A stretch of 64,000 bases of DNA, taken from a bacterium 1XD21-70 (GTDB lineage: Bacteria > Bacillota > Clostridia > Lachnospirales > Lachnospiraceae). The notes beneath the pieces are model-generated. The model ran no database searches, was not told the DNA's origin, and was given only the letters and a program-made list of their open reading frames with translations. Location: assembly GCA_003669055.1 (NCBI GenBank), contig RAYB01000003.1, forward strand, positions 124,001-188,000, given 5' to 3'. Below are positions 1 to 64,000 of the stretch, one piece after another. The translations under genes and the position numbers were made by a program. Position 1 is the stretch's first letter. The number at the start of each line of letters is the position of its first letter.

Positions 1-1446
1 AACAATGACCTGGCGGACGCGCTTGCCCACTTAAGCACCGCCATTGAACAAAACCCGGAACGGATGCAGTACCGCATGATCCGTGGCCACATTTATCTGG
101 ACCACGGCAAATATAAGGCCGCGCTGGCCGATTACGCGGTCGCCAAGCAGCAATATAGCGATTCCGCGGTTCTCCACTACAACACCGGACTATGCCAGGA
201 AGCCCTGGGCATGAAGGTATTGGCCATGGAATGCTATGAAGAGACCCTGAAATACAAGCAGATCCATAGAGAAGCCTGTGAAAAGCTGGCCGATTATTAT
301 AAAGAGCGTTATCAGGATCAGAATAACCCGGAAGATTTTAAAAAGGCTATCTCCTACATGAACCGTCAGATCGAAGCCCGGCCCACCTGCCATGACCTTG
401 TCCACCGGGGATTGTTCTATATGAACAATATGGACATCGATGAAGCCATCCGCGATTTTGAGGAAGCCTTAAAATACGGCCCCGATGAATGGGTGATCTA
501 CAATAATATTGGCTGCTGCTATGAACGCCTGGGGGAATTCCAGAAAGCTATCTCCTATTTTGAACAGGCGCTGGAACACCTGGGGGACAAAAAGAGCCAG
601 CTTCCCTACGGCAATCTTGCCGACTGCTATGAGGCACTGGGAGATTATCATAAATCCATCGAATGCTACCTGAAAAATCTGGAAAATGAACCGGATGACA
701 AGAGCATTTTTAAGGAACTCGGATTTTTATACCGCTATCTGGGGGATTATAAACAGGCACTCAAATATTTTGAGAAAGACCCGGAGAATAAGTCCTACTA
801 TGCCCGGATCGGCGATGTCCAATATCTGCAGGGGCACACCACCCTGGCGCTGCGCACCTACAAAAAAGGGGTCCAAACCGCAAAGAAAGACCAGAAGGCT
901 GACCGCTACAGTGACCTCGCCTCCTATTATAAGGACCAGCTGATGGATTTTAAGAAGGCTGAGGCCTGCTACCTGAAAGCCCTGGCGATTGAAAATGACC
1001 CCGATGAACTCCATGAACTGGAATGGGAGCTGGCTTCCATCTGTTTCCGCATGAGGCGTTTTAAGGATGCCAAGCTGCACGCGCAGAGATCCCTGGATCA
1101 TTTTTCCCGCACCAAATGGGCTTCCGAGGAGATCTATCTGAATTACCGGCCATACCGGCCCGCACGCCTGATGCGCCAGGCCTGGATTTATATTTGCCTG
1201 GGAGAGACCGAAAAGGGCTTAAGCTATTTCCGTCAGATGAACGAATGCCTGCGCTGCCGGCAATGCCGCCACCAGGAATGCTTTGAGGGTTATCTGTACC
1301 TGGCCATGTATTATGAAGCCATTGAAGATTATGGCCAGGCTGTGGCTTACTATGAGAAGGTCCTGGAGATAAATCCCCACAGCATCACAGCCCGGGCAAC
1401 ACTGACCCACCTACAACAACAATTGAAAAAGAAAGGCAAAATATGA
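1..1446 (+). CDS. TPR-repeat protein (5' partial)
   Basis: The reading frame is open from base 1, so the true start lies outside the window; the first internal ATG is at 64. At least 481 residues are made almost entirely of 34-residue tetratricopeptide repeats (alternating Tyr/Ala/Leu helices, for example the stretches with [20 protein letters not shown] and [20 protein letters not shown]). Such solenoids bind partner proteins. Near the C-terminus there is a cysteine cluster (CLRCRQC followed by QEC) that could bind metal. The stop codon overlaps the start of the Hsp70 gene by 4 bases, so the two are translationally coupled and the TPR protein probably works as a co-chaperone or client adaptor for it. 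That role is inference; the repeats are clear. Confidence 0.85.
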
Positions 1447-3134
1447 TTATTGGAATTGACCTTGGCACCACCAACAGCCTGGTGGCCTGCTTTACGGAAG
1501 ACGGGCCGAAGATCATCCCCAACCGGCTCGGCAAACACCTGACCCCCTCTGTCGTCAGCATTGACGAGGAGGAGCAGGTTTATGTGGGAGAATCGGCGGT
1601 AGAACGCAGCCTCTTATATCCGGGCAGCGCCGCCTCTGTCTTTAAGCGGGATATGGGCAGCAAACGACAGTTCCAGCTGCTCCACAAGACGTTTCTGGCA
1701 GAAGAATTATCCGCCCTGGTGCTTCGTGTCCTCAAGGAGGATGCGGAAAGCTACCTGGGGGAAGAGGTGACGGAAGCCGTCATCAGCGTGCCTGCTTATT
1801 TTAACGACCAGCGCCGCAAGGCAACCAAGCGGGCCGGGGAGATGGCCGGCATGAAGGTAGAACGTATCATCAGCGAGCCTACGGCTGCCGCCATCGCTTA
1901 TGGCCTGTACCAGAACCAGGACTCTGCCCGTTTCCTGGTATTCGACTTAGGGGGCGGCACCTTTGATGTGTCGATCCTGGAATTGTTTGATACCATCCTG
2001 GAAGTCCGTGCCGTAGCCGGTGACAATTTCCTGGGCGGTGAGGATTTCACCGCCGTGCTGGAGACGATGTTCTTTGAAAAGCACTCCCAGCTGGACCGCC
2101 TGTCACTGAGCGAGAAGGTTCTGCGGCATATCCATAAGCAGGCGGAGCAGTGCAAGCTGGGCTTCTCTGATAAACGGGTGTCCGTGATGCGCTGCCGCAT
2201 TGACGAGGAGACCTACGAACTGGAGGTTGACCTGGCCAAATACGAAGAAGCCTGCAGCGACCTTTTGGAACGCATCCGCAAGCCGGTCAAGCGCAGCCTG
2301 GCCGACGCCCATGTGCGCCTGTCTGATATTGACAAAGTCGTGTTGGTGGGCGGAGCCACCAAAAGCCCTATTGTGCGCCGCTTCGTGAGCAAGCTATTCA
2401 AAATGCTGCCTGATACCAACATCAACCCTGACGAAGCCGTCGCCCTCGGCGCTGCCATCCAGGGCGCCATGAAAGAACGCAAGGATGCCATCAAGGAAGT
2501 GATCCTCACCGATGTCTGCCCCTTCACCCTCGGCACCGAGGTTGTCCGCGAATGGGCGGAGAACCGGTACGAAAACGGGGTATTCTGCCCCATTATTGAA
2601 CGCAATACCGTGATTCCGGCCAGCCGTACCGAACGCCTTTACACGGTACGTGACAACCAGGACAAGATCCGTGTCAATGTGCTGCAGGGGGAAAGCCGCT
2701 TTGCCGCCAATAACCTTTCCCTGGGTGAACTGCTGATCGACATCCCCGCCGCCAAGGCCGGGCAGGAGGCCGTGGATGTCACCTACACCTATGACATCAA
2801 CTCCCTGTTAGAGGTCGAGGTCAAGGTGGTTTCCAACCAGAATGTGATGAAAAAGGTGTTCTTCGGACGGGATGTTGACATGACGCCGGAGGAGATCGAG
2901 GAACGCCTTAAAACCCTCTCCTACCTGAAAATCCATCCCCGGGACCGGGAGGAGAACAAATACCTCCTGCTGCGGGGGGAACGGGTCTATGAGGAAAGCT
3001 TAGGGGAAGACCGCCTGTTCGTGGAATCTGCGATCCGGAAATTTGAAAAAGCACTGAACACTTACGACCAGGGGATTATCGAGGAGGCAAAGACAGCCTT
3101 TAAGGAATTCCTGGAAATGATGGAGGAGCCATAA
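1443..3134 (+). CDS. Hsp70-family chaperone, HscC-like
   Basis: An ATP-dependent cytosolic chaperone of 563 residues. The nucleotide-binding domain is complete: phosphate-1 motif IDLGTTNS at residues 5-12, phosphate-2 motif [10 protein letters not shown] at 168-177, and the adenosine motif [10 protein letters not shown] near 300. The substrate-binding beta domain follows, but the C-terminal lid is short and lacks the long disordered tail of DnaK, as in HscC-type Hsp70s of about 560 residues. Start ATG overlaps the stop of the TPR gene (ATGA). No grpE or dnaJ is seen in the window; the upstream part of the operon is not visible. It is a dedicated, not the housekeeping, Hsp70. Confidence 0.9.
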
Positions 3135-3144
3135 CCGGCTCCTC
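3123..3144. terminator. hairpin between convergent hsp70 and yitT
   Basis: GAGGAGCC (3123-3130) pairs perfectly with GGCTCCTC (3137-3144) around a 6-base loop that contains the hsp70 stop codon; a pyrimidine-rich stretch follows. Likely terminates the hsp70 transcript; the U-tract is weak. Confidence 0.5.
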
Positions 3145-3164
3145 TTCCTTCTCTTATCACTGAT

Positions 3165-4037
3165 TTATGAGTAATATTTCTTGCTCATTGAGAACCCGCG
3201 CCCCCGCACCTCACTGACACGGCTGACTACCAGGAAGCTTTCCGGGTCAATCGCACGGATCAGCTTCTCCACCCGGGGCAGTTCCCTGTTGGAAATCACG
3301 CTGAAAATAATCTGTGTCTCCTGGTGCAGATAACCGCCTTCCCCGTAAATCATAGTCACGCCGCGGTCCAGCTGCTCCAAAATGGCATCCCGGATCTCTT
3401 TCGGATAACGCGTAACCACTTTCACCTCCGTGCGCACAGTCCCCATCAGCATCAGCTTATCCAGCACCACTGTATAGGTCAGCACCAGCAAGATCCCGTA
3501 CAGAAGCTTCTCCGGTGTGCTCCAAAAGGCCTGTGCCAGAAGAATGCAAAAATCAAACACATAAAGGCTGGCCGAAATCGGGATCCGGAAATAACGGTTC
3601 AGCACTAAAGGAGGGATATCCATCCCCCCCGTCGAGGCTCCCGCACGGATCACAATCCCCAAGGACAGACCGACCCCCAGCCCGGAAAACAAGGTACAGA
3701 GCAAAACATCCTGCGTAACCACCAGGTCTCCCAGCAGGCGGTCAAATAACTCGAGCGCTATCGGATACATAAATGTGCTGAGCAAAGTAGTGGCCGCAAA
3801 CTTTTTTCCCAGCAAAACAAGGCCTGCCACCAGCATCACAATATTAAATATCAGCACAAACATAGATACCGGAATGCCAAGGCTATGGTTTATCGCCAGC
3901 GCAATCCCTGTAGTCCCCCCGGTCACCAAATCCGCAGGCAAAAGGAACAGCTTCACTGTCAGCGCATAAAGCAAATTACCGGCCACCACCAGCAAAACCA
4001 TTCCCGGAGCCTGAAACATCCCTTCTTTTTTCTCCAT
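3165..4037 (-). CDS. YitT-family membrane protein
   Basis: A 290-residue protein of the YitT family: an N-terminal part with five to six hydrophobic helices (for example LVVAGNLLYALTVKLFLLP) and a C-terminal soluble DUF2179 domain ending in EVRGRGFS. Residues TGGTTGIAL and STGGMDI are family hallmarks. The transport or sensing role of YitT proteins is not established. The start is supported by GAGGAGG eight bases upstream. A second family member lies at 26973-27836. It is transcribed from its own promoter at 4173-4201 and converges on the Hsp70 gene. Confidence 0.9.
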   Translation of the reverse strand: MEKKEGMFQAPGMVLLVVAGNLLYALTVKLFLLPADLVTGGTTGIALAINHSLGIPVSMFVLIFNIVMLVAGLVLLGKKFAATTLLSTFMYPIALELFDRLLGDLVVTQDVLLCTLFSGLGVGLSLGIVIRAGASTGGMDIPPLVLNRYFRIPISASLYVFDFCILLAQAFWSTPEKLLYGILLVLTYTVVLDKLMLMGTVRTEVKVVTRYPKEIRDAILEQLDRGVTMIYGEGGYLHQETQIIFSVISNRELPRVEKLIRAIDPESFLVVSRVSEVRGRGFSMSKKYYS

Positions 4038-4332
4038 TTTCCAACCTCCTCATCCTTATTCACCTCCAAAGCCCCTCACATCCATATGCCACCCGGAACC
4101 TCCAAAAAAAATACGCCTGGCAGGGGTTTTCCCTGACAGACGTGGATCGAGGCTTTGCCTAATACATCCAATATTATAACGAACAAAGTAAGAAAAATCA
4201 AGGGGTTTGGAAGTAGGTACGCTACAAAATCTGACATGGATTGTTCCAGGTGTTTGACACTTTTTAAAGATCATATCGCCGTTCCATCTATTTTTCAAAA
4301 TTGCCGGGAATTTCCTTTTGCCGTGCAAGTAT
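4038..4332 (-). other. leader of yitT and spacer behind lacI
   Basis: About 295 bases without a convincing gene. It contains the yitT promoter and about 130 nt of 5' leader. A 107-codon minus-strand frame here has no ribosome binding site and no protein-like composition. No known riboswitch was recognised. Confidence 0.6.
4173..4201 (-). promoter_or_regulatory. sigma-A promoter of yitT
   Basis: Read on the minus strand: -35 TTGATT (4201-4196), 17-base spacer, -10 TATAAT (4178-4173). It points at the yitT gene starting at 4037. Confidence 0.75.
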
Positions 4333-5364
4333 TTACAAGTCCGCGCCTTCCCCCTCATGCCATATTCCAACTGTATCATGTTCCGCTAAGGTGGTTTTAT
4401 AGCATTTGCTGATAAGCCCGGATTCCTCTCCCTTAAGAATCCGGTCTAAGGACACAATGCTGTCATGTCCGATCTCATACAAAGGCTGCTGCACGCTGGT
4501 GATACGGGGTCCACGATACGAATGGTCATAGCTTTTCAGATTATCAAACCCTACCACAGACACATCTCCTGGCACAGAAAACCCCAAATCTCCCAAAGCA
4601 TTGATTACCTGAATAGCAATTTTGTCATCACTGCAGAAAACAGCCGTTGGCCGGTTGGGAGCTTTCATCATCTCCTGAAATTGAGGAAGGGACAAAACAG
4701 AATTATTCAATGTATTTTGGATATAAGAACTTTGGATGGTAAGCCCGTTTTCCTGCATGGCCTCCGTATATCCGCTGAACCGCTCCAAAATCACCTTTTT
4801 ATTGGGATTTCCCATAACATGGGCAATTCTTTTATGCCCATGCCGGATAAGATAAAAAACGGCATCCCTGGCTCCTGTCACATTATCAATGAGGAATTGA
4901 TTCAGAGGCAAAGTCTGAAAATTATTTTCCACCAAAAGAAGAGGAAACTGAACACGGTGCAAATGCTCAATCATCGCCTTATCGCTGAATAATGAGCCAT
5001 ACAAAACAATGGCATCCGATATTCCGTTCGTCAAGTACTCAATATAGCGGTCTCTGATTTTCTCGTCCTTTCCCAGACTGCAGAAAATAACATTGCGTCC
5101 CAGTTCGAGGGAAGCCTCCTCTATGCCGCGAATTAAATCACAAAAAAAAGGATCATGGATATTCCTGAGCAAAACGGCAATGGAGTCAGTCTGCTTTTTC
5201 ACCAGGGAACGGGCGGCATTATTAGGAAAATACCCCAATTCCCGGATTGCCTGATCCACTTTTTCCTTTGTTTTTTTTGAAACCTTTTCCGATCCATTGA
5301 TGACTCTGGATACAGTTGTTAAGGAAACACCTGATAGGCGAGCCACATCTTTGATTGTTTTCAT
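4333..5364 (-). CDS. LacI-family transcriptional repressor
   Basis: A 343-residue regulator with an N-terminal LacI helix-turn-helix (residues 2-25, with the VSLTTVSRVING signature) and a periplasmic-binding-protein-like effector domain (DAIVLYGS, FCSDDKIAIQVINAL, VVGFDN). It is divergent from the sugar-uptake operon starting at 5606 and very likely represses it through the palindrome at 5559-5576; a second partial site lies between the two genes. The inducer is probably a sugar or glycoside carried by the neighbouring ABC system; its identity cannot be read from sequence. Confidence 0.92.
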   Translation of the reverse strand: MKTIKDVARLSGVSLTTVSRVINGSEKVSKKTKEKVDQAIRELGYFPNNAARSLVKKQTDSIAVLLRNIHDPFFCDLIRGIEEASLELGRNVIFCSLGKDEKIRDRYIEYLTNGISDAIVLYGSLFSDKAMIEHLHRVQFPLLLVENNFQTLPLNQFLIDNVTGARDAVFYLIRHGHKRIAHVMGNPNKKVILERFSGYTEAMQENGLTIQSSYIQNTLNNSVLSLPQFQEMMKAPNRPTAVFCSDDKIAIQVINALGDLGFSVPGDVSVVGFDNLKSYDHSYRGPRITSVQQPLYEIGHDSIVSLDRILKGEESGLISKCYKTTLAEHDTVGIWHEGEGADL

Positions 5365-5396
5365 TCTTTTTCCCCTTTGTGAAAATCTTTCATTTT

Positions 5397-5425
5397 ATTA
5401 TAGCACAACAAAAAAAATAGTGCAA
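5397..5425 (-). promoter_or_regulatory. promoter of the lacI gene
   Basis: Minus strand: -35 TTGCAC (5425-5420), 17-base spacer, -10 TATAAT (5402-5397) with the extended TGC before it. Confidence 0.75.
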
Positions 5426-5449
5426 TAAAGGCTATATGATTTTAAAAAT

Positions 5450-5463
5450 TAATAACGTTACCA
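5450..5463. promoter_or_regulatory. auxiliary LacI-type half operator
   Basis: The sequence TAACGTTACCATT at this site matches one full arm of the main operator at 5561-5574; the other arm is degraded. Its centre (5456/5457) is 111 bp from the centre of the main operator, close to an integral number of helical turns, so a DNA loop is possible. Confidence 0.5.
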
Positions 5464-5515
5464 TTTTTTAACACAAAAATATAAACAAAAAATTTATTTA
5501 TTTCCCAAAAAGCAC

Positions 5516-5544
5516 TTGCATATCTGCAAAATTAATGCTAATAT
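5516..5544 (+). promoter_or_regulatory. promoter of the sugar-uptake operon
   Basis: -35 TTGCAT (5516-5521), 17-base spacer, -10 TAATAT (5539-5544) with extended TGC. Transcription should begin near 5551. Confidence 0.8.
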
Positions 5545-5558
5545 ATAGCCATGGAAAT

Positions 5559-5576
5559 AATGGTAACGTTACCATT
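5559..5576. promoter_or_regulatory. LacI-family operator
   Basis: AATGGTAACGTTACCATT is a perfect 18-bp palindrome with the CG centre typical of LacI-family operators. It lies just after the predicted transcription start, a textbook position for repression by the divergent LacI protein. CcpA binding is an alternative, but the match to the usual cre consensus is poorer. Confidence 0.85.
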
Positions 5577-5605
5577 TTAAAAAAATAAAATTTCAGGAGG
5601 ACGCT

Positions 5606-6919
5606 ATGAAAAAAACATGGAAAAAACAAGTAAGCCTGACCACAGCAGCACTATTGACATTGGGATTGATGACTGGATGTTCTTCCGGCAAACCATTGCA
5701 AGAAGAACCGGCTGCCGCACAGCCGCCTGCAGCCGGACAGGCAGAGACAAAAACCAACACAAATCCAGCTGCGGCTGAGCAGACAACCATCACCTTCTGG
5801 GATGGCAACTGGCAGGAAAGTGTCTGGCCGGAGATAGAAGCCATCTGGAATCAGGAGCACCCGGAGATCAAGGTTGAGGCTGAGTTCCAGGCAGATCTTG
5901 CCAATGACAAGTACATGTTGGCCTTGACCAACGGAACTGCCCCGGATGTTTTATCCTGCGCATTGGACTGGGTAACTACCTTCGGCAGTGCAGGCCTTCT
6001 GGCACCCATGAATGAGTACATAGCAGCAGATTCCCTGGATGTGAACCAATATGTAAAAGGCGCCATTGACGCATCTACGGTGAACGGCAATCTGTACGGC
6101 CTTCCCTTTAGAAGTGAAACCTTCGTTATGTATTACAATAAGGATATCCTCTCTGCAGCCGGCTATGACACGCCTCCGGCTACCTGGGACGAGGTAAAGG
6201 AGGTCGCTGCTGCCTGTACCAAAGACGGGGTATACGGCTATGGCCTATGCGGAACCAACTATTCCAACCTTTCTTTCCAGTATATTACCATGCTGCGCTC
6301 CTCTGGCGGTTCCATCTTAAATGGAGATGATACAGCTTCTGAGCTGGGCAATGAGGTGGCAATCCAGACTGCACAAGTATACAAGGATCTGGCTGCCTAT
6401 GCGCCGGAGTCCTTATTGGAAAATGACAATATTGCCAACCGGACGCTTTTTGCCAGCGGAAAAGTAGCCATGTACTTAAGCGGCATCTATGATCTGGAAG
6501 AGATTGTAAAGGCCAATCCGGATTTAAATTTTGCCTGTGCTATGGTACCCACAGCCAACGGGGCGGAAAGAAATACGATTCTAGGCGGATGGTCTGTAGC
6601 TATCTCCAAGACCAGCAAACAGCAGCAGGCTGCCTGGGAATTCGTCAAATTCCTTACCAGGCCTGACATTGCTGCCATCTACACCAATACCTTTACCGGA
6701 ACCGGAGAAGTGGCTGCCCGTTATACTGATTATCCGGAAGATATTATTAAGCCCAATGCCGATGCCTTGCAGTATGCCAATGCGCTTCCTTCTGTAAAAA
6801 ATATTGTAGGGATCCGTCAGGCTATGCTGGATTATCTCCAGCCCATATTATCGGAAAACATGTCAGCCGAGGAAGCCTGCGCTGCCTTAAATGAGGCTGT
6901 AAACGAGCTGCTGCAATAA
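5606..6919 (+). CDS. ABC sugar-binding lipoprotein (family 1)
   Basis: A 437-residue extracellular solute-binding protein anchored to the membrane by a lipid on Cys25 (lipobox LMTGC after a charged MKKTWKK start and a hydrophobic core). A Pro/Ala-rich linker follows, then the family 1 fold (ITFWDGNWQESVWPEIEAIW, VMYYNKDILSAAGYD, ILGGWSVAIS). It delivers a carbohydrate to the permeases encoded next. The downstream beta-glucosidase and dehydratase suggest an oligosaccharide or glycoside containing a sugar acid, which is inference. Start supported by AGGAGG eight bases upstream. No ATPase gene accompanies it, as is common when a shared MsmX-type ATPase serves several importers. Confidence 0.93.
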   Translation: MKKTWKKQVSLTTAALLTLGLMTGCSSGKPLQEEPAAAQPPAAGQAETKTNTNPAAAEQTTITFWDGNWQESVWPEIEAIWNQEHPEIKVEAEFQADLANDKYMLALTNGTAPDVLSCALDWVTTFGSAGLLAPMNEYIAADSLDVNQYVKGAIDASTVNGNLYGLPFRSETFVMYYNKDILSAAGYDTPPATWDEVKEVAAACTKDGVYGYGLCGTNYSNLSFQYITMLRSSGGSILNGDDTASELGNEVAIQTAQVYKDLAAYAPESLLENDNIANRTLFASGKVAMYLSGIYDLEEIVKANPDLNFACAMVPTANGAERNTILGGWSVAISKTSKQQQAAWEFVKFLTRPDIAAIYTNTFTGTGEVAARYTDYPEDIIKPNADALQYANALPSVKNIVGIRQAMLDYLQPILSENMSAEEACAALNEAVNELLQ

Positions 6920-6984
6920 AATGTAACAGGACAGACGGGCACGAAGAGCCCTATCCAAGTCATTCATTCCATTGACAACAACCA

Positions 6985-7023
6985 AGCAGGCTTCGCAAAA
7001 TCACAGCGAAGTCTGCTGTTTTT
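6985..7023 (+). terminator. intra-operon terminator-like hairpin
   Basis: AGCAGGCTTCGC (6985-6996) pairs with GCGAAGTCTGCT (7006-7017), one G-U pair, 9-base loop, followed by GTTTTT. Placed between the binding protein and the permeases, it probably lets the abundant binding protein be made in excess or stabilises its mRNA 3' end. Confidence 0.75.
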
Positions 7024-7038
7024 AAAAGAGGTGAGAAG

Positions 7039-7917
7039 ATGATAAAAAAGTTCAAGCGCTCCGGTGCAGGCTATGTAATGCCTGCCCTTCTGGTCATAGC
7101 AGTGGTTATGATGTATCCCCTGGTATACACCCTGATCATGGGCTTTTTTGAAAACACCCTGTTTTTAGAGACCCCCGCCTTCTGCGGCATAAGCCAGTTT
7201 GAAAAATTATTCTCTGACAAGGTTTTTATCGGCTCTATCAAAAACACCTTGGTCTGGACCTTTGGCAGCGTGTTTTTTCAGTTTTCTTTAGGCTTTGCCC
7301 TGGCTCTGCTTCTGCACCAGCCATTTGTGAAGGGAAAAGCCCTGATCCGCATCCTGCTTATGATCCCCTGGGTCACTCCCAGTATCATTGGCTCTGCTGT
7401 GTGGAAATGGATGTATAATGCGGATTACGGAATTATCAATTTCCTTTTCTGCTCTCTGGGGCTGATTGAGAAAAACCAGACATGGCTTTCCAATCCCAAC
7501 ATTGCCATGTGGTCCGTGATTGCTGTCAATACATGGAAAATGTTTCCCTTTATTCTTTTGATGATCGAAGCCTCTCTCCAGGGAGTTTCCAAAGACCTGA
7601 AGGAAGCTGCTCTCATTGATGGGGCTAATATATGGAATATTTTCAAAAATGTTACCTGGCCCTCCATCGCCGCCACCTGCTACTCCACGATTTTGCTGAT
7701 GATCATCTGGACTCTTAATGCCTTTACCTTTATCTATGCCATGACAGAGGGAGGACCGGCCCATAAGACAGAAGTTATGGCCATGTACATTTATAAAAAG
7801 GCTTTTATGAATTACGATTTTGGTATTGCCAGTGCTGCCAGCGCCGTACTTTTCGTCCTGTCTATGGCTGTCAGCCTTGTATACCTGTATCTGACCAGAG
7901 ATAAGGAGGGGAATTAA
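7039..7917 (+). CDS. ABC sugar permease, MalF type
   Basis: A 292-residue integral membrane protein with six predicted helices and the EAA loop (EAALIDGANIWNIFKNVTWP) that docks on the ATPase. It resembles MalF/UgpA-type permeases of carbohydrate importers. A GAGGTGAGAAG ribosome binding site precedes the start. It is one base away from the second permease gene and forms the translocation pore with it. Confidence 0.93.
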   Translation: MIKKFKRSGAGYVMPALLVIAVVMMYPLVYTLIMGFFENTLFLETPAFCGISQFEKLFSDKVFIGSIKNTLVWTFGSVFFQFSLGFALALLLHQPFVKGKALIRILLMIPWVTPSIIGSAVWKWMYNADYGIINFLFCSLGLIEKNQTWLSNPNIAMWSVIAVNTWKMFPFILLMIEASLQGVSKDLKEAALIDGANIWNIFKNVTWPSIAATCYSTILLMIIWTLNAFTFIYAMTEGGPAHKTEVMAMYIYKKAFMNYDFGIASAASAVLFVLSMAVSLVYLYLTRDKEGN

Positions 7918-7918
7918 T

Positions 7919-8773
7919 ATGCCGAAAATGAAAAAATCTGTGACAGGAACCAATATCATATGGCAGATTCTTACTTACGCTATCCTGCTCCTTGTGGTGC
8001 TTGTGGCGGTTTTCCCGGCAATCTGGATGCTTTCCACCTCCATCAAACTGCCCACGGAACAGTATGATATTCCGCCTCAGATCATTCCTGACACACCTAC
8101 CCTGTCAAACTATGTGACGGTTCTCACTAACACAAAAATGTTCGATGCCTTTGTCAACAGCCTGATTATCACCCTTTCCGTTGTTGGAGTCACCCTTTTT
8201 ATCTCCGTGCTGGCCGGGTACGGACTCAGCCGGTACCGCTTCCGGGGCCATGGCTTTTTAAAGGTGGGGCTGCTGTTTGGACAGATGATTCCCAGTGTGG
8301 TAATCATCATCCCCCTTTACTTTCTGGCATCCAAATCCCAGCTTCTCGACACCCACTTTTCTCTCATTATGGCTGACATGGCTCTGACTATCCCTATGGG
8401 AGTGATTATGCTCAGTTCCTTTTTTGAGACCGTTCCCAGGGAGTTAGAGGAGGCTGCCAAGATTGATGGTTGTACAGGGATTGGGGCTCTGTTCCGGGTG
8501 GTTTTGCCTATCGCAAAGCCTGGGCTGATCTCCGTGACCATCTATACCTATATTCATGCCTGGGAAGAATTCTTGTTTGCCCTGAACTTAAGCACCTCCA
8601 CCAAGACAAGAACACTGCCCATTGCCATCCATATGTTTGCCGGGGAATTTGCGGTGGACTGGGGCGCTACTATGGCCGCATCAGCGGTTGTGGCATTTCC
8701 CGTGCTTTTGATTTTCCTGGCCTGCAATAAGTATTTTGTCAAAGGTATGGCAGACGGAGCGGTAAAGGGATAG
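7919..8773 (+). CDS. ABC sugar permease, MalG type
   Basis: A 284-residue permease with six membrane helices and an EAA motif (EEAAKIDGCTGIGALFRVVLP). The sequence ALNLSTSTKTRTLPIAI near the C-terminus is typical of MalG/AraQ-type subunits. Partner of the preceding MalF-type subunit; the start follows AAGGAGGGGAATTAAT. Confidence 0.93.
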   Translation: MPKMKKSVTGTNIIWQILTYAILLLVVLVAVFPAIWMLSTSIKLPTEQYDIPPQIIPDTPTLSNYVTVLTNTKMFDAFVNSLIITLSVVGVTLFISVLAGYGLSRYRFRGHGFLKVGLLFGQMIPSVVIIIPLYFLASKSQLLDTHFSLIMADMALTIPMGVIMLSSFFETVPRELEEAAKIDGCTGIGALFRVVLPIAKPGLISVTIYTYIHAWEEFLFALNLSTSTKTRTLPIAIHMFAGEFAVDWGATMAASAVVAFPVLLIFLACNKYFVKGMADGAVKG

Positions 8774-8836
8774 CTGAGATTTGAAAACAGGGAAAAAGCA
8801 CACAATCCCAAATATATAGAAAGGAAAACCTGTTTT

Positions 8837-10240
8837 ATGAAAAGTGACAAGGAAAATCAGGCTTACAGCCAGTGTTTGAATTATGTAAGGCAAAGTTCCA
8901 GTCCTTCAGAACTGAAAATCACAGATGTAAAGTTTACCAAGGTGGATCTGCCGCCATGGGGCTGTTATCTTATACGGATCGATACCAATCAGGGGATCAG
9001 TGGTTATGGGGAAATGCGGGACGGCGCCAGCGCCACCTATTTAAAATACCTGAAAAGCCGGATTGTGGGAGAAAATCCCTGTGAAGTGGACCGGATTTTC
9101 CGGAAAATAAAACAGTTTGGCGGCCAGTCCCGGCAGTCTGCCGGTGTCTGTGCCATCGAGCTGGCTCTGTGGGACTTGGCAGGGAAAGCTTACGGCGTCC
9201 CGGTCTATCAGCTTTTAGGAGGAAGGTTCCGGGATAAGGTCCGGCTGTATGCGGATACCCATATTGAATCCGGGCGGGCCACCGGAATTTTGATGGAACC
9301 GGAAGAAGTGGGTTCTGTTTTAAAAGGCTTTATGGACCAGGGCTTTACAGTACTGAAAATCTTAAGCGTGGAACTTCTCATGGCTCAGGAAGGCAACTAC
9401 TGCGGGCCTCTTGACTGGGTAAATGATTTGAGGCTTGCAGAGGACAAGGTCCGCAAAGTGGCTCTCACCGGTACCCGGGCCGAGGTCTCTGCTGCCAATG
9501 CAGCCCTTTATGATTTTAACCGGATCCCTCATCCCTTTACCAACATGCATGTGACGGAAAAAGGGTTGGATGCCTTAGACGAATATATCGGGCGGATCCG
9601 GGATGTGATCGGCTACAAGGTTCCCCTGGCCATTGACCACTTCGGGCACTTCCCACTGCCGGATATGATCAAGATTGCCAGAAGAATGGAAAAATACAAC
9701 TTAGCATGGCTGGAAGATATGCTGCCCTGGTACCTGACAGATCAGTACAGAGAACTGAAACATGCCACCACCGCCCCCTTAGCCACCGGGGAGGATATGT
9801 ATCTTTCAGAAACCTTTGAGCCCCTTTTACAGGCCGGCGCCCTGGATGTGGTTCATCCCGATCTTCTTACCTCCGGCGGTATTTTAGAGACGAAAAAGCT
9901 GGGAGATCTGGCTGCCCGGTATGGCGCCTCCATGGCTCTTCACATGTGCGAAAGCCCCATCTCCGCTCTGGCCGGAGCCCACATGGCAACTGCCAGTGAA
10001 AACTTTTTTGTTCAGGAACATGATGCCTTCGATTCTCCATGGTGGCAGGATCTGATTGTGGGCCCGGTAAAGCCCATTGTACAAAATGGGTTCACTGTGG
10101 TGACAGATGCCCCGGGACTGGGTATCGAAGTTCTGAACGAAGACCTGATCCGGGAATATGGGCCTATGAAGGGAGCGGATGTCTGGGTATCCACAGAGGA
10201 ATGGAATGGGGAAACCTCGTTAGACCGGATATGGAGTTAA
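8837..10240 (+). CDS. enolase-superfamily sugar-acid dehydratase
   Basis: A 467-residue member of the mandelate racemase/muconate lactonizing group. Capping domain in the N-terminal third, then a modified TIM barrel. Probable Mg2+ ligands are D267 (AIDHFG), E293 (LED) and E319 (GED); H369 (ALHMCESP) is the likely general base and K174 sits where the KxK motif is expected, though only one lysine is kept. The C-terminal PGLGIEV resembles galactonate-dehydratase relatives. These enzymes abstract the proton next to a carboxylate and dehydrate aldonic or uronic acids; the substrate here is unknown. The first 25 residues are an unusual extension. The operon context supports sugar-acid breakdown. 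Confidence 0.82.
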   Translation: MKSDKENQAYSQCLNYVRQSSSPSELKITDVKFTKVDLPPWGCYLIRIDTNQGISGYGEMRDGASATYLKYLKSRIVGENPCEVDRIFRKIKQFGGQSRQSAGVCAIELALWDLAGKAYGVPVYQLLGGRFRDKVRLYADTHIESGRATGILMEPEEVGSVLKGFMDQGFTVLKILSVELLMAQEGNYCGPLDWVNDLRLAEDKVRKVALTGTRAEVSAANAALYDFNRIPHPFTNMHVTEKGLDALDEYIGRIRDVIGYKVPLAIDHFGHFPLPDMIKIARRMEKYNLAWLEDMLPWYLTDQYRELKHATTAPLATGEDMYLSETFEPLLQAGALDVVHPDLLTSGGILETKKLGDLAARYGASMALHMCESPISALAGAHMATASENFFVQEHDAFDSPWWQDLIVGPVKPIVQNGFTVVTDAPGLGIEVLNEDLIREYGPMKGADVWVSTEEWNGETSLDRIWS

Positions 10241-10247
10241 TGACTAT

Positions 10248-10603
10248 GAAAGCTTTCAGAGGACGGAGCAAAAAATGTGTTCGATGCCATTGAATATTTT
10301 GGTCCAAGGAAAAAACTGATCTACGCCCACATGCGGGACGTTAAGGGAACCGTTCCCTCATTCCGGGAGTGCTTTTTAGGGGAGGGGAATCTGGATCCTT
10401 TTGAGGTTATATATGCATTGATGCAATCAGGCTTTGAAGGATTTATTGTCAGTGACCATGTCCCTGGAATTGAAGGGGATAAGGAATGGGGTCATAGGGT
10501 CCGATATGCTGACACCGCCTATATCAAAGGACTGATGGAAGCCATCGAAAAAATGGAAAATAAAAAGCTTGCGCAAAAAGCACACAGATTGGAGGAAACA
10601 TGA
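10248..10603 (+). pseudogene. 5'-truncated mannonate dehydratase remnant
   Basis: An open frame from just after a stop at 10247 encodes only the last third of a UxuA-family TIM-barrel protein: NVFDAIEYFG, LIYAHMRDVKG, FRECFLGEGNLDPF, SDHVPGIEG and ADTAYIKGLMEAI. The same features occur in the full-length relative at 52674-53615 (IHFRNVSG, DHVPTMAG, IGYLKGLLEG). The homology starts upstream of the only plausible initiation codon (GTG 10277), so the 5' two thirds have been deleted, with the junction a few bases after the preceding gene. The remnant has no good ribosome binding site and should lack most metal ligands. Its 3' end overlaps the VOC start. Confidence 0.8.
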
Positions 10604-11061
10604 GCAGACCCATTGAAGATACGAGACTGGTACAAATTGGATTTTTAGTAAACGATATCGAAAAGACCAAAAAGGAATTCGCCCGGTTTTTTGATGTTCC
10701 GGAACCGGAAACCGTAAACAGCGGCGAATACGAAATCGTCAAGACTGAATACCGGGGAGAGCCGGCTCCCAAAGCCAAATGCTATATGACGTTCTTTTAT
10801 TTCGGAGATCTGCAGATGGAATTGATTCAGCCCAACGAAGAACCCAGCATCTGGAGAGAGCATTTGGAACAGTTCGGAGAAGGGATCCACCACATCTCCT
10901 TCCAGGTAAAAGGCATGACAAAAACCATCCAGGCCTGTGAGAGCTGGGGAATGAAATTGCTCCAAAAGGGAGAGTACCGGAGAGGAAACGGCAGATACGC
11001 CTTTATGGATGCCCTTGACAGTCTGAAGGTTGTGGTAGAATTGCTGGAACAGGATGAATAG
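10600..11061 (+). CDS. VOC-superfamily protein
   Basis: A 153-residue protein with the two beta-alpha-beta-beta-beta modules of the vicinal oxygen chelate fold (glyoxalase/methylmalonyl-CoA epimerase type). Metal-ligand candidates are the histidines of GIHHISFQV and glutamates in MELIQP and VVELLEQ. The exact reaction is unknown; in a sugar-acid operon it could be an epimerase or isomerase. It starts inside the end of the truncated dehydratase (ATGA overlap) and a GGAGGAAAC sequence serves as ribosome binding site. Confidence 0.8.
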   Translation: MSRPIEDTRLVQIGFLVNDIEKTKKEFARFFDVPEPETVNSGEYEIVKTEYRGEPAPKAKCYMTFFYFGDLQMELIQPNEEPSIWREHLEQFGEGIHHISFQVKGMTKTIQACESWGMKLLQKGEYRRGNGRYAFMDALDSLKVVVELLEQDE

Positions 11062-11089
11062 GGAAAAACAATTATCAAGGAGAAAAAAG

Positions 11090-12433
11090 ATGAATGAGAA
11101 AAAATTTCCAGAGCATTTTGCCTGGGGTGCTGCCACTGCGTCCTATCAGATTGAGGGAGCTTACAATGAGGACAATCGGGGGGAAACCATATGGGACCGC
11201 TATTGCTCCATACCTGGCAATGTATTAAACGGCGACAATGGCAACATCGCCTGCGATCATTACCATCGTTACCAGGAGGATGTTGCTTTGATGAAAAGCA
11301 TGGGAATCAAAGCCTACCGTTTTTCTATCGCCTGGTCCAGAATCTTTCCCAAAGGCTTTGGCGAGGTCAACCAAAAAGGACTGGAATTTTATGGCCGCTT
11401 GATCGATTCCCTGACAGAGGCAGGCATTGAGCCCTACATTACTTTATATCACTGGGATCTGCCCCAGGCTCTCCAGGATATCGGCGGCTGGTCCAATCCC
11501 CGGATGCCGGAATATTTCCTAGAGTACGGAAAAACGGTTATCCATGCTTTTGGCAGCAAGGTAAAGAAATGGATCACATTAAACGAGCCTTACTGCGCCG
11601 CCTTTTTAGGGAATTATGAGGGCCGTCAGGCCCCCGGACTCCGGGATTTTTCCACTGCCCTGCTGGTGGCATACCATATGTATGTGGGACATGGACTGGT
11701 GGTAAAGTATTTTCGGGAATCCGGTTGTGACGGGGAGATCGGCATTACCTTAAACCTTATGGGCCGTCTGCCTCTTACCCAGTCACCGGAAGATGTGGCG
11801 GCTGCCGCGCGGGCTGACGGATATCTAAACCGTTGGTTTGCAGAGCCGATTCTTCTGGGAAGCTACCCCCAGGATATGATAGACTTATATCAGAAAAAAG
11901 GAGTCCGGCTGCCTAAATTCCAAAAAGAACATTTGGAGCTGATGCATCAGCCTCTGGATTTTGTGGGACTCAATTATTACAACGATTTCTGGGTGAAAGC
12001 AGACAAGCGGTGGCCCATTGATTTTCAGATTCAAAATCCCCCTTATGTACCGGTGAATGACAGAAACTGGCCGGTGACAGAGAAGGGCTTTTACAACATG
12101 CTGATGCGTATGAAAAATGAATATGGCGTCAAAAAAATCTATATCACAGAAAACGGAACCTCCTTCCCGGATGTGGTTTCCATGGAAGGCAAGGTGGAGG
12201 ACGGAGGACGGAAGGATTATCTTCACCGCCATTTAAACATTCTGTGGAAAGCCATACAAGACGGTGCTCCCGTGGAAGGCTATTTCCAGTGGTCCCTGTA
12301 CGATAATTTTGAGTGGTCCTTTGGTTATTCCAGCCGTTTCGGCATTGTATTTGTAGATTTCAGCACCCAAGAGCGCATTATCAAGGAAAGCGGGCACTGG
12401 TATTCACAGGTCATTGCCAAAAATGCCATCTAA
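11090..12433 (+). CDS. GH1 beta-glucosidase
   Basis: A 447-residue glycoside hydrolase family 1 enzyme; usual length about 450. Acid/base E166 in TLNEP and nucleophile E354 in ITENG are both present, as is the N-terminal FAWGAATASYQIEGA. The region NFEWSFGY carries the Glu that binds the O6 hydroxyl in plain beta-glucosidases; the Ser/Lys/Tyr phosphate site of 6-phospho-beta-glucosidases is not seen, which fits import by an ABC system without phosphorylation. No signal peptide, so it acts in the cytosol. The start chosen is the ATG at 11090 preceded by CAAGGAG; a frame-compatible ATG at 11054 lies inside the VOC gene. Confidence 0.92.
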   Translation: MNEKKFPEHFAWGAATASYQIEGAYNEDNRGETIWDRYCSIPGNVLNGDNGNIACDHYHRYQEDVALMKSMGIKAYRFSIAWSRIFPKGFGEVNQKGLEFYGRLIDSLTEAGIEPYITLYHWDLPQALQDIGGWSNPRMPEYFLEYGKTVIHAFGSKVKKWITLNEPYCAAFLGNYEGRQAPGLRDFSTALLVAYHMYVGHGLVVKYFRESGCDGEIGITLNLMGRLPLTQSPEDVAAAARADGYLNRWFAEPILLGSYPQDMIDLYQKKGVRLPKFQKEHLELMHQPLDFVGLNYYNDFWVKADKRWPIDFQIQNPPYVPVNDRNWPVTEKGFYNMLMRMKNEYGVKKIYITENGTSFPDVVSMEGKVEDGGRKDYLHRHLNILWKAIQDGAPVEGYFQWSLYDNFEWSFGYSSRFGIVFVDFSTQERIIKESGHWYSQVIAKNAI

Positions 12434-12446
12434 AAAGGAGTCCCCT

Positions 12447-13589
12447 ATGGAACAGATTAAAAAAGTCAAAACAGCCGTAATCGGTTGTGGTGCTATCAGT
12501 GAGATTTACCTAAAAAACATGAAGGATATGTTTGAAATTCTGGAATTGGCTGGCTGCTGTGACCTTGATCCCCAACTGGCCTCAAAAACTGCTGAAACTT
12601 ATGGAATCCGTGCAATGAGTATGGAGGAGATCTTAAAGGATCCGGAGATTGAAATCGTGGTGAATCTGACCAATCCCTCTGCCCATTATCCGGTTATCAA
12701 AACCCTGCTGGAACACAAAAAGCAGGTGTATACAGAAAAGGTTTTGGCTGTGGATATCGCCAATGCCAGGGAACTGGCCCAGTTGGCAAATGCCAATCAC
12801 TGCCTGCTGTGCAGTGCCCCTGACACCTTTTTAGGAGCAGCTGTGCAGACTGCCCGGTATCTGATCGGCTCCGGCCTGATCGGAGAGGTGACTTCCTGTG
12901 TCTCCATTTTGCAGAGAGACGGCTCTCTTCTGGCTGAAAAATTTCCCTACACTGTAAAACCCGGAGGCGGCATCGGCATTGATGTGGGAATCTATTACAC
13001 CACTGCCATGATACAGATTTTAGGAGAAGCCGCCATGGTCTGTGGCATGGCTGGAATCACGGAGCAAAAAAAGACCCACTATTTTACCAAAAATGACAAT
13101 TTCGGCCAGCCCTACCTCCAGGAATCCGAGACTTATCTGGCCGGGATTATCCGCTTTAAAAACGGCTGTATAGGGAATGTACATTTTAATGCAAGAAGCA
13201 TACGGACTGAAAAACCTTATGTGGCCTTTTACGGAACAGACGGCATTCTGATGCTGGAGGATCCCAATTTCTTCGGAGGCGATGTAAAGGTTATTCTCAA
13301 AGGCCAGACAGAGCCGGTAAGCTTCCCTCACACCCACGGATATGCAGGAAATTGCCGGGGGCTGGGAGTTGCTGAGATGGCCTGGTCACTCAGAATGAAC
13401 CGAACCCCCAGAACCAATGCAGATATGGCGGTTCACGCCCTGGAAATCCTGACAGGCATCATGGAAAGCAGCCAGACCGGCCGTTTTTATGAATTAGAAT
13501 CCGGATTTTGCCTCCAGCCCATGCTTCCCAAAGGTTTTCTGGGACCAGAATATGCCCAGAACCAACCAGAAGGGGCACTATACTTTTAA
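12447..13589 (+). CDS. Gfo/Idh/MocA-family oxidoreductase
   Basis: A 380-residue NAD(P)-dependent oxidoreductase. N-terminal Rossmann fold with VIGCGAISEIY, then the alpha/beta substrate domain. In most relatives the catalytic lysine lies in an EKP motif; here it is EKV (YTEKVLA), keeping the lysine but losing the proline. Enzymes of this family oxidise or reduce sugar hydroxyls, cyclitols or glycosides. As last gene of the island operon it may act on the sugar released by the beta-glucosidase. Start ATG 12447 has AAAAAGGAG before it; an upstream in-frame ATG at 12414 overlaps the GH1 gene and is unlikely. Confidence 0.88.
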   Translation: MEQIKKVKTAVIGCGAISEIYLKNMKDMFEILELAGCCDLDPQLASKTAETYGIRAMSMEEILKDPEIEIVVNLTNPSAHYPVIKTLLEHKKQVYTEKVLAVDIANARELAQLANANHCLLCSAPDTFLGAAVQTARYLIGSGLIGEVTSCVSILQRDGSLLAEKFPYTVKPGGGIGIDVGIYYTTAMIQILGEAAMVCGMAGITEQKKTHYFTKNDNFGQPYLQESETYLAGIIRFKNGCIGNVHFNARSIRTEKPYVAFYGTDGILMLEDPNFFGGDVKVILKGQTEPVSFPHTHGYAGNCRGLGVAEMAWSLRMNRTPRTNADMAVHALEILTGIMESSQTGRFYELESGFCLQPMLPKGFLGPEYAQNQPEGALYF

Positions 13590-13621
13590 ACGAGGTTAAG
13601 GCAGATACGTCTAAAAAAAGA

Positions 13622-13660
13622 GCGGAGGCAGGGGACTCACTCAGTCTCCCTCACCTCCGC
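13622..13660 (+). terminator. hairpin at end of sugar operon
   Basis: GCGGAGG (13622-13628) pairs with CCTCCGC (13654-13660) and the inner GGGGACT pairs with AGTCTCC apart from small bulges. There is no uninterrupted U-tract, so termination is probable but not certain. Confidence 0.5.
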
Positions 13661-13700
13661 CTCGCCTTCTGCCAAGGACTGCCTTTTAAAAACACTTTTT

Positions 13701-13802
13701 TCATTCCCATTCCAGGTACAGAAATTGATTCTCATATTCCCTTTTGATACAATATCCCGTCTTGGCCAACAATTCGTCCATATTCTCCAATATTAATTCC
13801 AT
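13701..13802 (-). CDS. possible small protein (33 aa)
   Basis: A minus-strand frame from ATG 13802 to TGA 13701 gives a 33-residue acidic peptide ending in YLEWE; an in-frame ATG at 13823 would give 40 residues. GGGGGAT lies about ten bases before the inner start. The composition (charged, Leu/Glu-rich, with MDELLAKTGYCIKREYENQF) looks protein-like, unlike the surrounding frames. It lies downstream of ackA beyond the long hairpin. No family was recognised and it may be a decayed gene end. Confidence 0.3.
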   Translation of the reverse strand: MELILENMDELLAKTGYCIKREYENQFLYLEWE

Positions 13803-13906
13803 GTTTTTTCAAGATCCCCCATGCACACTGCTGCCACGTCCCCTCTCCCAACAACATATTTTTCCCAAAAATCCCCACCCCAACATAATTAGCCAGCCAG
13901 CAAACA

Positions 13907-13988
13907 GCCGCAAAGGGAGCCAAGGGCGGGCAGGCCAGGGGCAGAGGAGGGTACCCCTGGCCTGCCCGCCCTTGGCTCCCTTTGCGGC
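13907..13988. repeat. 35-bp perfect inverted repeat (element A)
   Basis: The arm at 13907-13941 is exactly reverse-complementary to 13954-13988, with a 12-base loop. On the minus strand it follows the ackA stop codon (14015) after a run of seven G and ACGCC. The right-hand flank GCG then C-run, and the left flank AAACAGCC, are shared with elements B and C. It may terminate ackA transcription, but it lacks a U-tract. Confidence 0.9.
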
Positions 13989-14014
13989 GTCCCCCCCTCA
14001 AACCAAAATAATCT

Positions 14015-15217
14015 TCATCCAACCTCCCGCGCCACTGCTGCCGCCTCGCGTGCAATCTCCAACTCTTCATTGGTGCGCACCACCAGCACCTTGACCCGGG
14101 AAGTTCCGTCGGAGATACAAAATGCCTCCCCCTGCTCCCGGTTCCTCACTTCGTCGATGCGGATGCCCAAAAATTCCAGATAATCGCAGATCTCCTGCCG
14201 GATATCGGAATCGTTCTCCCCCACCCCGGCAGTAAATACGATATTGTCTACCCCGTTCATCGCCGCTGCGTAACTTCCTACGTATTTGGCCACCTTGTAG
14301 GCAAAGATTTCCCTGGCCAGGGCGGCCTTTTCATTGTATTTGATCTCCGCATCCTTCAGTTCCCGGAAATCGCTGGAATAATTTTTAGAGATCCCCAGCA
14401 CCCCTGACTCCTGGTTCAAAATCGCCATGACCTGCGGGAAATCCAGGTTTTCCTTCTTGGCCAAAAACTCCAGCGCCCCCGGATCCACATCCCCGCACCT
14501 GGTTCCCATCACCAGCCCCTCCAGAGGCGTAAACCCCATGGAATTGTCGATTACCTTGCCATATTTTACCGCACTGATGCTCGCCCCGTTGCCCAAATGG
14601 CATACGATCGTCTTCACCTGCCTGGGGTTCTGCCCCAGGAATTCTGCCGCACGCTGCGATACATATTTATGGCTGATCCCGTGGAAGCCGTAGCGGCGGA
14701 TCTTATATTTTTCGTAATAACGGTATGGCAGGCCATACAGGAATGCTTTTGGCTCCATTGTCTGGTTAAATGCCGTGTCAAACACACCGACCATCAGTGT
14801 GTCCGGCATCAATTTCCTACATGCCTCCACCCCTACCAAGTTGGCCGGATTATGGAGGGGCGCCAAGTCATTGCATTCTGTCATCGCCTGGGTCACTTCC
14901 TCCGTGATCACTACGGAGCCGGTGAATTTTTCCCCTCCGTGTACCAGGCGGTGCCCAATCACGTCAATCTCCCGGAAATCACCAACCACGCCCTTCTCCG
15001 GGTGTACCAGCATGTCCAGCAGTGTGTGTACCGCCTGTGTATGGTTCTCCATTGGCACCGCCTCCTTGAGCGAAATCCCCCCGGATGTCCGGTAAGTAAA
15101 CCTGCTGTCAATGCCTATCCTCTCACATAGCCCCTTTGCCAGGACCTCTTCGCTCTTTGAGTCAATCACCTGGAATTTCAGGGAAGAACTTCCGCTGTTG
15201 ATTACCAGTATTTTCAT
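14015..15217 (-). CDS. ackA: acetate kinase
   Basis: A 400-residue acetate kinase that converts acetyl phosphate and ADP to acetate and ATP, the energy-conserving end of acetogenic fermentation. Signature motifs are present: VINSGSSSLKFQ at the N-terminus, GFHGISHKYV and GNGASISAVKYGKVIDNSMG in the middle, and TAGVGEND near the C-terminus. Length matches the family. No pta gene is adjacent. It has its own promoter at 15263-15291 and ends beside the long hairpin element A. Confidence 0.97.
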   Translation of the reverse strand: MKILVINSGSSSLKFQVIDSKSEEVLAKGLCERIGIDSRFTYRTSGGISLKEAVPMENHTQAVHTLLDMLVHPEKGVVGDFREIDVIGHRLVHGGEKFTGSVVITEEVTQAMTECNDLAPLHNPANLVGVEACRKLMPDTLMVGVFDTAFNQTMEPKAFLYGLPYRYYEKYKIRRYGFHGISHKYVSQRAAEFLGQNPRQVKTIVCHLGNGASISAVKYGKVIDNSMGFTPLEGLVMGTRCGDVDPGALEFLAKKENLDFPQVMAILNQESGVLGISKNYSSDFRELKDAEIKYNEKAALAREIFAYKVAKYVGSYAAAMNGVDNIVFTAGVGENDSDIRQEICDYLEFLGIRIDEVRNREQGEAFCISDGTSRVKVLVVRTNEELEIAREAAAVAREVG

Positions 15218-15262
15218 ATCAAGCCTTTTCTCCTTCCTGCCCGAGAGATTTTAATTTACCAC

Positions 15263-15291
15263 ATTTTATCATGTCTCCTGGCCTATTGCAA
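15263..15291 (-). promoter_or_regulatory. promoter of ackA
   Basis: Minus strand: -35 TTGCAA (15291-15286), 17-base spacer, -10 TAAAAT (15268-15263) with TGA before it. Confidence 0.7.
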
Positions 15292-15360
15292 GCGAACCTT
15301 TCCCCGGAAGGCTGCCGCCGTAATAAATTTTTCTCATCCCCTTTATTTTTCCCTTAAAAT

Positions 15361-15368
15361 GCCGATAT
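15361..15368 (+). promoter_or_regulatory. possible sigma-28 (SigD) -10 element
   Basis: GCCGATAT is identical to the -10 consensus of flagellar sigma factors. At the usual spacing upstream there is only TTTA (15342-15345) instead of TAAA, and no clean sigma-A promoter is evident before the gene at 15425, so the assignment is tentative. Confidence 0.35.
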
Positions 15369-15424
15369 AGTTTATAAATGGTATACCCATAAAATATATA
15401 AAAAGGAAAAAGGAGGATTTTTCT

Positions 15425-16042
15425 ATGCAGGTTAACAGCCAGGATTATGTTGTTCGGCAGTATTCACAGAATACCCGGTCCACCCAGGCCAGTTCTGTCA
15501 ACAGCACATCCGCCAAGGCTTCTGACAAAGCCGCAGAGTCTGCTACACAGGCCTCTGCACCGGATGTAGACCGTGTTGAATTCAGCCGCGATACCGATAT
15601 TACCAAGATGAGTGATTCGGACCGCGCCGCACTGGTTAAAAGTTTAAAGGATGATCTGAACAGCCAGATGTCCCGTTTCACCAACATGATGACACAGACT
15701 TTCCAGAAGCAGGGCATTACCGCCGCTTCCCTTGAGGGGGACAATTTCTGGAAATTCATGGCCAGCGGCAACTACTCTGTAGATGCCAAGACAAAGGCCG
15801 AGGCTCAGGAGGCTATTTCTGAGGATGGCTTCTGGGGCGTGAAGCAGACTTCCCAGCGGATCTTTGATTTTGCTGCCGCTTTAGCCGGTGACGATGTTGA
15901 GACCATGAAGAAGATGCAGGCTGCCGTAGAAAAGGGGTTTGAGCAGGCTGGCGCTGCTTGGGGCGGGGATCTTCCCTCCATCTGCGGCGATACCCATACC
16001 GCCGTCAACAAACTGTTTGACGATTACTATGCCAGCCACTAA
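15425..16042 (+). CDS. uncharacterised Ser/Ala-rich protein
   Basis: A 205-residue protein of unknown function with an AAGGAGGATT ribosome binding site. Residues 1-55 are a low-complexity Ser/Thr/Ala/Gln segment, probably disordered. Residues 56-125 (from RVEFSRDTDITKM) look helical and amphipathic, and the C-terminal half is compact with several Trp and Phe. No signal peptide or membrane segment is seen. The disordered start and the GCCGATAT element upstream are compatible with a flagellum-linked or exported protein, but this is inference. It is monocistronic, with a terminator at 16054-16103. Confidence 0.75.
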   Translation: MQVNSQDYVVRQYSQNTRSTQASSVNSTSAKASDKAAESATQASAPDVDRVEFSRDTDITKMSDSDRAALVKSLKDDLNSQMSRFTNMMTQTFQKQGITAASLEGDNFWKFMASGNYSVDAKTKAEAQEAISEDGFWGVKQTSQRIFDFAAALAGDDVETMKKMQAAVEKGFEQAGAAWGGDLPSICGDTHTAVNKLFDDYYASH

Positions 16043-16053
16043 AGTCCACGTTT

Positions 16054-16103
16054 AAAAGCCAGCATTCCGGCTTCTCGCATTTTGCTGGATGCTGGCTTTT
16101 CTT
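16054..16103 (+). terminator. Rho-independent terminator
   Basis: AAAAGCCAGCATTCC (16054-16068) pairs with GGATGCTGGCTTTT (16087-16100) with one bulged base; the 3' arm ends in a T-run and more T residues follow. Confidence 0.85.
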
Positions 16104-16189
16104 TTGTTATGGCAAATGCCATGGCATTATTTTTTTGTGTTCCCTGTAAATTCCAGTGCAATGCTTTGCGTTGTACCATCCACCTTTTA

Positions 16190-16212
16190 AAAGTGCTGCC
16201 TGGCAGCACTTT
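16190..16212. repeat. 23-bp palindrome before lipoprotein gene
   Basis: AAAGTGCTGCC and GGCAGCACTTT flank a single T, a perfect 11-1-11 inverted repeat ending 35 bases before the start codon at 16248. It could be an operator or, as RNA, a leader hairpin. Confidence 0.7.
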
Positions 16213-16247
16213 CAAAGGATACACCTATATAAGAGGAGAAAAAGGTC

Positions 16248-17522
16248 ATGTTTAACAAAAAGTTCCGGCACCGGGCTCTTATCTTCTGTCTCGTTGCCAT
16301 CTGTTCCATGCTGTTTTTGCAGGGCTGCGGCTCTAAAAGCACCAGCGGCAGTTCCGGCGCTTCCCAGGAAGAAAATGCACCAAAAGAGGATTACCTCTCC
16401 AAGATGAAGGAGTTTACCACCCCTGACAAAACCGTATCCATTTACCTCAGCCAGGACTGGGAAGAGGAAGACCTGCAGATGGACTGCTGGCTGGGCGCCG
16501 GCAGCAAAAAGGGTGATAAGGCTGTTGTTGTCATGCAGTTCCCCAAATCCGGGCCAAACAAGATTGCAGATTCCCTGGATTCTGTAATCGAACTGTTTGA
16601 ATCCAGCTATCAGATTTCTGACAAGACGGAGGCCGACGCCCCCTCTATCCCGGATATGAACAATGTGACCGCTTCCCGTGCCAAGATGAGCGCCGGCGGT
16701 GTAACCGGGGATTCCTTTGTCGTCTATGGGGAAACCGGCTATGCTTACTATGCACTGGCTTATATCGCTGACAAGATGAAAGATGATGACATCGCTTCCT
16801 TCCAGGCATCCTGTTCCAAGTTCCATGAGGATGCCCCGGAGGCAGAGAATAATTTTTCCGCTGAAATGAGCGATACCATCCGCTGGTTCAACGCTTCCTA
16901 TGCCATACTTACGGCATTGAACAATTGGGATTATAACCTGTTCGGCGGCCTGCCTGCCAATGATGAATCTGCGGCTGCCGTCCAGCAGCTTCTGCCGGAA
17001 TGGTGGGATGTAACCGACCGTGCCAGTGCCGATGAAACTTTGGAATGGATCTTGACAGAAGGCCATCGGACAGGCTTTGCCGAGGATATGAAAACACTTG
17101 AAGAAAACGGAGTCACTGCGGATACCTCTTCGGAGGATCTTATCGCCATGCTCTCCAATGATTTTGGCTTTGATGCGGAGGAGGCTCAGTCCTATGCCAA
17201 TGCTTATGCAATGTATGCAGAGTTTGGGCCGGAAGCCATCAATGGCTGGGATTATTGCCGTGCGATGAACCTGCTCGGATATTACTATATTGCCGGCCAT
17301 TATTCTGAGCAGGAAGCCCTGGATAAATCCCTGGAGATTGCCCAGACCATACAGCCAATGTTTGAAACCTGGGATGACCTGATTGACAGTTACCTGCGCG
17401 GCTATGAGTATTGGAACGGCGGCGACAGCGCAGAGCGCCGGGCATTGTATGAGGAGTTAAAGACACGGGAGGATAATCCTTTCCAGGTAGACTTCAAGAT
17501 GGGATTGGAAAAGACCTGGTAG
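16248..17522 (+). CDS. lipoprotein with C-terminal DUF1266-like domain
   Basis: A 424-residue lipoprotein: signal peptide with lipobox LFLQGC, lipidated Cys27, then a Ser/Gly linker. Residues about 50-190 form a beta-rich domain of unknown kind. The C-terminal 230 residues resemble DUF1266 (WFNASYAILTALNNWDYN, GWDYCRAMNLLGYYYIAGH, AQTIQPMFETWDDLIDSYLRGY split here for clarity, ending in GYEYWNGG), a domain also found in E. coli YbeR/YbeU whose function is unknown. AAGAGGAG precedes the start. Probably an extracellular, membrane-anchored protein. Confidence 0.75.
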   Translation: MFNKKFRHRALIFCLVAICSMLFLQGCGSKSTSGSSGASQEENAPKEDYLSKMKEFTTPDKTVSIYLSQDWEEEDLQMDCWLGAGSKKGDKAVVVMQFPKSGPNKIADSLDSVIELFESSYQISDKTEADAPSIPDMNNVTASRAKMSAGGVTGDSFVVYGETGYAYYALAYIADKMKDDDIASFQASCSKFHEDAPEAENNFSAEMSDTIRWFNASYAILTALNNWDYNLFGGLPANDESAAAVQQLLPEWWDVTDRASADETLEWILTEGHRTGFAEDMKTLEENGVTADTSSEDLIAMLSNDFGFDAEEAQSYANAYAMYAEFGPEAINGWDYCRAMNLLGYYYIAGHYSEQEALDKSLEIAQTIQPMFETWDDLIDSYLRGYEYWNGGDSAERRALYEELKTREDNPFQVDFKMGLEKTW

Positions 17523-17536
17523 AAAATGATGTATGC

Positions 17537-17585
17537 AAATCCCCCTGGTTTGTGGCCATACGACCACAAACCAGGGGGATTTTTA
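17537..17585. terminator. bidirectional terminator
   Basis: A perfect 19-bp stem (17537-17555 with 17564-17582) with an 8-base loop, flanked by A-run and T-run, lies between the convergent lipoprotein gene and hemB and should serve both. Confidence 0.9.
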
Positions 17586-17590
17586 TGGGG

Positions 17591-18571
17591 TTATCCGATG
17601 ATCCCCGCATCCATCAAACGGGCAGTCTCTTCTGCAAAGTAAGTCAGGTAGACAGATGCCCCGGCACGGTAGGCGCCTATGGCCATTTCTGCAATCATCC
17701 GTTCCTCCTCTATAAAGCCCAGCTTTGCCCCGGCTTTTACCATCGCATATTCTCCGCTGACACTGTAGGCCGCTACAGGGATTTCCACTAGATCGGCCAC
17801 CTCACGGATCATGTCCTGGTAGGCCAGCGCAGGTTTTACCATCACAATATCCGCGCCTTCCTCCACATCCATCAGCGCTTCTTTGATCCCCTCCTTGCGG
17901 TTGTGGAAATCCATCTGGTATGACTTCCGGTCTCCGAACGAAGGCGCAGAACCCGCCGCATCCCGGAACGGGCCGTAAAAACCGGAAGCATATTTTACCG
18001 CGTAGGACATAATCGGGGTATTGGCAAAGCCATGTGCATCGAGTTCATTGCGGATCGCCAATACCCGGCCGTCCATCATGTCGGAAGGAGCCACCATGTC
18101 TGCTCCTGCCTGGACATGGGAGAGGGCTGTTTTTGACAACAGCCTAAGTGTGGGGTCATTGTCAACCTCATGGCCGCACAGCACCCCGCAGTGCCCGTGG
18201 GAGGTGTACTCGCACATGCACACATCGGTAATCAGGTATAGTTCTGTGCCGAATTGCTTCCTTGCTTCCCGCAGCGCCTTCTGCACAATCCCGTCCTCCG
18301 CGTAGGCACCGCTTCCCTCCTCGTCTTTCTTGTCCGGAATGCCGAAAAAGATGACGCTGTCCACCCCGGCCTTTTTCAAGGACTCCAGCTTGTATGGCAG
18401 ACTGTCAACGGAATAGCGGTATTGCCCCGGCATGGTGGAAATCTCCTCGCGGATATGTTCTCCCTCCCGGACAAAAACCGGATAAACCAGTGAGGATTTA
18501 TCCACCCTGGTCTCGCGCACCATCTTCCTTAGAACTGCATTTCCACGCAGCCTTCTTGGTCTTTGTATCAT
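17591..18571 (-). CDS. hemB: delta-aminolevulinic acid dehydratase (HemB)
   Basis: A 326-residue porphobilinogen synthase condensing two 5-aminolevulinate molecules. Schiff-base lysines are K193 (YAVKYASGFYGPFRDA) and K246 (MVKPALAYQD). The cysteines C118, C120 and C128 in DVCMCEYTSHGHCG are the catalytic-zinc set, so this is the zinc-dependent type. Start ATG at 18571 follows GGAGG; a longer in-frame start at 18655 would overlap hemA and has no support. Last gene of the tetrapyrrole operon, in the cytosol. Confidence 0.96.
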   Translation of the reverse strand: MIQRPRRLRGNAVLRKMVRETRVDKSSLVYPVFVREGEHIREEISTMPGQYRYSVDSLPYKLESLKKAGVDSVIFFGIPDKKDEEGSGAYAEDGIVQKALREARKQFGTELYLITDVCMCEYTSHGHCGVLCGHEVDNDPTLRLLSKTALSHVQAGADMVAPSDMMDGRVLAIRNELDAHGFANTPIMSYAVKYASGFYGPFRDAAGSAPSFGDRKSYQMDFHNRKEGIKEALMDVEEGADIVMVKPALAYQDMIREVADLVEIPVAAYSVSGEYAMVKAGAKLGFIEEERMIAEMAIGAYRAGASVYLTYFAEETARLMDAGIIG

Positions 18572-18627
18572 TATGATACCCCTCCTTCCTGATAATCCCT
18601 TCCCTGGCAATGCCGTGCCGGAAACGC

Positions 18628-20340
18628 TCATCCGCGTACAAATTGTTTCAGCCACGACTGCAGGCGCCCGGTCACCTCACTGGCCAGCTTATGGTCTTTC
18701 CCGGAGGCCGTCACCCCTACTACCAGGCTTCCCTCCCGGGCAACCCCAGGGAAATAAAAATCACACTGGCTCTTGTCCCCGGCATGGTTGGCTAAGATCT
18801 GCCTTTCACGGCAGCAGCGGATAATCTGCCTGTTTATTTGTGCATCGTCGGTGGCCGCGATCACCATGTCGCACCCCGACACATCTTCCGGCACAAAACA
18901 ACGTTTCTCCCAGCGTACCATGCCCTGTGCTGCCAGCTGCTCCATCTGCCCGGAACCGGATGGGGCCACCACCTGTACCTCGGCGCCGAATGCTGCCAGC
19001 GCCTCGGCTCTCCGGGCGGCAATTTTTCCGGCTCCTGCCACCAAAACCCGCTTGTATTTCATGTCGAAAAACAGAGGGAAATATGCCTTGGGCTCTGACG
19101 GCTGCTTTTTCTTCGCCGGAACCGGCCTTTGCCGGGCTGCCTTCCTTTCCTCCCCGTTTGCCTTGTCCAGCATGGCCAGGAAGTGTTCCACCTCCTCCAC
19201 CGTCCCGGCCTCCCGCAGCTGGTAAAGCAGGCGGCTGACTGCCGCCTCAGCCCCTTTCTCACTGATGTCCTGCAGGATTATGCTTTTCCATTCCTCCATG
19301 CAGTTTTGGTTGTCCCGGTAAAGGAGCCACTTGTCATACTGGTTTTCATACTCCTCGATAATCCGTCCTGCCAACGGCACCTCCGCCAGCTTCCGCTCGT
19401 TGTTCTGGCGGGCCAGTTCTGCCATATCCTCGATATTATAGTACCAGAACCCCGGCATTGAGACCTTTTCGATGTCCGGCGGGACTGCCAGATCCAAAAA
19501 TACCCGTTCCTTGTCTGTTTTCAGGTGCTTCCTTAAGCCATGCGCCGTCAAGGTATAGTGGGGGCTGGCGGTGGCGCTTACCACCACGTCCATCTTATCG
19601 AGCCACGAATAGCGTTCCTCATAGGGAACCGCCTGGTAACGCAGGCCATGCCCCAGCTTCTCCAGGGAAGTGCGGCTGCGCGTGGTAACATATATTTCCA
19701 GTTCCGCAACCTGCTGCACATTTTTCAGCACAATGCCCCCGATCCGCCCGGTAGCGCCGAGGATCATCAGCTTTTTCCCCCGCAGCCCTCCCAGGCGCTC
19801 TTCCGCCGCACGGATCGCCAGCCCTGCCGTGGAAATCGGTGTCTTGGAAAGCCCTGTATCCGTCTTTACCTTTTTTGCCCCGGTCACGGCATCCCGGAAT
19901 AACGTATTCAAATAGCTTCTGCAATATCCCCTCTCGTGGGAAAAATCATGGGCCTGCTTCACCTGCCCCAGGATCTGATCCTCGCCGATAACCATCGAGT
20001 CCAGGCCTGCAGCCACCTGGAACAAGTGGTGCACGGCCTGCCTGCCGTAGTAGCGGAGGAAATAACGGCCAATGTCCTCGGCTGCCTCTGCTTTGGCTGC
20101 CCGTATGGCCTCCTGCTCCATAACCTTTAGAACCTGCATTGCCGGTTCCTTGCCGCTGTCCGCAGCATGGCAGTAAATCTCCGTCCGGTTGCAGGTAGAG
20201 AGCACTACCGCCTCGTCCACCCACCCCGATGCCAGAAGCCCTTCCAGCACTTTTTCTTTTGTTTCCTCAGAATACGCAAAAAGCGAGCGGATTTCCAGAG
20301 GTGTTGTCTTGTGGCTCAGACTTAATAAATAGATTCCCAT
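18628..20340 (-). CDS. hemA: glutamyl-tRNA reductase fused to Met8/SirC-like domain
   Basis: A 570-residue fusion. Residues 1 to about 370 are glutamyl-tRNA reductase, which makes glutamate-1-semialdehyde from Glu-tRNA with NADPH; nucleophile C50 is in STCNRTEIY and GEDQILGQVK is present. A basic linker (near PVPAKKKQPSEP) leads to residues 400-570, a precorrin-2 dehydrogenase (CysG N-terminal/Met8) domain with the NAD motif VLVAGAGKIAARRAEAL and DKSQCDFYFPG. The fusion links the first committed step of tetrapyrrole synthesis to the oxidation of precorrin-2 to sirohydrochlorin. Such fusions are known in Clostridia. Whether the second domain also chelates iron is unclear. Confidence 0.93.
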   Translation of the reverse strand: MGIYLLSLSHKTTPLEIRSLFAYSEETKEKVLEGLLASGWVDEAVVLSTCNRTEIYCHAADSGKEPAMQVLKVMEQEAIRAAKAEAAEDIGRYFLRYYGRQAVHHLFQVAAGLDSMVIGEDQILGQVKQAHDFSHERGYCRSYLNTLFRDAVTGAKKVKTDTGLSKTPISTAGLAIRAAEERLGGLRGKKLMILGATGRIGGIVLKNVQQVAELEIYVTTRSRTSLEKLGHGLRYQAVPYEERYSWLDKMDVVVSATASPHYTLTAHGLRKHLKTDKERVFLDLAVPPDIEKVSMPGFWYYNIEDMAELARQNNERKLAEVPLAGRIIEEYENQYDKWLLYRDNQNCMEEWKSIILQDISEKGAEAAVSRLLYQLREAGTVEEVEHFLAMLDKANGEERKAARQRPVPAKKKQPSEPKAYFPLFFDMKYKRVLVAGAGKIAARRAEALAAFGAEVQVVAPSGSGQMEQLAAQGMVRWEKRCFVPEDVSGCDMVIAATDDAQINRQIIRCCRERQILANHAGDKSQCDFYFPGVAREGSLVVGVTASGKDHKLASEVTGRLQSWLKQFVRG

Positions 20341-20384
20341 ATCCGGCTCCGTTTCTTTTATCCCGCAAAGTCCTGTCTGGCAGC

Positions 20385-21656
20385 TTACCCAAGGATCGCT
20401 CTGCAGGTCTCCCCGATTTCTTCCTCCGTATGTGCCGCTGAAACAAACATTGCCTCAAACTGGGACGGAGCCACATATACGCCATGTTCCAGCATCCGGC
20501 CGAAATACCGTGCATATGCCGTTGTGTCAGAGGACGTGGCGCTGTCATAGTCGCGTACCGGCCCGGCTGTGAAAAAAGCGCTGAGCAGGGAACCCACCTG
20601 GTTCACCCAGATAGCCTCTCCCGTCTTTTGGGCTCTCTCCCTGAATGCCCCTGCCAGGCGCTGTGCCTTCTGCTCGATCTGCCCGTAATATTCCGGGTGC
20701 CGCCTCAAAATTTCCAGGGTAGCGATCCCTGCCGTCGTGGCAATGGGATTGCCGGACAAGGTTCCGGCCTGATAGACCGGCCCGATGGGGGACACCATAT
20801 CCATGATCTCCTCCCGGCCGCCGTAGGCCGCCATCGGCATTCCCCCTCCTACGATCTTGCCTAAAGTCGTCATGTCCGGCTTTACGCCAAAATATTCCTG
20901 CGCCCCTCCCATTCCCAGACGGAATCCGGTAATCACCTCATCGAAAATCAGCAATGCCCCATACTGTTGGGTGATTTCCCGCAAGAATTGCAAAAAGCCG
21001 TCCTCCGGCAATACCACGCCCATGTTGGCAGCCACCGGCTCAACGATAACCGCCGCCACCTGGCCGGGGTAACGTTTCATCAGTTCCTTCACGGAATCCC
21101 GGTCATTGTAAAGCGCTACCAGGGTATTTTGCGTATAGGAAGCCGGAACCCCGCCGCTGTCGGGCACCGCCGTCGTCAGGGCTGCCGAGCCTGCTTTCAC
21201 CAGCAGCCCGTCCGAGTGCCCGTGGTAATTCCCTTTAAATTTCAGGATCAAATCCCGGCCGGTATAGCCTCTGGCCACCCGGATGGCGCTCATCACCGCC
21301 TCTGTGCCCGAACTGACCAGGCGCACCTTCTCCACAGACGGCATTGCCTCATGGATCAGTTCCGCCAGCAGCAGTTCCTTCTCTGTCGGAGCCCCGTAAG
21401 TCAGCCCGTCCGCGCAGGCCTTCTGCACCGCCTCGACCACCTCCGGATGGGCATGGCCCAGGATCCCTGGCCCCCAGGAACAGACATAATCAATAAAAAC
21501 ATTACCGTCCACATCCGTGATATGGCTCCCTCTTGCATGGTCGATAAACAACGGTGTCCGCCCCACAGAGCCAAACGCCCGCACCGGGCTGTTCACCCCG
21601 CCGGGGATCCGCTCCCTAGACCGTTTGAATAAATCTTCCGATTTTCTGATATCCAC
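20385..21656 (-). CDS. hemL: glutamate-1-semialdehyde 2,1-aminomutase
   Basis: A 423-residue PLP enzyme that converts glutamate-1-semialdehyde to 5-aminolevulinate. Class III aminotransferase features: SSGTEAVMSAIRVARGYTGR, DEVITGFR, and the PLP-binding lysine in TLGKIVGGGMP. The N-terminus (SRERIPGGVNSPVRAFGSVG) is diagnostic for HemL. It starts four bases after the end of the hemC-cobA-hemD gene and takes its substrate from HemA encoded next. Confidence 0.97.
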   Translation of the reverse strand: MDIRKSEDLFKRSRERIPGGVNSPVRAFGSVGRTPLFIDHARGSHITDVDGNVFIDYVCSWGPGILGHAHPEVVEAVQKACADGLTYGAPTEKELLLAELIHEAMPSVEKVRLVSSGTEAVMSAIRVARGYTGRDLILKFKGNYHGHSDGLLVKAGSAALTTAVPDSGGVPASYTQNTLVALYNDRDSVKELMKRYPGQVAAVIVEPVAANMGVVLPEDGFLQFLREITQQYGALLIFDEVITGFRLGMGGAQEYFGVKPDMTTLGKIVGGGMPMAAYGGREEIMDMVSPIGPVYQAGTLSGNPIATTAGIATLEILRRHPEYYGQIEQKAQRLAGAFRERAQKTGEAIWVNQVGSLLSAFFTAGPVRDYDSATSSDTTAYARYFGRMLEHGVYVAPSQFEAMFVSAAHTEEEIGETCRAILG

Positions 21657-21660
21657 CTTC

Positions 21661-24147
21661 TTATTCTCCTCCCCTTGCTGTTTTTCCTTCCCCAGGCATT
21701 ACGTCCCCTAAAATTGCCGCCACCATCCCCTCTGAGGTATATTCACTGGCCGTCTTCCACACGCAAAGCCCCATCTCCTCTGCCGTCTTTGTCGTGGACG
21801 GCCCGATGGATATGACTCTTGCCCGCATGTTCGCCTTATCCTCCATCATACCGCATAGTGCCTTCACCGCTGAACTGCTGGCCACGGCCACATAATCTGC
21901 CTCCAAAAGTGCCCGGTTTAACTCCTCCTGCCGCCTTCCATCCACCCAGGTCTCATAAAGGGGCACATCGTTAAATTTCACCCCTGCCTCTGCCAGCTTC
22001 TTTGCCAGTACCGGGGAACCGTCTTTTGCCCTCATCAGCAGGACGCGTTCCTCCTTCCCCAAGGCAGGGATCCACTCCCGCGCCAGGTCTGCCCCCGAAA
22101 ACCCGGACGGCACAAAATCGCAGGAAAACCCATGCCTTTTCAGTGCCGCCGCCGTCTTCCTCCCAATCCCGGCAAACCTTAAGTGCATCAGCCGGCGCAG
22201 ATCCACCTCTTCTCTCAGCAATAGTTCAAAAAACAAGTCCACGCCGTTGCTGCTGGTAAATACCAGCCACTGGTAATCCTGGATCTCCTCCAGCGCCTTA
22301 CGGGTCTTTTCTCCCGGAAGCGCCCGGCTTTCAATCACGCTGACAGCCACTGTGTCTGCCCCATAAGGCCTAAGTGCTGCCTCCATTTCCCTCACCAGGT
22401 ACCGGCTTCCCGTGATCAGGACCCTCTTGCCGAAAAGCGCCCCCCGGCCATACCAGCCCAGCCGTTTTTCCAGTTCTGCCACAGCCCCCACCACCGTAAT
22501 CGCCGGTGTCTCTATCCCGGCCTGTTCCGCCGCCTCTGCGATATGCTCCAGCGTCGAAACTACCTTTCTTTGTTTCGCCGTGGTTCCGTCCTGGATCACG
22601 GCTGCAGGCGTGTCTTTATCCTTTCCGTTTACCAGCAGTTCCCGTGCAATCCTGCCCAGGTTTTTAAGACCCATCAAAAAGACCAGGGTCCCCTCTTCCT
22701 TCGCAAGGGTTGCATAATCCAGCACCTCCTCTGTCTTATGCGCGCCTTCATGCCCGGTAACCACATGGAAAGAAGACGCCAGCCCCCGCTGCGTCACCGG
22801 GATTCCGGCATAGGCAGGGACGCTGTAGGAAGAAGAAACCCCCGGCACAATCTCAAAAGGTATCCCCTGCTCCCCGAGCGCCAGAGCCTCCTCACCGCCG
22901 CGGCCAAAGATAAACGGGTCTCCGCCCTTTAACCGGACTACATACTTCCCCTGCAATGCCTGTTCCACCAGCACCTGGTTGATTTCCTCCTGGGTCAGAT
23001 GGTGGTTGCTCGAACGTTTCCCCGCATAGACCAGTTCTGCATCCAGGCGTGCCTCATTAAGGATCGAACCGGAGATCAGGTTGTCATAGACAATCACATC
23101 CGCCCTCCGGACGCACTCCGTCCCTTTGCGGGTAAACAGCCCCGCATCCCCCGGCCCGGCTCCCACCAGGGATACCGGGCGCAGCCGTACCTGTTCTGCC
23201 AGGCGAACTGCCAGACCCTCTGCCAAGGCCATGATCCCGGACTGCCCCGCCTCCGGTTCCCCTTTGCCTGTCCCTTGTCCCTCCCAATCCGTCCTGCTGC
23301 CCGGCTCCCGGCCGGCTATCTCCATGCTCTCTTCCCGGAACACCGGATGCTGTCCGTCCCTGGCATACATCACCGACATCGCCAGCCGCTCTCCCTCCTG
23401 CCGGCAATAAGCGGCACATGGTGCATTGCAGCTGCCTCCTAGGATCCTTAAATACTCCCGTTCCGCTTGCAGCATGGCTGCATCCTTGGGCGAATGGATG
23501 GCAGCCATCACCTCAGCCAACTCGCCCTCACGGATCTCCACCCCCAGGATCCCCTGCCCCGGCGCCGGGATAAATTCCCCGGTATCCAGATACTCAAACC
23601 GCAGCCCATCCTGCTCGGTTATCCCCAGGCGTTTTAACCCCGCAGCTGCCAGCAGGATCCCGTCATAGCCACCCGCACGCAGCTTCTCCAGCCGCGTCTG
23701 CACATTCCCCCGCAAAAGCTTAATCTGCACCTGCGGGTTCAGGCTCCTGACCTGCAGCTCCCTGCGCAGGCTGCTGGTGCCAACCACACTCCCGGCAGGC
23801 AGTTCCCTCACCCGGAGCCCACTGGCCGTCACCAGCACATCCCGCGGATCCTCCCGGCAAAGCACAGCTCCCAAGGCCAGCCCTGCGGGAAACTCCATCG
23901 GCATATCCTTGGCACTGTGTACCGCCATATCCACCTCTCCCCGCAAAAGCGCCTCCTCCAGTTCCCGGGTAAACACCCCTTTCCCGCCAAAGCTGGTGAG
24001 CGGCCGGTCCAGCTGCCGGTCTCCCTTCGTGCTGATCGGCACCAGTTCAATCTCCATGTCCGGAAAATGTGCCAGTATTGCATCCCTCACCAGTTCTGTC
24101 TGCACCATGGCCAGCCTGCTCTTTCTCGTTCCTATCCGAAGCTTCAT
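21661..24147 (-). CDS. HemC-CobA-HemD trifunctional fusion
   Basis: An 828-residue protein carrying three consecutive enzymes. Residues 1 to about 305: porphobilinogen deaminase, with D81 (HSAKDMP) and the dipyrromethane-binding C240 (GGSCNAPC). Residues about 322-565: uroporphyrinogen III methyltransferase (VSLVGAGPGDAGLFT, VVRLKGGDPFIFGRGGEE, ITVVGAV), which makes precorrin-2. Residues about 570-815: uroporphyrinogen III synthase (VLITGSR, WLVFTSSNGVDLFF, VAVASSSAVKAL). Together it turns porphobilinogen into precorrin-2 without release of uroporphyrinogen III, favouring siroheme and cobalamin over heme. Bifunctional CobA-HemD is common in Clostridia; the triple fusion is less so. Start fits HemC homologues exactly. 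Confidence 0.95.
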   Translation of the reverse strand: MKLRIGTRKSRLAMVQTELVRDAILAHFPDMEIELVPISTKGDRQLDRPLTSFGGKGVFTRELEEALLRGEVDMAVHSAKDMPMEFPAGLALGAVLCREDPRDVLVTASGLRVRELPAGSVVGTSSLRRELQVRSLNPQVQIKLLRGNVQTRLEKLRAGGYDGILLAAAGLKRLGITEQDGLRFEYLDTGEFIPAPGQGILGVEIREGELAEVMAAIHSPKDAAMLQAEREYLRILGGSCNAPCAAYCRQEGERLAMSVMYARDGQHPVFREESMEIAGREPGSRTDWEGQGTGKGEPEAGQSGIMALAEGLAVRLAEQVRLRPVSLVGAGPGDAGLFTRKGTECVRRADVIVYDNLISGSILNEARLDAELVYAGKRSSNHHLTQEEINQVLVEQALQGKYVVRLKGGDPFIFGRGGEEALALGEQGIPFEIVPGVSSSYSVPAYAGIPVTQRGLASSFHVVTGHEGAHKTEEVLDYATLAKEEGTLVFLMGLKNLGRIARELLVNGKDKDTPAAVIQDGTTAKQRKVVSTLEHIAEAAEQAGIETPAITVVGAVAELEKRLGWYGRGALFGKRVLITGSRYLVREMEAALRPYGADTVAVSVIESRALPGEKTRKALEEIQDYQWLVFTSSNGVDLFFELLLREEVDLRRLMHLRFAGIGRKTAAALKRHGFSCDFVPSGFSGADLAREWIPALGKEERVLLMRAKDGSPVLAKKLAEAGVKFNDVPLYETWVDGRRQEELNRALLEADYVAVASSSAVKALCGMMEDKANMRARVISIGPSTTKTAEEMGLCVWKTASEYTSEGMVAAILGDVMPGEGKTARGGE

Positions 24148-24216
24148 TGTCCTCTATCCCTGCCCTTCCCCTTGCTCCATCCATCATTGCTGATGCCTAA
24201 GTTTTCTAACAATTAA

Positions 24217-26148
24217 CTATAGCAGAGTGCCGGAACCTTTGCAAGATGATTCTGACGCCAAAATCATCCCTTCGGTATACTTCCTTTCCATATCATGCCG
24301 CAGCTTCCTGTTCTCCACTGTATCAAAAATGACAGAAAAATCATAATCCGGCGGGTATAGTTTGGACGCTGCCACCTGGAGTTTCACCCGCTTATGGTTA
24401 ATCCAGATCTTTTTGCCCGGAAGCTGCACCCTTAGCACCCCTTTCTCGTTCACCGGTTCACACACGATCCCAATCTTCTTGTCCGGATAAACCATCACGC
24501 TGTCCCCCCGCCTGAACTTCTGCTCCAGCCCGCTCTCCTTTTTTGCCTTCCCCATCCGGGAAATCCCCGGGATCCTTCTTTTCTCGATCCTGGTGTCCTC
24601 CTTTTGGAAGTGATAGCTTTTCTCCGCCTCTTCGCCATAAGCCGCCCGGACTGCCACCCGCAGCATCTCATTTGGCATTCCCAGGCGTTCTGCAATATGG
24701 AAGGCACAGCTTTCCCCCGCCTCGCCGATCACCATCTGATATGTCGGCTGCAGGGTCTCCCAGTCAAAGGCCATCCTCGCATTCACAACCCCCGGCGTCC
24801 GGGCTGCATACTCCTTTACCTCCGGATAATGTGTCGTGGCAAGAAAAACCGCACCGCTTTTGCGCAGTTCCTCCAGGATGGCAACCGCAATGCCCATCCC
24901 CTCCGCCGGGTCTGTCCCGGAACCCAGTTCATCCATAATCACCAGGCTGTCCCGGTTCACCTCCCGCAAAATCTCCAGCACATTTTTCATATGTGCCGAG
25001 AAGGTAGACAGATTCTCCGCAATATCCTGCCCGTCACCGATATCACAAAGATAGGAATTGCTCATGCAGATATCCGCCTCCTTGCAGGTAACATGCAGCC
25101 CGCACTGCGCCATCATGCAGCTGAGCATCACCGTCTTAATCGCCACCGTCTTGCCTCCGGTGTTGGGGCCGGTAATGACAATCCCCCGGACATCCTCCCC
25201 TATAGCAAATTGCAGGGGCACATGGATCCCCGGTTCCATCAGCGGATGCCTGGCATCACGGAGGCTAATCCTGCCCTCCGTATTCACCAAAGGCTCCACC
25301 CCATCCATATCCATGCTCAGCTTGCCCTTGGACAATACGAAATCCAGCCTTTCCATCCGTGTAATATTTTTCTCCATCTGCTCCGCCGCATCCGCAATCA
25401 TGGCCGTCAGGGTATACAAAATCCGATAGACCTCATTTTCCTCGCTGATCTGGAGCAGCTGCAGTTCCTCATAATATTTTGCCACCCCTGCCGGTTCCAG
25501 AAACAGCGTATTCCCGGTGGCTGATTTGTCGATCACACTTCCCGCAATCCGAAACTTATATTCTTTTTTCACCGGCACACAGACTCTCCCATTCCGCAGC
25601 GTGCAATAATGGTCTGCCATGCATTCCTTATTCGCGCGCATCACCTGCTCCGCCTTCTGCTTCATCTGCTCCTCACATCTTACCATCTGCTCCCGGATCT
25701 GCATCAGTTCCCTAGAGGCACGGTCATCCACCTCCCCTCCCCGGATTTGCCTGCCAATCTCCTCCCGCAGTTCCCCCAGTTCCTGCAGGTCCTCCTCATA
25801 ATAAGCCAGCGGGTTCTCATACAGCTTCCCTCTGGCCAAATAATCCTTCAGCCGCCGGACTGCTGCCAGCACCTTCTCCACCCGTTCCAGCTGGTGCGGC
25901 GTCAGGCAGTCCCCCTTCCCGGCAGCCATCAGGATTTCCCGGATGGCTGCCACGTTCTGCAGCGGCGGCGCCCCCAGCTTTTCCATCAGCTTCCGGCTGT
26001 CCGTGGTATCCTTAAGCTGCTTCCTCAGTTCCCTCTCCGACAGGCAAAAAGACACCTCCCGTATCTGTTCCCTCGTCCACTCCGTGACCGCCCGCTCCAT
26101 CCACATTTCTTTAATCTTATCAAATTCAATCTGCTTCTCAATATTCAT
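24217..26148 (-). CDS. MutS2-like ATPase without Smr domain
   Basis: A 643-residue MutS-family protein. The core and coiled-coil lever region (residues about 60-290) is followed by an ABC-type ATPase with Walker A GPNTGGKT, Walker B LVIMDELGSGTDP and the His in ATTHYPEVKEYA. The C-terminal Smr nuclease domain that ends MutS2 (about 785 residues in Bacillus) is missing; instead there is a short beta-rich tail (FRRGDSVMVYPDKKIGIV) and a basic end. It may act on branched DNA or collided ribosomes like MutS2, without the nuclease. Start ATG 26148 fits homologues; an in-frame GTG at 26340 would add a hydrophobic leader but has no ribosome binding site. Transcribed with the hem genes 69 bases later. 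Confidence 0.85.
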   Translation of the reverse strand: MNIEKQIEFDKIKEMWMERAVTEWTREQIREVSFCLSERELRKQLKDTTDSRKLMEKLGAPPLQNVAAIREILMAAGKGDCLTPHQLERVEKVLAAVRRLKDYLARGKLYENPLAYYEEDLQELGELREEIGRQIRGGEVDDRASRELMQIREQMVRCEEQMKQKAEQVMRANKECMADHYCTLRNGRVCVPVKKEYKFRIAGSVIDKSATGNTLFLEPAGVAKYYEELQLLQISEENEVYRILYTLTAMIADAAEQMEKNITRMERLDFVLSKGKLSMDMDGVEPLVNTEGRISLRDARHPLMEPGIHVPLQFAIGEDVRGIVITGPNTGGKTVAIKTVMLSCMMAQCGLHVTCKEADICMSNSYLCDIGDGQDIAENLSTFSAHMKNVLEILREVNRDSLVIMDELGSGTDPAEGMGIAVAILEELRKSGAVFLATTHYPEVKEYAARTPGVVNARMAFDWETLQPTYQMVIGEAGESCAFHIAERLGMPNEMLRVAVRAAYGEEAEKSYHFQKEDTRIEKRRIPGISRMGKAKKESGLEQKFRRGDSVMVYPDKKIGIVCEPVNEKGVLRVQLPGKKIWINHKRVKLQVAASKLYPPDYDFSVIFDTVENRKLRHDMERKYTEGMILASESSCKGSGTLL

Positions 26149-26345
26149 TTCTCTATTCCCTTTCCTGTCATATGCCCGCCGCCAAGCGATATAGTACGCG
26201 GCTCCCAACCGCCTCACAACACCAGACGCTGTCACAGCCACAGCCCAGGCAGCCATCCCCAGGAAAGATCCCAGCATCCAAAGAATGCCAGGAGCACCAA
26301 AAATGCCCGGCATCCCACAGCCATGCTTCCAGGCAAACACACAAA

Positions 26346-26369
26346 AAGCATGGCCATACAGCCATGCTT
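26346..26369 (-). terminator. attenuator-like hairpin in mutS2 leader
   Basis: On the minus strand AAGCATGGC, a 6-base loop, and GCCATGCTT followed by more T. A second AAGCATGGC occurs further downstream (26328-26320), so the middle arm has an alternative partner. Confidence 0.55.
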
Positions 26370-26496
26370 ATCCCGTCCCCAGAAAACAGATACCACACTA
26401 TCAAGCAATTGTAAGGCGAAAACGTCAACGGCTTTTACCCGCCGCCAACCAGGCAGACCCCCAGGCCCAAACTCCCGAAAATCTCCCCTGCAATAT

Positions 26497-26535
26497 TTAT
26501 TTTGCAATTTCCTTCCTCACAACCACACTCAACAT
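26497..26535 (-). CDS. possible leader peptide, 12 aa
   Basis: ATG at 26535 is preceded by AGGAGG with a 7-base spacing, ideal for initiation, and the frame encodes MLSVVVRKEIAK before a TAA. It begins about 25 bases after the predicted transcription start of the mutS2-hem operon. It has no run of one regulatory amino acid. It may be a translated leader or chance. Confidence 0.3.
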   Translation of the reverse strand: MLSVVVRKEIAK

Positions 26536-26566
26536 GCAGCATCCTCCTAAACATTCATTTTCCTCT

Positions 26567-26595
26567 ATTATACCCACCCCCCACCCCCCTGTCAA
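26567..26595 (-). promoter_or_regulatory. consensus promoter with all G/T spacer
   Basis: Minus strand: -35 TTGACA (26595-26590) and -10 TATAAT (26572-26567), both perfect, separated by the 17-base spacer GGGGGGTGGGGGGTGGG. It drives the mutS2-like gene and probably the hem operon. Confidence 0.8.
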
Positions 26596-26675
26596 GCCCA
26601 AACCACCCAATCCCCCAAATACTTCCCTTTAACATCCCCCTCCACCATACACCACCTCACAGCCGCCAACAAACA

Positions 26676-26945
26676 GCCTGGAAGAGCGGGGAGGGAGGGC
26701 GGGGCGGCTGCGGGCAGCGCAGGGAATACCTGGTTTGCATTTGCAGGGATTTTAGGAATGCTTAAGCTTCCATATTTTGCGTTGAAGCGAAAATGCACAC
26801 TGTCTGAGCGCAGCGAGTTTGGGCATTTTCACTTCGCCCTTAGCAAAATACGGAAGCTTTAGCACTCCTTAAATCCCGAAACCACAAACCAGGTATCCCT
26901 GCGCTGCCCGCAGCCATCCCGCCCTCCCTCCCCGCTCTTCCAGGC
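26676..26945. repeat. 270-bp inverted repeat (element B)
   Basis: Arms of about 125 bases (left from 26676, right to 26945) pair almost continuously; the outer 28 bases are perfect. The apex 26799-26820 contains CTGTCTGAGCGCAGCGAG. Inside, the left CATTTGCA (26738-26745) faces a non-complementary stretch, and GTTGAA faces a longer TAA-containing stretch; both asymmetries recur in element C. It lies just after the yitT stop (26973), past a run of C on the plus strand. No coding capacity. Confidence 0.92.
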
Positions 26946-26972
26946 GTACCCCCCCCCAGCCAACAAATCCAA

Positions 26973-27836
26973 TTATGCATCCATCCCCTTAAACCCTTCC
27001 CCAAAAACCTCCGTAGTCTCCGTCACCATGATAAACGCATTCGGGTCGGCACCATAGATAATCCTTTTCAGCTTATAGAACTCATGCTTGCGGATACTGC
27101 AAAGGAGCACCTTCACATCCGCCCCGCTGTAGGCGCCCTTGGCATCCATCACCGTCGCGCTGCGTTCTAGTTCCACCAGGATCCCTTCCGTGATTTTCTC
27201 CGGATACCGGGTCACAATCGTCACCATGCTCCCGATATCGTTTCCGTAAATGATGGCATCCATCACCCGGGTCTGGGCAAACAGGCTGATCAGGCCGAAA
27301 AGCCCTGCTTCCACGTTCTGGAATACGTAGATGGACAACAGCAATATAACCCCATCCACCATCAGCAGCGCCTTCCCGATAGAGATATGGGGCTTCTTTT
27401 TCTGCATAATATATCCCAGGATATCCGTGCCGCCCGTGGTGGAACCGGTCATGAAGATACAGGACATGCCGACTCCCACCAAAATCCCGCCAAACAGGCT
27501 GCTCATCAGCCGGTCTCCCCCATAGGTGGGAAATAAAGGCGCAACCGCAAAGTCCAGGATCACGGAACACACCGCACAGGCAATACCAGTAGTGGCTACA
27601 AACCGGCGGCTAAGCATGAACCAGGCCAATGCCAGCAAGGGGATGTTGAGGAGAATCGTCAGAACCCCAACCGGCAAGCCGCTTAAATAATTGACAATCA
27701 GTGCCAGCCCGACTGCACCTCCAGGTGCAATGTTGGCTGGCATCACAAAGCAGTGGGTTCCGATCCCATAAATGACGGAACCCAATACCAGGAAAAACGC
27801 ATATTTTACCTGCTGCAAACCATGATTTGGATTCAT
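26973..27836 (-). CDS. YitT-family membrane protein
   Basis: A 287-residue YitT-family protein with six hydrophobic helices, the TGGTDILGY motif after helix 4, and a C-terminal DUF2179 domain ending in ETTEVFGEGF. Function of the family is not established. ATG 27836 is preferred because a GGGGG stretch lies seven bases before it; a GTG three codons upstream is possible. It follows the zinc-ribbon membrane protein gene by 18 bases and is last in that operon, directly before element B. Confidence 0.9.
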   Translation of the reverse strand: MNPNHGLQQVKYAFFLVLGSVIYGIGTHCFVMPANIAPGGAVGLALIVNYLSGLPVGVLTILLNIPLLALAWFMLSRRFVATTGIACAVCSVILDFAVAPLFPTYGGDRLMSSLFGGILVGVGMSCIFMTGSTTGGTDILGYIMQKKKPHISIGKALLMVDGVILLLSIYVFQNVEAGLFGLISLFAQTRVMDAIIYGNDIGSMVTIVTRYPEKITEGILVELERSATVMDAKGAYSGADVKVLLCSIRKHEFYKLKRIIYGADPNAFIMVTETTEVFGEGFKGMDA

Positions 27837-27854
27837 CCCTGCCACCCCCTGTTT

Positions 27855-28208
27855 TTATTTAGGAGCGTCTGCCTCCACCGTGATCCCCCCATGGTCCATC
27901 TGATAGCGCTGATACACCTTCGGGCCGTACATAATCCCCATCAGCACGAAAAACAGCACCACCAGGGCAACGCCGCGCTTCCAGCCATACGGCTCCCAGC
28001 CGGTTTTCTTCGGCTCCTTCTTCTGAACCGGCTTATAGTCAATCCTGTCCTGTACCTGCCGCAGATCCAGCTTATCCTCCCCCGTCGCCTCAGAATGGAT
28101 CCACTGGACGGCATATTTCTTATTGCACTGACGGCATGTCTCTATATTGGGGTTCTCGGGATCAAGTTCTAACCGCCCCCCACAGGAGGGGCATTTTATC
28201 TCTGTCAT
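27855..28208 (-). CDS. zinc-ribbon membrane protein
   Basis: A 117-residue protein of unknown function: an N-terminal zinc ribbon (CPSCGG at residues about 6-11 and CRQCN about 22 later), a charged middle part, and one membrane helix near the C-terminus (GVALVVLFFVLMGIMYG). Probably a small tail-anchored regulator or adaptor. ATG 28208 has GAGGAG nine bases upstream; ATG 28217 is an alternative. Cotranscribed with the genes on either side. Confidence 0.7.
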   Translation of the reverse strand: MTEIKCPSCGGRLELDPENPNIETCRQCNKKYAVQWIHSEATGEDKLDLRQVQDRIDYKPVQKKEPKKTGWEPYGWKRGVALVVLFFVLMGIMYGPKVYQRYQMDHGGITVEADAPK

Positions 28209-28232
28209 TTTCAGCATCTCCTCTATCCTTTT

Positions 28233-28967
28233 CTATCGCTTGCCATAAACCCGTTTATGAAGTTCAATGACCTCTTCCATGCCTCCGAAGGCATCATACT
28301 CCTTCCCTTCATAGGCAAAAAAGTGATCTGTAATAACCTTTGGATTATGCTCCTTTACCAGCTTTACAATCTCTAAGCTGGCCTTCTCCGGAGGGCTGTC
28401 CATCACAAACGTCCACTCCCCTTCTACCGGATAAGCAATAAACCCATGGTCATACCCGCCATCCCTACAGAGCATCTTCTTCGTATAAAAGCAGGCCACC
28501 AGATCATCCAGGCGGAGCAGGAACGGGTTTATTCCGGGGAATTTGATATAATTGGCTGTGATAAAACCCATCTTCTTTAAACTGTTGGAGTCCTTCCCCT
28601 TATCAAAGGAAAAAAGCACTGTCCCCGGCTGTTGAAACTCCTGGTCAACCTGATGAAGTTCCTTTTCATCCATGCCGCTTAGTTTCGTATAAGCCGCCGC
28701 CCAGCCGCGTTCCCTCTTTTTCTGCATGGAAACCCCTGCCGCCGCCAAAAGGATACCAGGAACAATGATCCCTGCTGCCACCATTACCGCCTTTTGCGTT
28801 CCTATGATGCGAAACAAGGCCGCTGCCAGCAGCACGGCAATCCAAATCAGCATGACTCCCATAGCAGCCAGCCCTTTCCCGGCTCCTGCCACGCTATACA
28901 TGAACTGAAGCACACTGCCGTTCTTGGCCATCTTCTGTTTCATCCTGTTGTCTGGTTCCAATACCAT
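28233..28967 (-). CDS. uncharacterised two-helix membrane protein
   Basis: A 244-residue protein with two closely spaced hydrophobic helices (residues about 32-75: GLAAMGVMLIWIAVLLAAAL and VMVAAGIIVPGILLAAAG) and a C-terminal cytosolic domain of about 150 residues with a mixed alpha/beta pattern. Not recognised as a known family. AGGAGGGGG lies seven bases before the ATG. First gene of the operon with the zinc-ribbon protein and YitT; no functional clue beyond that. Confidence 0.7.
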   Translation of the reverse strand: MVLEPDNRMKQKMAKNGSVLQFMYSVAGAGKGLAAMGVMLIWIAVLLAAALFRIIGTQKAVMVAAGIIVPGILLAAAGVSMQKKRERGWAAAYTKLSGMDEKELHQVDQEFQQPGTVLFSFDKGKDSNSLKKMGFITANYIKFPGINPFLLRLDDLVACFYTKKMLCRDGGYDHGFIAYPVEGEWTFVMDSPPEKASLEIVKLVKEHNPKVITDHFFAYEGKEYDAFGGMEEVIELHKRVYGKR

Positions 28968-29006
28968 AATGTCCCCCTCCTGTTATAAATATACTTTGTT
29001 TGGATC

Positions 29007-29025
29007 ATGGTCTTCCAAAGACCAT
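29007..29025 (-). other. leader hairpin
   Basis: ATGGTCTT and AAGACCAT flank a 3-base loop, giving a perfect 8-bp stem directly after the predicted transcription start of the 28967 operon. Confidence 0.5.
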
Positions 29026-29030
29026 CCTTT

Positions 29031-29059
29031 ATTATAATCTATTTGCGATCCATTCTCAA
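29031..29059 (-). promoter_or_regulatory. promoter of the 28233-28967 operon
   Basis: Minus strand: -35 TTGAGA (29059-29054), 17-base spacer, -10 TATAAT (29036-29031). Confidence 0.75.
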
Positions 29060-29125
29060 CCGTTTTCCTTCCCCTGCCTGCCCTTTGCCAACCGCCATAT
29101 AGCGTCTCGGCCCATAACATAAAGA

Positions 29126-29153
29126 AGGAACCGACAGCCTCCTGCCAGTTCCT
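29126..29153 (-). terminator. terminator of asr operon
   Basis: Minus strand AGGAACTG pairs with CGGTTCCT (one G-U pair), followed by TCTTTATG; located about 35 bases after the asrC stop. Confidence 0.5.
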
Positions 29154-29188
29154 CCCTTTATGGTTATGCCTCAAAAAGCCAACAATGC

Positions 29189-30253
29189 TTATGCCTGGGG
29201 ACCCGCGTGCTTATGCTGGGACAGCGGCATCACATGCATGTTGCCTCTCTGCTCGTTCTCGGCCCAGTAGATGTCATCTGCCATCTTCGCTTCCGGATTG
29301 AACTCCACACCTTCAAAGATGTGCTTCACAAATGCCTTGTAGCCCACACGGTCAATCAGATGTCCGCCATGCAGGTACTCCGGCTTATAATCCAGCGCCC
29401 ATGCGGAGAACTTCTGCCAGTTGGCAAACATGCCCAGGACTACATCCTCCGTCACCCAGTTCAAGAACAGCTTGCCGGAACGAGGATTCTGCTTTCCGGT
29501 ACGTCCGCCTAATGTCACACGGTACAGCTTCTTCGGGTTCCTGGTCCATGCGCTGGTCGGGCAGGCGATCACACACTCGCCGCAGCCTACGCAGCAGCAG
29601 GTATCCTTATCAATCTTGCCGTCCTTATTCAGGGTCAGTACGCCGGTTGCATGATGCTCACAAGCTTTTGCACAAGCGCCGCAGCCGATACAACGGTCAT
29701 AATCGTAAACCATCTTGTTGATACCCATCACACCGAAATCATTGAAGTTTGCCTTCACACAGTCATTCGGGCATCCGGCTACCGCTACCTTGATATGGTA
29801 ATGGGACGGGAAGATCAGCTTCTCAATCTTTCTTGCCAGTTCATAGGTATTGGCATTGCCTTTGATACAATGGGCATTGCCGATACAGGACATGATATTG
29901 CGGGCGCCGATGGTAGGATAACCGCTCTGCGGGTCATACTCTGCCGGCTGGTGGGCGATGGTCTCCATATCCACACCGCACATCTCCACATCCACATCCT
30001 TGATGTACTCCTGGATCTTCTTATTGCAGGCCTCGATATTCTCATACTTGATGCCCGGTACGTTCAATGTCTGGCGGGTACCCATATGGAATGTCCCATT
30101 TCCATAGGTCTCGCACAGTTCCTGGACAAGGGACAGATGCTTCGCACTGATCAGACCGCCGGGAACGCGCAGCTGAAGCATGAATTCTCCCGCAACCTTG
30201 GACTGTCTGTAACAATTTATACGGACTTTCTTAACGTCGATATCGTGATTCAT
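29189..30253 (-). CDS. asrC: anaerobic sulfite reductase subunit C (siroheme)
   Basis: A 354-residue catalytic subunit that reduces sulfite to sulfide. The siroheme-[4Fe-4S] ligands are C123, C129, C161 and C165 (CIGNAHC and CPNDC), in the sulfite/nitrite reductase fold. Two ferredoxin-type clusters follow at about 188-198 (CIGCGACAKAC) and 221-231 (CVGCGECVIAC). The end is rich in His and Met. It receives electrons from AsrA and AsrB, and its siroheme is presumably derived from the fused Hem/Cob enzymes encoded about 5 kb away. Confidence 0.96.
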   Translation of the reverse strand: MNHDIDVKKVRINCYRQSKVAGEFMLQLRVPGGLISAKHLSLVQELCETYGNGTFHMGTRQTLNVPGIKYENIEACNKKIQEYIKDVDVEMCGVDMETIAHQPAEYDPQSGYPTIGARNIMSCIGNAHCIKGNANTYELARKIEKLIFPSHYHIKVAVAGCPNDCVKANFNDFGVMGINKMVYDYDRCIGCGACAKACEHHATGVLTLNKDGKIDKDTCCCVGCGECVIACPTSAWTRNPKKLYRVTLGGRTGKQNPRSGKLFLNWVTEDVVLGMFANWQKFSAWALDYKPEYLHGGHLIDRVGYKAFVKHIFEGVEFNPEAKMADDIYWAENEQRGNMHVMPLSQHKHAGPQA

Positions 30254-30271
30254 ATTTTTACGCTCCCTTCC

Positions 30272-31063
30272 TTAGTCTACCAGATATTTTGCCTGAGTGT
30301 AGTTGAACACCGGACCCTCCAGGCATACATATACCTCATCAATACGGCAATGGCCGCACTTACCTACCGCACAAGACATCCTGCGCTCAAAGGATACCCA
30401 AATCTTGTCATCCGGCACGCCGCACTTGCTGCACTCGATGCCAGTAAACTTCATCATTGGCGGCGGCCCCACGATAACGACCTCATAGTTATCGCCAAAG
30501 GACGCCCAGTCAACCTTGGATACAAACTCGGTCACAAAGCCGGTATTCCAGCCTTCCTTCTTCTCTGCATCCAGGGTGTAGAAGGTGGTGAAACGGTCTT
30601 TCCACTTCTCCAGTTCGCCCGTAAACACAATGCCCTCTTCATTCTTGAAGCCGGTGATCAGGGTAACGCTCTTGGTATAATCAGGCTCATTGTAGAACTT
30701 GTTCAGCATGCTTCTCACCGGAGCCAGGCCGGTACCGCCGGTGATCACCACCACATGCTTGCCTTCAAATTTCTCTACCGGCCAGCCCTTGCCGTAAGCA
30801 CCGCGCAGGAACAATACATCGCCCGGGCCCTTGGTGAAGATCTCGTCCGTCACCTTGCCGACGGAACGGATGGTAAAATCAATCCAGCCGTCACCGTAAG
30901 CGCTGACAGAGATGGGAGCCTCGCCGATCTTCGGAATGGAGAGCTGTAAAAACTGCCCATGGGCAGGTTTGATATCGGTTTCCACTTTAAAGGTATATTC
31001 TAATTTGCTTTCTTTCTTAACTTCCAGGATCTTACACGGAACCGGTTTTACAATATTATTCAT
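30272..31063 (-). CDS. asrB: anaerobic sulfite reductase subunit B
   Basis: A 263-residue flavoprotein of the ferredoxin-NADP reductase family: FAD-binding domain, then NAD-binding domain (VVITGGTGLAPVRSML), then a C-terminal cysteine set (CSKCG, MSCAVGKCGHC) for an iron-sulfur cluster, as in dihydroorotate dehydrogenase electron-transfer subunits. It passes electrons from NADH to AsrA/AsrC. Middle gene of asrABC, 18 bases from each neighbour. Confidence 0.95.
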   Translation of the reverse strand: MNNIVKPVPCKILEVKKESKLEYTFKVETDIKPAHGQFLQLSIPKIGEAPISVSAYGDGWIDFTIRSVGKVTDEIFTKGPGDVLFLRGAYGKGWPVEKFEGKHVVVITGGTGLAPVRSMLNKFYNEPDYTKSVTLITGFKNEEGIVFTGELEKWKDRFTTFYTLDAEKKEGWNTGFVTEFVSKVDWASFGDNYEVVIVGPPPMMKFTGIECSKCGVPDDKIWVSFERRMSCAVGKCGHCRIDEVYVCLEGPVFNYTQAKYLVD

Positions 31064-31081
31064 TCTGTTCGTCCCCCTTCC

Positions 31082-32116
31082 TTATTTGCTTTCTTCTGCA
31101 AGGATCTCATCGATCGCCTTCGCCATCTTGTTCACGGTAGCGGTGATGGAGATAAATTCCGGGCATCTGCTGGTGCAGCGGCCGCAGCCCACACACATAT
31201 GGAAATCTTTGAAGCGTGCCTTGTAGTCATGGAACTTATGGAGCACTTTATAGCGCATTCTGTCGGCAGCTGTCTTGCGGAACACATGTCCGCCGGCCAT
31301 GTCGGTAAAGCCCTCGATCTGGCAGGAAGCGGTGGTTCTCTTTCTCTCACCTACGTTGGTGTTCTCATTATAAATCACATCCGTGGTGCTAAAACAGGTA
31401 CAGGTGCTGCAGGCTACCGTACAGGAGCCGCAGGAAATGCAGCGCTTGTTGTATTCATTCCACATCGGATGGCTCTTTAACTTCGTCAGGACTTCCTTGT
31501 TCGGAATCTCCGGAATCGTAAGTTCGATCTCATTCTTCTCGATGAACTCCGGCTTGAAATCAGTGGCAGCTGCCTCAGCAAACAACGGTGCAAACGCCTC
31601 ATCCTTCACATCCACAGTCAGTTCGCCCTCGCCTACGCGGACAGCCAGTGCATAATCCTCAGCCTTATTGGAGCCCATGCTCACGCAGAAGCAGGTATCC
31701 CAGCCTTCGGTACACTCCATCATCACGATCTTAACCTTCTCGTTCATCCGCTGATAGTACATATCGGCAAAGCCGCCGTTCTCCAGGTAAATCTTCTCCT
31801 GGTGGTGCTGTGCATTGATATCACACGGGCGCATGAAAATCAGCAGTTTCTTGCTGGTTGCCTTGCTCTCACGGAACTCATCCTCAGTAAAGTAGAACAG
31901 GGACTGGGTGACCGGGCTTAAAACCTCCTTCGCCGGATAATCGGATTTCTCCTTAAACTCAATCTCCTCTACCTTGGACACCTTGTCATATTTAATGATG
32001 TCCAAATCGGAGTACCGGCCTTTTCCGGCAAATCTCTTGGGGGCCCATATCTCGTATTCGCCCTGGAGCTGGTCGAAGATCTTATTTACTTCTTCGAAGC
32101 TGACTTTGTATCCCAT
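31082..32116 (-). CDS. asrA: anaerobic sulfite reductase subunit A
   Basis: A 344-residue iron-sulfur protein with two 4Fe-4S motifs in the C-terminal part (CISCGSCTVAC and CVGCGRCTSRC) plus extra cysteines (CSTCTCFSTTDV). The N-terminal 200 residues match AsrA (LIFMRPCDINAQHHQ). It relays electrons in the cytosolic AsrABC complex. Start follows AAGGAGGATAAAAAGT. First gene of the operon. Confidence 0.95.
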   Translation of the reverse strand: MGYKVSFEEVNKIFDQLQGEYEIWAPKRFAGKGRYSDLDIIKYDKVSKVEEIEFKEKSDYPAKEVLSPVTQSLFYFTEDEFRESKATSKKLLIFMRPCDINAQHHQEKIYLENGGFADMYYQRMNEKVKIVMMECTEGWDTCFCVSMGSNKAEDYALAVRVGEGELTVDVKDEAFAPLFAEAAATDFKPEFIEKNEIELTIPEIPNKEVLTKLKSHPMWNEYNKRCISCGSCTVACSTCTCFSTTDVIYNENTNVGERKRTTASCQIEGFTDMAGGHVFRKTAADRMRYKVLHKFHDYKARFKDFHMCVGCGRCTSRCPEFISITATVNKMAKAIDEILAEESK

Positions 32117-32316
32117 ACTTTTTATCCTCCTTTATTTTTGAGAGTCCTACAAAACGCACCGCCGGCGCGTCTTTTGGATGCTTTGTGATGCTTCCGGAAT
32201 ATTCCCGCCATCCGGAATATGCCTTTCCCAAACTGCCGGTATCCCCGTCTGCAGCCGCCCAGAACCATAGGCAGTTACCCCTTCCCGGCAATCCGAAGGA
32301 CTTTGTCACGATACCT

Positions 32317-32322
32317 ATTGTA
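32317..32322 (-). promoter_or_regulatory. extended -10 promoter of asrABC
   Basis: Minus strand TACAAT with TGA directly before it. The -35 region is poor, so an activator or the extended -10 contact may be needed. Confidence 0.55.
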
Positions 32323-32357
32323 TCATAAGCGAGAAAAAATTTCATTAGCAAATATTA

Positions 32358-32385
32358 AAAAATCGCCAAAATTTTGACGATTTTT
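32358..32385 (-). terminator. terminator behind trigger-factor gene
   Basis: A 28-bp inverted repeat with one mismatched pair (AAAAATCG arms around CAAAATTTTG) is followed on the minus strand by a T-run. It also lies 36-63 bp upstream of the asr -10, so an operator role cannot be excluded. Confidence 0.65.
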
Positions 32386-32501
32386 GTTAATCATTGCCAT
32401 TTGTCCTTCCATGCCTAAAGGAGCCGGCCGAAAAACTGCCAAATGCTTCCTGCCCTGGCTTTCCTTCCTTGTTTTCCGGCCTCCCCTTTTCCTTCCTTTC
32501 T

Positions 32502-33596
32502 TTACTTCACGCTTGCATTGTCTTTCAGGAAATTCACAACCTTAAACATCATGGCTGTGCTGTCCACCGCTTCCTCCCCGTAATTCTCCTGCAGAGCCTT
32601 GACATCCATCCCGTACTGCCCGGCCACAACCTCCCGGTCAGCATCCTCTACCTGGAAGCCTTCTTTTTCAGCGATCGCAGTCACCAGCAGCTGCTGCTTG
32701 ACCGAAATCTCCGCTGCTTTGCGCAGGTCTTCCTTAAACTGGTCCTCCGTCATGCCGAACATGCCCGCATAATCCGCCAGCCCCATCCCGTACATGCTTA
32801 CCATGCCGTTGTAGTAGTTCAGCTGGTTATTATACTGGTTTTCCACCGCCTCCGGGTTAACATCAAACTCCGATCCCTCCACAGCCGCCAGGAATACGTC
32901 GTTCTCCAGCTTCTGGTCTGCATAAGTTTCTTTCTCCTTCTGCATATCTGCCAGCGTGTCCGCCTTAAATTCGTCTACGGTAGTAAAGTCCGACATCCGC
33001 TGCACAAAATTGTCATCCAGCACTGCGTCCTTCTTCTCCTCAATTCCGTTTACCGTCACATCGAACACCACTGCCTGCCCGGCCAACTCCTCTGATTGGT
33101 ACTGCTCGGGAAAGGTCAGGTTCAGGCTTTTCTCTTCCCCGGTCTTTGCACCCACCAGTCCGTCCTCAAATCCGTCAATAAAGCTGTGGGAGCCCAGTTC
33201 CAGCTTATATCCCTGTGCCGTACCGCCCTCAAAGGCAACACCGTCCTTCATGCCCACATAATCAATGTCCACAATATCGCCTTCCTTGGCCGCCCGGTCC
33301 GTGACTGCCACATATTCCGGATTGGCGTCTAAAATGCTCTGGATCCGTGCATCCAGTTCCTCGTCCGTCACTTCGGTGGACATCCGGGTTACCTCCAGCC
33401 CCTTATACTCACCCAGGGACGCCACCTCCCCCAGGTCCACATCAGCCACCTGCCCCGCTTCTGTAGAGGCCGCCTCCGATGCACCTGTGGAGTCTTCTGC
33501 CGCAGACGTACCCCCGGCCTCCTGCTTCTTTGAGCACCCGGCCACCAGCGCCATAACCACCATTCCGCACAAAAGCGGCTTTACAAATTTTTTCAT
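32502..33596 (-). CDS. secreted trigger-factor-like foldase lipoprotein
   Basis: A 364-residue lipoprotein: signal peptide with lipobox LVAGC (Cys21), then an acidic Ala/Ser/Glu linker. Residues about 100-190 form an FKBP-type prolyl isomerase domain (GDIVDIDYVGMKDGVAFEGG, FIDGFEDGLVGAKTGE) and the rest matches the helical C-terminal chaperone arms of trigger factor. The N-terminal ribosome-binding domain is absent, so it should fold exported proteins outside the membrane, in the role PrsA has elsewhere. Single gene with its own terminator. Confidence 0.9.
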   Translation of the reverse strand: MKKFVKPLLCGMVVMALVAGCSKKQEAGGTSAAEDSTGASEAASTEAGQVADVDLGEVASLGEYKGLEVTRMSTEVTDEELDARIQSILDANPEYVAVTDRAAKEGDIVDIDYVGMKDGVAFEGGTAQGYKLELGSHSFIDGFEDGLVGAKTGEEKSLNLTFPEQYQSEELAGQAVVFDVTVNGIEEKKDAVLDDNFVQRMSDFTTVDEFKADTLADMQKEKETYADQKLENDVFLAAVEGSEFDVNPEAVENQYNNQLNYYNGMVSMYGMGLADYAGMFGMTEDQFKEDLRKAAEISVKQQLLVTAIAEKEGFQVEDADREVVAGQYGMDVKALQENYGEEAVDSTAMMFKVVNFLKDNASVK

Positions 33597-33743
33597 TCTA
33601 TTCCTTTTTCCTCTTTTCTAATATTTTCACAACAGATATCCGCATATCCCCTACACTTATATCACACCCTGCCCTTTAAAAAAACCCTTTTCATAATAAA
33701 TTCACAAAAAATTCAGAATGTTTGCAGCAAATGCCAGCTGCCC

Positions 33744-35150
33744 TCAGGCTTTATAAAATGCCTGGAAAGCCTTATAAGTATTGTAGACGTCCAGCTTGGA
33801 GGCCAGTTCAAACGGGGCGTGCATGGAGAGGATCGGCACCCCTAAATCAACCACATCAATGTCCAGCTGTGCCACATACTTGGCGATGGTGCCGCCGCCG
33901 CCCTGGTCCACGGCGCCCAACTCCCCTGCCTGCCAGTATACGCCCTCTTTCTCCATGGCCGCAATGACCCTGGCCATCGTCTCTGCGCTGGCATCATTGG
34001 CTCCGGACTTTCCTCGGGCGCCCGTATATTTGGTCAGCACGCAGCCCTTATTGATATAGCTGGAATTGTTTGCCTCAAATACATCGGCAAAAGTCGGGTC
34101 ATAGGCCGCATTCACATCCGATGACAGGCACAGCGAATTGCGGAACACGTCTCGGGCACGGACGCCTGCCGCCTCTGCCAGATCCTCCACATAATGCTTA
34201 AGGTATGCCGAGTTCATCCCCGTATTCCCCTCTGACCCGATCTCCTCCTTGTCTGTCAGTACGGTTACCGTCGTATACTTAGGAAGCTTTGCCTCTATTT
34301 CCGCCATCAGCGCCGTATATGCACAAACCCGGTCATCCTGGCCGTAAGCCCCGACAAGGCTGCGGTCCAGCCCTACATCCACCGCCTTCTGTGCCGGTAC
34401 CAACTCGATCTCCGCACGGTAAAAATCTGCCTCCGTTATCCCGTACCTGTCATGCAGAAGCTTCAGTACCAGCAGCTTCACCGGCTCCTTGATTTCCTCA
34501 TCGGCAAATGGCAGGGAACCGGCCACAATATTGAGTTCCTCCCCTTTTAAGCCCTCACTCAGCTTCCTCTCATTCTGTTTGGCCGCCAGGTGGGGCAGCA
34601 GATCCGTGACACAAAACACCGGATCCCCCTCTTTTTCGCCAATGCACAAATCTACGGTTTCCCCGTCCTTCTTTACCACTACGCCATGGATCGCCAGCGG
34701 CACCGTTCCCCACTGGTATTTGCGGATCCCCCCATAATAGTGGGTCTTAAAATAGGCGATCTCACTCTTTTCATACAGAGGGCAGGGCTTTAGGTCCAGC
34801 CGCGGCGAATCAATATGCGCCCCGTTGATCCGTACACCCCGGTCTAACGGCTCCTCGCCAAACGTCGTCGCTATCAAAGACTTATGGCGGTTCACCTGGT
34901 ATACCTTATCCCCCGGCCGGTATTTTTTGTCCGCCGCAAACGGACGGTAACCAGCCGCCTCCAGCATCCGCACTGCCGCACGCACACATTCCCTCTCGGT
35001 CTTCCCCTCATTGAGAAATGCCTTATAGCCCTCGCAAAAAGAAGCCGCCTCCTCAACCTGCTGCGGTGCCTCTTTCCCGATGTGCAAAAACTTCCATGCC
35101 AGCTGCTCCTCCAAAAGCTTCCCGGCTGATTTCTCCTTATCCTGTGCCAT
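33744..35150 (-). CDS. M18-family aminopeptidase
   Basis: A 468-residue zinc metallopeptidase of the aspartyl aminopeptidase family. Metal-binding residues lie in AHIDSPRLDLKP, TDKEEIGSEGNTG (the Glu pair acting as general base) and SSDVNAAYDP; the C-terminal LSMHAPFE supplies the last His. It removes N-terminal acidic or neutral residues from peptides in the cytosol. ATG 35150 follows AGGAGG with 9 bases; longer starts overlap the dtd gene. Last gene of the S1-SAS-GDPD-DTD cluster. Confidence 0.93.
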   Translation of the reverse strand: MAQDKEKSAGKLLEEQLAWKFLHIGKEAPQQVEEAASFCEGYKAFLNEGKTERECVRAAVRMLEAAGYRPFAADKKYRPGDKVYQVNRHKSLIATTFGEEPLDRGVRINGAHIDSPRLDLKPCPLYEKSEIAYFKTHYYGGIRKYQWGTVPLAIHGVVVKKDGETVDLCIGEKEGDPVFCVTDLLPHLAAKQNERKLSEGLKGEELNIVAGSLPFADEEIKEPVKLLVLKLLHDRYGITEADFYRAEIELVPAQKAVDVGLDRSLVGAYGQDDRVCAYTALMAEIEAKLPKYTTVTVLTDKEEIGSEGNTGMNSAYLKHYVEDLAEAAGVRARDVFRNSLCLSSDVNAAYDPTFADVFEANNSSYINKGCVLTKYTGARGKSGANDASAETMARVIAAMEKEGVYWQAGELGAVDQGGGGTIAKYVAQLDIDVVDLGVPILSMHAPFELASKLDVYNTYKAFQAFYKA

Positions 35151-35205
35151 ATTCCTCATCCTCCTGCTCTTAATCTTGTGTTGGCAAAACCTCTGCCTTA
35201 CTGCC

Positions 35206-35664
35206 TCAGGCCCGGATCCCCCGCTCATCCCCCTCCAGGATCAGGGTAAACGGACCGTCGTTCAGCAGTTCTACCTTCATATCCGCACCAAAACTTCCAT
35301 GCTCCACTTTCCTGACATGCCCTTGGCACCGTTCTACGAAGTACTCATATAACCGCTCCGCCTTATCCGGCGCCCCTGCCCCGATAAAGCTTGGCCGGTT
35401 CCCCTTACGGCAGTCCGCATACAACGTAAACTGGCTGACTACCAGGATCTCCCCGCCCACATCCGATAATGACAGGTTTGTCTTCCCCTCCCCATCCTCG
35501 AAGATCCGCAATTTGCAGATCTTATCCGCCATCCGCTCTGCCGCACGTTCCGTATCCGTCTCTGCCACACCCAGCAGAACCAAAAAACCTTTCCCAATCT
35601 CCCCCACAACCGCTCCGCCCACCCTCACGCAGGCCTTCTCCACCCGCTGCAGCACAACCCTCAT
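35206..35664 (-). CDS. dtd: D-aminoacyl-tRNA deacylase
   Basis: A 152-residue homochirality proofreading enzyme that hydrolyses D-aminoacyl-tRNA. Both family motifs are present: SQFTLYAD in the middle and NDGPFTL near the C-terminus. Length matches the family. It lies 12 bases after the GDPD gene and probably forms an operon with it; in many Firmicutes dtd sits beside an alarmone synthetase gene, as here. Confidence 0.96.
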
Positions 35665-35676
35665 CCCGCTCCTCCT

Positions 35677-37479
35677 TTACCGAAGCACCATCTGTAAATA
35701 CTCTAAAAGCGTCTCCGTCGCCTCTTCCCGGCAGACAATCTCCCGGGCCAGCACCGGATAATCCGTAATCAGGTTATCCACCTCCATCAGCCGCAGCCGT
35801 TCCATCTCACTTTTAGAGTTCACTGTCCAGGCATGGACTGCCATTCCCCTGGAATGAACCCTCTCCACCATGCGGCGGTTGACAAAACTGGCACGGATAC
35901 TGATGAAATCCACCTTTTCCCCGAAATCAAATTCCCCGTATGCAGCCGACAGGATATAACCCGTACGCAGCTGCGGCGCCAGCAATTTGACCTGTTCCAG
36001 ATACCCCAGGCTGGTGGATGTGACCACGCATTGCTCTTCCATCCCCCTCTCCAGGACCAGGCGTACCACTTTCTCCGGGAGCAGGCTGTCCTGCCCGACA
36101 TTTTTGATCTCAATATTTAAATTAACCTTACCCTTGCAAAAATCCAGCACTTCCTCCAGTGAGGGAATCCGTTCCCCGGCAAACTCCGGCGAAAACCAGC
36201 TGCCCACATCCAGTTCCTGAAGTTCCTCCCAGTCCATGGAAGAGATGACCCTGTTCACTCCGGCCACCCGTTTTAAAGTCGCATCATGCCCAAGTACCAC
36301 CACTTCATCCTGGGTCAGCTGCACATCGAGTTCCACATAGTCCGCCATCTCCGCAACCGCCGCCGCAACCGCCGCCATGGTATTTTCCGGCGCCGAACGG
36401 GAACTCCCCCGGTGAGCCGTGATCTGTGTTCCCGAAAATATATCATCCGTATGGGCAAACCCATGGTAAACCATATCCAGGATATACAAAAGGCCGGCGG
36501 CCGTCAGGACTGCCACAGCCGCAGCTGCCCTGCCACGCGCCGCCGAACCTCTGGGAGGGTAGCTGACCCTCTGGCGCCCCCGGCAGCAGCGGCGGCATCC
36601 CTGCCGGTAATACACGGACGCACACGCCGCAAAATCCGCCACGATCAGCAAAATCCCCCCGGCAAACAAAGCCGTCTGCTCAATCCGCTCTGCCACGGAC
36701 AGAAGCACTGCCATGGCAAGGTTGCGTTCTGCAAACAGCGCTACAAAAATTGCCGCCGCAAATACACCTAAGAGGTACGCCGCTACTGCCGCCAGAGCCG
36801 AAAACAGATTGCAAACCAGCAAAAGCATAGCCACCTGCCAATATTTCCCCGCCAGGAGCTGTCGGCTCTTTTTCCAGGCATCCGCAAAGTTTTCCTGGTC
36901 TGCCATGCACTCAAACCCTACAAAAACCGCCAGGAACGAGGGCTTCGCACATAAAAGCATACACGCCGCCACAAGCACCGTCACGTACCCGTTGCCCATC
37001 ATTTCCTGAAGCACAAAATTCACTGGCCGGATGTGGGAAAGGCAGCGGATAACAGGCAGCAGGTTCACCCAAAAAAAGTGGGGGAGCAAAAGCAATCCCA
37101 GCCTCCAGTCCCTTTTTACAATCTCCTCCGCACTTTTATGGATCCCGCCCCAGAAAATATGGAAAGGGGTCAGCTTCTGTTGGCAGGCCGACCCCTGAAA
37201 CGCAGTAATCAATGCAGCAGCTTCCAGTTCAACCAGCAAAAGCCCGATCAAACCCAAAGCCAACATCGCTGCTAATGTCCACGGCCTCCCCAGGAAATCT
37301 GCCAGGTTGGACGCCGTCAGATAGCTATACCCCGCCATCGAAAGCGTCCACCGCAGCCCCCGGTTCGCCAGCCGCAGATACCCCGGCAACACGATCCCCC
37401 GGTATAGAAGTTCAAACAAAAGAACATTTCCCAGATTCTGCCGAATCATCCGCCATGTCTCTTTTGTCAGCGCCTTCAT
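35677..37479 (-). CDS. membrane-anchored glycerophosphodiester phosphodiesterase
   Basis: A 600-residue two-part protein. Residues 1 to about 330 hold around eight hydrophobic helices (the GDPD-associated membrane domain). Residues about 345-590 are a GDPD catalytic domain with ITAHRGSSRSAPENT, ELDVQLTQDEVVVLGHD and NIEIK, containing the expected His, Glu and Asp. It probably cleaves glycerophosphodiesters derived from lipids or lipoteichoic acid outside the cell. Seven bases separate it from the synthetase gene upstream. Confidence 0.92.
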   Translation of the reverse strand: MKALTKETWRMIRQNLGNVLLFELLYRGIVLPGYLRLANRGLRWTLSMAGYSYLTASNLADFLGRPWTLAAMLALGLIGLLLVELEAAALITAFQGSACQQKLTPFHIFWGGIHKSAEEIVKRDWRLGLLLLPHFFWVNLLPVIRCLSHIRPVNFVLQEMMGNGYVTVLVAACMLLCAKPSFLAVFVGFECMADQENFADAWKKSRQLLAGKYWQVAMLLLVCNLFSALAAVAAYLLGVFAAAIFVALFAERNLAMAVLLSVAERIEQTALFAGGILLIVADFAACASVYYRQGCRRCCRGRQRVSYPPRGSAARGRAAAAVAVLTAAGLLYILDMVYHGFAHTDDIFSGTQITAHRGSSRSAPENTMAAVAAAVAEMADYVELDVQLTQDEVVVLGHDATLKRVAGVNRVISSMDWEELQELDVGSWFSPEFAGERIPSLEEVLDFCKGKVNLNIEIKNVGQDSLLPEKVVRLVLERGMEEQCVVTSTSLGYLEQVKLLAPQLRTGYILSAAYGEFDFGEKVDFISIRASFVNRRMVERVHSRGMAVHAWTVNSKSEMERLRLMEVDNLITDYPVLAREIVCREEATETLLEYLQMVLR

Positions 37480-37486
37480 GGTATTT

Positions 37487-38134
37487 TCACTCTTCCTGTT
37501 CCTCCTCCAGTGATAAAATCATCTGATTCAGTGAGAACATCTTTTCATCCAGCATATCCACCACCGCGGCGCATGCCTTCAGTTCCGCCTGCAGGTTCGC
37601 AGGGGCATTTCCTTCAAATTTATAATAAATCTTATGTTCCAGACTGGCCCAAAAGTCCATAGCCACCGTTCGGATCTGAATCTCCACCTTGGTTTCTGCC
37701 GGTCCCTGGCTTAAGTAAATAGGTATCGTCACTACCATGTGGTAACTCTTATAGCCATTGGGCTTCGGGTTCCTGATATAATCCTTCACCTGCAGGATCG
37801 TCACATCGCTTTGCCGGGCAATCATATCTGCAATCTGGTAAATGTCCTGGGTATAAGAGCAGATGATCCGGATCCCGGCAATGTCATTGAGCTTCTCCAC
37901 CATATTCTGGATGGTGACCTCCTGCCCGCCGCGTTTTAACTTCTTGACAATGCTGTCCGGTGTCTTTAAGCGGGATTTGATATGCTCAATGGGCGTGTGC
38001 CCGTATATATGGACAAACTCGCTGTTCAAAATCTCAATCTTGGTGTTGATCTCCTTCAGTGCGGAATCATACAAAAACATGATGGATTTCCACTGGTCAA
38101 TCTGGCTGTGCTCCCTGGCTATGTGGTTTTTCAA
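37487..38134 (-). CDS. small alarmone synthetase (RelQ-like)
   Basis: A 215-residue stand-alone (p)ppGpp synthetase; RelQ proteins are about 210 residues. Synthetase motifs: IVKKLKRGG, DIAGIRIICSY, VKDYIRNPKPNGYKSYH and VEIQIRTVAMDFWASLEHK. No hydrolase or ACT domain. It transfers pyrophosphate from ATP to GTP or GDP under stress. The start overlaps the stop of the S1 gene by 4 bases. Confidence 0.94.
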   Translation of the reverse strand: MKNHIAREHSQIDQWKSIMFLYDSALKEINTKIEILNSEFVHIYGHTPIEHIKSRLKTPDSIVKKLKRGGQEVTIQNMVEKLNDIAGIRIICSYTQDIYQIADMIARQSDVTILQVKDYIRNPKPNGYKSYHMVVTIPIYLSQGPAETKVEIQIRTVAMDFWASLEHKIYYKFEGNAPANLQAELKACAAVVDMLDEKMFSLNQMILSLEEEQEE

Positions 38135-38928
38135 AGCTTGATATTCTTCAGCAAGGAGGCAAGTCCCGTGGTGGCTGCCCCGGACTCCTTGTAGTTGAAT
38201 ACCTCCTCCTTCGGCTCCTCATCCTGCTCCAAAGCCTTCATGCTGAGGCTGATACGCCCATCCCCCACGCCGATGACCTTCACCGTCACCTTCTGGCCTT
38301 CCTTGAGCACTACCCCCGGATGCTTAATCCGCTGGCTGCTGATCTGGGACACGTGCAAAAGGCCGGTCACGCCGCACTCTAAGTCCACAAACGCACCGTA
38401 ATCCTTAATGCTGTCCACAGTGCCTTCCAATACGGCGCCCGCCTTGACTGCGGCCATCTTGGCTGCCTTCTCTGCGGCTTCCTTCTCCTTCATCACCACG
38501 CGCCCGGAAAGCACCAGCTTCTTGCGTTCCGGCTCCACGGTGATGGGCACTACCTCCAGGTATTTGCCAACCCAGTCCTCTAATTTCTCCACGTATTTCG
38601 TGGAAATGTGGGACGCCGGGATAAAGCCCTGGATATCGTCAATATAGGCCACGACCCCCGACTTCACCACTTCTTTGATCTTCACCTTGGTGACCGTCTT
38701 CTCCTGCATCATCTGCAGCAGGTTTGCCCACTTCTGTGCATCCGGCCCCTCCTGCTCCTGGTAATCATTATGGCGCTCGTCAAATTCCTTATAAGAAGCC
38801 TCCAGCTCGCTGGCAAAATCTGCCATGGTCTCTTCCGGCTCTGCTGCCGGTTCCGCTTTTGCCGCGCCGGCCTCCTGCGCTGCTGCCTCTGCTGCATTCA
38901 TTTCCGTATTCATTACTTCTTCGTTCAT
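38131..38928 (-). CDS. S1 RNA-binding domain protein
   Basis: A 265-residue protein with an acidic, Ala/Glu-rich N-terminus (residues 1-60) and two S1 (OB-fold) domains, the first with VKIKEVVKSGVVAYIDDIQG and the second with LEGTVDSIKDYGAFVDLECG followed by GLLHVSQIS. It resembles truncated ribosomal protein S1 forms of Clostridia and probably binds mRNA. ATG 38928 has AAGGAG nine bases upstream. First gene of the cluster with the alarmone synthetase. Confidence 0.88.
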   Translation of the reverse strand: MNEEVMNTEMNAAEAAAQEAGAAKAEPAAEPEETMADFASELEASYKEFDERHNDYQEQEGPDAQKWANLLQMMQEKTVTKVKIKEVVKSGVVAYIDDIQGFIPASHISTKYVEKLEDWVGKYLEVVPITVEPERKKLVLSGRVVMKEKEAAEKAAKMAAVKAGAVLEGTVDSIKDYGAFVDLECGVTGLLHVSQISSQRIKHPGVVLKEGQKVTVKVIGVGDGRISLSMKALEQDEEPKEEVFNYKESGAATTGLASLLKNIKL

Positions 38929-39047
38929 TATACAACACTCCTTCACTTCAGCCTCATTACCGGATAGATACTCAGCTGCTCCGGCTGCTACGAAGACTTT
39001 ACCACATTTTCGCGTATTTTTCTATAGTTTTCTGCGGAAAAATATGC

Positions 39048-39053
39048 TATACT
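39048..39053 (+). promoter_or_regulatory. extended -10 promoter of PHP gene
   Basis: TATACT with TGC before it at 39045-39047; the -35 region is poor. Located about 90 bases before the start at 39143. Confidence 0.5.
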
Positions 39054-39142
39054 CGTTACGGTTTATTTTTACTTACAATTTCGCCGTCATCCGCCCGTTT
39101 TGCCGGGTGCTTTTCGGTAAAAACGCCAAAGGAAAAACTACT

Positions 39143-39895
39143 ATGATGAATGATATCTTAGACCTGCATACCCATACCATTGTCAGCGGGCATGCCTATA
39201 ACACGCTTTACGAGATGATACACGCTGCCCAGGCCAAGGGTGTCCGCCTTCTAGGCGTCACCGAGCACTCCCCCGGGATCCCAGGGGCATGCCATCCTTT
39301 TTATTTCCTCAACTTTAAGGTGGTTCCCCGGCAGATCGGCGGCGTCCGCCTGCTGTTGGGCTGCGAACTGAACATCATTGGCTATGACGGCAGCCTTGAT
39401 TTGGAACCCCGCTATCAGAGGGGGCTGGACCTGGGCATTGCCAGCATCCACGAGCCCTGCTATACCAGCGGCACCGTATCCCAGAACACGGCTGCTTACT
39501 TAGGCGCCATGAAAAACCCTATCGTGCAAATCATCGGGCATCCGGACGACGGGCGCTTCCCTGTTGACTACGAGACCCTGGTCTGTGCCGCCAAGGAAAA
39601 CCATGTGCTCCTGGAACTAAACAACAGTTCCCTTTCCCCGGGCTGCCACCGCAAGGACTCCCGCAAGAACATGGTCACCATGCTGGAATACTGCCGCAAA
39701 TACCAGGTTCCCGTGATCCTAGACAGCGACGCCCACTGTGAGGCGGATGTCGGCAACCATGGCTGCCTCCATCAGCTTTTGGACGAAATCGCCTTCCCTA
39801 AAGAACTGGCAGTCAATGATTCCCTGGAAAAAGCCGCCGCATTCCTCCCCTCTCTACAGAGGTATTTGGCTTTAGGAGGCTCCTGCGATGATTAA
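39143..39895 (+). CDS. PHP-domain metal-dependent hydrolase
   Basis: A 250-residue PHP protein, YcdX/YcdX-like. Metal ligands are visible in LDLHTHTIVSGHAYN, GVTEHSPG, CELNIIG, QIIGHPDDG and LDSDAHCEADVG. These bind three metals and hydrolyse phosphate esters; natural substrates are uncertain. The start ATG 39143 follows AAAGGAA; the open frame extends further 5' but without protein character. Its end overlaps the LysR start by 8 bases. Confidence 0.85.
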   Translation: MMNDILDLHTHTIVSGHAYNTLYEMIHAAQAKGVRLLGVTEHSPGIPGACHPFYFLNFKVVPRQIGGVRLLLGCELNIIGYDGSLDLEPRYQRGLDLGIASIHEPCYTSGTVSQNTAAYLGAMKNPIVQIIGHPDDGRFPVDYETLVCAAKENHVLLELNNSSLSPGCHRKDSRKNMVTMLEYCRKYQVPVILDSDAHCEADVGNHGCLHQLLDEIAFPKELAVNDSLEKAAAFLPSLQRYLALGGSCDD

Positions 39896-40826
39896 CTTTC
39901 TGAACCTGGAGTATTTCTTAGTGGCTGCGGAGGAGTTGAATTTCACAAAAGCCGCCAAACAGCTTTTCATCTCCCAGCAGTCCTTAAGCAACCATATTTC
40001 CAACATGGAAAAGGAATTTGACGTCATCCTGTTCAACCGCACGAACCCCTTGACCCTGACCTATGCCGGGCAGGCGCTCAAAAAACGGGCCCGGCAGCTG
40101 CTTGCCCTCAAGAGCGAGACCTACCGGGAATTGGCAGATATCAAGGATTTTTCTGTCGGGCGCCTGACCATCGGGCTTTCCCATACCCGCGGGCGTGTCA
40201 TCCTTCCGGAAATCCTGCCGCTCTACCAGGAACAGTTCCCTAACATCGACCTAGGGCTTTTGGAAGGCAATTCCACGGAACTGGACAACGGCCTGCTCCA
40301 TGGGGACGTCGATTTGATCATCGGCATGCTGCCCTTCCGTGTGGAAAATGTCGGTACCGTCCCCCTCTGTGAAGAGGAAATCCTGCTGGCCGTATCCGAC
40401 TCTTTGTTAGAACGCTTTTTCCCCGGCCAAACCGACGAGATAAAAGCGCAGCTGATCGAGCACACCGACTTAAACCTGTTAAGCCGCTGCCCCTTCCTGA
40501 TGATCAACAAGGGCAACCGGGTACGTACCCTGGCTGACGAGATGTTCGCCGATGCCCAGATCACCCCCCAGGTCGTATTGGAGACGGAAAATATCGAGAC
40601 CGTGCTGGCACTGGCCGTCCGCGGGATGGGCATCACCTTCTACCCGAAGATGTTCATTTCCAGCCACAAGGATTTTATGGACAGGGCAAGGCAGTATAGT
40701 TCCCTGAACTTTTTCTCCCTGGACTCCCCCAAAGCCCACGGAACCTTGGGGATCGGTTTCCACAAAGACCACTATATGTCACAGGCTGCACGGGAATTCA
40801 TCCGGATTGCCACAGAAGTCATCTGA
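39888..40826 (+). CDS. LysR-family transcriptional regulator
   Basis: A 312-residue regulator: N-terminal winged helix-turn-helix (FTKAAKQLFISQQSLSNHI) and a C-terminal periplasmic-binding-like effector domain (LLEGNSTELDNGLLHGDVDLIIGMLP). Overlaps the PHP gene, so the two are cotranscribed. Target genes and ligand are not evident. Confidence 0.92.
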   Translation: MINFLNLEYFLVAAEELNFTKAAKQLFISQQSLSNHISNMEKEFDVILFNRTNPLTLTYAGQALKKRARQLLALKSETYRELADIKDFSVGRLTIGLSHTRGRVILPEILPLYQEQFPNIDLGLLEGNSTELDNGLLHGDVDLIIGMLPFRVENVGTVPLCEEEILLAVSDSLLERFFPGQTDEIKAQLIEHTDLNLLSRCPFLMINKGNRVRTLADEMFADAQITPQVVLETENIETVLALAVRGMGITFYPKMFISSHKDFMDRARQYSSLNFFSLDSPKAHGTLGIGFHKDHYMSQAAREFIRIATEVI

Positions 40827-40837
40827 CAGGCACAGAT

Positions 40838-40870
40838 GCCCCCCAAAACCATACTTTTGGGGGGCAAAAT
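40838..40870 (+). terminator. Rho-independent terminator
   Basis: GCCCCCCAAAA (40838-40848) and TTTTGGGGGGC (40855-40865) with a 6-base loop, followed by AAAATTTTT, just after the LysR gene. Confidence 0.85.
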
Positions 40871-40918
40871 TTTTCAGATACAGAGGATTTTCTGCCATAA
40901 TTTACCACCTTATCCCTC

Positions 40919-40947
40919 TTGACACATTCCCTTCCTTTTTATAAAAT
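40919..40947 (+). promoter_or_regulatory. promoter of PerR-like gene
   Basis: -35 TTGACA (40919-40924), 17-base spacer, -10 TAAAAT (40942-40947). Confidence 0.85.
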
Positions 40948-40965
40948 AATAACTGTTATTATTTT
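40943..40965. promoter_or_regulatory. PerR/Fur-type operator over the -10
   Basis: AATAATAACTGTTATTATT (40945-40963) is a perfect inverted repeat that extends two bases each side and covers the -10 of the promoter, consistent with autorepression by the Fur-family protein encoded next. Confidence 0.7.
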
Positions 40966-41031
40966 TGTCTATAATATCCTGGAATGCCATTGCATCTCCA
41001 GGCACATATCCTGACAGAAAGGAGGCTGCTT

Positions 41032-41433
41032 ATGAAAATAATAAAATACAGCCGCCAGCGGGAGTCCATCAAGGCCAGCCTTTCCAGGCGCACGGACCAT
41101 CCCACTGCCGACATGATTTATACGGATATCCGGACAGAGTTCCCCAACATCAGCTTAGGGACCGTCTACCGGAACTTAAACCTCCTGTCCGAATTAGGGG
41201 AAATCCAGAAGCTGGCATGCGGGGACGGGAAAGACCATTTCGACTGGAATACGGCTCCCCACTACCACTTTATATGCAGGCACTGCAAAGCCGTGCTGGA
41301 CCTGCCCCTCCCTCCCCAGGAAGAACTGCAGTCCCAGGCCCAGCAGGCCTTAGGCGCAACCGTGGACAGCCATATGATCTATTTCTATGGCTTTTGTACC
41401 CGCTGCGGCCATCATGAGGCCTCCGGCCATTGA
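41032..41433 (+). CDS. PerR-like Fur-family peroxide regulator
   Basis: A 133-residue Fur-family repressor. The residues at H23, D71, H77, H79 and D90 lie at a constant offset of 14 from the regulatory metal ligands of Bacillus PerR (H37, D85, H91, H93, D104); Asp rather than Glu at position 71 is the PerR hallmark. Structural zinc cysteines are C82/C85 and C122/C125. With Fe2+ bound it would repress until peroxide oxidises a histidine. Start ATG 41032 has AAAGGAGG; it is next to rubrerythrin, a typical PerR target. Confidence 0.9.
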   Translation: MKIIKYSRQRESIKASLSRRTDHPTADMIYTDIRTEFPNISLGTVYRNLNLLSELGEIQKLACGDGKDHFDWNTAPHYHFICRHCKAVLDLPLPPQEELQSQAQQALGATVDSHMIYFYGFCTRCGHHEASGH

Positions 41434-41482
41434 ATCGTTTCACAGTTGGAAAAAACTACTGAAAATATTTCTCAAAAACCGA

Positions 41483-41511
41483 TTGACATTTGTCCAAAGG
41501 TGTGCTAAATT
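41483..41511 (+). promoter_or_regulatory. promoter of rubrerythrin gene
   Basis: -35 TTGACA (41483-41488), 17-base spacer, -10 TAAATT (41506-41511) with extended TGC. Confidence 0.85.
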
Positions 41512-41516
41512 AATAT

Positions 41517-41531
41517 CAGTAATCATTACTG
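41517..41531. promoter_or_regulatory. PerR box
   Basis: CAGTAATCATTACTG is a perfect 7-1-7 inverted repeat of the PerR/Fur type at the predicted transcription start of rubrerythrin. Confidence 0.75.
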
Positions 41532-41611
41532 TTTTATGCAAACAAAAAACAGCACTGATTCCGGTAAACTTAGGATCAAAATATGTTTAATAAAGAAAAG
41601 GAGATTTCGTT

Positions 41612-42154
41612 ATGAAAAAATGGGTTTGTTCCGTATGTGGTTACGTTCATGAAGGTGATTCTGCTCCCGAGTCCTGCCCGCAGTGCAAGGCTCCCGCTTC
41701 CAAGTTCGTAGAGCAGGGCGGTGAGAGAAGCTGGGCTGCAGAGCATGTAGTAGGCGTTGCCCAGGGCGTGAGCGAGGATATCATGGCAGACCTGAGAGCC
41801 AATTTCAACGGCGAGTGCACCGAGGTTGGTATGTACCTGGCTATGGCAAGGGTTGCCCACAGAGAGGGCTATCCGGAGATCGGCCTGTACTGGGAGAAGG
41901 CTGCTTATGAAGAAGCTGAGCATGCTGCAAAGTTCGCTGAACTGCTGGGTGAGGTTGTCACCGACAGCACCAAGAAGAACCTGGAACTGCGCGTAGAGGC
42001 TGAGAACGGCGCTACCGCCGGTAAGTTCGACCTGGCTAAGCGTGCCAAGGCTGCTAACCTGGATGCGATCCATGACACCGTCCATGAGATGGCCCGCGAC
42101 GAAGCCCGCCACGGCAAGGCATTTGAGGGTCTGCTGAAGAGATACTTTGGCTAA
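41612..42154 (+). CDS. reverse-type rubrerythrin
   Basis: A 180-residue non-heme iron peroxidase. The rubredoxin-like FeS4 domain comes first (C6, C9, C22, C25 in [10 protein letters not shown] and SCPQCK), followed by a ferritin-like diiron four-helix domain with ExxH motifs ([18 protein letters not shown]) and [13 protein letters not shown]. This order is that of reverse rubrerythrins, which reduce hydrogen peroxide with NADH-derived electrons and protect obligate anaerobes from oxygen. GAAAAGGAG precedes the start. Confidence 0.95.
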
Positions 42155-42188
42155 TCAGAACGCCGGATTTTAAAGATTTTTGAAGATT

Positions 42189-42223
42189 AAGGGAATGGAT
42201 CAGCAATGGTCTGTTCCCTTTTT
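42189..42223 (+). terminator. terminator of rubrerythrin gene
   Basis: AAGGGAA (42189-42195) pairs with TTCCCTT, with further inner pairs GA/TC, then a T-run. Confidence 0.8.
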
Positions 42224-42230
42224 ATTTCGG

Positions 42231-42259
42231 CAGCAGCATTTTTATCTATCATGCTGCTG
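42231..42259. other. perfect 9-bp stem hairpin
   Basis: CAGCAGCAT and ATGCTGCTG with an 11-base loop, just 3' of the minus-strand lipoprotein gene. No U-tract follows on either strand. Confidence 0.5.
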
Positions 42260-42293
42260 CCTGCCGCCAAAAATGCAAGAACTGGAGCCTTGG

Positions 42294-44057
42294 TTACTGC
42301 TCCGCAGAGAATACCAGCGCCTGGTTCCTCATATTGAAAAAGATATATAAGGGCGCTGACCCGTCAGCCATCGCGTCCGGGATCTCAAAAAGAACCTCCC
42401 CTTCCTTGCTCTCCCCTACCTCAAGGGTCTTGCCGTTTAGGCACGCACTGTAGGTTGTCGCATCCACCGAAGGATAATAATTCTCCTCACTGCCGTCCGT
42501 CACGCCTGCATAAACCAAATTGTCACCATCCATGTAATAACTCCCTGCCAGGAAACTGTCCTGTTCAAACCCGCGGTTCGTCACCGTAAAATGCCCCCGG
42601 ACAAACCGGCAGCCGTCGCTGGCCGAATAGCTGAACATCCCATCCTCAAAGGACTCCACAATCTCGAGGGAATCCATAGTGATCTCCCACGGCCCTAAAA
42701 GGCCGGTGCCGCCGGCTCGAAGCGGCTCCTCCTGGCTGCTGGTATTGTCAAGCAGCACCCGGTAGCTGTCCGGGTTGCTGATATTGTGGTAAATATAGGA
42801 CAGGGCATCTGCCGGAACCAGTTCCGGGTACTGCGCCGATTCCTCATTCAAGTCCTTAAAAATCGTGCCGGACGGGTTCTCCATCACATTCCCCACATGG
42901 CAGAGGAAAGTGTTGCTTTTCGCGTCATAAAGGTCAATGGAAGTGCTGGAATAAACTGCCTGGACCTTGGTCTGATTGCCGGACTGATCCTGGTAATAGT
43001 TGCCGTACTGGTGGTCAGCAGTCAGGACGAGGTAATAATCCGCCTCAGACAAAGCAGCCGGGAACTCCTCGTCCGATAGCCCCATCATAAAGTCCCCCAT
43101 AACCTGCCAGGCCGGGGGCGCGTCCGCATCCTCCCCTGCCGACGGGTTGTGGTAAAATGCAGCGACCTTTTTGCCTTCTGTCACAATCTCCTCCACGGGG
43201 CTTCCCTCCCCCGGCTCCGGCAGCTGCAGGTCCTCCCCGACAGTAACTGCCAGTCCCGTGGCATAATACTCTTCTCCGCTTATGCCTGACGTCTTAAAAA
43301 ACGTATCCCTGCCGAGTTTCGCCTCCATTCCCGGGATCAAGGCCCCCTTCATATAACGGACATAGGCCAGCCCGTCCTCCGCCGTATCCGTGCGGACAAG
43401 GTACGGCGTTACGCTGCTGTAGAGGTAAGTCCCCGTCCAGTCATAATCCTTCCAGTCATCAAAATACCCCATCTCCATCAGCACATCCCCTGTGGACACG
43501 ATACTTCCCGGCCGGTTCTTGACCCATGCCTCAATCGCTTCCTCCAGTTCTGTTTTATATTTGCCGTCTTCCGGCATCCCCTTTAGGAGTTTGGACAAGG
43601 TCTGCCCGTCCAGGTTCTTCGTGGCCGCCATCATAGGCAGGAAATAATCATAGGGGTAATAGGCATCCTCCAGGGATTCCCAAAAAGCCGCCTCGTCCGT
43701 GTTCACCTTGGCAAAATAAGCATCTGCATAAGCGGAGGTGCCCGGATAATCAAATAAAAATACATCCTTGTTGTCCCATCCGTCCAGCCGGGAAGGGTCT
43801 GCCGACGACAGGCTCTCCTGATACTCCGCCATGCACAATAGCGCAACTGCCTTAAACTGCTGCCCCAGAGTCTCTGCTGACTCTGCCTCCGCCTTCAGAT
43901 CCCCCAGTTCCTCCTTATGCTCTTTTACATAGGAGGCGGTATCATCTGCCTTCCTGGCTGCCGCCCACCTCGATTCCGCCGGTGTCCCCTTCTGCCCGCA
44001 GGCTGTCAGGCAGGCCAGCGACAGGCCGGCCAGGATGATCCATGCCCTTTTTTTCAT
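42294..44057 (-). CDS. large lipoprotein of unknown function
   Basis: A 587-residue lipoprotein (lipobox CLTAC, Cys20). The mature part is acidic and rich in Tyr and Asp. The C-terminal 140 residues have the beta-sandwich pattern of Ig-like/DUF4352-type domains (WEITMDSLEIVESFEDG, GHFTVTNRGFEQDSF, EVGESKEGEVLFEIPD). The N-terminal 400 residues contain a helical region and a domain around PPAWQVMGDFMMGLSDEEF that I could not assign. Probably an envelope protein; no enzymatic motif is visible. Single gene with its own promoter. Confidence 0.75.
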   Translation of the reverse strand: MKKRAWIILAGLSLACLTACGQKGTPAESRWAAARKADDTASYVKEHKEELGDLKAEAESAETLGQQFKAVALLCMAEYQESLSSADPSRLDGWDNKDVFLFDYPGTSAYADAYFAKVNTDEAAFWESLEDAYYPYDYFLPMMAATKNLDGQTLSKLLKGMPEDGKYKTELEEAIEAWVKNRPGSIVSTGDVLMEMGYFDDWKDYDWTGTYLYSSVTPYLVRTDTAEDGLAYVRYMKGALIPGMEAKLGRDTFFKTSGISGEEYYATGLAVTVGEDLQLPEPGEGSPVEEIVTEGKKVAAFYHNPSAGEDADAPPAWQVMGDFMMGLSDEEFPAALSEADYYLVLTADHQYGNYYQDQSGNQTKVQAVYSSTSIDLYDAKSNTFLCHVGNVMENPSGTIFKDLNEESAQYPELVPADALSYIYHNISNPDSYRVLLDNTSSQEEPLRAGGTGLLGPWEITMDSLEIVESFEDGMFSYSASDGCRFVRGHFTVTNRGFEQDSFLAGSYYMDGDNLVYAGVTDGSEENYYPSVDATTYSACLNGKTLEVGESKEGEVLFEIPDAMADGSAPLYIFFNMRNQALVFSAEQ

Positions 44058-44141
44058 AGTCTTCTCTCCTTTGTGTGTTTATGCTTTCCTCTGGTTCCTG
44101 CAATTTCCGGCAATTTCCCAGGAACTGCAGGAACTCCTCTT

Positions 44142-44170
44142 ATTATAAGGCGTTTGCATCCGGCATACAA
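44142..44170 (-). promoter_or_regulatory. promoter of the 42294-44057 lipoprotein gene
   Basis: Minus strand: -35 TTGTAT (44170-44165), 17-base spacer, -10 TATAAT (44147-44142). Confidence 0.75.
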
Positions 44171-44231
44171 CCTATTTTTTCTTGGCCAGACGCAGTTCCA
44201 AAATAGCCTCCACACACATCAGGTCCCCGTC

Positions 44232-45164
44232 CTATAAAGCAGACTGCATGTCATTTTGGCTGTTGTCCCTAGCCAGTTCATATTCCTCTGACCAGTCCAG
44301 CCCACGGTATGGTTCCCCCCTCGGGTCATCCCGGATAAAGCCCATAAGAAGATCCAGCATTTCCTCTGACCAGGTGTTTTTGTCAATCTGGGCAGTTGTA
44401 AACCGGTTCGCCGTAATCATCTCAAACCCAAACATATCCTTTATTTGGGTTTTTGCTCCCCCGTCCACTACCTCCTCAACCAGGTGCGGAGGGATGAAAA
44501 GCACACCGCCGCTGCAGCCGTATACCACATCCCCCGGCAAACAAATGGCCGCTTCCCGTCCGTCCCCCATGCGCAGAGGGGTATTATATCCCGTCAGCAT
44601 AAAATCACGGATCGGGGTCGGGTCAATCCCCCGGTAATATACCTGCACATCCGGCACCAGCTTCATCTGCTCTATATCCCGGATCCCGCCCCAGATTACC
44701 GCTCCCCCGCTTCCTGTCTTTGTCCTGACTGCCGTAGTCAGGTTCCCTCCCAAAAATGTCCCCTTGTAAATCTTGTCGTACATATCCACAACAACGACAT
44801 CCCTGTCGGTCAGGTTGTCGATGACCCACTGGTTCGGGGTTCCGTTCTTTCCCAGCTTCTCTGCCACGGCATAGCATGCCGCTGCATAATCCGGCCTTGT
44901 CGGCGCATAGACCGCCGTCACCGCCCGCCCTATCATTTTCTTGTTAACCGTCCCGTCTGCCTTAAATTCCGGATGCAGGGATTTCATGGATATAAACTGG
45001 TTCTCATATCCCTTGACGAAAATCGGTTTCCACAGTTCCTCCAATGTCATATTGTACAAGGCATCCAAATAGTGGTCTGCAACCTTAGGGCGCCCGTCCC
45101 CATACCTCTCCCCCTTCCACAAAGGGGTCAGGGAAAGCATCTCGTCTCTGCTAGTAAACAGCAT
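44232..45164 (-). CDS. RraA-family protein
   Basis: A 310-residue member of the RraA/4-hydroxy-4-methyl-2-oxoglutarate aldolase family; the core around GGNLTTAVRTKTGSGGAVIWGG then IRD carries the Gly-Gly and Arg-Asp residues of the active cleft. Usual members have 160-230 residues; this one has longer ends on both sides. In TRAP-transporter operons such proteins often act as aldolases or decarboxylases on 2-keto acids. Encoded last in the dctP-dctQ-dctM operon, so it probably works on the imported compound. Confidence 0.82.
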   Translation of the reverse strand: MLFTSRDEMLSLTPLWKGERYGDGRPKVADHYLDALYNMTLEELWKPIFVKGYENQFISMKSLHPEFKADGTVNKKMIGRAVTAVYAPTRPDYAAACYAVAEKLGKNGTPNQWVIDNLTDRDVVVVDMYDKIYKGTFLGGNLTTAVRTKTGSGGAVIWGGIRDIEQMKLVPDVQVYYRGIDPTPIRDFMLTGYNTPLRMGDGREAAICLPGDVVYGCSGGVLFIPPHLVEEVVDGGAKTQIKDMFGFEMITANRFTTAQIDKNTWSEEMLDLLMGFIRDDPRGEPYRGLDWSEEYELARDNSQNDMQSAL

Positions 45165-45215
45165 CTCATACCTCCAAATTTATATTCTTTCTCAGCCAAT
45201 TCCCGCCGCCATGCA

Positions 45216-46502
45216 TTACCAGGCTCCCAGTATCCGTGTCAGCCCCGGGACAAATGCCAACGCCAGCAGCGTCCCTACCATAATCAGGTAAAACGGCATC
45301 AGCGCCTTTGCCGTCTTGCCTACCCCAAGGCCGGAGACCGCAGAGCCCACATAGAGAGCCGCCCCCACCGGCGGTGTCAGCAGCCCGATTCCCAGGTTCA
45401 AAATCATGACGATCCCAAACTGGACCAGGTTATAATCCAATGCCGTCAGGATCGGAACCAGGATCGGGGTGACAATCAGCAGGATGGAACTGATGGACAT
45501 CACGCAGCCGAGGAAAAGCACAATTGCATTGATCAAAACCAGGATCAGCAGTTTATTATCCGTCACCGTAAGGATCGCCGACGCAATTTTATTGGGTATC
45601 CTCAGATATGCGATGATCCACCCGAATGCATTGGCTACTGCCAGCAATACCATAATGGTGGACAGCATTTTGATTGCCGATGACGCAATCTTATAATAGC
45701 GGGAAAGCGGCACATCCCGGTAAATGAAAAATGCACTGATAAAGCACCAAAGGGCTGCCACTGCCGCTGACTCTGTCGCTGTCATAATCCCAAAAGAAAC
45801 TCCGCAGAATATGATAATGATCGTCATCAGGCCGCCCAGCGCCGCCACGAAAGCCCTCCCCGTCCTTTCCAGGCTGAATTTATGCCCAGAGGCATAGCCC
45901 TTCCTCTTGGCATAAAGGAACGAATAAATCCCCAGCACGATCCCCATGAAAATCCCCGCCGGGAGACCCGCAAGGAACAAAGACCCAACCGAAAGCCCCC
46001 CTGCCGCCACTGCATAAATCACCAGGTTATGGCTTGGCGGGATCAGCATCCCCTGTACCGCCGTCGCACAGGTCAGCCCCGTTGCATATTCCGTCGTATA
46101 GCCCTGGGATTCCATCAGCTTGATCTCAATCGGCCCCAAGGCCGCGATATCTGCCGGTGCCGAGCCGGAGATCCCCCCGAAAAACATGGATGCCAGGATA
46201 TTCACCATCGCCGCCCCGCCATGGACCCAGCCGATCATTTCATCCGCGAGCCGGATTAACCTGTCCCCAATCCCGCCCTGGTTGATCAGTTCCCCGCCCA
46301 GGATAAAAAACGGCACTGCCATAAACGTGAAATTGTTCACCCCGCCCACCGTATACTGGACAATCAACTCCAGCGGAAGGCCAAGGTACATGTAAGTCAC
46401 CGCCGCGGCTATCCCCATTGCCACCGCAACGCTCACCCTCATAAAGAGCAGCACCAGGAAAACCCCAATCAAAATCATCACTGCTGCTGTATCCGTACTC
46501 AT
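45216..46502 (-). CDS. TRAP transporter large permease
   Basis: A 428-residue DctM/SiaM-type membrane protein with about 12 helices and the features PFFILGGELINQGGI, MLIPPSHNLVIYA and LLTPPVGAALYVGSAV. It moves the organic acid delivered by the binding protein, using the sodium gradient. It overlaps the dctQ gene by 4 bases. Confidence 0.95.
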   Translation of the reverse strand: MSTDTAAVMILIGVFLVLLFMRVSVAVAMGIAAAVTYMYLGLPLELIVQYTVGGVNNFTFMAVPFFILGGELINQGGIGDRLIRLADEMIGWVHGGAAMVNILASMFFGGISGSAPADIAALGPIEIKLMESQGYTTEYATGLTCATAVQGMLIPPSHNLVIYAVAAGGLSVGSLFLAGLPAGIFMGIVLGIYSFLYAKRKGYASGHKFSLERTGRAFVAALGGLMTIIIIFCGVSFGIMTATESAAVAALWCFISAFFIYRDVPLSRYYKIASSAIKMLSTIMVLLAVANAFGWIIAYLRIPNKIASAILTVTDNKLLILVLINAIVLFLGCVMSISSILLIVTPILVPILTALDYNLVQFGIVMILNLGIGLLTPPVGAALYVGSAVSGLGVGKTAKALMPFYLIMVGTLLALAFVPGLTRILGAW

Positions 46503-47026
46503 GGCTGCCCCTCCCTCCCTTCTGCACTGTCATGGTATTTCACCAGCATCTCCATACAATAAACCACAGCGTTTGTAATCATAAAAAAGCCCCCTGCCAC
46601 AGCGCTGAAATACTGCAGCCCGGACGGGACACGGAACGCGGAAAGCTTCGTGCCCCAGGTCATCTCACTCAGCTTCATGCCGAAAACAACCATAACCAGC
46701 CCAAAAAATGCCGTGCACAGGTTCCCGAACAGCTTAAACGCCAGCAATGCCCTGGGGGAAACCACCGTGTCTATCACTTCCATCTTCACATGGGAGTCAT
46801 CCCTGACTGCCAGTGCAATGCTGAACATGGCAAACCAGATCATGCAAAAAAGTGCAAACTGCTCTGACCATGCCGGTACCTTATGGAAAAAATACCGCCC
46901 GGCCACCATAACCAGGATCGAAACGGCCTGCGCCGTCAATAGCAGAACACAGACCAAGTTCACGATCGAATTATAGATATCCGAGATTTTTATGACTGCC
47001 TGGTACCATCTTTTATCCTGTAGCAT
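46499..47026 (-). CDS. TRAP transporter small permease
   Basis: A 175-residue DctQ-type protein with four membrane helices and the conserved VAGRYFFHKVPAWSEQFALF region. Forms the membrane complex with the large permease. Confidence 0.93.
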   Translation of the reverse strand: MLQDKRWYQAVIKISDIYNSIVNLVCVLLLTAQAVSILVMVAGRYFFHKVPAWSEQFALFCMIWFAMFSIALAVRDDSHVKMEVIDTVVSPRALLAFKLFGNLCTAFFGLVMVVFGMKLSEMTWGTKLSAFRVPSGLQYFSAVAGGFFMITNAVVYCMEMLVKYHDSAEGREGQP

Positions 47027-47092
47027 CCTATCCGTCCTTTCACCGTCTCATCATCCTTTCCTACGCTGCCCATCCCATTTTCCCCGTGCCGT

Positions 47093-48181
47093 TCATCTCT
47101 CGACGGCATCCACGGCTTCAATCAAATCCTCCAGGCCTTCCCCATATTCGTCCCAAACCGGCTTCACTGCCTCCACCCATTTGCCATGGTCTGTAATTTC
47201 AATGATTTCCACACCCTCTGCCGTGAATTTTTCCTTCAGGCCGTCCTCATACTCGCTCAGGCGCGGCTTGAAGAACTCTTCCACCGTCTCCATCCAGAGT
47301 TCCTTCATAAGGCTGCGCGTGCTCTCATTCAGGGAATCCCATGTCTTCTGGGACATAATCAGCGCCGGGGTATTATATGTGTGGTTGTCCAGCGTCAGGT
47401 ATTCCGAAACCTCGTACAATGCATTTCCGTCAATGCCGGACAGCGGGTTCTCCGCCCCATCGACGATGCCGGTCTGCAGCGCGGAATATAATTCCGAGAA
47501 CGCGGTTGGCGTCGCGGAAAAACCAAGGGCATCTGCAGTGGCGTTGTCAATGGCATATGGCTGGACGCGCAGCTTCATCCCCTTGATGTCCTCCAGTGAC
47601 CGGATCGCCTTCCCCTTTGTAAAAAAGCACCGGCCTCCGTCCGGGAGGAAGCCAAACCCAACCAGCCCCTGCAAATTGTCCGTCACGTCCTTTAGCAGGG
47701 TCTCCCCCACCTCGCCGTATAAGGTGTTATAGTACTGGTTATAGCTGTCAAACAGATAGGGCAGGCTGAAAAGGTTCATCTTCTTCGCCCCCATGTCGGC
47801 AAGCCCGGCAGGCTGGGCGATTGCTAAGTCTACTGTCCCCATCTGCGCCCCCTGGAGCGCTTCCGTGTTGTTGCCTAGAACGCCTGAGCAGTAGACATCC
47901 AGCTTCACCTTGCCCTCTGTCGCTTCTGACAGGCGGTCACTGAAATCCTGGAACGCCTGTGCCGTCAGGGTCGTCTCACCGGATGCCGTGCTCAGCTTCA
48001 TGGTGATGGCCGTATACTCTTCGCTGCTGCCTGCCTTTTCCTCCCCTCCTGCCGTCTGGCCTTCTGTTGCCGGTGCGGCCTTTGCTGCCTGGCTTGTCCC
48101 GTCGCTGCCGCCCTTGCCGCCGCATGCACCCAGCGAAAATACTGCCATCCCTAAAACTGCCATTGCCAAAAATTTCCTCAT
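47093..48181 (-). CDS. TRAP substrate-binding lipoprotein
   Basis: A 362-residue DctP-family protein made as a lipoprotein (lipobox SLGAC, Cys20). Family features include GGRCFFTKGKAIRSLEDIKG with LRVQPYAI after it; the Arg of the last segment normally binds the substrate carboxylate. A hexuronate ligand is plausible given the uxaC-uxuA genes nearby, but this is inference. ATG 48181 follows AAGGAGGAGAAGG. Confidence 0.93.
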   Translation of the reverse strand: MRKFLAMAVLGMAVFSLGACGGKGGSDGTSQAAKAAPATEGQTAGGEEKAGSSEEYTAITMKLSTASGETTLTAQAFQDFSDRLSEATEGKVKLDVYCSGVLGNNTEALQGAQMGTVDLAIAQPAGLADMGAKKMNLFSLPYLFDSYNQYYNTLYGEVGETLLKDVTDNLQGLVGFGFLPDGGRCFFTKGKAIRSLEDIKGMKLRVQPYAIDNATADALGFSATPTAFSELYSALQTGIVDGAENPLSGIDGNALYEVSEYLTLDNHTYNTPALIMSQKTWDSLNESTRSLMKELWMETVEEFFKPRLSEYEDGLKEKFTAEGVEIIEITDHGKWVEAVKPVWDEYGEGLEDLIEAVDAVER

Positions 48182-48459
48182 TTCCTTCTCCTCCTTTATC
48201 TGCAATTCTAATGGTGTGTTTCTGTAAATATACTATCATACCCGTCTGCCAAAAACTTATACTATCCGCTTTTTCTCTTATACAATCGTCAAAAAATACA
48301 CTCACATTTTGCATATATTATTCCGCTAATTTCAATATATTATTGACATTTCGCCCAATGAATGCTAGTATTTATGATACTTATATTTTAATTTTTTTCA
48401 TTTTAAAACATTGCACATCTGCCAAAATTTATCTTTAAACTTCCTGGAGGGAATGCCCC
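48182..48459. other. divergent promoter region dctP / araC
   Basis: AT-rich. Holds the rightward promoter of the AraC gene; a clear leftward promoter for dctP was not found, in keeping with activator-dependent expression. Confidence 0.6.
48343..48371 (+). promoter_or_regulatory. promoter of AraC-family gene
   Basis: -35 TTGACA (48343-48348), 17-base spacer, -10 TAGTAT (48366-48371) with extended TGC. Confidence 0.75.
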
Positions 48460-49362
48460 ATGCCGAACCGTGTCCTCGTCCGTTCCGATAATGGCAACCA
48501 CATCCTGATCTCTGCCTACAAGGCATATTATCCCGATTCTGCCAGCGGGGAGCGGGCTTTTTTTGAGCACAAGCATGCTGAGTTGGAAATCTCCTCCATC
48601 GTGAGCGGACGCGGCATTTACACCTGCGGGAAAACAGCCCACCCCTTTTGCCCAGGCGATATCTTCCTCCACCGCGGCAATGACAACCACTATATCAGCC
48701 ACATCTGTGCCGGGGAAGCCCTCTCACTGATTGCCCTTCGGTTTGACCCCCGCTTTATCTGGTCGTCCGGCGGGCAATGGTTTGATTCCCGCTATTTAAA
48801 AATCTTCATGACCCCGGACCTGCTCAGCCGCAGCATTTCCCACGAAGAACCTGCCGCCAGGGTCATCCAGGCTCTGCTGGAAGAGATTTTCCAGGAATGC
48901 CAGGACCACCATCCCTCCTATGAACTTCTGGTCAAGGCGAAGCTGCTGACCATCCTGGCCAACGCGGCGAGGCATTTCCACGACCAGTTAGAGGGCTCCC
49001 CCGACTCGGTGGCCAATCTCGCGCGCCTCCCCCAGATCGAAAAATCCATGGACTACATCCTCTCCCATCTCGGCGAGCCGCTGGCCCTGGATCTTTTGGC
49101 ACGGGAAGCTGCCATGAGCCGCTCACAGTACTCCTCTCTGTTTAAATTGTTTAACGGTGTCTCTGTCTGGGATTATGTCACGCACCAGAGAATGAACCTT
49201 GCGCAATACCAGTTAGAATATTATGATTACCCGATCACCCGGATCAGTGAGAATTGCGGCTATAACAATATCGCCAATTTTAACCGCACCTTCAAAAAAA
49301 CCACAGGGAAAACCCCCCGGGAATACCGCTGCTGGGCCAGGCAGGCCTCAAAGCAGCCATGA
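48460..49362 (+). CDS. AraC-family transcriptional regulator
   Basis: A 300-residue regulator with an N-terminal cupin ligand domain (HKHAELEISSIVSGRGIYTC) and a C-terminal AraC DNA-binding domain with two helix-turn-helices (LLAREAAMSRSQYSSLFK, ITRISENCGYNNIANFNRTF). Divergent from the TRAP operon, which it probably controls. Its 3' end converges with the second AraC gene with only 10 bases between. Confidence 0.92.
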   Translation: MPNRVLVRSDNGNHILISAYKAYYPDSASGERAFFEHKHAELEISSIVSGRGIYTCGKTAHPFCPGDIFLHRGNDNHYISHICAGEALSLIALRFDPRFIWSSGGQWFDSRYLKIFMTPDLLSRSISHEEPAARVIQALLEEIFQECQDHHPSYELLVKAKLLTILANAARHFHDQLEGSPDSVANLARLPQIEKSMDYILSHLGEPLALDLLAREAAMSRSQYSSLFKLFNGVSVWDYVTHQRMNLAQYQLEYYDYPITRISENCGYNNIANFNRTFKKTTGKTPREYRCWARQASKQP

Positions 49363-49372
49363 CCCCCACAGG

Positions 49373-50176
49373 TCAGGTCAGCTGCATGGCATACTTGCGG
49401 TATTTCCCCGGGGTAATTCCGGTCTGCTTTTTAAATAAGGACTGGAAATGGGATTCCGAATCAAAGCCGCAGGCCGAAGCGACCGCTGCCAACGGGTCAT
49501 TTCCCTCTGCCAAAAGTTCCTTGGCATATGCGATCCGCATTTTTGTGAGATGGGCGTGCGGGGTGCGCCCGGTGTTTTCCTTGAAAAGCCTAAGGACATG
49601 CAAGGCGGAATACCCCGTGAAATCCCCCAGATCCGACAAGGTTATATGCTCGCCAAGGTGTTCCTTCATATAAGAAAGGCAGCTTTTAACCGTCTCGCTA
49701 TAGTCCTCCTTGGAATGCAGGAGATGGTAATAGCCCGAAACCATCTGCAATAGCAGCCCGTTCATCGCCGCTGCTGCCCCCGTCTCCCCACTTTTTGCAT
49801 ACTCTGCTATTTTCTGGAAAAGGAAGGCATGGCTTTCGTTCCCCATAAAAAAGGAAGGGATCGCCGCCAGCATCTCATTCTCATAAAAAACGCCGCTGTC
49901 CCCAAAATCAAAATAAATGCTGTCACAAGTATAACCCGGCTCGCTCGACACCCGGTCCCCTTCCCGCAAAAAGCGGATGTGGTACCGCTGCAAGGCGTGC
50001 CTTTCCCCATTGATTATTATGCTTCCTCCGTTTGTCAGGTAAATCCCTGTCTCATACCCCTTTACCACCCGCACAGACTTCGCCGCAGGATGCCCCTGGC
50101 CTGCACTGGCCGTAAACCGCCTCACCAGGTGTATGGCAGGAAGCATCCTCTCCTCCGGCAGATATCCTTTTTCCAT
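49373..50176 (-). CDS. AraC-family transcriptional regulator
   Basis: A 267-residue regulator with a ligand-binding N-terminal half and a C-terminal AraC domain (HITLSDLGDFTGYSALHVLR, ASACGFDSESHFQSLFKKQT). Divergent from uxaC and so probably the local regulator of the hexuronate genes. ATG 50176 follows GGAGGGGATAGG; the frame is open further 5' (50266) but without a ribosome binding site. Confidence 0.9.
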   Translation of the reverse strand: MEKGYLPEERMLPAIHLVRRFTASAGQGHPAAKSVRVVKGYETGIYLTNGGSIIINGERHALQRYHIRFLREGDRVSSEPGYTCDSIYFDFGDSGVFYENEMLAAIPSFFMGNESHAFLFQKIAEYAKSGETGAAAAMNGLLLQMVSGYYHLLHSKEDYSETVKSCLSYMKEHLGEHITLSDLGDFTGYSALHVLRLFKENTGRTPHAHLTKMRIAYAKELLAEGNDPLAAVASACGFDSESHFQSLFKKQTGITPGKYRKYAMQLT

Positions 50177-50277
50177 CCTATCCCCTCCCCCTTCCTGCGG
50201 CCTGCACCGAAATGTAAAGATCCCGCATTTTATTGCTGCTTTTCCAAATTGAATTTCTCTTGCCATCTGTCTATACT

Positions 50278-50338
50278 ATACCATGTCCACTAACCTCATG
50301 CTGCGCCTTTGGCTTGCATTCGCTAAGGGGACAGGTAT
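50278..50338 (+). other. structured segment upstream of uxaC
   Basis: ATACC-A-TGTCC (50278-50288) pairs with GGACAGGTAT (50329-50338) with one bulge; a second imperfect stem (CACTAAGC..GCTAAGTG) follows up to about 50372. Possible mRNA leader structure or a small repeat. Confidence 0.4.
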
Positions 50339-50447
50339 GGCTCTCACTAAGCTCGGAAATACCTCGCTAAGTGTTCACATTATACCATATCGGAACCAAA
50401 AACTATATTTCCTGATATTAATATTTCATACTAATAGGAGGTTTTCC

Positions 50448-51839
50448 ATGCAGCAGAACTATTTACTGTCCTCTGCGCTGGCCGAGCGGCTGTACTATGA
50501 ATTTGCCAGGCCGCTCCCGTTAATCGATTACCACAACCACCTGCCCGTACAGGAACTCGCCGGGGACAAAAGCTATGGCAATATCGCCGAACTGTGGCTG
50601 CTTTCTGACCCTTATAAACACAGGGCTATGCGGATCTGCGGGGTTCCCGAGCACTACATCACCGGACAGGCCAGCGCAAAAGAAAAGTTTTTTGCCTGGT
50701 GCCGCATTTTCCCGCAGCTTCCCGGCAATCCGCTGTTCGACTGGTCACGCATGGAACTGGAGTGGATTTTCCAGGTCACCATACCCATATGCGAAGAAAA
50801 TGCCGAACGCATCTGGCAGGCAGCCAACGAAAAACTCTGCCTCCCTTCCTTTTCTGCCCAGGGGCTGCTAAAGCAATTCCGGGTCGAATATGCCGCCCCC
50901 TGCACCGCAGCCTGCGACGACTTAAGCCCTTACGCCAACCTCCCTGGGGCTGCGCCCTCCCTCCGCGGGGATGACCTGGCCGCGCCGACCCTCCCCCTGA
51001 TACAAAAGCTGGAAATGCTGACAGGCCAAAGCGTCCGGTCTTTTGATGGCTATATCCTGGCTATCCGGAAGCGGTTGTCGGTATTCCACGGCATGAGGTG
51101 CCGTTTTTCCGACCATGCCCTCGACAACGGCTTTACCTATCAGCCAGAGGACGGCAGGCAGGATGGCTATTTTTCACGGATCCTTTCCGGCGGCAGCTTA
51201 GACCAGGCCGGGCAGTCCGCTTTGCGTTCTGCCATCCTGCGTGCCGTTGCCAAAGAATATGCCCGGCTGGGCTGGACAATGCAGCTGCACATAGGGGCAG
51301 AGCGCCACACCAGCACCCGCTTAAGGAACCTGGCCGGCGCTGCCGGAGGTTATGCCGCAATCGGGCACCCGGCAGATATCGGGGCTGTCGTCCGTATGCT
51401 GGATGATATGGAGCAGTCCGGGGGGCTGCCCCGCACGCTTCTTTTCACGCTCAACCCGGCCGACCATGAAGCGATGGCCGCATTAAGCGGCTCGTACAGT
51501 GAAGACGGCGTCCCCGCCAAAGTATCGCTAGGGTCTGCCTGGTGGTGGTGCGACCATCAGCAAGGTATGCGTGAGGTTTTCCAGGCGCTTGCAAACTACA
51601 GCGTACTCTCCACCTTCACAGGCATGGCCACGGATTCGAGGAATATCCTTTCTATGCTGCGGCATGATTACTACCGCCGTGTGCTCTGCAGTTGGTTAGG
51701 GGAAAAGGTAAGTTCCGGGGAATTTCCGGATGATTATAGGCTTCTTGGCAGTATTGTAAGAAAGCTGTCTTATGAAAATATAGCAAACATTTTGAAAGGA
51801 GGATCATCATGGGCAACCAATCATTCCAAGGGCAGGTAG
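50448..51839 (+). CDS. uxaC: glucuronate isomerase
   Basis: A 463-residue uronate isomerase; family length about 465. It interconverts glucuronate/fructuronate and galacturonate/tagaturonate. Metal and active-site residues occur in LIDYHNHLP, MQLHIGAERHTSTRL, and SAWWWCDHQQGM. ATG 50448 follows AGGAGG; the frame is open to 50283 but that part is structured non-coding sequence. It overlaps the next gene by 31 bases. Confidence 0.95.
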   Translation: MQQNYLLSSALAERLYYEFARPLPLIDYHNHLPVQELAGDKSYGNIAELWLLSDPYKHRAMRICGVPEHYITGQASAKEKFFAWCRIFPQLPGNPLFDWSRMELEWIFQVTIPICEENAERIWQAANEKLCLPSFSAQGLLKQFRVEYAAPCTAACDDLSPYANLPGAAPSLRGDDLAAPTLPLIQKLEMLTGQSVRSFDGYILAIRKRLSVFHGMRCRFSDHALDNGFTYQPEDGRQDGYFSRILSGGSLDQAGQSALRSAILRAVAKEYARLGWTMQLHIGAERHTSTRLRNLAGAAGGYAAIGHPADIGAVVRMLDDMEQSGGLPRTLLFTLNPADHEAMAALSGSYSEDGVPAKVSLGSAWWWCDHQQGMREVFQALANYSVLSTFTGMATDSRNILSMLRHDYYRRVLCSWLGEKVSSGEFPDDYRLLGSIVRKLSYENIANILKGGSSWATNHSKGR

Positions 51840-52660
51840 CAGTCGTAACCGGGGCAGGAGGGCGCCTTTGCTCTGTCATTGCAAGGGATCTTGCCAAAAA
51901 AGGGTGCAGGGTGGTTCTGTTAGACCGTTCCAGCCAGGCATTAGAGCCAGTCTCTGCAGGCATCCAAGAAGACGGCGGCACCTGCCTGTGCCTGGCCTGC
52001 GACGTCACCGACGAACCGGCCATGCAATCCGTTGCCGACCAGGTGCAAAAAACCTTTGGCCCTTGCCGCTTTCTCATCAACGGCGCAGGCGGCAACAACA
52101 ACAAGGCAATCACCTCCATCACCCAGTTCCATCAGGAAGAACTGAGCGGGCATAAGCCGGAAGGCATGACCGGGTTATTCGACCTGGATATCAATGTCAT
52201 AGAAAGCGTGATCAAGACCAACACCATCGGCACCTTCGTCCCCTCCAGGATATTCGGGAAACAGATGGCAGCCGCAGGCGGCGGAAGCATCCTGAACTTC
52301 GCTTCCATGAACAGCTACCGCCCCCTCACCAAGGTTTTAGCCTATGCCATGAGCAAGGCCGCTGTCGTCAACATGACCCAGTGGCTGGCAACCTACCTCG
52401 CCCCCGCAAAAATCCGTGTCAACGCAATCGCCCCCGGTTTCTTTATCAACGAGCGGAGCCGGATGATACTGGGCACCCCCGAGGAAGGGCTGACGGCACG
52501 CGGGACCAACGTCATGAACCACACACCGGCCGGGCGCTTCGGCAATCCTGAAGACCTCCTCGGCTGCGTGGCCTGGCTGCTCGATGACCAAGCTGCCTCC
52601 TACGTGACAGGGATCACAGTCCCTGTAGACGGAGGCTTCCTCGCCCACAGCGGGATCTGA
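51809..52660 (+). CDS. SDR mannonate (fructuronate) oxidoreductase
   Basis: A 283-residue short-chain dehydrogenase. NAD-binding start VVTGAGGRLCSVIA, NNAG-like NGAGGNNN, catalytic Ser in NFASMNS, and YxxxK in YAMSKAA. The SDR type replaces the long-chain UxuB in many Firmicutes and reduces fructuronate to mannonate, consistent with lying between uxaC and an uxuA-like gene. Start supported by GAAAGGAGGATCATC inside the end of uxaC. Confidence 0.9.
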   Translation: MGNQSFQGQVAVVTGAGGRLCSVIARDLAKKGCRVVLLDRSSQALEPVSAGIQEDGGTCLCLACDVTDEPAMQSVADQVQKTFGPCRFLINGAGGNNNKAITSITQFHQEELSGHKPEGMTGLFDLDINVIESVIKTNTIGTFVPSRIFGKQMAAAGGGSILNFASMNSYRPLTKVLAYAMSKAAVVNMTQWLATYLAPAKIRVNAIAPGFFINERSRMILGTPEEGLTARGTNVMNHTPAGRFGNPEDLLGCVAWLLDDQAASYVTGITVPVDGGFLAHSGI

Positions 52661-52673
52661 TACGGAGGCTGAT

Positions 52674-53615
52674 ATGATACTTACCGACTATTTGAGAAGC
52701 ACCCCGGACCTGACGTGGGAATACGCCAAGCAATGCGGTATCAGCCATGCCACCATCCGCCTCCCGGAGGATCCGTCCTTTACCATCACCAACAGAAGCT
52801 GCTGGCGCTCTGTCTGCGGCCGTTATTGGGGACACGGGCTAAAACCGGCCATCATAGAACCGCTGCCAAACGAACTGCATGACCATATCAAGGCCGGAGA
52901 CTCCCTGCGTGATGAATGTATCGGAAAATTCCTCCGCATGATTGAACTGATGGATGAATTCGACATCCGCATCCTCTGCTTTAATTTCATGGCACACGTC
53001 GGATGGACGAGGATCGCCGATTCCCTAAAGGAAAGGGGCGGTGCCCGCGTCACCGGCTTCTGCCTGGAAGACTATGTCCCGTCCGGGTTCAGCATCACAG
53101 AGGGGCAGCTTTGGGAAAATTATGCCTATTTCCTGAAAGCAGTGGTTCCACATGCCGAAAAACACAATGTGTACCTGGCGCTGCACCCCGATGACCCGCC
53201 GCTTGCGCGCCTCGGGGATGTATCCAGGATCATGACATCCTATGAAAACATCCGCCATGCCATCTATGATATCATGCCCAGCCCAAACCTTGGCATTACC
53301 ATGTGCCAGGCCACCTTCCATATGATGGGCGAGGATCTGTTTGACATCATCCCCAAGCTGGCAGAAAAAATATTTTTTATCCATTTCAGGAATGTGTCCG
53401 GCACAAAAGAAAACTTCCGCGAAACCTTCCATGACAACGGCGTACTTCCGATGGTAGAGCTTATCCGCCTGTATAAACGCAGCAAAATCGAATGCCCCAT
53501 CCGCGTGGACCATGTCCCGACCATGGCTGGCGAAGAAGTCAAAAATGCCGGCTATGATACCATCGGCCGCCTATACGCCATCGGCTACTTAAAAGGGCTG
53601 CTAGAGGGCTGCTAG
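52674..53615 (+). CDS. mannonate dehydratase-like protein
   Basis: A 313-residue TIM-barrel protein of the UxuA family, shorter than typical UxuA (360-394). Likely Mn2+ ligands are in NVYLALHPDDPP, GITMCQATFHMMG, FFIHFRNVSG and RVDHVP. It would dehydrate mannonate to 2-keto-3-deoxygluconate, completing the glucuronate route. The C-terminal third is homologous to the truncated copy at 10248-10603. It lies 13 bases after the SDR gene. Reduced length leaves some doubt about the exact substrate. Confidence 0.88.
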   Translation: MILTDYLRSTPDLTWEYAKQCGISHATIRLPEDPSFTITNRSCWRSVCGRYWGHGLKPAIIEPLPNELHDHIKAGDSLRDECIGKFLRMIELMDEFDIRILCFNFMAHVGWTRIADSLKERGGARVTGFCLEDYVPSGFSITEGQLWENYAYFLKAVVPHAEKHNVYLALHPDDPPLARLGDVSRIMTSYENIRHAIYDIMPSPNLGITMCQATFHMMGEDLFDIIPKLAEKIFFIHFRNVSGTKENFRETFHDNGVLPMVELIRLYKRSKIECPIRVDHVPTMAGEEVKNAGYDTIGRLYAIGYLKGLLEGC

Positions 53616-53655
53616 AAGCCTTGCCCCGCCGCCTATAACGGCGGGGCAAGGCTTC
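53615..53655. terminator. 17-bp perfect stem at convergent gene ends
   Basis: 53615-53631 pairs perfectly with 53639-53655, loop of 7. It starts in the stop codon of the dehydratase gene and ends 4 bases before the FAH gene stop. Very GC-rich and without a U-tract on either strand. Confidence 0.7.
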
Positions 53656-53659
53656 GTGT

Positions 53660-54553
53660 TCACCTCACCACATTCGTGATCCGCCCAATCCCTTCCACCT
53701 CACAAACCACCTCGTCCCCGCTCCTCAAAAAGCGCGGCGGGTCAAATCCCATGCCGACCCCCGACGGCGTACCGGTAGAGATGATCGTCCCCGCCTTCAA
53801 GGTCATCCCCCCTGACAGTTCACTGACAATATGGTCAATGCCGAAAATCAGCTTACCGGTATTGCTGTCCTGCCGGAGTTCCCCATTCACATAAGAACGG
53901 ATCCCCAGGCAAGGCGGGTATGCCACCGAATCCGCAGTCAGCACACACGGCCCCATAGGCGAAAAGCCCTCCAGGCTCTTCCCAAAATACCACTGGTTAT
54001 GCCGGTTCTGCACATTCCGCGCACTGACGTCGTTCAAGACGGTATATCCAAATATGTATTCCCTCACCCGCTCCGGCGGCACATCCCGCGCATCCTTCCC
54101 GATAATAAAAGCCAACTCCGCCTCATAATCCAGGCTGTCCACCAGCCCTTCATGCGCCGGGATCTCATCCCCGTCCGCCGAGGCCACGTTCACCCTCTTA
54201 GAAAAATATACCGCATAAGGACGTTTGCCGTCAAATTCCCTCTTCCGGAAACGGGCCGATTCTTCCGCATGCTCCATATAGTTAATCCCCAGGCAGATAA
54301 TATCCTGCTCCGGCTCCGGCACCGGCGCCAGGAGCCGGACCTCCGCAAGCCTCGCCGCCCCCCGGTAGGTATAAGGCTCCTGCCGCGAAGCATACTCCAA
54401 AAGCTGCTTTTCCGATTCGCTCATCTGCTTCACCGCCTCCAGCATCGTCCCATACTCCGGCCCGACAGACGAGATAGGGAATACCCACCCCCCATCCGCA
54501 CTAACCACCCCCACCCGGACCTTATGCTCCACCTGATACGTAACTAATTTCAT
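53660..54553 (-). CDS. fumarylacetoacetate hydrolase-family protein
   Basis: A 297-residue FAH-domain enzyme. Metal-binding and active-site segments: CLGINYMEHAEESA, SLDYEAELAFIIGKDARD, GFSPMGPCVL and SGVGMGFDPPRFL. Such enzymes hydrolyse C-C bonds, decarboxylate oxaloacetate, or act on 2-keto-3-deoxy sugar acids; the last fits the hexuronate genes on the other side. ATG 54553 follows GGGAGGGAA. Own promoter at 54612-54640. Confidence 0.88.
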   Translation of the reverse strand: MKLVTYQVEHKVRVGVVSADGGWVFPISSVGPEYGTMLEAVKQMSESEKQLLEYASRQEPYTYRGAARLAEVRLLAPVPEPEQDIICLGINYMEHAEESARFRKREFDGKRPYAVYFSKRVNVASADGDEIPAHEGLVDSLDYEAELAFIIGKDARDVPPERVREYIFGYTVLNDVSARNVQNRHNQWYFGKSLEGFSPMGPCVLTADSVAYPPCLGIRSYVNGELRQDSNTGKLIFGIDHIVSELSGGMTLKAGTIISTGTPSGVGMGFDPPRFLRSGDEVVCEVEGIGRITNVVR

Positions 54554-54611
54554 AATTCCCTCCCATCTGCAAACACCCGCAGGCAGACCCCCGCCCACGC
54601 CTTATCCCACA

Positions 54612-54640
54612 ATTATACCCCACCATCCCCCGAAAGGCAA
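54612..54640 (-). promoter_or_regulatory. promoter of FAH-family gene
   Basis: Minus strand: -35 TTGCCT (54640-54635), 17-base spacer rich in G, -10 TATAAT (54617-54612). Confidence 0.7.
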
Positions 54641-54663
54641 CCCAATTTCCCTCCCCCAACAAT

Positions 54664-54686
54664 CCCCATCACCCCGCCCCACCCCC
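54664..54686 (-). other. potential G-quadruplex
   Basis: On the minus strand four G-runs of at least four bases are separated by loops of 1, 1 and 4 bases, a strong quadruplex pattern, between element C and the FAH promoter. Confidence 0.6.
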
Positions 54687-54737
54687 TACACCACCTCTAT
54701 CCCCCTCCACACACAACCACCACATAAACAACCAGCC

Positions 54738-54992
54738 AAAGAGAAAGGGACCGGGCAGCGGCGCCAAACGGCGCAGGGTCTGCCCAGCACGCATTTGCAG
54801 GGGCTTTAGGAATTCTTAAATCTCCTGGTTTTGCGTTGAAACGAAAATGCATACTGTCTGAGCGCAGCGAGTTTATGCATTTTCGTTTCGCATTTAGCAA
54901 AAACAAGAGATTTTAGAAATCCTTAAGCCCCGAAACCGCGTGCCAGGCAGACCCTGCGCCGTTTGGCGCCGCTGCCCGGTCCCTTTCTCTTT
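54738..54992. repeat. 255-bp inverted repeat (element C)
   Basis: Arms of about 115 bases pair almost end to end; the outer 45 or so are perfect. The apex at 54853-54874 is identical to that of element B over all 22 bases, and the inner arms share about three quarters of their bases with B, while the outer arms differ in sequence but still pair. It lies directly after the amidohydrolase stop codon (55004). Confidence 0.92.
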
Positions 54993-55003
54993 AGCGCACC
55001 CCC

Positions 55004-56257
55004 CTACAGGCGCTCCATCTCCCCCAATGTCTTAAGCGTACCCAGAAGCACATCTGCACTGTCCCCTAAGTCTTCCTTTGTCGTATATTCCTCCGGGCAA
55101 TGGCTCAGCCCCCCATGCGAACTTCTCACAAAAACCATCCCGACCGGCAGGATGCGTTCCATGTTCACCGCATCATGGCAAGGGAAGCTGACCATCTCAT
55201 TGTGCCGGATCCCAAGATCCTGCGCAACATGTTCCATCACCTGCATAATGGTTTTGCTGCAGTGGGCCGGCGCCAAGTCACAGGTAGAATGCACCGACCA
55301 GGTAAGCCCCCTCCTCTGGCATTCCTTTTCTGCAAAGCCTAAGATGTCCTCATATAACCGGTTCCATATCTTGTCATCCGCCTCCCGGTAATCCACCGGC
55401 AGCACTGAGCAGTTGGCAATGATATTATGCTCCCCTGGCTTAGACTCGATATAACCCACCGTACTGCGGGTATCATTGCCTGTGGCAAAGGCAAGCCGCT
55501 CCACCTCAACCGCAATGGCAGCGGCGGCCTGCAATGTGTCATGCCGGTCTTTCATGGCCATCCCCCCCGCATGGCAGGACACCCCGTGCAATTCAATGTA
55601 AAACTGCTTGATCCCGGCGATATCCGAGACGATGGAGATGGGGATCCCCTCACCCAGAAGATATTTCCCCTGCTCAATATGTACCTCGATAAAGCAAAAG
55701 TAATCCTCCGGCCTGATCCTGCTGTCCGCAATCCTGTCCGGATCCGTGCCCATGCCAAACTCTTCCATGGCCTTGCGCAGGGGTTCCCCTGTCACGCGGT
55801 GGCAGCAGGTATCGGCATAATCCTCCGGCAGCACCCCGCACATAGCCTTGCTCCCGAATGTCCCGCCCAGAAACTGGCTTGCCTCCTCATTGATAAATGC
55901 CACAATCTCGATGGGCCTCTTGGGCCTGTACCCTGTCTCCTTCATGACGGTAACCGCCTCAAGCGCTGTCATAATGCCCGTCAGCCCGTCAAAATAACCG
56001 CCGTTTGGCACCGTATCAAAATGTGACCCGCATAAGATGGCCGGCAGTTCTTCCCTGCCCCCATAGCGGCCAAAAATATTCCCCACCGTATCCATCCGGA
56101 CCTCCAGCCCGATTTCCTCCATCCAGCCCATCAGCTTCTCACAGGCCTCCTTATACTCCGGCGTCCACGCAAAACGGCTGACCCCGCCTTCCCTTACCGC
56201 CCCGACAGCCCCCACCTCATGCTGTCTCTCCCATAGCCTTTCTCGATTTACCCTCAT
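55004..56257 (-). CDS. M20-family N-carbamoyl amino acid amidohydrolase
   Basis: A 417-residue zinc hydrolase of the allantoate amidohydrolase/N-carbamoyl-L-amino acid hydrolase/beta-ureidopropionase group. Metal ligands in CGSHFDTVPNGGYFDG, INEEASQF and EVHIEQG; the dimerisation domain follows (SCHAGGMAM) and the final His is in SSHGGLSHCPEE. It removes the carbamoyl group after ring opening by a hydantoinase-type enzyme. Last gene of the BMP transporter operon; a matching amidohydrolase is encoded at 62474. Confidence 0.92.
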   Translation of the reverse strand: MRVNRERLWERQHEVGAVGAVREGGVSRFAWTPEYKEACEKLMGWMEEIGLEVRMDTVGNIFGRYGGREELPAILCGSHFDTVPNGGYFDGLTGIMTALEAVTVMKETGYRPKRPIEIVAFINEEASQFLGGTFGSKAMCGVLPEDYADTCCHRVTGEPLRKAMEEFGMGTDPDRIADSRIRPEDYFCFIEVHIEQGKYLLGEGIPISIVSDIAGIKQFYIELHGVSCHAGGMAMKDRHDTLQAAAAIAVEVERLAFATGNDTRSTVGYIESKPGEHNIIANCSVLPVDYREADDKIWNRLYEDILGFAEKECQRRGLTWSVHSTCDLAPAHCSKTIMQVMEHVAQDLGIRHNEMVSFPCHDAVNMERILPVGMVFVRSSHGGLSHCPEEYTTKEDLGDSADVLLGTLKTLGEMERL

Positions 56258-56274
56258 TACCTGCCTCCTCCAAG

Positions 56275-57192
56275 CTACCTTATTTCAATCATTTTCCGTT
56301 TTTTCAGCCGAAAAGCATTCAGCATCGGATCTGCAACCACAAACACCACCACAAAAATGTAAGGAACCATCAAAATCAGGTCCGATGGCAGCTGCAGAAG
56401 CTGCAGCTGGTTCGATAAGGCATTGGAAAACCCGAACAACAGAGAAATAAACAACACCTTCTTTGGCTCCGCCTTCGCATAGGTCACCGCAGCCAGGGCG
56501 ATAAACCCCTTCCCGGCTGTCATTTTCTCGGAAAACAACGTCATCAGCCCCAGCGACAGGTGAGCCCCCGCCACGGCACACATCACACCTGTAACCGCAG
56601 AACAAGCCATCCTTGTCCTTTTCACATGGTACCCGACGGTCTCTGCTGCCTGGGGGTTCTCCCCGCAGGCACGGATCATCATCCCCGGTTTCGTCTTATA
56701 CAATACCAGGTATGTGACCCCGACAAAAACCCAGGAAAAATAGGTGATAATTGTCTGGTTTTTAAATATCCCCCCAATTAGGGGAAGCATGTGCAGCAAC
56801 GGTACGGTGATCTTCTTTAAAGATACAATCAGTTCCGACACGAAAGAGCCTGTCGTGCCGTAGACCACCGGAAGCAGGAATGTCGTCAGGCCCCAGCCGA
56901 TCAAGTTGAAGGCAATCCCGACCACTGTGTTGTCGCCTTTTAAGTAAACGCAGATCAGCCCGTATAGCAGCCCGACCGCCAGCCCGGCGATGGCTGCATA
57001 CCATACGCCGACCCCCACATTCCCATAGAAAAAACTCCCGTAAACCGCCATAAATGCACCCATGATCATCATTGCATCCAGCGCAATATTGGGCAGCCCC
57101 GCCTTATCCGAATAGATCCCCCCGGTGGCGGCCAAAAGAATCGGTGTCGTCACACGCGCCGTTACCATAAATATCGAATAGATAGCCCCCAC
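56275..57192 (-). CDS. BMP-type ABC permease, second
   Basis: A 305-residue membrane protein of the nucleoside/BMP importer class (YufQ-like) with about eight helices and GLPNIALDAMMIMGAF and ENPQAAETVGYHV. Pairs with the permease encoded 3 bases upstream. Confidence 0.92.
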   Translation of the reverse strand: MGAIYSIFMVTARVTTPILLAATGGIYSDKAGLPNIALDAMMIMGAFMAVYGSFFYGNVGVGVWYAAIAGLAVGLLYGLICVYLKGDNTVVGIAFNLIGWGLTTFLLPVVYGTTGSFVSELIVSLKKITVPLLHMLPLIGGIFKNQTIITYFSWVFVGVTYLVLYKTKPGMMIRACGENPQAAETVGYHVKRTRMACSAVTGVMCAVAGAHLSLGLMTLFSEKMTAGKGFIALAAVTYAKAEPKKVLFISLLFGFSNALSNQLQLLQLPSDLILMVPYIFVVVFVVADPMLNAFRLKKRKMIEIR

Positions 57193-57195
57193 CCC

Positions 57196-58260
57196 TTACG
57201 CCTCCCTTCCCGGATTCCTGCGTTTTTTATTCCCGAATTTTCCCCCAAGCCCGACCGCCTTGCAGGACACAAACGTGATAATGATCCCCTGGATAATCAT
57301 GGACAATGACCGGGAAACATTGGTTGCCCTCTCCACCTGCAAAGAACCGGCCTTGACAATCCCCATAAAAATACTGCCAAACAAAACCCCGGCCGGGGTG
57401 CTCCCCCCCAGCAGAGCCACCGCCAGGCCGTCAAATCCATAATCCGGCGAAAACTGGGACATGAATTTATAAAGATAGCCCAGCACCTCCACCGATCCCG
57501 CTACCCCGCCGACCATGCCGGAAAGGAGCATGACACCCATGCGGACTTTATTGACACTCACACCCCCGCATTTGGCAAAACGGGGGTTTAGCCCGGAAAT
57601 ATGTATCTCATACCCCAGCTGTGTCTTATTCAGCAAAAACCAAAATACAAACACGGCAAACAGCGCCAGGAAGATCCCTGTATGGGCAGACAGGTTCGGC
57701 CAGATTTTGGCAAGCTTCGCCGTCTCCTCAATCTCCGTAGTGACAAGCGTTGAGCCGTAGGCGCCGCCTGCCAAAAAATAGTACTTGACCAGATAGTCCG
57801 TCAGGTTGATCGCCACATAATTCATCATCAATGTGATGACCATCTCACTGGCGCCATAATACACCCGCGCCGCAGCCGGAACCAGAGCCCAGAGCATCCC
57901 CCCCACAGCTCCCGCCAGCAAACAGGCCAGGACATGGAGCGGCGCCGGGATGCCCTTTAGCATCGTCCCCGCCAATGCAGACAGCATGGCTCCGATATAC
58001 ATCTGGCCTTCCACGCCGATATTAAACATCCCGCCCCGAAATGCAATGGCGGCCGCAACCCCGGTCAGCAAAACCGGCGTCGTCCACCGGATGGTAGATG
58101 CCACCGCGAACCTAGAACCCAGCGCACCCTGGAGCATTTTCCCATATATGGCAAGCGGATGGTTGCCGGACATTATAATTACCACCCCGCCAAGCAGCAG
58201 GCTCAAAGACACAGCCATAAAGACCATACCGGCATTCGACTGCTTTAACCTATTCCACAT
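57196..58260 (-). CDS. BMP-type ABC permease, first
   Basis: A 354-residue YufP-like permease with about nine helices; AIAFRGGMFNIGVEGQMYIG and GFDGLAVALLGGSTPAGVLF are class features. Its start overlaps the ATPase gene by 11 bases. Confidence 0.92.
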   Translation of the reverse strand: MWNRLKQSNAGMVFMAVSLSLLLGGVVIIMSGNHPLAIYGKMLQGALGSRFAVASTIRWTTPVLLTGVAAAIAFRGGMFNIGVEGQMYIGAMLSALAGTMLKGIPAPLHVLACLLAGAVGGMLWALVPAAARVYYGASEMVITLMMNYVAINLTDYLVKYYFLAGGAYGSTLVTTEIEETAKLAKIWPNLSAHTGIFLALFAVFVFWFLLNKTQLGYEIHISGLNPRFAKCGGVSVNKVRMGVMLLSGMVGGVAGSVEVLGYLYKFMSQFSPDYGFDGLAVALLGGSTPAGVLFGSIFMGIVKAGSLQVERATNVSRSLSMIIQGIIITFVSCKAVGLGGKFGNKKRRNPGREA

Positions 58261-59785
58261 CCTGCACCCTCCCCTCCTGTGTGACCCCTGCCATCAGCAG
58301 CCCTATTTTTTCCTCCGACAGTTCCCCGGCTTTTACCTCCCCGGAGATTTTCCCCTCATACATCACAAGCACCCGGTCACTCAGCAGCATAATCTCCGAG
58401 AGTTCGTTCGACACCAGCAGCACGGCCTTCCCCTGATCCCTCATCCCGGCCAGGTGGCTGTGGATAAACTCCATTGCCCCGATATCCACGCCCCTCGTGG
58501 GCTGCGAGGCAATCAGGCATTGGGGATCCAGGTTGTATTCCCTGGCAAAAATAAGCTTCTGCATATTCCCACCTGACAAAGAGCTCCCCTTTGCCTTGTA
58601 GCCCGGGATTTTAATTTTAAATTTCTCCACCATCTCCCCTAGTTCATGCAGGGCTTTTTTCCTGGAAATCAGGGCGTGGCGGTTAATCCCCGGCTTCCGG
58701 TAGGTGGTCATCAGGAAATTGTCCTCAATCGTTGCATCCGGGGCGGAGCCTTCCCTCTGGCGATCCTCCGGTATATGTCCCAGCCCCATCGCCCTGCGCT
58801 GCCAAGGCGATGACTTTGCCTGCACCTTTTGGCCGCCGATCTCAACCGTGCCTGCATATTCCTGGTTAATGCCGGAAATGACCTCAATCAGTTCTGTCTG
58901 GCCGTTCCCCTGCACCCCTGCAATCCCCACGATCTCCCCATAGCGGACGTCAAAAGAGACATCATTGACCACCATCAGCCCGTCGTCATTTTTGCAGCGG
59001 ATATTCCTGACGCCCAGCGCCCGCCCCCCGGCCTTCGTCTCCTGCTTGTCAATGCAAAGCATAAGACCTCTCCCGATCATCATCCTGGCAAGTTCCTGCT
59101 CATTGGTGTCCTTGGTAAAAACGTGCCCCGTTACCTGGCCGTCCCGCAGGACAGTCACCTCATCCGTCAGCTGCATGACCTCCGACAGCTTGTGGGTAAT
59201 CAATATGATGCTGGCACCCTGGTCCCGCAGGTTCCTTAGCGTCGCAAAAAGTTCCGTGATCTCCTGCGGTGTCAGCACGGCCGTGGGCTCGTCCATAATC
59301 AGCACGTCTGCCCCCAAATAAAGCGCCTTGAGGATCTCCACCCTCTGCTTTAAGCCAACCGGGAGATCCTCTGCCTTCGCATCGAGATCCATGTCAAAAT
59401 TATATTTCCTGCACAAAAGGGCGATCTCTTCCTTGGCCTTTTTGATATCCACGAACCCATATTTCAGAATCGGGCGCCCCAGGATAATATTCTCCACAAC
59501 GGACATCGAATTGACCAGCGTAAAATGCTGATGCACCATCCCGATCCGGCAGCTGATAGCATCCCTCGGGGAATGGAAGGCAACCTGCTTCCCATTGATC
59601 CGGATCTCACCTTCATCCGGCCTGTACATCCCGTACAATTGCTTCATCAGCGTCGTCTTCCCGGCTCCATTTTCCCCGACAATCCCATGGATGGAATTCT
59701 TCCTGACTGAGATTGTAATGTGGTTGTTTGCAATGGTTCCCGGAAAAGCCTTTACGATATCTTTCAGTAAAACAGCTTCCTCCAT
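58250..59785 (-). CDS. BMP-type ABC importer ATPase (double domain)
   Basis: A 511-residue protein with two ABC domains. First: Walker [11 protein letters not shown], signature near [11 protein letters not shown], Walker [11 protein letters not shown]. Second: degenerate Walker A ([10 protein letters not shown]), signature [10 protein letters not shown], and [11 protein letters not shown]. This is the YufO/RbsA arrangement. ATG 59785 is preceded by AAGGGG. Powers import with the two permeases. Confidence 0.94.
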
Positions 59786-59877
59786 GGGGCACCCCTTCTC
59801 CTTTCCTGCTGATTTGATATAAGCCCACAGCTGCCTGTCCCGCCCGGCAGCCAGGGCCAAAGTTCAGTACACTAGTG

Positions 59878-60972
59878 TCACTCCAGGGTGGCAATCACTT
59901 CCTCATATGTGGGCATGGATTTCACCACAATCTCTCCTGATTTGATCTGTTCGGTGACTTCCTCCACCTTGTCCCGCACCTCCTGCGGGATCTCGCACTG
60001 GGACTCATCCGCAAGTTTGCAATAAGCGTATCCGTTCTCCAGTGTCAGCACCTTAAGCCCCGGCTCAAAGATCCCATCATTCCAGTCAATCACCAGATCC
60101 TTTGCCGCCGTGTCCCAGGCTTCATAGTGGGAAGCAAGCACCTGGCCCGGCAAGCGCCCATTGTTGTCATCCGTACATCCCATCACATAATAGCCCTCGC
60201 CCATCTCCTTGGCTGCCTCATAAAGCCCAAGTGCGCTTTTCCCTCCGGAGCCCCACAGCACGTCCGCCCCGTTCTGATAATGCACCAAGGCAAGTTCCTT
60301 CGCCTTCGCCGGGTCCTCAAAGCTTCCGATCCAGCTTGTCTGCACCTCAATCTCCGGGTTCACATACTCAATGCCTTCCTTATATCCGTCCAGGTACCGG
60401 TGGGTATCCGGGTTATCTACGCCGCCCACAAAAGCGACCTTATTATTCTTCGTCGTCATCGCCGCCAGGACACCCATCACAAAGGAAGACTGTTGCTCAT
60501 AGCAGCAGATCCCCTCCAGGTTATCCCCCTTGGTGGCACAGATGGCATGGATAAAGGAGACATCCGGGTTCTGCTGTGACACGGCCTTCACCGAATCGAT
60601 CAGTTCCGGGAACACCGCAAAAATCAGGTTATACCCCTCACTGACCATCGCCTGCATGCTCTCCTCGTATTCCCCCTTCTTGGCCTCCACTACATGGACT
60701 TCAATCCCGGCCTCGTCGCACCCTGCCTTGATCCCCCTGTACACCATGTCAACCGGGCCGTCATCCCCAAGCCTCTGGGCAGTAATATACGCAACCTTAT
60801 TCACGCCTTTGCCTTCCTCTGCCTTCTCCCCCGCCGGGTCTTTTTTTGTTGCCGCCCCTGTCTCCGCCTGGGGAGCCGCCTCCGTCGTCGGTGCCTCATT
60901 CACCTTCTGGCATCCCCCCAGCGCCATAAGCGCCGCACACGCAGCAACCAGCAATGCAGTCTTTCTCTTCAT
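59878..60972 (-). CDS. BMP-family substrate-binding lipoprotein
   Basis: A 364-residue lipoprotein (lipobox ALGGC, Cys21) of the PnrA/BMP family, which usually binds purine or other nucleosides (FIHAICATKGDNLEGICCYE, VAFVGGVDNPDTHRYLDGY, VLWGSGGKSALGLYEAA). The operon's amidohydrolase suggests a ureide, hydantoin or nucleobase derivative as ligand. First gene of the operon, controlled by the operator at 61050-61065. Confidence 0.93.
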   Translation of the reverse strand: MKRKTALLVAACAALMALGGCQKVNEAPTTEAAPQAETGAATKKDPAGEKAEEGKGVNKVAYITAQRLGDDGPVDMVYRGIKAGCDEAGIEVHVVEAKKGEYEESMQAMVSEGYNLIFAVFPELIDSVKAVSQQNPDVSFIHAICATKGDNLEGICCYEQQSSFVMGVLAAMTTKNNKVAFVGGVDNPDTHRYLDGYKEGIEYVNPEIEVQTSWIGSFEDPAKAKELALVHYQNGADVLWGSGGKSALGLYEAAKEMGEGYYVMGCTDDNNGRLPGQVLASHYEAWDTAAKDLVIDWNDGIFEPGLKVLTLENGYAYCKLADESQCEIPQEVRDKVEEVTEQIKSGEIVVKSMPTYEEVIATLE

Positions 60973-61049
60973 TTTGCTCCCTCCTTATACGTTCTCCACA
61001 GTTCCTTGCAGCTATTCTAACCACAGCTGCCGGAATTATAACTACTATT

Positions 61050-61065
61050 TTGTAACCGTTTACAA
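61050..61065. promoter_or_regulatory. LacI-family operator
   Basis: TTGTAACCGTTTACAA is a CG-centred palindrome with one mismatched pair, lying at the predicted transcription start of the BMP operon. A weaker relative (TTGTAATCG) occurs at 61214-61222 near the lacI promoter. Confidence 0.8.
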
Positions 61066-61070
61066 TCGCA

Positions 61071-61099
61071 ATGATAGCACAGTTACTCAGCAATGTCAA
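61071..61099 (-). promoter_or_regulatory. promoter of BMP operon
   Basis: Minus strand: -35 TTGACA (61099-61094), 17-base spacer, -10 TATCAT (61076-61071) with extended TGC. Confidence 0.8.
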
Positions 61100-61228
61100 C
61101 ATATTTTCAACGTATTTTTCCTATTTTTTATTTATTTTACTCGTATTATATGTTTTTTCAAAAGTTTTTATCCCTACCTCTCTTCCTTTACCCTCCTCGG
61201 CCTCCCCATTATATTGTAATCGTTTTTA

Positions 61229-61257
61229 TTGCTTTTTCAAAAATTCTATGCTATAAT
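61229..61257 (+). promoter_or_regulatory. promoter of lacI-amidohydrolase genes
   Basis: -35 TTGCTT (61229-61234), 17-base spacer, -10 TATAAT (61252-61257) with extended TGC. Confidence 0.8.
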
Positions 61258-61345
61258 AGGGGCACAAAATATGTACTGGCCAAAAAGGGGGGCCGCCACG
61301 GCTCCTTTTTGCCACCCCACTACCCACCAAGAGTAAAGGATCCCC

Positions 61346-62332
61346 ATGAATATTCACGAAATCGCCAAACAAGCCAACGTATCCATTGCAACCGTTTCCA
61401 GAGTCCTGAACAATAAGCCAAACATCAGCCCCAAGACTTATAAAAAGGTCATGGACGTCCTCGAGGAAACCGGCTATAGCCCAAACGCTATCGCCCGCGG
61501 GCTGAAGCACAATTCCATGAACATGATCGGCATCGTGGTCGATGACATCCGCAACCTATACCGTGCCCATGTGATCTACCACCTAGAAGACCTCCTGAGC
61601 CGGCAAGGCTATACCACCATTGTCTTCAACGCCTGCACAAAGGGAGGTTCCCTGTTCTCTTTGCTGTCCCAGCATCAGTTTGACTCCCTCATTTTTGTGG
61701 GATCCTCGCTGAGCACCCATGACGTCAGCCATTTTATTTCAACCAGCTGCCCACAAAAGCCTGTATTAATGTTCAACGGATACGTTGGCCTTCCCAATGT
61801 CATCTCCGTCATCTGTGATGAGGCACGGGGGATGCAGATGATGGCAGACCACATTTACCGCACAGGGAAACGCCGGTTTTTGTACGTCAACTACGGACAG
61901 AACCTTGCCAGCCAGCGGAAACTGTCCGGTTTTTGCGACAAGCTTTCTGAATTAAACCTGGAATTTTCCAGCAGCCATGTATTTGAAGCCCCCAGCGATG
62001 ATTTTGAAGGCGGCTGCAAAGCCGGGCAGGCCATCATCGACAGCGGCATCCCCTTTGATGCCGTGCTTTGCAGCCTTGACCTCCCGGCCATGGGTGTGAT
62101 CCAGGTACTTCGCCAGTATGGATACTCGATCCCGGCAGATGTCTCGGTCAGCGGCTTTGACAACCTCATCTACGGCAAACTCACCCCGCCATACCTGACC
62201 TCCGTGGACGGGAAGATACAGGAACTGGCCAATATCGCCGTAAAAAAGCTTGTGGCCGCCTTAGCAGGGGAAGAGGTAAGCCATGAGCCCTACAGCATCT
62301 CCCCATCCCTGTACCTCGGGGGCACTACCTAA
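61346..62332 (+). CDS. LacI-family transcriptional repressor
   Basis: A 328-residue LacI regulator with helix-turn-helix at residues 2-26 (EIAKQANVSIATVSRVLNN) and an effector domain (MIGIVVDDIRN, VSVSGFDNLIYG). Divergent from the BMP importer operon; it most likely binds the operator at 61050-61065 and responds to the imported compound or a breakdown product. Confidence 0.93.
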   Translation: MNIHEIAKQANVSIATVSRVLNNKPNISPKTYKKVMDVLEETGYSPNAIARGLKHNSMNMIGIVVDDIRNLYRAHVIYHLEDLLSRQGYTTIVFNACTKGGSLFSLLSQHQFDSLIFVGSSLSTHDVSHFISTSCPQKPVLMFNGYVGLPNVISVICDEARGMQMMADHIYRTGKRRFLYVNYGQNLASQRKLSGFCDKLSELNLEFSSSHVFEAPSDDFEGGCKAGQAIIDSGIPFDAVLCSLDLPAMGVIQVLRQYGYSIPADVSVSGFDNLIYGKLTPPYLTSVDGKIQELANIAVKKLVAALAGEEVSHEPYSISPSLYLGGTT

Positions 62333-62339
62333 ACCATGC

Positions 62340-62460
62340 CCTCAGCGGACAAGAAGACTCGCGGTTTTGTCCCTTTGTCCGCTGAGGCTGCCCTTCGGGC
62401 ATTAGCACTCCCGAAAGACACTGCTTCATGCATGCCCTTACAAGGCATCACCTACCCAGA
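62340..62460 (+). other. three intercistronic hairpins
   Basis: CCTCAGCGGACAA (62340-62352) pairs perfectly with TTGTCCGCTGAGG (62375-62387); GCCC-TTC-GGGC and ATGCC..GGCAT stems follow. They fill the gap between lacI and the amidohydrolase gene and could set their relative expression. Confidence 0.6.
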
Positions 62461-62473
62461 AAGGAGTTACCCC

Positions 62474-63811
62474 ATGTTTGACCTGCTTATCAAAAACGGG
62501 CTCACTGTCATCCCGGCCGGTCCCCGGCTGCTGTCCATCGCTGTCAGGAACGGGAAAATTGCAGGATTATTGGACACAGAATCCGAAGTCCCCGCCAAGG
62601 AGGTTCTCGATTTCACCGGGAAAATCATCTTCCCGGGGCTGATTGATTCCCATGCCCATGTGACCTACTGCGCGGATTTTTCCTCCGGCTCCCACACAGC
62701 CGCCAGCGGCGGGGTCACCACCCTAGTGGAGATGCCCCAGTCCGGCCATCTCCCCTCTGTCTTCGACCAGGATACCCTCTCCGGGCGGATCGCCTCCATC
62801 CAGGAGTGCTCTGTCGTTGACTGTGCATTGTACGGGGGCGTCCGGGCCGGCCAATTGGAGCACATGGAAGAATTAGTGAAGGGCGGGGTTGCCGCCTTCA
62901 AGGTATTCTTAAGCGATGCCGGGGATTACGGCTCTTTTGACGATGCCAGCCTCCTAAGGCTAATGCAGGCTTCCCGCCGCTACAATTGCCTGGTTGCCGC
63001 CCACGCAGAATCCCAGCCTATCTGCGCCATGGAAACCCAAGACATGATAGCTGCCCAAAAAGGCGCAGAAGGCAACAGCAAAAGCCGCCCGGTCATCTCA
63101 GAAGTCCTCGCGGCCACCCGCCTCTGCACCCTTGCCCTGCACGAGCATGCCCGCGTCAGCATCTGCCATATTTCCTCCCGGCAGGTAACACGCATCATTC
63201 AGGAATTCCGCCGAAAAGGCCTGCAGGTTTATGCCGAGACATGTCCGCATTACCTGCTCCTCAGCCATGATGACGTGGCCAGGCACGGTGCCTGGGCCAA
63301 ATGCGCCCCGCCCCTGCGCAGCCAAAATACAGTGGACGGCTTATGGGAAAGCGTGGCCAGCGGGGAGATCGATATGGTCGGCAGTGACCACGCGACCTAT
63401 TCCGATGCCCAGAAATCCGCCGGAAGCTTCTGGTCTGCCCCCGGGGGCTTCCCCGGCCTCGATTTGATCCTCCCCGGCCTCTACAGCGAAGGGGTCTGCC
63501 AGCGCGGCCTCCCCCTCAGCCTCTTAGCACAAATCACCGCGTCCAACCCGGCCAGGATATTCGGCCTGGACTACTGCAAAGGCAGCATTGAGATTGGCAA
63601 GGATGCCGATTTTGCCGTCCTGGATCCAAGCATCCGTTGGGAATTCCATGCCTCCGGCACCTTTTACGACACCAAATCCACACACTACCCTTATGAAGGG
63701 AAAACCTTCCAGGGCAAAGTAACCAATACCTTTGTGCGGGGAAGGCAAATCTGGCAAGACGGGAAAATCCTGGCAGGCCGCCATGGCAAATACATCCCCG
63801 CCCGCCATTAA
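62474..63811 (+). CDS. dihydropyrimidinase/allantoinase-type amidohydrolase
   Basis: A 445-residue cyclic amidohydrolase. Metal-binding residues: DSHAHVT near residue 60, the carboxylated Lys region VAAFKVFLSDAG, AHAESQ, ICHISSRQ and GSDHATYS. It should open a cyclic ureide ring (allantoin, hydantoin or dihydropyrimidine), giving an N-carbamoyl acid for the hydrolase at 55004-56257. ATG 62474 has AAGGAG; the frame is open to 62336 but that part is the hairpin region. Confidence 0.9.
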   Translation: MFDLLIKNGLTVIPAGPRLLSIAVRNGKIAGLLDTESEVPAKEVLDFTGKIIFPGLIDSHAHVTYCADFSSGSHTAASGGVTTLVEMPQSGHLPSVFDQDTLSGRIASIQECSVVDCALYGGVRAGQLEHMEELVKGGVAAFKVFLSDAGDYGSFDDASLLRLMQASRRYNCLVAAHAESQPICAMETQDMIAAQKGAEGNSKSRPVISEVLAATRLCTLALHEHARVSICHISSRQVTRIIQEFRRKGLQVYAETCPHYLLLSHDDVARHGAWAKCAPPLRSQNTVDGLWESVASGEIDMVGSDHATYSDAQKSAGSFWSAPGGFPGLDLILPGLYSEGVCQRGLPLSLLAQITASNPARIFGLDYCKGSIEIGKDADFAVLDPSIRWEFHASGTFYDTKSTHYPYEGKTFQGKVTNTFVRGRQIWQDGKILAGRHGKYIPARH

Positions 63812-63823
63812 AATCCGTAACAA

Positions 63824-63854
63824 TAAAAAAGCCGTAGATTTTACTCTGCGGCTT
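63824..63854 (-). terminator. terminator of helicase gene
   Basis: Minus strand AAGCCGCAGA, 6-base loop, TCTACGGCTT then T-run; lies between the two convergent genes. Confidence 0.85.
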
Positions 63855-63862
63855 ATCATTAT

Positions 63863-64000
63863 CTATATCAGCGGGCTTACCTCTTTTTCGCAAAATAAAC
63901 CAAGTTTGTGAAGCGCCCTGGTACAGGCAACATATAAGAGATTTTTATCGTCTTCGTCATGGTAGTTTTGGCTGTCCGCATCACAGATTAAGACGGCATC
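63863..64000 (-). CDS. UvrD/HelD-type helicase, C-terminal end (partial)
   Basis: The last 45 codons of a gene that begins beyond the window, ending at TAG 63863. The peptide contains DAVLICDA and NLLYVACTRALHKL, which is helicase motif VI of superfamily 1 (UvrD/Rep/HelD). HelD-like proteins rescue stalled RNA polymerase; whether this is HelD or a DNA helicase cannot be decided from the fragment. Confidence 0.8.
   Translation of the reverse strand, partial: DAVLICDADSQNYHDEDDKNLLYVACTRALHKLGLFCEKEVSPLI

Follow-up and report, generated by a model that had tools for sequence, protein, structure and literature searches.

What is a nearly perfect 270-bp inverted repeat doing beside a YitT-family gene in the Lachnospiraceae bacterium 1XD21-70, and how have its two arms stayed paired? 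The repeat, element B, lies at 26676-26945 on the plus strand of the window, the 64,000-nucleotide stretch of contig RAYB01000003.1 analysed here, and its tip on that strand reads CTGTCTGAGCGCAGCGAGTTT. The outer arms (26676-26725 and 26896-26945, 50 nt each) are copy-specific and 96% complementary to one another. Further in, the stem is interrupted by two asymmetric internal loops, the outer with its CATTTGCA side at 26738-26745 and the inner with its GTTGAA side at 26781-26786 (GCGTTGAA / TTAGC), and it closes in a 22-nt apex (26799-26820) that includes GCGCAGC, a GNA-type tip. The boundary motifs CAGCC (26674-26678) and GGCGTAC (26943-26949, followed in B by a run of C) recur in copies of the window's genus. 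The sequence GCCAACAA stands on both sides, at 26665-26672 and 26959-26966, as a possible target duplication in a genome that overall has no excess of such repeats.

B folded as RNA (270 nt, minus strand) at -215.4 kcal/mol (z -23.8) and as DNA (270 nt, plus strand) at -121.6 kcal/mol (z -19.6), with 0 of 200 shuffles as good in either case. Together with the arm complementarity, these scores bear out the long hairpin described in the sequence-only reading. A coding explanation was excluded, there being no ORF of at least 100 aa across 26676-26945 in the window's ORF list. A known RNA family was likewise excluded as the identity of B, with every match in an Rfam scan under its curated gathering score (MIR1437 scored 96.8 bits vs 168). 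The three predicted terminator-like sites were at 26346-26369 and inside the apex region; no such site and no U-tract was found at the foot of B, which lacks the G+C stem followed by a U-tract that marks an intrinsic terminator, in agreement with the earlier view that B is not one. The YitT-family gene (PF02588; 26973-27845, minus strand) points its 3′ end toward B. The hairpin had been placed directly behind the stop codon of this gene, and that placement needs correction, as 27 bp separate the stop (26973-26975, minus strand) from the end of the arm.

The further copies foreseen for this genome exist. A search of its 4.31 Mb (137 contigs) returned 23 tip matches at up to 3 mismatches and 21 at up to 2, with 0 matches to a reversed control pattern. 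When the latter 21 were folded, long hairpins formed in all except L035, which is cut by a contig end. Several copies are near contig ends, as expected because repeats break draft assemblies. Similarity between copies extends about 59-73 nt to the left and 61-76 nt to the right of the tip (median ends; L035 cut). About 150 bp around the tip are thus held in common, and the outer arms differ from copy to copy yet remain self-complementary. In B this common core spans 26733-26892, as given by the median ends of the blastn matches for B itself (copy L037). The second copy in the window, element C (54735-54995, plus strand), has 202 nt in common with B at 75%, and the two 22-nt apexes (26799-26820 and 54853-54874) are identical. 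The shared apex and inner part, and the asymmetric loops, were therefore read correctly: the loops are present in B, and the core recurs in the folded copies of this genome. The sharing holds for this inner core and fails for the outer stem. An origin as unrelated long terminators or chance palindromes that happen to look alike could draw on another long perfect hairpin in the window (13907-13988). We regard such an origin as very improbable, and in effect already refuted by the copy number and the conserved asymmetric core, since dispersed copies have a common 150-bp core, the reversed control had no match in this genome, and the foot of B carries no U-tract.

The distribution among relatives is patchy, in line with a mobile element. 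With the own genome counted in, 15 of 116 relatives carry the tip at up to 1 mismatch, in 1 to 123 copies each, and these carriers are spread across genus, family and order; inside the window's genus alone the number runs from 0 to 123, the maximum being that of genome G022. Genome G017 lacks the hairpin at the orthologous site but has yitT together with the promoter and leader downstream. Downstream sequence differs at the remaining four yitT-orthologous loci.

The ends of the copies in 1XD21-70, CAGCC...GGCGTAC, are diverged and not plainly an IS66-type terminus. The same pair was dropped as the true ends in G022 because a further palindrome, CAATGTCA...TGACATTG, lies farther out. Two end types already occur inside Lachnospiraceae. 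Hungatella elements with the same core end in GTAACAGTTCAGCC or GTTACNGTTCAC, often with 8-bp duplications alongside, and same-tip hairpins of Hungatella effluvii (G133) carry GTAACAGTTC or GTTACNGTTC at both ends; examples of the 8-bp direct repeats there are GAAAATGA, GCAATTCC, GTTAATAT and TTTCAATA. A permutation test replaced the duplications picked by eye. An exact best flanking 8-mer was seen in 18 of the 33 Hungatella copies (permuted flanks, 10.5%), 11 of 29 in G022 (13.9%), 3 of 15 in G017 (0 in permutations) and, without excess, 2 of 19 in 1XD21-70 (7.5%), some of these best 8-mers lying off the expected position.

A candidate enzyme was found in G022. An insertion sequence of 1812 bp has GTAACAGTTCAGCC ends, an exact AATTTTTT on each side and a single open frame of 515 aa. 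The predicted protein matches PF03050 (E 7e-18, 65 bits, over the cut-off of 23.1), which makes it an IS66-type DDE transposase; NF033517 (E 1.1e-39, 137 bits against a cut-off of 180) and DUF6444 (E 2e-5) stayed under their cut-offs. Ordinary IS66 loci were rejected as the source: 13 PF03050 loci were found in 5 of 8 genomes searched, and 12 of the 13 lack the element-type ends. The terminal repeats of Hungatella copies match those of the G022 insertion sequence and those of G022 copies match in part. Most plasmid relatives of the transposase carry an IS66-family annotation; two are labelled ISGka4 and ISGst1. Four of these were fetched; their left ends are GTAACTATTCAGCC (three) or GTAACAAATCAGCC (one), the right ends nearly match, and all have exact 8-bp duplications, the same length and terminus type as in the G022 element (GTAACAGTTCAGCC vs GTAACTATTCAGCC). 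The name ISGka4 in the plasmid record should carry little weight because PMC8024623 assigns ISGka4 to the ISLre2 family; for G. kaustophilus and its plasmid the same source lists an ISBst12 subgroup within IS66. The protein similarity and the ends lead us to infer that the G022 element is of ISBst12 type, and that the 8-bp duplication and family ends probably define this subgroup. A search of viral contigs with the G022 transposase returned nothing.

Two H. effluvii contigs (L446 and L428) break in a repeat that starts with GTTACTGTTCAGAGGCCAATGTCAG and ends with CTGAACAGTAAC; over its first 34 bp it is 88-97% identical to the ends of G022 elements. This repeat, the GTTACTGTTCA repeat of H. 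effluvii DSM 24995, is likely a collapsed insertion sequence. Its body was not found in the searches, one of which met only the same genome again.

Our preferred reading, to which we give somewhat better than even chances, is that in B we see an old copy of a MITE-like element, non-coding and palindromic over its full length, whose family has been moved in trans in Lachnospiraceae by an ISBst12-type IS66 transposase acting on GTAACAGTTCAGCC-class ends and leaving 8-bp duplications. An enzyme of this kind would act in trans on the hairpin ends, and the core and tip would be kept since copies without the fold would not spread. The membership of B itself rests on the common core, because its own genome has no match to PF03050, no excess of 8-bp repeats and no plain IS66 ends; the copies there look like inactive relics. 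Prokaryotic MITEs, according to a review (PMC10969869), are non-coding, under 600 bp, bounded by terminal inverted and direct repeats, present in several to more than 100 copies and able to form a stable stem-loop. The B family is broadly like them. B is short (270 bp) and without coding capacity; fixed-length duplications are found in Hungatella, in excess in G022 and not in excess in the genome of B, where B has GCCAACAA on both sides; and terminal repeats of the G022 insertion-sequence type are seen on Hungatella copies and in part on G022 copies, with diverged ends in 1XD21-70. Unlike MITEs, B is one palindrome throughout, its arms are copy-specific yet paired, and the centre is conserved rather than the ends alone. 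A common core and tip are not required by a MITE and are not explained by the MITE reading, which counts against it, as do the tips of other phyla on elements with different boundaries. The accessible text of that review makes no mention of IS66. The likeness to the ISBst12 type of IS66 lies in the ends GTAAC..TTCAGCC and the 8-bp duplications in five elements read, whereas B is non-coding, its own ends have diverged and no IS66 gene was found in its genome. If the preferred reading is correct, a large interspersed repeat family of Lachnospiraceae gains a plausible IS66-type engine.

The pairing of the arms was examined in an alignment (A1) of 24 H. effluvii elements from 26 loci, the two with an arm insertion being left out. 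The core is almost invariant, two-sided changes occur at 57 of 66 outer pairs, and 96.0% of cells are paired. Two-sided cells numbered 432 vs 128.5 ± 9.8 in shuffles, a comparison inflated by relatedness, and vs 40 to 86 with slid partners, which keep relatedness; the structure was taken from one row of the alignment, which favours the true register over the slid controls. Arm covariation, which had been proposed as a check, is thus very strong. In a clade of 8 near-identical copies, all 10 one-sided changes in the outer arms are transitions (8 G.T, 2 A.C), and the 10 two-sided changes include 7 transversions, of which 3 repeat one terminal T-A/A-T difference. After trimming, the outer arms of 91 copies contain 2617 Watson-Crick, 43 G.T, 17 A.C and 8 other pairs. 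On the tip strand G.T outnumbers A.C (43 vs 17, binomial p 0.001) in this trimmed count, which was made after the untrimmed result was known; untrimmed arms, a count that took in spurious arm ends, gave 67 G.T vs 96 A.C and no G.T preference. Such an excess is expected if a folded single strand is under selection, and it suggests that selection may also act on the folded tip strand, as RNA or single-stranded DNA.

A functional structured RNA, that is, a 3′-UTR or small-RNA hairpin selected in host transcripts for stability, termination or double-strand processing, would account for the extreme covariation, the conserved asymmetric loops and the G.T excess on the tip strand. It would also suit the placement of the copies. 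A facing stop codon lies no more than 30 bp from the right end in 7 of 17 copies of the own genome, 16 of 52 in a set drawn mainly from G022 and G017 with a few own and other copies (loci L052-L081 and L287-L340) and 11 of 28 in Hungatella, as against 1, 5 and 4 for the left end; gene starts lie within 30 bp on either side in 0, 4 and 7 cases. These distances refer to mechanical ORFs of at least 75 codons, and some are negative (small overlaps). The copies show an orientation bias, with the right end toward facing stop codons. However, behind a facing stop the mRNA holds the other strand, on which tolerated wobble would appear as A.C. The arms hold few wobble pairs and many two-sided transversions, the untrimmed counts have no G.T excess, and relatives have 8-bp duplications and IS66-type ends. 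With no Rfam match at threshold and a copy number of 0 to 123 within one genus, we consider a host RNA unlikely. A selected RNA or cruciform had been preferred over simple duplication in the sequence-only reading. A maintained fold does find support, because of the further copies and the very strong arm covariation; the family is nevertheless better read as transposable DNA than as an RNA gene or a plain cruciform, given the 8-bp duplications and IS66-type ends in relatives and the hairpin-free site in G017.

How might a transposable palindrome keep its arms paired? Template switching, as described in PMC8794818, yields perfect stems and double substitutions in one event, and switching between the arms would explain both the perfect arms and the double changes seen here. 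Under the palindromic-transposon reading one arm would serve as template for the other at a quasipalindrome, either at replication or at transposition, and the two would so remain complementary; selection on the folded tip strand may act together with this copying. Compared with the template-switch hairpins of that paper, the elements likewise have perfect stems and double substitutions, but their arms of at least 50 bp belong to a mobile element and their core mismatches persist. The arms offer a natural experiment on what lets long palindromes persist in bacterial chromosomes with their arms still paired: with dozens of copies per genome, a conserved core, two-sided arm changes and few wobble intermediates, homogenisation by template switching becomes testable in nature. 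At one orthologous site of the Burkholderiales-type loci L152 and L185 the inner stems differ and the outer flanks are the same, which would fit exchange between copies. The internal-loop regions of L293, L310 and L318 (G022) and of L060 (G013) contain inserted small hairpins whose tip is of the GCCAGTGGC type, so that hairpins lie within hairpins. In L348 and L366 of H. effluvii the left arm holds a common insert some 45 bp long (GAGAGTCCCCCTCATT... type).

A folded tip strand could also be the substrate of a REP-associated tyrosine (Y1, RAYT) transposase, with B as a REP- or REPIN-like element. Like REPs, BIMEs and REPINs with RAYT, as characterised in PMC3733652, the copies are chromosomal, intergenic palindromes, often behind genes and sometimes in inverted pairs (often divergent pairs in Bacteroidales), and the one-strand G.T excess would fit a folded single strand. 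REPs in that account are 20-40 bp palindromes tagged by GTAG or CGTC. At 270 bp B does not fit this size, and no Y1 gene flanked by the repeat was found. Searches for Y1 (PF01797) in the 116 relatives and 20 distant genomes led us to reject such mobilisation. The domain is present in 11 of 15 tip-bearing vs 61 of 101 tip-free relatives, thus without clear association with the tip; it is absent in G017 (44 tips), Noviherbaspirillum G124 (70) and Bacteroides G123 (30), and 0 of 60 Y1 loci have a tip at up to 4 mismatches. The 8-bp duplications furthermore point to a DDE enzyme. We hold movement by a Y1 enzyme to be distinctly improbable.

The tip is not confined to Lachnospiraceae. The exact sequence CTGTCTGAGCGMAGCGAGTTT was found in at least 120 stretches of genome contigs from about six phyla, and the 80 records listed include Pseudomonadota, Bacteroidota, Bacillota, relatives of Geobacter and Desulfuromonas, Nitrospirae, Thermotoga and a Rhodothermia bin; phyla were assigned from record names, and several records are metagenome bins that may be misplaced. 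Of the 74 tips whose flanks were long enough, 54 are borne on arms scoring at least 8, vs 4 of 740 positions drawn at random from these loci, and GCGTNRAR on the left with TAGC on the right accompanies 13 of the 74 tips vs 0 of the 740 positions. Over 236 copies in 4 groups, every base is found at position 12 of the tip in 2 of the groups and most other positions are near-invariant, a conservation partly imposed because the loci were picked by tip match. The GCGNAGC in the tip resembles GNA mini-hairpins, which are very stable in DNA. The boundaries of the Ralstonia and Bacteroidales copies differ from the Lachnospiraceae ones. In the Bacteroidales loci L108, L170 and L273-L282 the tips are paired divergently within composites several hundred bp long, which also have a terminal hairpin, e.g. 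GTTACTTTTGG...CCAAAAGTAAC in Parabacteroides.

The tip found across phyla is explained by none of the families compared. Tentatively, and with our judgement leaning somewhat against it, we propose that the 21-nt tip CTGTYTGAGCGNAGCGAGTTT, read as a GNA-triloop cap, is a structure-specific module of chromosomal palindromes with unrelated ends in some six phyla. These would form a new capped class, spread by a common host process or enzyme. In Lachnospiraceae the class would have been fitted with IS66-type ends, and its arms would evolve fast, both changing together through templated copying. A rival explanation, in which the capped class has its own route of movement or persistence and the IS66-type ends of Lachnospiraceae are a later capture, is unlikely in our view though not negligible. 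It draws on the exact tips and paired arms outside the family, on the other boundaries in Ralstonia and Bacteroidales and on the two end types within Lachnospiraceae. Against it, no enzyme or host factor appeared among the ORFs of loci L093-L194, some records are metagenome bins, and tip conservation is in part a product of the search. The 15 largest ORF clusters of these loci held no protein specific to hairpin neighbourhoods; a common protein beside the hairpins was rejected, as the clusters were translations of hairpins or repeats, low-complexity frames and common families such as ABC transporters. Three versions of the tip had no match in a plasmid collection. In phages the Lachnospiraceae version gave one partial match and the Bacteroides version none, and a degenerate tip met two stretches of IMG/VR viral contigs. 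Among the titles and abstract starts of the matches listed, a literature string search with the motif and its translation met no paper on bacterial repeats. Why the same 21-nt tip should cap palindromes of several phyla and yet have no match in the plasmid collection is a question that these results raise.

Two other features of the window deserve mention. The hairpin at 13907-13988 is of another kind, with 35-bp arms 100% complementary, a 12-nt loop and no tip of the B type. On the side of B away from yitT, a promoter-like site (12/12) on the minus strand precedes a MutS domain V gene. Within 26340-26600 (minus strand), between B and this gene, the perfect-consensus promoter (26595-26567) is followed by a short frame starting ATGTTGAGTGTG and a terminator-like hairpin (26369-26346), an arrangement which suggests a putative leader or attenuator. 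The same layout of promoter, short frame and terminator is kept in G017.
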